DNA of 13,739 bases, taken from the NCBI GenBank assembly GCA_021160245.1, contig JAGHCW010000001.1, positions 1-13,739 of the forward strand. The letters are read 5' to 3'. Made by a program: the position numbers and the translations under genes. Below, in pieces: positions 1 through 13,739 of this stretch. A model generated the notes under the pieces. That model had not been told where the DNA came from and did not search any database. It was given only the letters and a program-made list of their open reading frames with translations. Origin of the DNA: a bacterium (GTDB taxonomy: Bacteria > B130-G9). Positions within the stretch are counted from its first letter, which is position 1. Every line of letters starts with the position of its first letter.

Positions 1-57
1 CTCATGAGAGAGCGTCCAGAAAGCCCGTCCCACACCCCCGCCCGCTCTGCCAGCCGG

Positions 58-3000
58 TTACTCCGTATCTTCGAGCAGCGACTCGACGGCTTTTTTGAGC
101 TGATCGTCGCTTGTCATGCTGAAATCTTGCTCGGGAGCGTTCTCAACCTCGATGTCTGGCCTTATGCCCATGCCCTCAAGCGTCTCGCCCTCCAGGGCGT
201 AGGCGCCCCATTGAGGCACGATAAAATGGGTGCCGTCCAGGAGCTGTTTCCAGCCGGTGATGTAGATGACCCCACCGGATGTTGGCACGCCGATGAGCTT
301 GCCGAGCCCGAGCTTGCGGAATCCGTACGGGAACGTCTCAGCGTCGCTGTGCGAGTATTCGTTGATCAGAACCGCGACCGGCTTGCGCCAATTGAATCGT
401 GGCTGCATGACCTTCGTCGTTTTGTCTCTGTCCTCGAAGTAGAAGTAGGTGTCTCGCCCAAGAACCGAGAGCAGCTGGTCGTGGAGATTCCCCCCACTGT
501 TGTAGCGAACGTCAACTATGAGCGCCTTCTTATCAGGCGTCGCCTTCACAAGCTCCGACAGAAATTCCTTATAGCTCTTGCGATTCATGCGCCGAACGTG
601 GATATAGCCGACCTTGCCATCGCTCCATTTCTCGACCATTTGCTTGCGAGCTTCGACCCATGACCGATATACTTTGTCGCCAATCGCCCAGAACGGGAGC
701 GCGGTAACGGTTACGAGCTCCCTCTTCCGGCGGCCTTTTCTCTGAACTTCAAGGTCAACCTTCTTGTCCACCTTGCCCCTTAGAATCGCGAATGGATTGG
801 AATCCGAGCCGACATCAACGCCGTCGATTGTGCGGATAACGTCGCCTTTCTTAAGCTTGCTGCCCGGGCGATCGCATGGGCCGTCTGGGACAACATTGGC
901 TATCCGCAGGCCCCTTTTCTTCCAACCGGCGTCGAATCGAAGGCCCAGGTGGCCGGTCTCCTCAAAGTCCGGATCGCGCGGAGACCAAACGCCTATATGC
1001 GAGGCGCGAAGTTCCCCGAGCATTTGCGTCAGGACGATTTGGAATTCCTCGCTCGTGGTCACGGTCTTCAGGAGCGGCCGGTATTTCTCACGCATCTTTG
1101 CCCAATCCACGGCGTGGAACTTGGAGTCATAGAAGTATGTGTTGAATGCGCTCCAGACCTCATCAAACATCTGCGCGCGCTCGGCCTTGTGATCGATCGT
1201 CATCTCGGCGGAGAATGGGATATAGGTTGACATGGCGCTGGGCGTGCCCGTGCGGATTGACCCGCCGCGACTTAGAACGTAGAACTTCTTGCTTTTTGGG
1301 CCCCATACGGTTTGAATCGCGCCTGCTCCGTCGAAGGTCAGCTGGCGAGACGAGCGGCCAAACTCATCAACAATATATAAATCTCTATTGCCCATGGCGT
1401 TCGATGCGAATACGTAGTTCTTGCCGTCGGGCGCAAGCGACATCGCCCAGCAGTTGCCGCTATTTGAACCGACTTTGATTGCTCTCTTTTCTATGTTTTC
1501 GAATTCGATTGGGAGCTTCGGCTTCTCTATTTTCTTTTTTCTCTTGAACACACCGAGCATGCGCTTGAAAACCGAGGGCTTTTTTCGCGTTGTCTTTCGC
1601 TTCTTCGCTTTTTCCTCGATATCACCGGCGCGTCTTTTTCTAAACTTCTCCTCGGCCTTCTTTGTCAGAAAGACCTGCCATATCTCCTGTTTCCCGCTGT
1701 TGGATCCTAGACTGTTTCTGTTAGAGAGAAAGGCTATTCGTTTGCCATCCTTGTCCCAGACCGGCCCGTAGTCCCACGCGGGGTCTTTTGTGATGTTGTG
1801 CTGCTCGCCGCCATCGCTTGCGACGACGAATACCTCTGACTGCCATTCTTCGCACATGCGACTGAAAGCAAGCCAACCCGAATCAGGAGACCAGGCGATT
1901 GACCTGATTAGCGGGCCTTCCGAAAGTCTTTTAGCATTTTTCCCGGCCGTGTCCGCCACCCAGAGCTCGCCTCGGCCCTTCAGGTATGCAATCTGCTTGC
2001 CGTCGGGCGACCACACGGGTGAGTACTCCTCCTCGGGTGAGGCAAGAAGCGACTTCGTTTTGCGGTGTCTGGAGACCGAGAGTCGCTTCTCCTTCTTGTC
2101 GGTCGAGGTCATTACGAATATGTCGCTGTTCCCATTGCGGTCGGAGCAAAAGGCGAGCTTCTTGCCGTCGGGCGACCAGCAAACGTCGCTTTCCCTCGCG
2201 GGGGTATCGGTGAGTCGCATCGTTATCTTGCGGCCCTTTCCAGAAACCCTTCTTGCGAATACCTCGCCTCTAATCACGAACGCAATCTGCTTTGCATCCT
2301 TTGAGAGCGCCATCTCCGTGGCCTCTCGCTCGTAAGTCCTGCGCTCGATGTTATTCTGCTTGATGTCGCTTGGGGCCTCGATCGCAACCTTGCTGCTCTC
2401 ACCGGTCGCGGGATCAACTGTGTATATTTGCCCGTCGAGCTCGCAGACGAGGCGCGAGCCGTCTCTTGCTATCCTGGCATGAACAAGGCCGTCGCTGTCG
2501 AAATGGGTAACCTGAGTGGCCTGAGTGGCCTCGCCTTCCTCGATAGTTTTGACCCACACGTTTGTTACGTCGCCCCGGTCTGAGAGGAAATAGAGCTTCT
2601 CGCCGTCGGGCGACCACATGGGGCAGTCATCTGTGCCATCAAAATCAGTGAGTCGCTTTGCAGGGGAGCCATCAAGCGGCTTGAGCCATAAGTCCCTATC
2701 TGCGCTGCCGCGGTAGCCGCGCCTCCACCACGGGATGTTTCCGCGGACGAACGCCAGCGTAGTCTCATCGGGAGAGATGACACCAGAATACCCGCTACAG
2801 TCGATTACCCGCGTCGGGAGACCGCCGTCGCGGGGCACTGAGAACAACATGGCTGCCCAGACTGGGGCGTTGTATTCGCGGAACGAATTGAAGAGTATGC
2901 TTTCACCGTCTGGCGACCATGATGCGACTTGGTCGGAAGCCGAGTGGAACGTTAGTCTGGTCGGCGTACCGCCTGATGAGGGGACTACGAAAACGTCCGT

Positions 3001-3303
3001 GTTGTGCTCACGTGTCGATGAGAAGGCAATCCAATTGCCGTCTGGTGACCAGCAGGACGGGCCGTCGAATGCCGCGTGAACGGTTAGTCTTTTTGCCGTG
3101 CCGCCTTCCGCGGGAGCTACCCAGACGTCACCCAGATACGCAAAGGCAATTAAGTTGCCGTCCGGCGAGAGCGACGGATACCTAGCTCCGATAGTCGAAT
3201 CTGTACCATCATCGGCTAGGGCGCCATGCTCGAATCCGGCGAAGATGAATAACCCCATAAGCAGGATGATAAATAGTCCAATCGCGGTATTTGTGATTCT
3301 CAT
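58..3303 (-). CDS. Exported tricorn-type serine protease (family S41), copy 1
   Basis: 1081 residues, close to the usual tricorn length. Tricorn proteases trim peptides to short fragments. Seen in order: an N-terminal signal peptide (about 1-30, hydrophobic run ending ALA-DD); two beta-propellers of WD40/TolB-like blades with recurring WSPDG motifs (about 38-690); a helical segment (about 700-765); a PDZ domain (about 785-870); and the S41 catalytic domain (about 895-1065). The tricorn tetrad appears complete: Ser768-His769 (ELRASH), nucleophile Ser986 (SHSDAE) and Glu1043 (TLEGMG). The glycine motif is RYNSGG, where its neighbour copy has RFNGGG. A very basic insert lies at about 548-600. 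The ATG start has GGGGAG five bases upstream and overlaps the stop of the preceding gene by ATGA, so the two are probably translationally coupled. Archaeal tricorn is cytosolic, whereas this one should be periplasmic or secreted. Family call is firm; substrate is unknown. Confidence 0.93.
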   Translation of the reverse strand: MRITNTAIGLFIILLMGLFIFAGFEHGALADDGTDSTIGARYPSLSPDGNLIAFAYLGDVWVAPAEGGTAKRLTVHAAFDGPSCWSPDGNWIAFSSTREHNTDVFVVPSSGGTPTRLTFHSASDQVASWSPDGESILFNSFREYNAPVWAAMLFSVPRDGGLPTRVIDCSGYSGVISPDETTLAFVRGNIPWWRRGYRGSADRDLWLKPLDGSPAKRLTDFDGTDDCPMWSPDGEKLYFLSDRGDVTNVWVKTIEEGEATQATQVTHFDSDGLVHARIARDGSRLVCELDGQIYTVDPATGESSKVAIEAPSDIKQNNIERRTYEREATEMALSKDAKQIAFVIRGEVFARRVSGKGRKITMRLTDTPARESDVCWSPDGKKLAFCSDRNGNSDIFVMTSTDKKEKRLSVSRHRKTKSLLASPEEEYSPVWSPDGKQIAYLKGRGELWVADTAGKNAKRLSEGPLIRSIAWSPDSGWLAFSRMCEEWQSEVFVVASDGGEQHNITKDPAWDYGPVWDKDGKRIAFLSNRNSLGSNSGKQEIWQVFLTKKAEEKFRKRRAGDIEEKAKKRKTTRKKPSVFKRMLGVFKRKKKIEKPKLPIEFENIEKRAIKVGSNSGNCWAMSLAPDGKNYVFASNAMGNRDLYIVDEFGRSSRQLTFDGAGAIQTVWGPKSKKFYVLSRGGSIRTGTPSAMSTYIPFSAEMTIDHKAERAQMFDEVWSAFNTYFYDSKFHAVDWAKMREKYRPLLKTVTTSEEFQIVLTQMLGELRASHIGVWSPRDPDFEETGHLGLRFDAGWKKRGLRIANVVPDGPCDRPGSKLKKGDVIRTIDGVDVGSDSNPFAILRGKVDKKVDLEVQRKGRRKRELVTVTALPFWAIGDKVYRSWVEARKQMVEKWSDGKVGYIHVRRMNRKSYKEFLSELVKATPDKKALIVDVRYNSGGNLHDQLLSVLGRDTYFYFEDRDKTTKVMQPRFNWRKPVAVLINEYSHSDAETFPYGFRKLGLGKLIGVPTSGGVIYITGWKQLLDGTHFIVPQWGAYALEGETLEGMGIRPDIEVENAPEQDFSMTSDDQLKKAVESLLEDTE
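1504..1662 (-). other. Lysine/arginine-rich insert within tricorn copy 1
   Basis: Residues about 548-600 of the protein. They sit in the second propeller between the blade ending VFLTK and the blade starting near ENIEKRA. More than 20 of roughly 55 residues are Lys or Arg, with clusters such as KKRKTTRKK and FKRKKK. The neighbouring paralogue has an acidic segment at the equivalent place. The plus strand looks T-rich here only because of the AAA/AAG lysine codons. Confidence 0.8.
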
Positions 3304-6300
3304 TTGCTCTCCCCACTTTCTTCCGATAGTTGCCGCAGAAGCTCCTCTACGGCCGTCTCAAGCTGCTTGTCGCTTGTAGTGCTAAAATCCTGCTCAGGCG
3401 GATTCTCGACGTATATGTCAGGCTCTATTCCCATGTTCTCAAGCGTCTCACCTTCAAGCGTGAAGCAACCGCTGCTGGGAATCCTGAAATAGCTGCCGTT
3501 GAGCAGCCTGATGCCGCCTGTTCCTATTACCCCTCCGCCCGTTGGACGGCCGACCAGCTTACCGAGACCCAACTTGCGGAACGAATATGGGAATATCTCC
3601 GCATCGCTGAATGAGTATTCATTTGTCATTGTGACCATGGGTTTTCCCGAACGAAAGCGAGGCTCGAACGACTTGATGGCATCATCCTTATCCGCAAAGA
3701 ACATGTAAGTCGGACGCCCTATTGCGGACAGGACCTTGTCGTGAGTGTAGCCGCCGCCGTTGAAGCGCACGTCGATTATCATGGCCTCTTTGTCGGCCAT
3801 CTCGGTCGTCAGCTCGCGCAGGAAGTCCTTGTAGCTGGACATGTCCATCCCCCTTATGTGGACATAGCCGACCCTCCCGTCGCTGAACTTCTCAGCCAAC
3901 TGCTTGCGTGATGCGACCCACATCTTATAGACCTTCGTGTAAATGCCCCAGCGCCAGCTCGCCCTAACCGTGACGGTTCGGCTTTTGCCCTCAAGCTTCT
4001 TGACGACTTTTAGATCAACCAGTTCATTGAGCTTGCCGTCGAGTAGTTTGTAGTAGTTGACGCCCTGACCGACAGCTTCACCATCGATCGCAAGGACTAT
4101 CTCGCCGACCTTGACCTTGCTGCTGGGCTGGTCGCAAGGCCCGTCCGTAATAACGCGTTTCACCTTCAGGCCTTTGCCCGTCCAGGAAGAATCGAAGTCG
4201 AGGCCGAGCTCGCCAGTCTGCGTCTTGTACCAATCGGAATCCCAGGGGCCCCACGCGCCGAGGTGCGACGCCTTCAGCTCGCCCGCCATCTGAACCAGAA
4301 CGCTCAACAAATCCTGATTCGTGGCGACCGCGGCGAGGAACGGTAGGTACTTGTCCCTGATCTTGGGCCAGTCAACGCCGTGGAAGTTCGCATCGTAGAA
4401 GTTAGTATTCAGCGCGCGCCAGGCCTCTAAGAACATCTGCCGGCGCTCCCCAATGTGATCGATCTCCACTTTTGCGGCGAATGGTATTTTCTTAGTCTTG
4501 AATGGTTTGACCCACTTACCGTCATCCTTCAGCCTGGCCCAGGATGGTTGTCCGGAAGCGTTAAAGAACAGCTTATTGTTCTTCGGTCCCCATTGAATGT
4601 CCCGGCTGTATGAATCGACTATTTTGCGGAGTTTTTTGCCGAACTCATTCACGACGAAGACTGCCGGGGAGTCGGCCGCAAGGCTTGCGAATGCGAGTTC
4701 CTTGCCGTCGTGGGACAGGGCGTAATTGTACTCGCTGCCCACCATTCTCGTCAACCGAAGCGCCCGGCGTTCTATTCCGTCGAAGTCAATCTCGACTTTA
4801 GCGGCTGCTGTCTTAGTCTCAGCCTCGTTTTCTTCCGGCTCGTCATCATAGTCAAGATGCTCGTGATACTCTCCAATGCGGTCCAAGTAATCGTCATGAA
4901 GCTCTTTGGTCAGAAAGACCTGCCATATATCATGTTCGCCCCAGTTCTCGACGTCCCCTGCGCGATTTGATGAGAAGATGATCTTGGTGCCGTCCTCAGA
5001 CCATATTGGGCCATGATCAAGCGATGCATGCTGAGTTATGTTGTGCTCCTGACCGTTCTTTAGGGATACTACCCAGATGTCGTATATCCAGGATGCCCCC
5101 TCCCGGTAAAATGCTATCCACTTCGAGTCTGGCGCCCAGTTGATCCCACTTACTCCGGGTCCTTTGGTGAGAAGCCGTTTGCCGGAACCGCCGGCCTTCA
5201 CCAATCTGAGATCGCCCCGGTCAGTTAGATAGGCAATCATCTTGCCATTCGGCGACCACTTGACCCCATATTCCTCCATTTGGGTCGAGGCAATCGCTTT
5301 GATGCTTCGGCGCCTCGATTTGCAGAGCATTGGCTCCTTGTCATCAGTCGATTCCATCAAATAGACGTCCCGCGTTCCGGCCCTGTCAGAGACGAACGCG
5401 AGCTTTTTGCTGTCCGGCGACCAGACCATCCCAGCGTCTCGTGCAGCGTTGCTTGTTAGGCGCAGCGCCTCGCCACCGGTTGCTTTCATGGCGAATATCT
5501 CGCCCCGGACGACGAAGGCGATCTGCTTGCCGTCCGGCGACAGCGCGAAGTCATCAGTCTCGTTTCTGTAGGTTTTTGGCTCGATAGCATTAGCCTTTAG
5601 ATCGCTCGGCGCCGAGATGGCTACTTTCTTCGCGTCGCCGCTTTTGGGGTCTATTGTGTAGAGATAGCCGTTGAGGTAGCAGACCGCCCTAGACCCGTTC
5701 CTGGCCATGTTCGCGTGCGCCGCGCCGTCCGCTTCGAAGTTGGTTATCTTTCTGGCCTCGCCATCTGGAATAGGCATTGCCCAGAGGTTCGTTATCCCGT
5801 CCCGGTCCGAAAGGAAGAATATCTCATCTCCCTCAGGTGACCACATTGGGTCAGTGTCCGTCCAATCCGAGTTTGTGAGGGGGACAGCTGGGTCGCCGCC
5901 GTCCAGCCGCTTCAGCCACAGATCATGGTCGCAACTGCCTCGATACGCTCGCTGCCACCAGCGATTTGTGCCTCGGACAAAGACGACCGAATTCCCGTCT
6001 GGAGAGAGCGCCCCACAGCTTCCGGTGCAGTCCATTACTCTAACCGGCAGTCCCCCGTCGAGCCCCACCTTGTAGATCAGACCCTCTCTGAGCGGCGCGT
6101 TCACCTCGCGATATGAATCGAAGATTATCCACTTGCCGTCGGAGGACCACTCGCGGACGATGTCACCACCTGAGTTGAACGTTAGCCGCCTGGCGACTCC
6201 TCCCGCAGATGGCATCACATAGACGTTGGCGTTACCCTCTCGCCAAGATGTGAATGCAATTGACTTGCCATCCGGCGACCAGGCTGGATAAGAATCATGC

Positions 6301-6530
6301 GCCTCGTGCACGGTTAATCTCGTCGCATCACCACCATCGGCCGGAACAGTCCAAATGTCGCCGAGGTAGGAGAAACAGAGCGTGTCCCCATCTGGCGACA
6401 ACGCGGGTGATGTTGCCCCAAGAAGAGGCGTTGGCTCCGCCGCGGATACTCCCACGACTAATGAAGCCGCAAGCAGTGCGACAAGACCAAAGAACATCAG
6501 GGCCGCGTCGAGTTTTCTTGCCCATCTCAT
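3300..6530 (-). CDS. Exported tricorn-type serine protease (family S41), copy 2
   Basis: 1076 residues, alignable end to end with the downstream copy, so a tandem duplication. Seen in order: signal peptide (about 1-30, LLAASLVVGVSA-AE); two beta-propellers with WSPDG/LSPDG blades (about 38-685); helical segment (about 688-755); PDZ domain (about 775-860); S41 catalytic domain (about 885-1055). The tetrad is complete: Ser755-His756 (ELKASH), nucleophile Ser975 (SFSDAE), Glu1031 (TLENMG), with the glycine motif RFNGGG. The ATG start is supported by GGGAGA about six bases upstream. It lies 48 nt after the transglutaminase-like gene and overlaps the next gene by 4 nt, so it is the middle gene of a likely three-gene operon. 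An acidic linker lies at about 539-585. Expected role: cutting peptides in the periplasm or outside. Specificity cannot be read from the sequence. Confidence 0.93.
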   Translation of the reverse strand: MRWARKLDAALMFFGLVALLAASLVVGVSAAEPTPLLGATSPALSPDGDTLCFSYLGDIWTVPADGGDATRLTVHEAHDSYPAWSPDGKSIAFTSWREGNANVYVMPSAGGVARRLTFNSGGDIVREWSSDGKWIIFDSYREVNAPLREGLIYKVGLDGGLPVRVMDCTGSCGALSPDGNSVVFVRGTNRWWQRAYRGSCDHDLWLKRLDGGDPAVPLTNSDWTDTDPMWSPEGDEIFFLSDRDGITNLWAMPIPDGEARKITNFEADGAAHANMARNGSRAVCYLNGYLYTIDPKSGDAKKVAISAPSDLKANAIEPKTYRNETDDFALSPDGKQIAFVVRGEIFAMKATGGEALRLTSNAARDAGMVWSPDSKKLAFVSDRAGTRDVYLMESTDDKEPMLCKSRRRSIKAIASTQMEEYGVKWSPNGKMIAYLTDRGDLRLVKAGGSGKRLLTKGPGVSGINWAPDSKWIAFYREGASWIYDIWVVSLKNGQEHNITQHASLDHGPIWSEDGTKIIFSSNRAGDVENWGEHDIWQVFLTKELHDDYLDRIGEYHEHLDYDDEPEENEAETKTAAAKVEIDFDGIERRALRLTRMVGSEYNYALSHDGKELAFASLAADSPAVFVVNEFGKKLRKIVDSYSRDIQWGPKNNKLFFNASGQPSWARLKDDGKWVKPFKTKKIPFAAKVEIDHIGERRQMFLEAWRALNTNFYDANFHGVDWPKIRDKYLPFLAAVATNQDLLSVLVQMAGELKASHLGAWGPWDSDWYKTQTGELGLDFDSSWTGKGLKVKRVITDGPCDQPSSKVKVGEIVLAIDGEAVGQGVNYYKLLDGKLNELVDLKVVKKLEGKSRTVTVRASWRWGIYTKVYKMWVASRKQLAEKFSDGRVGYVHIRGMDMSSYKDFLRELTTEMADKEAMIIDVRFNGGGYTHDKVLSAIGRPTYMFFADKDDAIKSFEPRFRSGKPMVTMTNEYSFSDAEIFPYSFRKLGLGKLVGRPTGGGVIGTGGIRLLNGSYFRIPSSGCFTLEGETLENMGIEPDIYVENPPEQDFSTTSDKQLETAVEELLRQLSEESGESK
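4776..4916 (-). other. Acidic linker within tricorn copy 2
   Basis: Residues about 539-585, between two blades of the second propeller. In the core 30 residues, 14 are Asp or Glu (for example DYDDEPEENE). It is the positional counterpart of the strongly basic insert in the other copy, giving the two paralogues opposite charge at the same site. Confidence 0.75.
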
Positions 6531-6578
6531 AGAGCTCTCCCATTAGTTAGGATTTACAGATTATGATTTTTTGACATG

Positions 6579-8555
6579 CTATTGTGTGGCGCCTAAGAAC
6601 GTCAGGCTCTCGCACGCCCTCTGAAATATCTTCTTTTGCCATTTTTCATCGCCGTCCGCGCGCAACGTCAAAAGCACATCGCGATCGTAAACCAGCAGGT
6701 AGTGTGTGGTTGCGGAATTGCTTGTCTCGATATACTTGACTGCTGGTCGGCCATCAATGCTCAGATGTCTGACGCCTGAAAACTTCATACCAGACGCTCT
6801 CTTTGCCTGAAGAAAGGACTTGAGGTTGAAGTGAAAGGCAACCGTCTTTGCCTCAATAACTAGCTGCGCTTTCTGCAGTATAGGCACAGTGACGCAGATG
6901 ATCGTTGCCGAAGAAAGCAGCGGGCGCGCTTTCGTAAATGCCGTCCTAGCGGGTTTCTCGATGGCGAAGGAGTAGGCAAAGTTCTCATACCGATTGCCCC
7001 GAAGAATCGAAATACTATTGGGCCCTTCCATGTCGAATGACCTGCCCGCGATGGCAAAGGAAAGGACCTTGAGCTTAATGGCGCCCATGCTCGAGGCGAC
7101 GGGCGCAAGCTCAGCAATTCCAGCAGGCGATGAAAAGCTCGTTTGAGCGAGCTTGATGTGGACGGCGTCCCATTCGTTTCCGCCCCTCTTAAGCGTTGCA
7201 TCCAACGGCATCCACTCGCCAACAAACGCCTCGTTCCAAGCGTGATAGAAGAAATCGCCATCCACGAATAGAAGCCCAGCCACGACCCTTGATGGGATGC
7301 CAACAGAGCGCAGCATCGCGGCCAAGAGAACCGAGTGCTCCGTGCAATCGCCCCTTTTGTTCTCCGCCACTTCTTTCGCGCTTGCGAAGCCCACCGAATA
7401 GTCCTTGAGCGAGATATGATTTCCCACCCAGCGGCATAGTTTCGTCGCTGCCTCGTATGAGGTGTTAGCGCTTCCGACAGCGGTTTTTGACAGCTGAATT
7501 ATCTTAGGATCATCGGACTGTATATAGGTGGAGGGTTTTAGGAATTCGCCCCATTGCTTCCCCTGAAGTCGTGGAGGCAGCGCCTCGTTTATCCCGTATT
7601 TCAGCGGTTTGACACGAAGAACTAATCCTTCCTTCTTTTGGCTCAGCATTTGCACAGCATCTTCCGGTATGAGGCTTGCGGCCTCGCCATCAGGCATGTC
7701 CAGAAGATACCTGGCCTCCGTCGTGATATAGGGATGGGGAATGAATATGCTGCAAGGCGCAGAGAAGAGCTTGATCAGATCGGTTTTCGGGCTCTCCGAT
7801 TCCCGAAGAGCCTGCTGCTTTGTCGAACGCAACGTGACCATAGATAGCCGCTTCGTCTCAGTTTTTAGAATCTCGCCAGCATCGGTACACCACTCAAGCA
7901 TCGGGACAAGCGGCATGATGTCCTGATTAACCCTCAACTTGTTGAGCATCCGCCTCTTGCCGCCTATCTGAACTGCTTCCTTGCCCAGCGACTCAATCCC
8001 AAGCGTGATTATCTTGGACATCTGCGGCTCGAACGTCCGAATATCGTATTTCGTTCCAGAAGAAAATCCCTTTTTGACCATCAGCTTTGTGGCTGCAAAT
8101 GGGCCTATTGCGTCGGGTGGCAGATAGATTTCGTATTGACGTGTCTTGCCGAGAGTTATCTGTTCAATAAAGAGCTTGCCGTCAATGCTCTTGCCCCTGG
8201 ATATCACAGGCTGACCAGACGTAACCATCTTCGAGTAAAAGCTCAATATTTGGCCGGCAGAGTCCTCTACGATCTCGGTGGACATCATCACGCGAGCCGC
8301 CGCATGGCCCCTGATAAGGCTTAGCTCGGCATCGGACAGAGATGCGTAAATGGTCTTGCCCTCGCTCTCGCGCACGATCGTCTGGCTATGGGTATAACCG
8401 ACTTTGGCCCCGGCAATTTGGACGATGTCCCAGCTCTCGTTAAGCGTTAGCTCCCCGCATTGGCCAACGCTAGATGAACACCAAAGGCAAACGAATAGGG
8501 TAAAAAACAAGAACGCAAAATCACGCTTTATCTTGAACACGAATGAGCCTGCCAA
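6579..8555 (-). CDS. Exported transglutaminase-like protein with C-terminal PsbP-like region
   Basis: 658 residues from a TTG start. A GTG five codons later (8540), preceded by GGCAGG at seven bases, is an equally good start. A hydrophobic signal sequence follows at about 13-30. Residues about 40-300 form a beta-rich N-terminal region. The transglutaminase-like core (about 375-470) has the full triad: Cys404 in GDCTEHS, His438 in HAWNEAF and Asp452 in PLDATL, with normal family spacing. The last 100 residues (ending near ACESLTF) resemble the PsbP/DUF1795 fold; this is tentative. Bacterial members of this superfamily are mostly peptidases, amidases or unassigned rather than true cross-linkers. 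The gene is first in an apparent operon with two tricorn proteases, which suggests a role in handling extracytoplasmic protein or peptide. Fold and catalytic residues are clear; the reaction is unknown. Confidence 0.87.
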   Translation of the reverse strand: MAGSFVFKIKRDFAFLFFTLFVCLWCSSSVGQCGELTLNESWDIVQIAGAKVGYTHSQTIVRESEGKTIYASLSDAELSLIRGHAAARVMMSTEIVEDSAGQILSFYSKMVTSGQPVISRGKSIDGKLFIEQITLGKTRQYEIYLPPDAIGPFAATKLMVKKGFSSGTKYDIRTFEPQMSKIITLGIESLGKEAVQIGGKRRMLNKLRVNQDIMPLVPMLEWCTDAGEILKTETKRLSMVTLRSTKQQALRESESPKTDLIKLFSAPCSIFIPHPYITTEARYLLDMPDGEAASLIPEDAVQMLSQKKEGLVLRVKPLKYGINEALPPRLQGKQWGEFLKPSTYIQSDDPKIIQLSKTAVGSANTSYEAATKLCRWVGNHISLKDYSVGFASAKEVAENKRGDCTEHSVLLAAMLRSVGIPSRVVAGLLFVDGDFFYHAWNEAFVGEWMPLDATLKRGGNEWDAVHIKLAQTSFSSPAGIAELAPVASSMGAIKLKVLSFAIAGRSFDMEGPNSISILRGNRYENFAYSFAIEKPARTAFTKARPLLSSATIICVTVPILQKAQLVIEAKTVAFHFNLKSFLQAKRASGMKFSGVRHLSIDGRPAVKYIETSNSATTHYLLVYDRDVLLTLRADGDEKWQKKIFQRACESLTFLGATQ

Positions 8556-8606
8556 TGGGTCATCTATTCTATTGATTCTTTAGCGGAGCACAGTGAGCCA
8601 AAACCA

Positions 8607-8634
8607 ATAATACTGAATCGGCGGAACTTATCAA
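8607..8634 (-). promoter_or_regulatory. Sigma70-like promoter for the transglutaminase-tricorn operon
   Basis: On the minus strand, TTGATA (8629-8634) and TATTAT (8607-8612) each match five of six consensus bases and are separated by 16 nt. Transcription would begin near 8600, giving a leader of about 45-60 nt before the TTG/GTG starts. No operator was recognised. Prediction from sequence only. Confidence 0.5.
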
Positions 8635-8752
8635 GCGGTTCGAGGCAGGAGCATTTGCAATTTGCCGGCTTGGTTGCTAAGTGGATTGCAGTCCTAAGGG
8701 GCTAACATCTTGGTTCCCTGAGAGGGGACCGATTTGGATAGCCGTAGGCGGA
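8635..8752. other. Gene-free stretch upstream of the operon promoter
   Basis: No supportable gene. It holds one hairpin at 8712-8730 (GGTTCCC, loop TGAGA, GGGGACC; seven pairs with one G-U). No T-run follows on either strand, so it is not a standard intrinsic terminator. Confidence 0.5.
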
Positions 8753-8785
8753 AGAGGCTGTCCAATAAGTAGCATTTGCTGCTTC

Positions 8786-8846
8786 GCAGGGGCGGGTTTG
8801 TCTCCGCCCATTTATATATTCGGGCAGACACAAGGCCTGCCCCTAC
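8786..8846. repeat. Double-hairpin palindromic repeat inside the MITE-like element
   Basis: Two hairpins in tandem. The first is GGGCGG/CCGCCC (8790-8795 with 8804-8809, 8-base loop); the second is GGGCAG/CTGCCC (8822-8827 with 8837-8842, 9-base loop). They are separated by an AT-rich centre (about 8810-8820). The two halves are also imperfect inverted copies of each other: GCAGGGGCGGG at the left against GTAGGGGCAGG read from the right. This resembles dispersed REP/BIME-type repeats. From memory, GTAGGGGCAGG-type repeats are common in several uncultivated bacterial groups; I could not check this here. Confidence 0.65.
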
Positions 8847-8862
8847 ATGTAGTATGTCCCGT

Positions 8863-8874
8863 CGCTCTGTAGCG
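8863..8874. repeat. Small hairpin in the right half of the MITE-like element
   Basis: CGCT (8863-8866) pairs with AGCG (8871-8874) around a CTGT tetraloop. It is a third, minor fold in the element and could arise by chance. Confidence 0.3.
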
Positions 8875-8913
8875 TGTCATCTCCGTCGAAAACCGACTTA
8901 TTAGACAGCCTCT

Positions 8914-9177
8914 GGCGTCTATGGCAACTCCCGTCAATCGCTCTCATGGATACAGAAAAAAACGCCTTCAACAGAGCAGATCCGGGAACGAATACGAGAA
9001 CTCCTCAGAAGACGACATTGACGTCTGTGTTTCAGTTATGGCAAATCCGCGTATATGATATGGCCACCATCCGGGTGGCGATAGTGGTAGCCCCATCCCA
9101 CATTGACGGGATTCAGGTTATTGCTCTGCAAATTATCCAGGCCAGGATGTTGGTTTACATCCACCGAGGATATGAGT
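8914..9177. other. Gene-free stretch downstream of the C25 peptidase gene
   Basis: No convincing gene. A hairpin at 9063-9079 (GCCACC, loop ATCCG, GGTGGC) is the only fold near the C25 stop, and no T-run follows it on the minus strand. Between about 9045 and 9180 the minus strand holds a short open frame of roughly 45 codons with a protein-like composition (including VNVGWGYHYRHPDGGH). A second open fragment follows in another frame, reading on as ITETQTSMSSSEEFSY. It may be the decayed end of a gene, but no start or family was identified. Confidence 0.35.
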
Positions 9178-11493
9178 TTACCTCAAATGGGCGTTCGGCG
9201 CAGACGGATTCGATAACCCTCGCGATGAATTGAGCGGCAAAAGCGAGATGTCCGGCATAGCCAGAGCGGACACCGGGCCAAATGCGGTCGTTGCGCCCGC
9301 TACGTCGATTTCAACCAAATAGTAATAGTATCTTGTGCCCGCCCCAATTTTGCGGTCGACGAAGTGATAGGATGCTCCATTCGCCGGTCCGCCTTTCGGC
9401 TCTATCAGCCCGGAGACCGCATAGAAATCCTTCCCGGCGCCTGATTTACGGTAGATGATGAAGCCGGCCGTCTCAATCTCCACACCCGTGCGCCAATCCA
9501 GACTAATGGAGCCCAGCCTGGCCGAGGCGGTGAACTCATCCAGCTCTATATATGTATTGCCAGAGCCAAGAAGCTTCGTCTGAGGCGCCCCGTATAGGTT
9601 GAAGTCCATGAGGTTCATCCAATACCAATCCTCGTCCGGCGCCGTCTCGCCCTTAGCGTCATAGAGCGCCTCACCGGCACTGTAGTTCGCATAGTCCGTC
9701 AGTAGCCGGAAGTAGTGATAGCCGATGTTCTGCAGGCATCCAGAATCAGATGGGTAGAAGTTCCAGTCGTCGGCCCAGGAGACGCGAGAGGCTGAGACTG
9801 TTCCGATTGCGCCTCGTTTGAGGAGCGCGTAGCCCAAATTTCCGCTACTCTCTGGGTAGCCGTTGAGGCAGCTCCCCTGGTATGCGAAAGCCGGCTTTGA
9901 ATCGTCCAGATCGGAGCAATATGACGTGCTGAAGAGGGTGCCCTCGGAGCAGGAGTAGGAACCGCTGGAATAGCCGATAGCAGTGTATGTGGAGCTGCCA
10001 TGGCCGAGCCAGAAGACGATGCCAAATGGATTAGCAGACCATCTGTCCTTGACCTTCCCACTCTGAAGCCTCTCGTCTGGGTCGAAGGCGCTGTAGCATC
10101 CGTCGCCCTTGCGCTGATACATCTCCCAATCGCCAAAGCCCCTGTCCTGCAGATAATTCTGCTTCATGTAGTGACCTACGTAGGACCCGTCGATGAAGTC
10201 GATCACAAAGCCCATCGGCAGCAGCACGTCCTTCCGCCAAGATAGATCGCCAGATGCGGTTTCATAAGCGATGATCTTCTCGAGAATCCCATCAAGCGTC
10301 GCATAGTCGTCGTTATAGACGGGGATTCTGCCAACATAGACCTCCGGGTCGAAGTCAACGCCCCCATCCTCGTTATCGCCATAAAATTCCCCGTAATACC
10401 CGTTCCCGTTTATATCCCAGTCACCAGTCAGGTCCGAATAATAGTAATCAGTTGGGGATCTATCGTAGCCCGGGTCAGTTGGGGCATTGCGGCGTGGCCA
10501 GCACATCTTCATCGGGACGTCGCCGGTGCTTGGATTGGGATCGCCGATAAGCAGGACAAATTGAATGCTTCGTGCGGTGTAATGGTCGATTAGCCACTGG
10601 CGAATCTTCTCGGCTGTGCCATGGGGCGGCGGCGTGTTTGTGTCGTCATAAGCGCCATAACCGCCTCCCGGCGTGGTCTCCGTCAGGACCAGAATATCGT
10701 ACTGAAGGCTCTCAAGGTGAGCAATATAGGTCGCGAGCTCCTGGCTGCCACCCACAACTGCATCGCTCGTTATTATCACGCAAACGCTCGAATCATCCAG
10801 AGGCCTCAGCCCGCCGACGCCCCTCGGCTCATACCATTTCCGCGCCTCGTGATAATTTAAGAACTTCGACCTGGCCTTGTGGTCGAAGACGCAGTCTGAG
10901 AGCAGCGCCTCGTCAAGCAACGAGGCATCCCGCTCGTAGTGAAGAACGAGGCTGACCTCGCGCGCGATGTTCAGCATCCCGGAGACCGGATTGAAGCTTA
11001 TCGGCGTGAACTTCACCTTGGCGTATCTGTACTTCCGCATCTGTCCAGACCTTAGAAGCTCGACCGGCTGAGCTGGATAGGACTGATCGCTGCCGTAAAT
11101 GTCCATGTCTTTTCCGTCAACGATATTGGTCGCATCGCCCCAGAGGAATATGTCTCGCCCGTCAACTCGCGTTACGGCCGGCGGTCTGGGGGCTATGTCG
11201 TATTGCCCAGGAATCTCGGTCTGGGCCGCCCTAACGAGCTCCAACCTCAACGAGCCAGGGACGGTGTCGGGCGGAATGGCTACAAGGAATACTCTTCGAG
11301 GCAGCGCGGGCGAGCCCGGGCTACCGGTGTTTGAGAAACCATCCATTCGAATAAGATGCGAGTCCGGTCTCACCTCGTCGAAGGAGAACTCCCCCGCCTG
11401 AAGCGAGAATTGCTGCACGTCGGCGACAACCGGGTTTGAGATTGCAGCAAAGACAAACAGGAGTAACAACAATGGGCGATAGAAACTAGACAC
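9178..11493 (-). CDS. Exported gingipain-type cysteine peptidase (family C25)
   Basis: 771 residues from the GTG at 11493. The frame stays open upstream to an ATG at 11622, but GTG is preferred: GGGAGGG lies four bases before it and a clean signal peptide (about 1-24, ending PVVA-DV) begins there. Seen in order: a C25-type propeptide region (about 25-215); the catalytic domain (about 230-600) with His498 in WLGHGSS and Cys542 in YQGSCLNG, the expected His-Cys dyad; an Asp/Gly-rich stretch (about 340-375, GDWDINGNGYYGEFYGDNEDGG) that could bind calcium; and a fibronectin-III-like domain (about 645-755). No type IX sorting domain, sortase motif or anchor is visible at the C-terminus, so it is probably released or periplasmic. 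It should cleave proteins after propeptide removal. Gingipains cut after Arg or Lys, but specificity here cannot be predicted. Confidence 0.88.
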   Translation of the reverse strand: MSSFYRPLLLLLFVFAAISNPVVADVQQFSLQAGEFSFDEVRPDSHLIRMDGFSNTGSPGSPALPRRVFLVAIPPDTVPGSLRLELVRAAQTEIPGQYDIAPRPPAVTRVDGRDIFLWGDATNIVDGKDMDIYGSDQSYPAQPVELLRSGQMRKYRYAKVKFTPISFNPVSGMLNIAREVSLVLHYERDASLLDEALLSDCVFDHKARSKFLNYHEARKWYEPRGVGGLRPLDDSSVCVIITSDAVVGGSQELATYIAHLESLQYDILVLTETTPGGGYGAYDDTNTPPPHGTAEKIRQWLIDHYTARSIQFVLLIGDPNPSTGDVPMKMCWPRRNAPTDPGYDRSPTDYYYSDLTGDWDINGNGYYGEFYGDNEDGGVDFDPEVYVGRIPVYNDDYATLDGILEKIIAYETASGDLSWRKDVLLPMGFVIDFIDGSYVGHYMKQNYLQDRGFGDWEMYQRKGDGCYSAFDPDERLQSGKVKDRWSANPFGIVFWLGHGSSTYTAIGYSSGSYSCSEGTLFSTSYCSDLDDSKPAFAYQGSCLNGYPESSGNLGYALLKRGAIGTVSASRVSWADDWNFYPSDSGCLQNIGYHYFRLLTDYANYSAGEALYDAKGETAPDEDWYWMNLMDFNLYGAPQTKLLGSGNTYIELDEFTASARLGSISLDWRTGVEIETAGFIIYRKSGAGKDFYAVSGLIEPKGGPANGASYHFVDRKIGAGTRYYYYLVEIDVAGATTAFGPVSALAMPDISLLPLNSSRGLSNPSAPNAHLR

Positions 11494-11497
11494 AATA

Positions 11498-11504
11498 CCC
11501 TCCC
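11498..11504 (-). promoter_or_regulatory. Ribosome binding site fixing the GTG start of the C25 gene
   Basis: GGGAGGG on the minus strand, four bases before GTG at 11493. No comparable site precedes the in-frame ATG at 11622. This supports a 771-residue product instead of 814. Confidence 0.75.
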
Positions 11505-11525
11505 ATTTTCTTAGGCATATTGTTG

Positions 11526-11542
11526 GGGCGCGCGATGCGCCC
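11526..11542 (-). promoter_or_regulatory. GC-rich stem-loop in the C25 leader
   Basis: GGGCGC (11526-11531) pairs with GCGCCC (11537-11542) around a 5-base loop, about 22 nt upstream of the ribosome binding site. It could stabilise or regulate the leader RNA. No known riboswitch was recognised. Confidence 0.35.
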
Positions 11543-11628
11543 TCAAGAACAACGAATAACGGTGGGAATTCGACTGGGAATGACGCAGCCCCCGGATGGG
11601 CGCACTGAATCAATCCTAGCAATTTCCA

Positions 11629-11634
11629 ATTATA
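11629..11634 (-). promoter_or_regulatory. Candidate -10 box for the C25 gene
   Basis: A perfect TATAAT on the minus strand, in the context ATAGTATAATTGG. The -35 region at 16-17 nt spacing is weak (TTCTCG or CTTCTC). A start near 11622 would leave a leader of about 130 nt before the GTG. Prediction only. Confidence 0.35.
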
Positions 11635-11680
11635 CTATGATACTTTAAGCCGAGAAGATCAAGCTGGCCGAAAATGCGCC

Positions 11681-11716
11681 CTCTTGGCGATTTGGAGTGC
11701 CACGGCTTGACAGCGG
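11681..11716 (+). repeat. Left arm of an inverted repeat pair (TTTGGAGTGC type)
   Basis: This arm contains TTTGGAGTGC (11691-11700) and, just after, the small palindrome TTGACA-GCGG-TGTCAA (11707-11722). It matches the reverse complement of 11818-11852 at about 26 of 35 positions with one gap, including a shared 10-mer core. It lies in the gene-free stretch between the C25 and mscS genes. Confidence 0.55.
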
Positions 11717-11792
11717 TGTCAACCCAACATTGACTAGCGTCCAGGTGGAAAGCTAACTATCGAGAAGGTCAAGAAGGCAATCTATGAGAGGG

Positions 11793-11809
11793 TGGCGCCT
11801 GGCCACCAC
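11793..11809. repeat. Hairpin between the inverted repeat arms
   Basis: GGTGGC and GCCACC pair around a 5-base GCCTG loop. It lies inside the interval bounded by the two inverted repeat arms. Confidence 0.4.
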
Positions 11810-11817
11810 CAATGAAA

Positions 11818-11852
11818 GCGGCGTCAAGACGCCGCACTCCAAAAGGCGAGAG
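11818..11852 (-). repeat. Right arm of the inverted repeat pair, with 8-bp perfect palindrome
   Basis: GCGGCGTC-AA-GACGCCGC (11818-11835) is a perfect 8-bp inverted repeat. Read on the minus strand, the arm is TTTTGGAGTGC followed by the palindrome. I recall repeats of this form (TTTGGAGTGCGGCG...) as dispersed families in several bacterial groups, but could not verify it. With the left arm it bounds about 170 bp without a gene. Confidence 0.6.
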
Positions 11853-11862
11853 CCGCCGGCGT

Positions 11863-11887
11863 CAATCTGATCCGGAAAATCAGATTG
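11863..11887 (-). terminator. Stem-loop spanning the mscS stop codon
   Basis: CAATCTGAT (11863-11871) and ATCAGATTG (11879-11887) form a perfect 9-bp stem with a 7-base loop. The mscS TGA stop (11880-11882) lies inside the stem. No T-run follows on the minus strand, so it may protect the mRNA 3' end or act as a factor-dependent terminator. Confidence 0.4.
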
Positions 11888-13394
11888 CAGGACGCTCCAT
11901 AAAGATCGTCTGAGTGGGATAGGCGAACTCAATGCCCTCTTTGCTGAACTGTTCAACTATCGAGAGATTCACCTGCTGCTGGACGTCCATGTATGTGGCG
12001 TAGTTATTGGTGTTAAGGTAATAGACGATCTCGAAATCAAGGCTAAAGGCCCCGAATTGGGAGAAATGAACTCGGTCGGCTTCTGCGACCGGGATGTCGT
12101 TTATGATGGTCTTAATCATGTCAGGGATTGCCCTCAGCTTTGAGGCGCCGGTTTGGTATGTGACACCGATTGAGAATGAGACTCGTCTGCGGGTCATTTT
12201 CTTGAAGTTCTGAATGACCTTGCCCCTCATCTCTCGGTTTGAGATGACGATCTCTTCGCCGCGAAGGGCCTGAAGCCGCGTGCTGTAAAAGCCGACCTTC
12301 TTGACGGTTCCTTTCAGATCGCCGACATATACGTAGTCGCCGAGCTCAAATGGCTTGTCGAGGTAGATGGAAAAAGATGTGAGGAGATCTGCCAGGACGT
12401 TTTGCAGAGCGATGGCTGCGATTACACCACTGACGCCCAAACTGGTGAGTAGAGGGCTTATGTTAATGTCGGATACATCGAGCAGGAGAAAAAAGGCAAT
12501 CACCCAGAGCAAGCCGTTGGCGACTCGCCGGGCGGTATTGACGACCCTTCGATGAACCTCAACGTCCGGTCGGCCTGTGGATTGGCCCGCATACCATTTG
12601 GCTATCAGGTTGACTATTCTGATAGCGAGCAATGTGGCAATGAATACTGCCAATGCGCCGGCGCCCTTCCGAATGTGGCCGTGATATGGGGCAATCGCGT
12701 CAATGGCGACCAGGGCGTAATATAGGCTGGTGATGAGAACAAGGGCGAAGGCCGGCGCCCTCGCTGTCTTGACCACAAGCCCAGCCAATTCCGGCGGCTT
12801 TGTGTCCGTTCGCAGCATCCACCGCGTTAGGATGTCCACGACCCGGATGACGAACATCGCTATTGTAACGATGCTCAAGACCTGCGCGACCCGGCAGATG
12901 GAAGAGAGATGAGGGAGAATATATGGCACGCAGAGCAGCGCGTAATAGATGACAGCAATGAAGATGAGGGCGAATGTGGGGGCTCTTGCGGTCTTGACAA
13001 TTAGTCCCCATAGAGTGCCCTTGTGGTCCTCGTCCTCAAGGAACCATTTTGTTATCAGGTCGATAATTCTGAATACGAAGAATCCCACGATGAGCACGGC
13101 CATGATCTCGATGCTCTTGAGCCAATAGATGTAATAAGCCCCTATTGACGGCAAGCAGAGCAGCGCGTAGTTGAGGCCGAGAAGCAAGAGCAGAGCGAAT
13201 GCCGGTATACGCGTCGCCCGAAGAATGCGCTTGTCCAAAACGGAGTCGAATCTCTTCAGAAGTTTTGGCAAGTATCTGCTGAGCGCGATGAGAACAACGA
13301 GCGCTAAGAGGACGAATGCGGCCAGGACTATGCCGGCCACTAAGAACTCTCCATACTGGGCTATCTTATCTGCGAGAAACTTCCCTGCTTGCAC
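11880..13394 (-). CDS. MscS-family mechanosensitive ion channel with repeated N-terminal helix pairs
   Basis: 504 residues from a GTG start with GGGAG eight bases upstream. MscS channels open under membrane tension and release solutes during hypo-osmotic shock. The C-terminal half is typical: pore helix and beta domain at about 317-390 (SLGVSGVIAAIALQNVLADL, then KPFELGDYVYV and EIVISN), followed by the cytoplasmic alpha/beta domain to about 500. The N-terminal half holds a first helix (about 17-38) and three tandem units of about 75 residues (60-134, 135-209, 210-286). Each opens with TAR-x-P-x-FAL and has two membrane helices ending near FVIRIVDLITKW. A degenerate fourth unit (TARRVANGLL, from 287) leads into the pore. 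The protein is thus longer than E. coli MscS (286 aa). It starts 66 nt after the lysyl-tRNA synthetase stop and may share its transcript. Family call is firm. Confidence 0.92.
   Translation of the reverse strand: MQAGKFLADKIAQYGEFLVAGIVLAAFVLLALVVLIALSRYLPKLLKRFDSVLDKRILRATRIPAFALLLLLGLNYALLCLPSIGAYYIYWLKSIEIMAVLIVGFFVFRIIDLITKWFLEDEDHKGTLWGLIVKTARAPTFALIFIAVIYYALLCVPYILPHLSSICRVAQVLSIVTIAMFVIRVVDILTRWMLRTDTKPPELAGLVVKTARAPAFALVLITSLYYALVAIDAIAPYHGHIRKGAGALAVFIATLLAIRIVNLIAKWYAGQSTGRPDVEVHRRVVNTARRVANGLLWVIAFFLLLDVSDINISPLLTSLGVSGVIAAIALQNVLADLLTSFSIYLDKPFELGDYVYVGDLKGTVKKVGFYSTRLQALRGEEIVISNREMRGKVIQNFKKMTRRRVSFSIGVTYQTGASKLRAIPDMIKTIINDIPVAEADRVHFSQFGAFSLDFEIVYYLNTNNYATYMDVQQQVNLSIVEQFSKEGIEFAYPTQTIFMERPAI
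12537..13217 (-). repeat. Three tandem coding repeats of a two-helix membrane unit in mscS
   Basis: Residues about 60-134, 135-209 and 210-286. Shared positions: the start ATRIPAFAL / TARAPTFAL / TARAPAFAL; then NYALL / YYALL / YYALV; then FRIIDLITKW / IRVVDILTRW / IRIVNLIAKW. The period is about 225 nt. Unit boundaries are approximate. Confidence 0.8.
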
Positions 13395-13460
13395 CGAATG
13401 AGCTCCCGAGTTGACACTATTTCATATTGCGGAATGGATTAGTTGAGACAATGCTGCCCC

Positions 13461-13739
13461 TCATTCATCGACCTTGCCTGCCGACTCAAGAGAATGCTCA
13501 ATCTTCTCGGCGGTCTTTTCCTGGCCAAGAATTGGGATGAAATGGCCAAGTCGAGGTCCTTGCTTCTGACCGAGTATAAGGCCGTAGAGAACCCGGAACA
13601 TGCGAGCTTGTGGTAGTTCATTTTCTCTGGCCAGATCAAATACCCTCGTCTGTATCTCATCCCCGGCATACTGCCCCGATCTTAGATAGGCCACAAATTC
13701 CCGTGCCGCCGCAAACTCAACCTCCGAGAGAGCAAGAGA
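13461..13739 (-). CDS. lysS: Lysyl-tRNA synthetase, class I, C-terminal end (partial)
   Basis: The last 92 residues or so of a gene that continues past the right edge. The enzyme charges tRNA-Lys with lysine in the cytoplasm. The end matches the C-terminal anticodon-binding helical region of class I (archaeal-type) lysyl-tRNA synthetases: the segment FDLARENELPQARMFRVLYG is followed by LILGQKQGPRLGHFIPILG, with the hallmark GPRLG. The frame is open to the window edge, reading ...SEVEFAAAREFV before the visible GTG at 13694, so that GTG is internal and not the start. The catalytic HIGH and KMSKS motifs lie outside the window, which limits certainty. It lies 66 nt upstream of the MscS gene on the same strand. 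Confidence 0.75.
   Translation of the reverse strand, partial: SLALSEVEFAAAREFVAYLRSGQYAGDEIQTRVFDLARENELPQARMFRVLYGLILGQKQGPRLGHFIPILGQEKTAEKIEHSLESAGKVDE

Follow-up and report, generated by a model that had tools for sequence, protein, structure and literature searches.

An inherited basic linker in one of two tandem tricorn-type proteases of a small bacterial phylum

The window, a stretch of 13,739 nucleotides of bacterial DNA, encodes two neighbouring tricorn-type proteases, A and B, with linkers of opposite net charge at the same site. The initial annotation had drawn attention to this opposition and the observation is confirmed, yet the acidity of A is ordinary for the family and the new part is the arm of the B clade, as the basic linker of B is exceptional and constitutes a real, inherited oddity of this small bacterial phylum. 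Bacterial tricorns are widespread, and in the literature that we searched little attention has been paid to how they assemble, where they are located and what their substrates are; no paper found on tricorn protease and propeller had a title on bacterial tandem tricorns, and further searches yielded nothing on this linker.

Two tandem tricorn proteases with conserved catalytic residues

Gene A (3300..6530), the upstream copy with the acidic linker, encodes a tricorn-type protease of 1076 amino acids identified by its ORF, Pfam and the family profile, and gene B (58..3303), the downstream copy with the basic linker, encodes one of 1081 amino acids identified by its ORF, Pfam and AlphaFold. Both ORFs, like all features given below, lie on the minus strand; what the initial annotation called copy 1 is B, transcriptionally downstream, and its copy 2 is A. 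The tandem neighbours are 49% identical in pairwise alignment. Each matches PD40, Tricorn_C1, PDZ_Tricorn and Peptidase_S41 above the curated cut-offs within a single chain, and this set of PD40 propellers, Tricorn_C1, PDZ and Peptidase_S41 places both among the tricorn proteases. The tricorn of T. acidophilum (PDB 1k32, 1n6d; family S41) is a sequence match for A and for B and shares with them the order b6 propeller, b7 propeller, C1, PDZ and C2, and 1k32 matches the family profile over its full length. The AlphaFold model of B (pLDDT 90) matched 1k32 over 961 residues (VIA Z 37.7, rmsd 4.1; Foldseek E 4.3e-62), a fold match that refers to the B model only; the model of A has a mean pLDDT of 90.7. 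Beyond 1k32, the Foldseek and VIA lists for the B model held just single propellers or single domains and were uninformative on function.

Residues S745, H746, S965 and E1023 of the T. acidophilum enzyme are all conserved. In B, S768-H769 (997..1002) correspond to S745-H746, S986-D987 (343..348) to the nucleophile S965 and D966, and E1043 (175..177) to E1023; the counterparts in A are S755-H756 (4263..4268), S975-D976 (3603..3608) and E1031 (3438..3440). The full catalytic tetrad previously assigned to both copies is thus borne out by the alignment (S768/H769/S986/E1043 in B, S755/H756/S975/E1031 in A), and the two active sites are shown here, at the level of aligned residues, to be intact. 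No orthologue of the window's phylum that covers the sites departs from this Ser/His/Ser/Glu tetrad; one cut-off gene (C143 of genome G002) stops short of the Glu. In the alignment a gap stands opposite R131-R132 of 1n6d, and D936 is not conserved in the window proteins. Unlike the T. acidophilum enzyme, A and B are tandem paralogues with a longer, highly charged linker and with N-termini that resemble signal peptides as judged by eye, and both are probably exported.

Across the whole alignment just eight differences between A and B are fixed, two of them within the catalytic domain. At one fixed position of that domain, nine residues N-terminal of the catalytic Glu (A residue 1022, B residue 1034), a Trp is present in 11 of 11 outgroup rows, a Cys in every A and an Ala in every B covered.

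The genes had also been described as translationally coupled. In the window the stop of A and the start of B do overlap by 4 bases, ATGA (3300..3303), but the relatives do not share this arrangement: the second gene of G001 and of G003 is set off by a short gap and carries a GGAGG of its own, and in G002 it starts farther off from the first. We therefore reject translational coupling as a conserved trait.

The two linkers and their family background

Linker A (residues 541-585, 4776..4910) comprises 45 residues with 4 K/R and 17 D/E, net -13, and linker B (residues 547-603, 1495..1665) comprises 57 residues with 24 K/R and 8 D/E, net +16. In each protein the linker is flanked by IWQVFLT on one side and I(E/D)F..IE(K/R)RA on the other, in agreement with the initial placement of oppositely charged segments at one point of the second propeller; the count of 14 acidic residues in 30 is correct for residues 542-571 of A. 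The rest of the two proteins is nearly equal in charge (A -5, B -3). In the AlphaFold models linker A begins with an ordered helix (residues 542-559, 4854..4907) and continues into an acidic tail (residues 560-584, 4779..4853) of low confidence, with pLDDT means of 47-76 over 10-residue blocks. Linker B begins with a helical pair (residues 548-558 and 561-570, 1594..1662), of which the first is confident and the second is not (block means of 97 for 541-550, 92 for 551-560 and 54 for 561-570), followed by a Lys/Arg-rich tail (residues 571-600, 1504..1593) of low confidence, pLDDT about 50. Inside this tail lies a hydrophobic patch, VFKRMLGVF (residues 578-586, 1546..1572), at which AlphaFold predicts a helix of only 4 residues. 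Judging by the models, the acidic tail of A and the basic tail of B are probably disordered.

From our reading of the blade repeat, with strands taken from the AlphaFold models, the linker would be the C-D hairpin of blade 5 of the seven-bladed (b7) propeller. By general propeller topology the C-D hairpin is an outer element of the blade. The T. acidophilum tricorn has a loop of its own at the alignment position of the linker, in a profile alignment that is weak there. The charged segment is the family's own variable linker and no special insert. The DNA of linker B is purine-rich (68%), and an origin of the basic linker by frameshift was rejected, as frames +1 and +2 contain stops and yield no sequence resembling A.

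Linkers were measured in 173 homologues drawn from the phylum of the window, from related candidate phyla and from a broad sample of GTDB; they are of at least 15 residues and aligned at both ends, so that the set cannot show how frequently a linker is absent. They average 49 residues, 49% of them charged, with a mean net charge of -5.1 (SD 6.6, median -3) and a range of +16 to -27, extending to -34 in tandem pairs elsewhere. Against this background linker A is not rare, since 22 of the 173 reach -13 or lower, mainly in single genes of the phylum of G071. The single-copy tricorns of that phylum (about 40% identical) share the architecture and linker site of A and B; unlike the window, one such orthologue per genome was found in the search and the linkers are only acidic, mostly -12 to -27. 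As such linkers occur in single-copy orthologues, the acidity of A needs no basic partner. L173-L191 are examples of single-copy tricorns of this phylum with strongly acidic linkers and no basic partner.

Linker B, in contrast, is the most basic of the 173. The next two, +9 and +8, also belong to the B clade, and the highest value outside the clade is +4. Linker charge tracks the charge of the remaining protein (r = 0.77, n = 165, the rows not being independent), and from this line window B departs by +4.8 SD, B of G002 contig C320 by +4.5, B of G001 by +2.5 and window A by -2.3 SD. Whole-protein or proteome charge was accordingly rejected as the cause of linker B, though it explains much of the family. 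The survey provides a measured background for judging claims of charged inserts in other tricorns.

Duplication history and the charge contrast across pairs

The window's phylum was sampled by four genomes, G000 (the window), G001, G002 and G003, and A and B genes are present in all four. In a tree built from the C-terminal half, with the linker left out, the A clade has support of 98/92, the B clade 99/97 and the joint group of 10 rows 100/100, and the nearest outgroups are from outside the phylum; the duplication is specific to the window's phylum. The pair is intact on a single contig in G001 and adjacent in G000 too, while G002 C238 and G003 C367 each hold an A followed by a second gene truncated by the contig end. 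G002 has two A and two B copies, and it seems that the pair itself was duplicated or that an older second pair was retained.

The net charges of the A/B linkers in the phylum are -13/+16 in G000, -6/+8 in G001, and -5/+9 and -1/+2 in G002, where both pairings are inferred across separate contigs whose ends do not overlap. Since C320 and the second gene of C238 are distinct (56% over 247 columns), C361 was assigned to C238 and C320 to C143; with both ends of the loop trimmed, the A linker of C238 is 0 instead of -1. The A linker of G003 is -2, and its B linker is absent from the contigs found. Within the phylum the contrast is thus kept in orthologous pairs, every B linker with data being positive and every A negative; the loss of the contrast that the initial annotation had named as a refutation was not seen there.

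Outside the phylum it is absent. Both copies have acidic linkers in each of six tandem pairs from elsewhere (-34/-20, -32/-18, -12/-21, -17/-20, -6/-6 and -4/-5), which form four distinct sets because two of the pairs are orthologous to two others. As in the window, the pairs found in the phylum of G019 and in an acidobacterium (L073) consist of two adjacent full-length tricorns, yet both linkers are acidic. The lowest linker charges seen, -34 and -32, belong to L203 and L204 (phylum of G019), and the proteins concerned are strongly acidic as a whole. Of 58 genomes from the phylum of G028, 55 have tricorns, with no adjacent pairs among the matches listed. A basic/acidic contrast as a general rule for tandem tricorns is rejected. 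With the contrast kept in sign in four pairs, two of them inferred, from a single phylum and absent in six pairs elsewhere, the earlier interpretation, in which complementary charge on co-produced paralogues pointed to mixed oligomers or to gating of substrates, is supported only in part. The contrast persists within the phylum; it is not a property of tandem tricorns, and the acidity of A is found in single-copy genes.

Possible roles of the basic arm and the surrounding genes

All four B linkers carry a Lys/Arg-rich run beside a short hydrophobic patch (VFKRMLGVF in the window, RFWDFLLR in G001, KLFDFLKKW in G002 C320 and TLLEILGMK in G002 C361), and in a score for local basic segments they occupy ranks 1-4 of 157. 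A scan for 18-residue stretches of net +4 or more with at least four hydrophobic residues was passed by five linkers, four from the B clade and a fifth (L144) in a poorly aligned end; as these thresholds were set after viewing the sequences, the count describes the pattern and is no independent test. A basic run beside a hydrophobic patch, as expected of a membrane-docking basic-amphipathic segment, was found in four of four B-clade linkers under the same post hoc thresholds, and by its composition the B segment resembles a docking arm more closely than a simple charged spacer.

We tentatively propose that a basic-amphipathic arm, gained by B, serves to dock the protein on an anionic surface, either the envelope or the arm of A. 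A tandem duplication within the phylum would have given rise to A and B, both with intact tetrads and signal peptide-like N-termini. A would have retained the ordinary acidic form of the family's variable linker, whereas linker B would have acquired its Lys/Arg-rich tail, together with the short hydrophobic patch, on the stem of the B clade. This tail may tether B to an anionic surface of the envelope, for which anionic lipid, LPS and A's acidic arm are candidates, and would leave catalysis unchanged. LpxC and Omp85 were found in the window's genome, which is therefore probably that of a diderm with an LPS pathway, and an anionic LPS-bearing envelope is a plausible docking surface. Export, disorder and docking are all inferred. 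Against docking, the B-clade sample consists of four linkers from three genomes that trace to one event on the tree, and the linker of its basal member, G002 C361, is only +2. The short helix predicted at the patch and the purine-rich DNA of the B linker also weigh against it, and charged low-complexity tails drift quickly. The pair offers a clean comparison, with identical fold and tetrad and a basic, partly hydrophobic arm in B alone.

It is less probable, though still to be weighed, that the linker has no function and that a tolerant, disordered, low-complexity segment had its charge flipped in B by drift or composition. The wide variation of linker length and charge in the family would fit such tolerance, as would a linker charge that mostly follows that of the remaining protein and a b7 propeller that, at 39% identity between A and B, is less conserved than any other domain (48-57%). 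Nevertheless, the linker is positive in each of the four B genes with data although these are only about 43-63% identical, each has a hydrophobic patch that is not expected to survive drift in a charged tail, genome composition should shift A and B alike rather than oppositely, and a simple frameshift finds no support in the stops of the other two frames.

More doubtful is a pairing of the A arm with the B arm, by which the co-produced copies would build mixed oligomers or assemblies of AB order. This reading overlaps with docking, as the anionic surface contacted by B could be the acidic arm of A. Opposite signs occur in all four pairs of the phylum, the genes are adjacent in G000 and G001, and an A and a cut-off second gene share a contig in G002 and G003. 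The T. acidophilum tricorn is itself oligomeric, a D3 hexamer of six subunits (PMC2651629). The A and B charges scale inversely across the four pairs (r = -0.98, nominal p 0.02, n = 4), in related sequences of which half of the pairings are inferred; swapping the pairing of the separate G002 contigs reduces the relation to r = -0.65, p 0.35, and we regard it as a lead only. Two further points speak against pairing: similar acidic arms occur in single-copy genes, and in tandem pairs elsewhere neither copy has a basic linker, both being acidic. Hetero-oligomers are possible. It is improbable that the arrangement goes as far as an obligate two-component tricorn in which co-evolving complementary arms specify mixed assembly in an exported, envelope-located machine; if true, this would be a hetero-oligomeric tricorn.

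Least likely, and in our view remote, is that the arms gate oppositely charged substrates into two enzymes of different diets, since the linker, though it sits in the second, seven-bladed propeller, reads as an outer blade element and so few differences between A and B are fixed. What favours it is that a beta-propeller has been described as substrate-guiding in tricorn (PMC3808539).

Turning from docking to the neighbouring genes, a transglutaminase-like protein is encoded directly upstream of A (6579..8555). A Transglut_core gene precedes A also in G001 (L124:355-2316) and in G002 C143 (L125:3098-5137) and is a conserved neighbour. Farther upstream lie a gingipain-type peptidase C25 with a propeptide domain by Pfam (9178-11622), which is probably a further exported protease in the window, and an MscS-type mechanosensitive channel (11880-13394) with a long N-terminal part of similar-looking hydrophobic segments.
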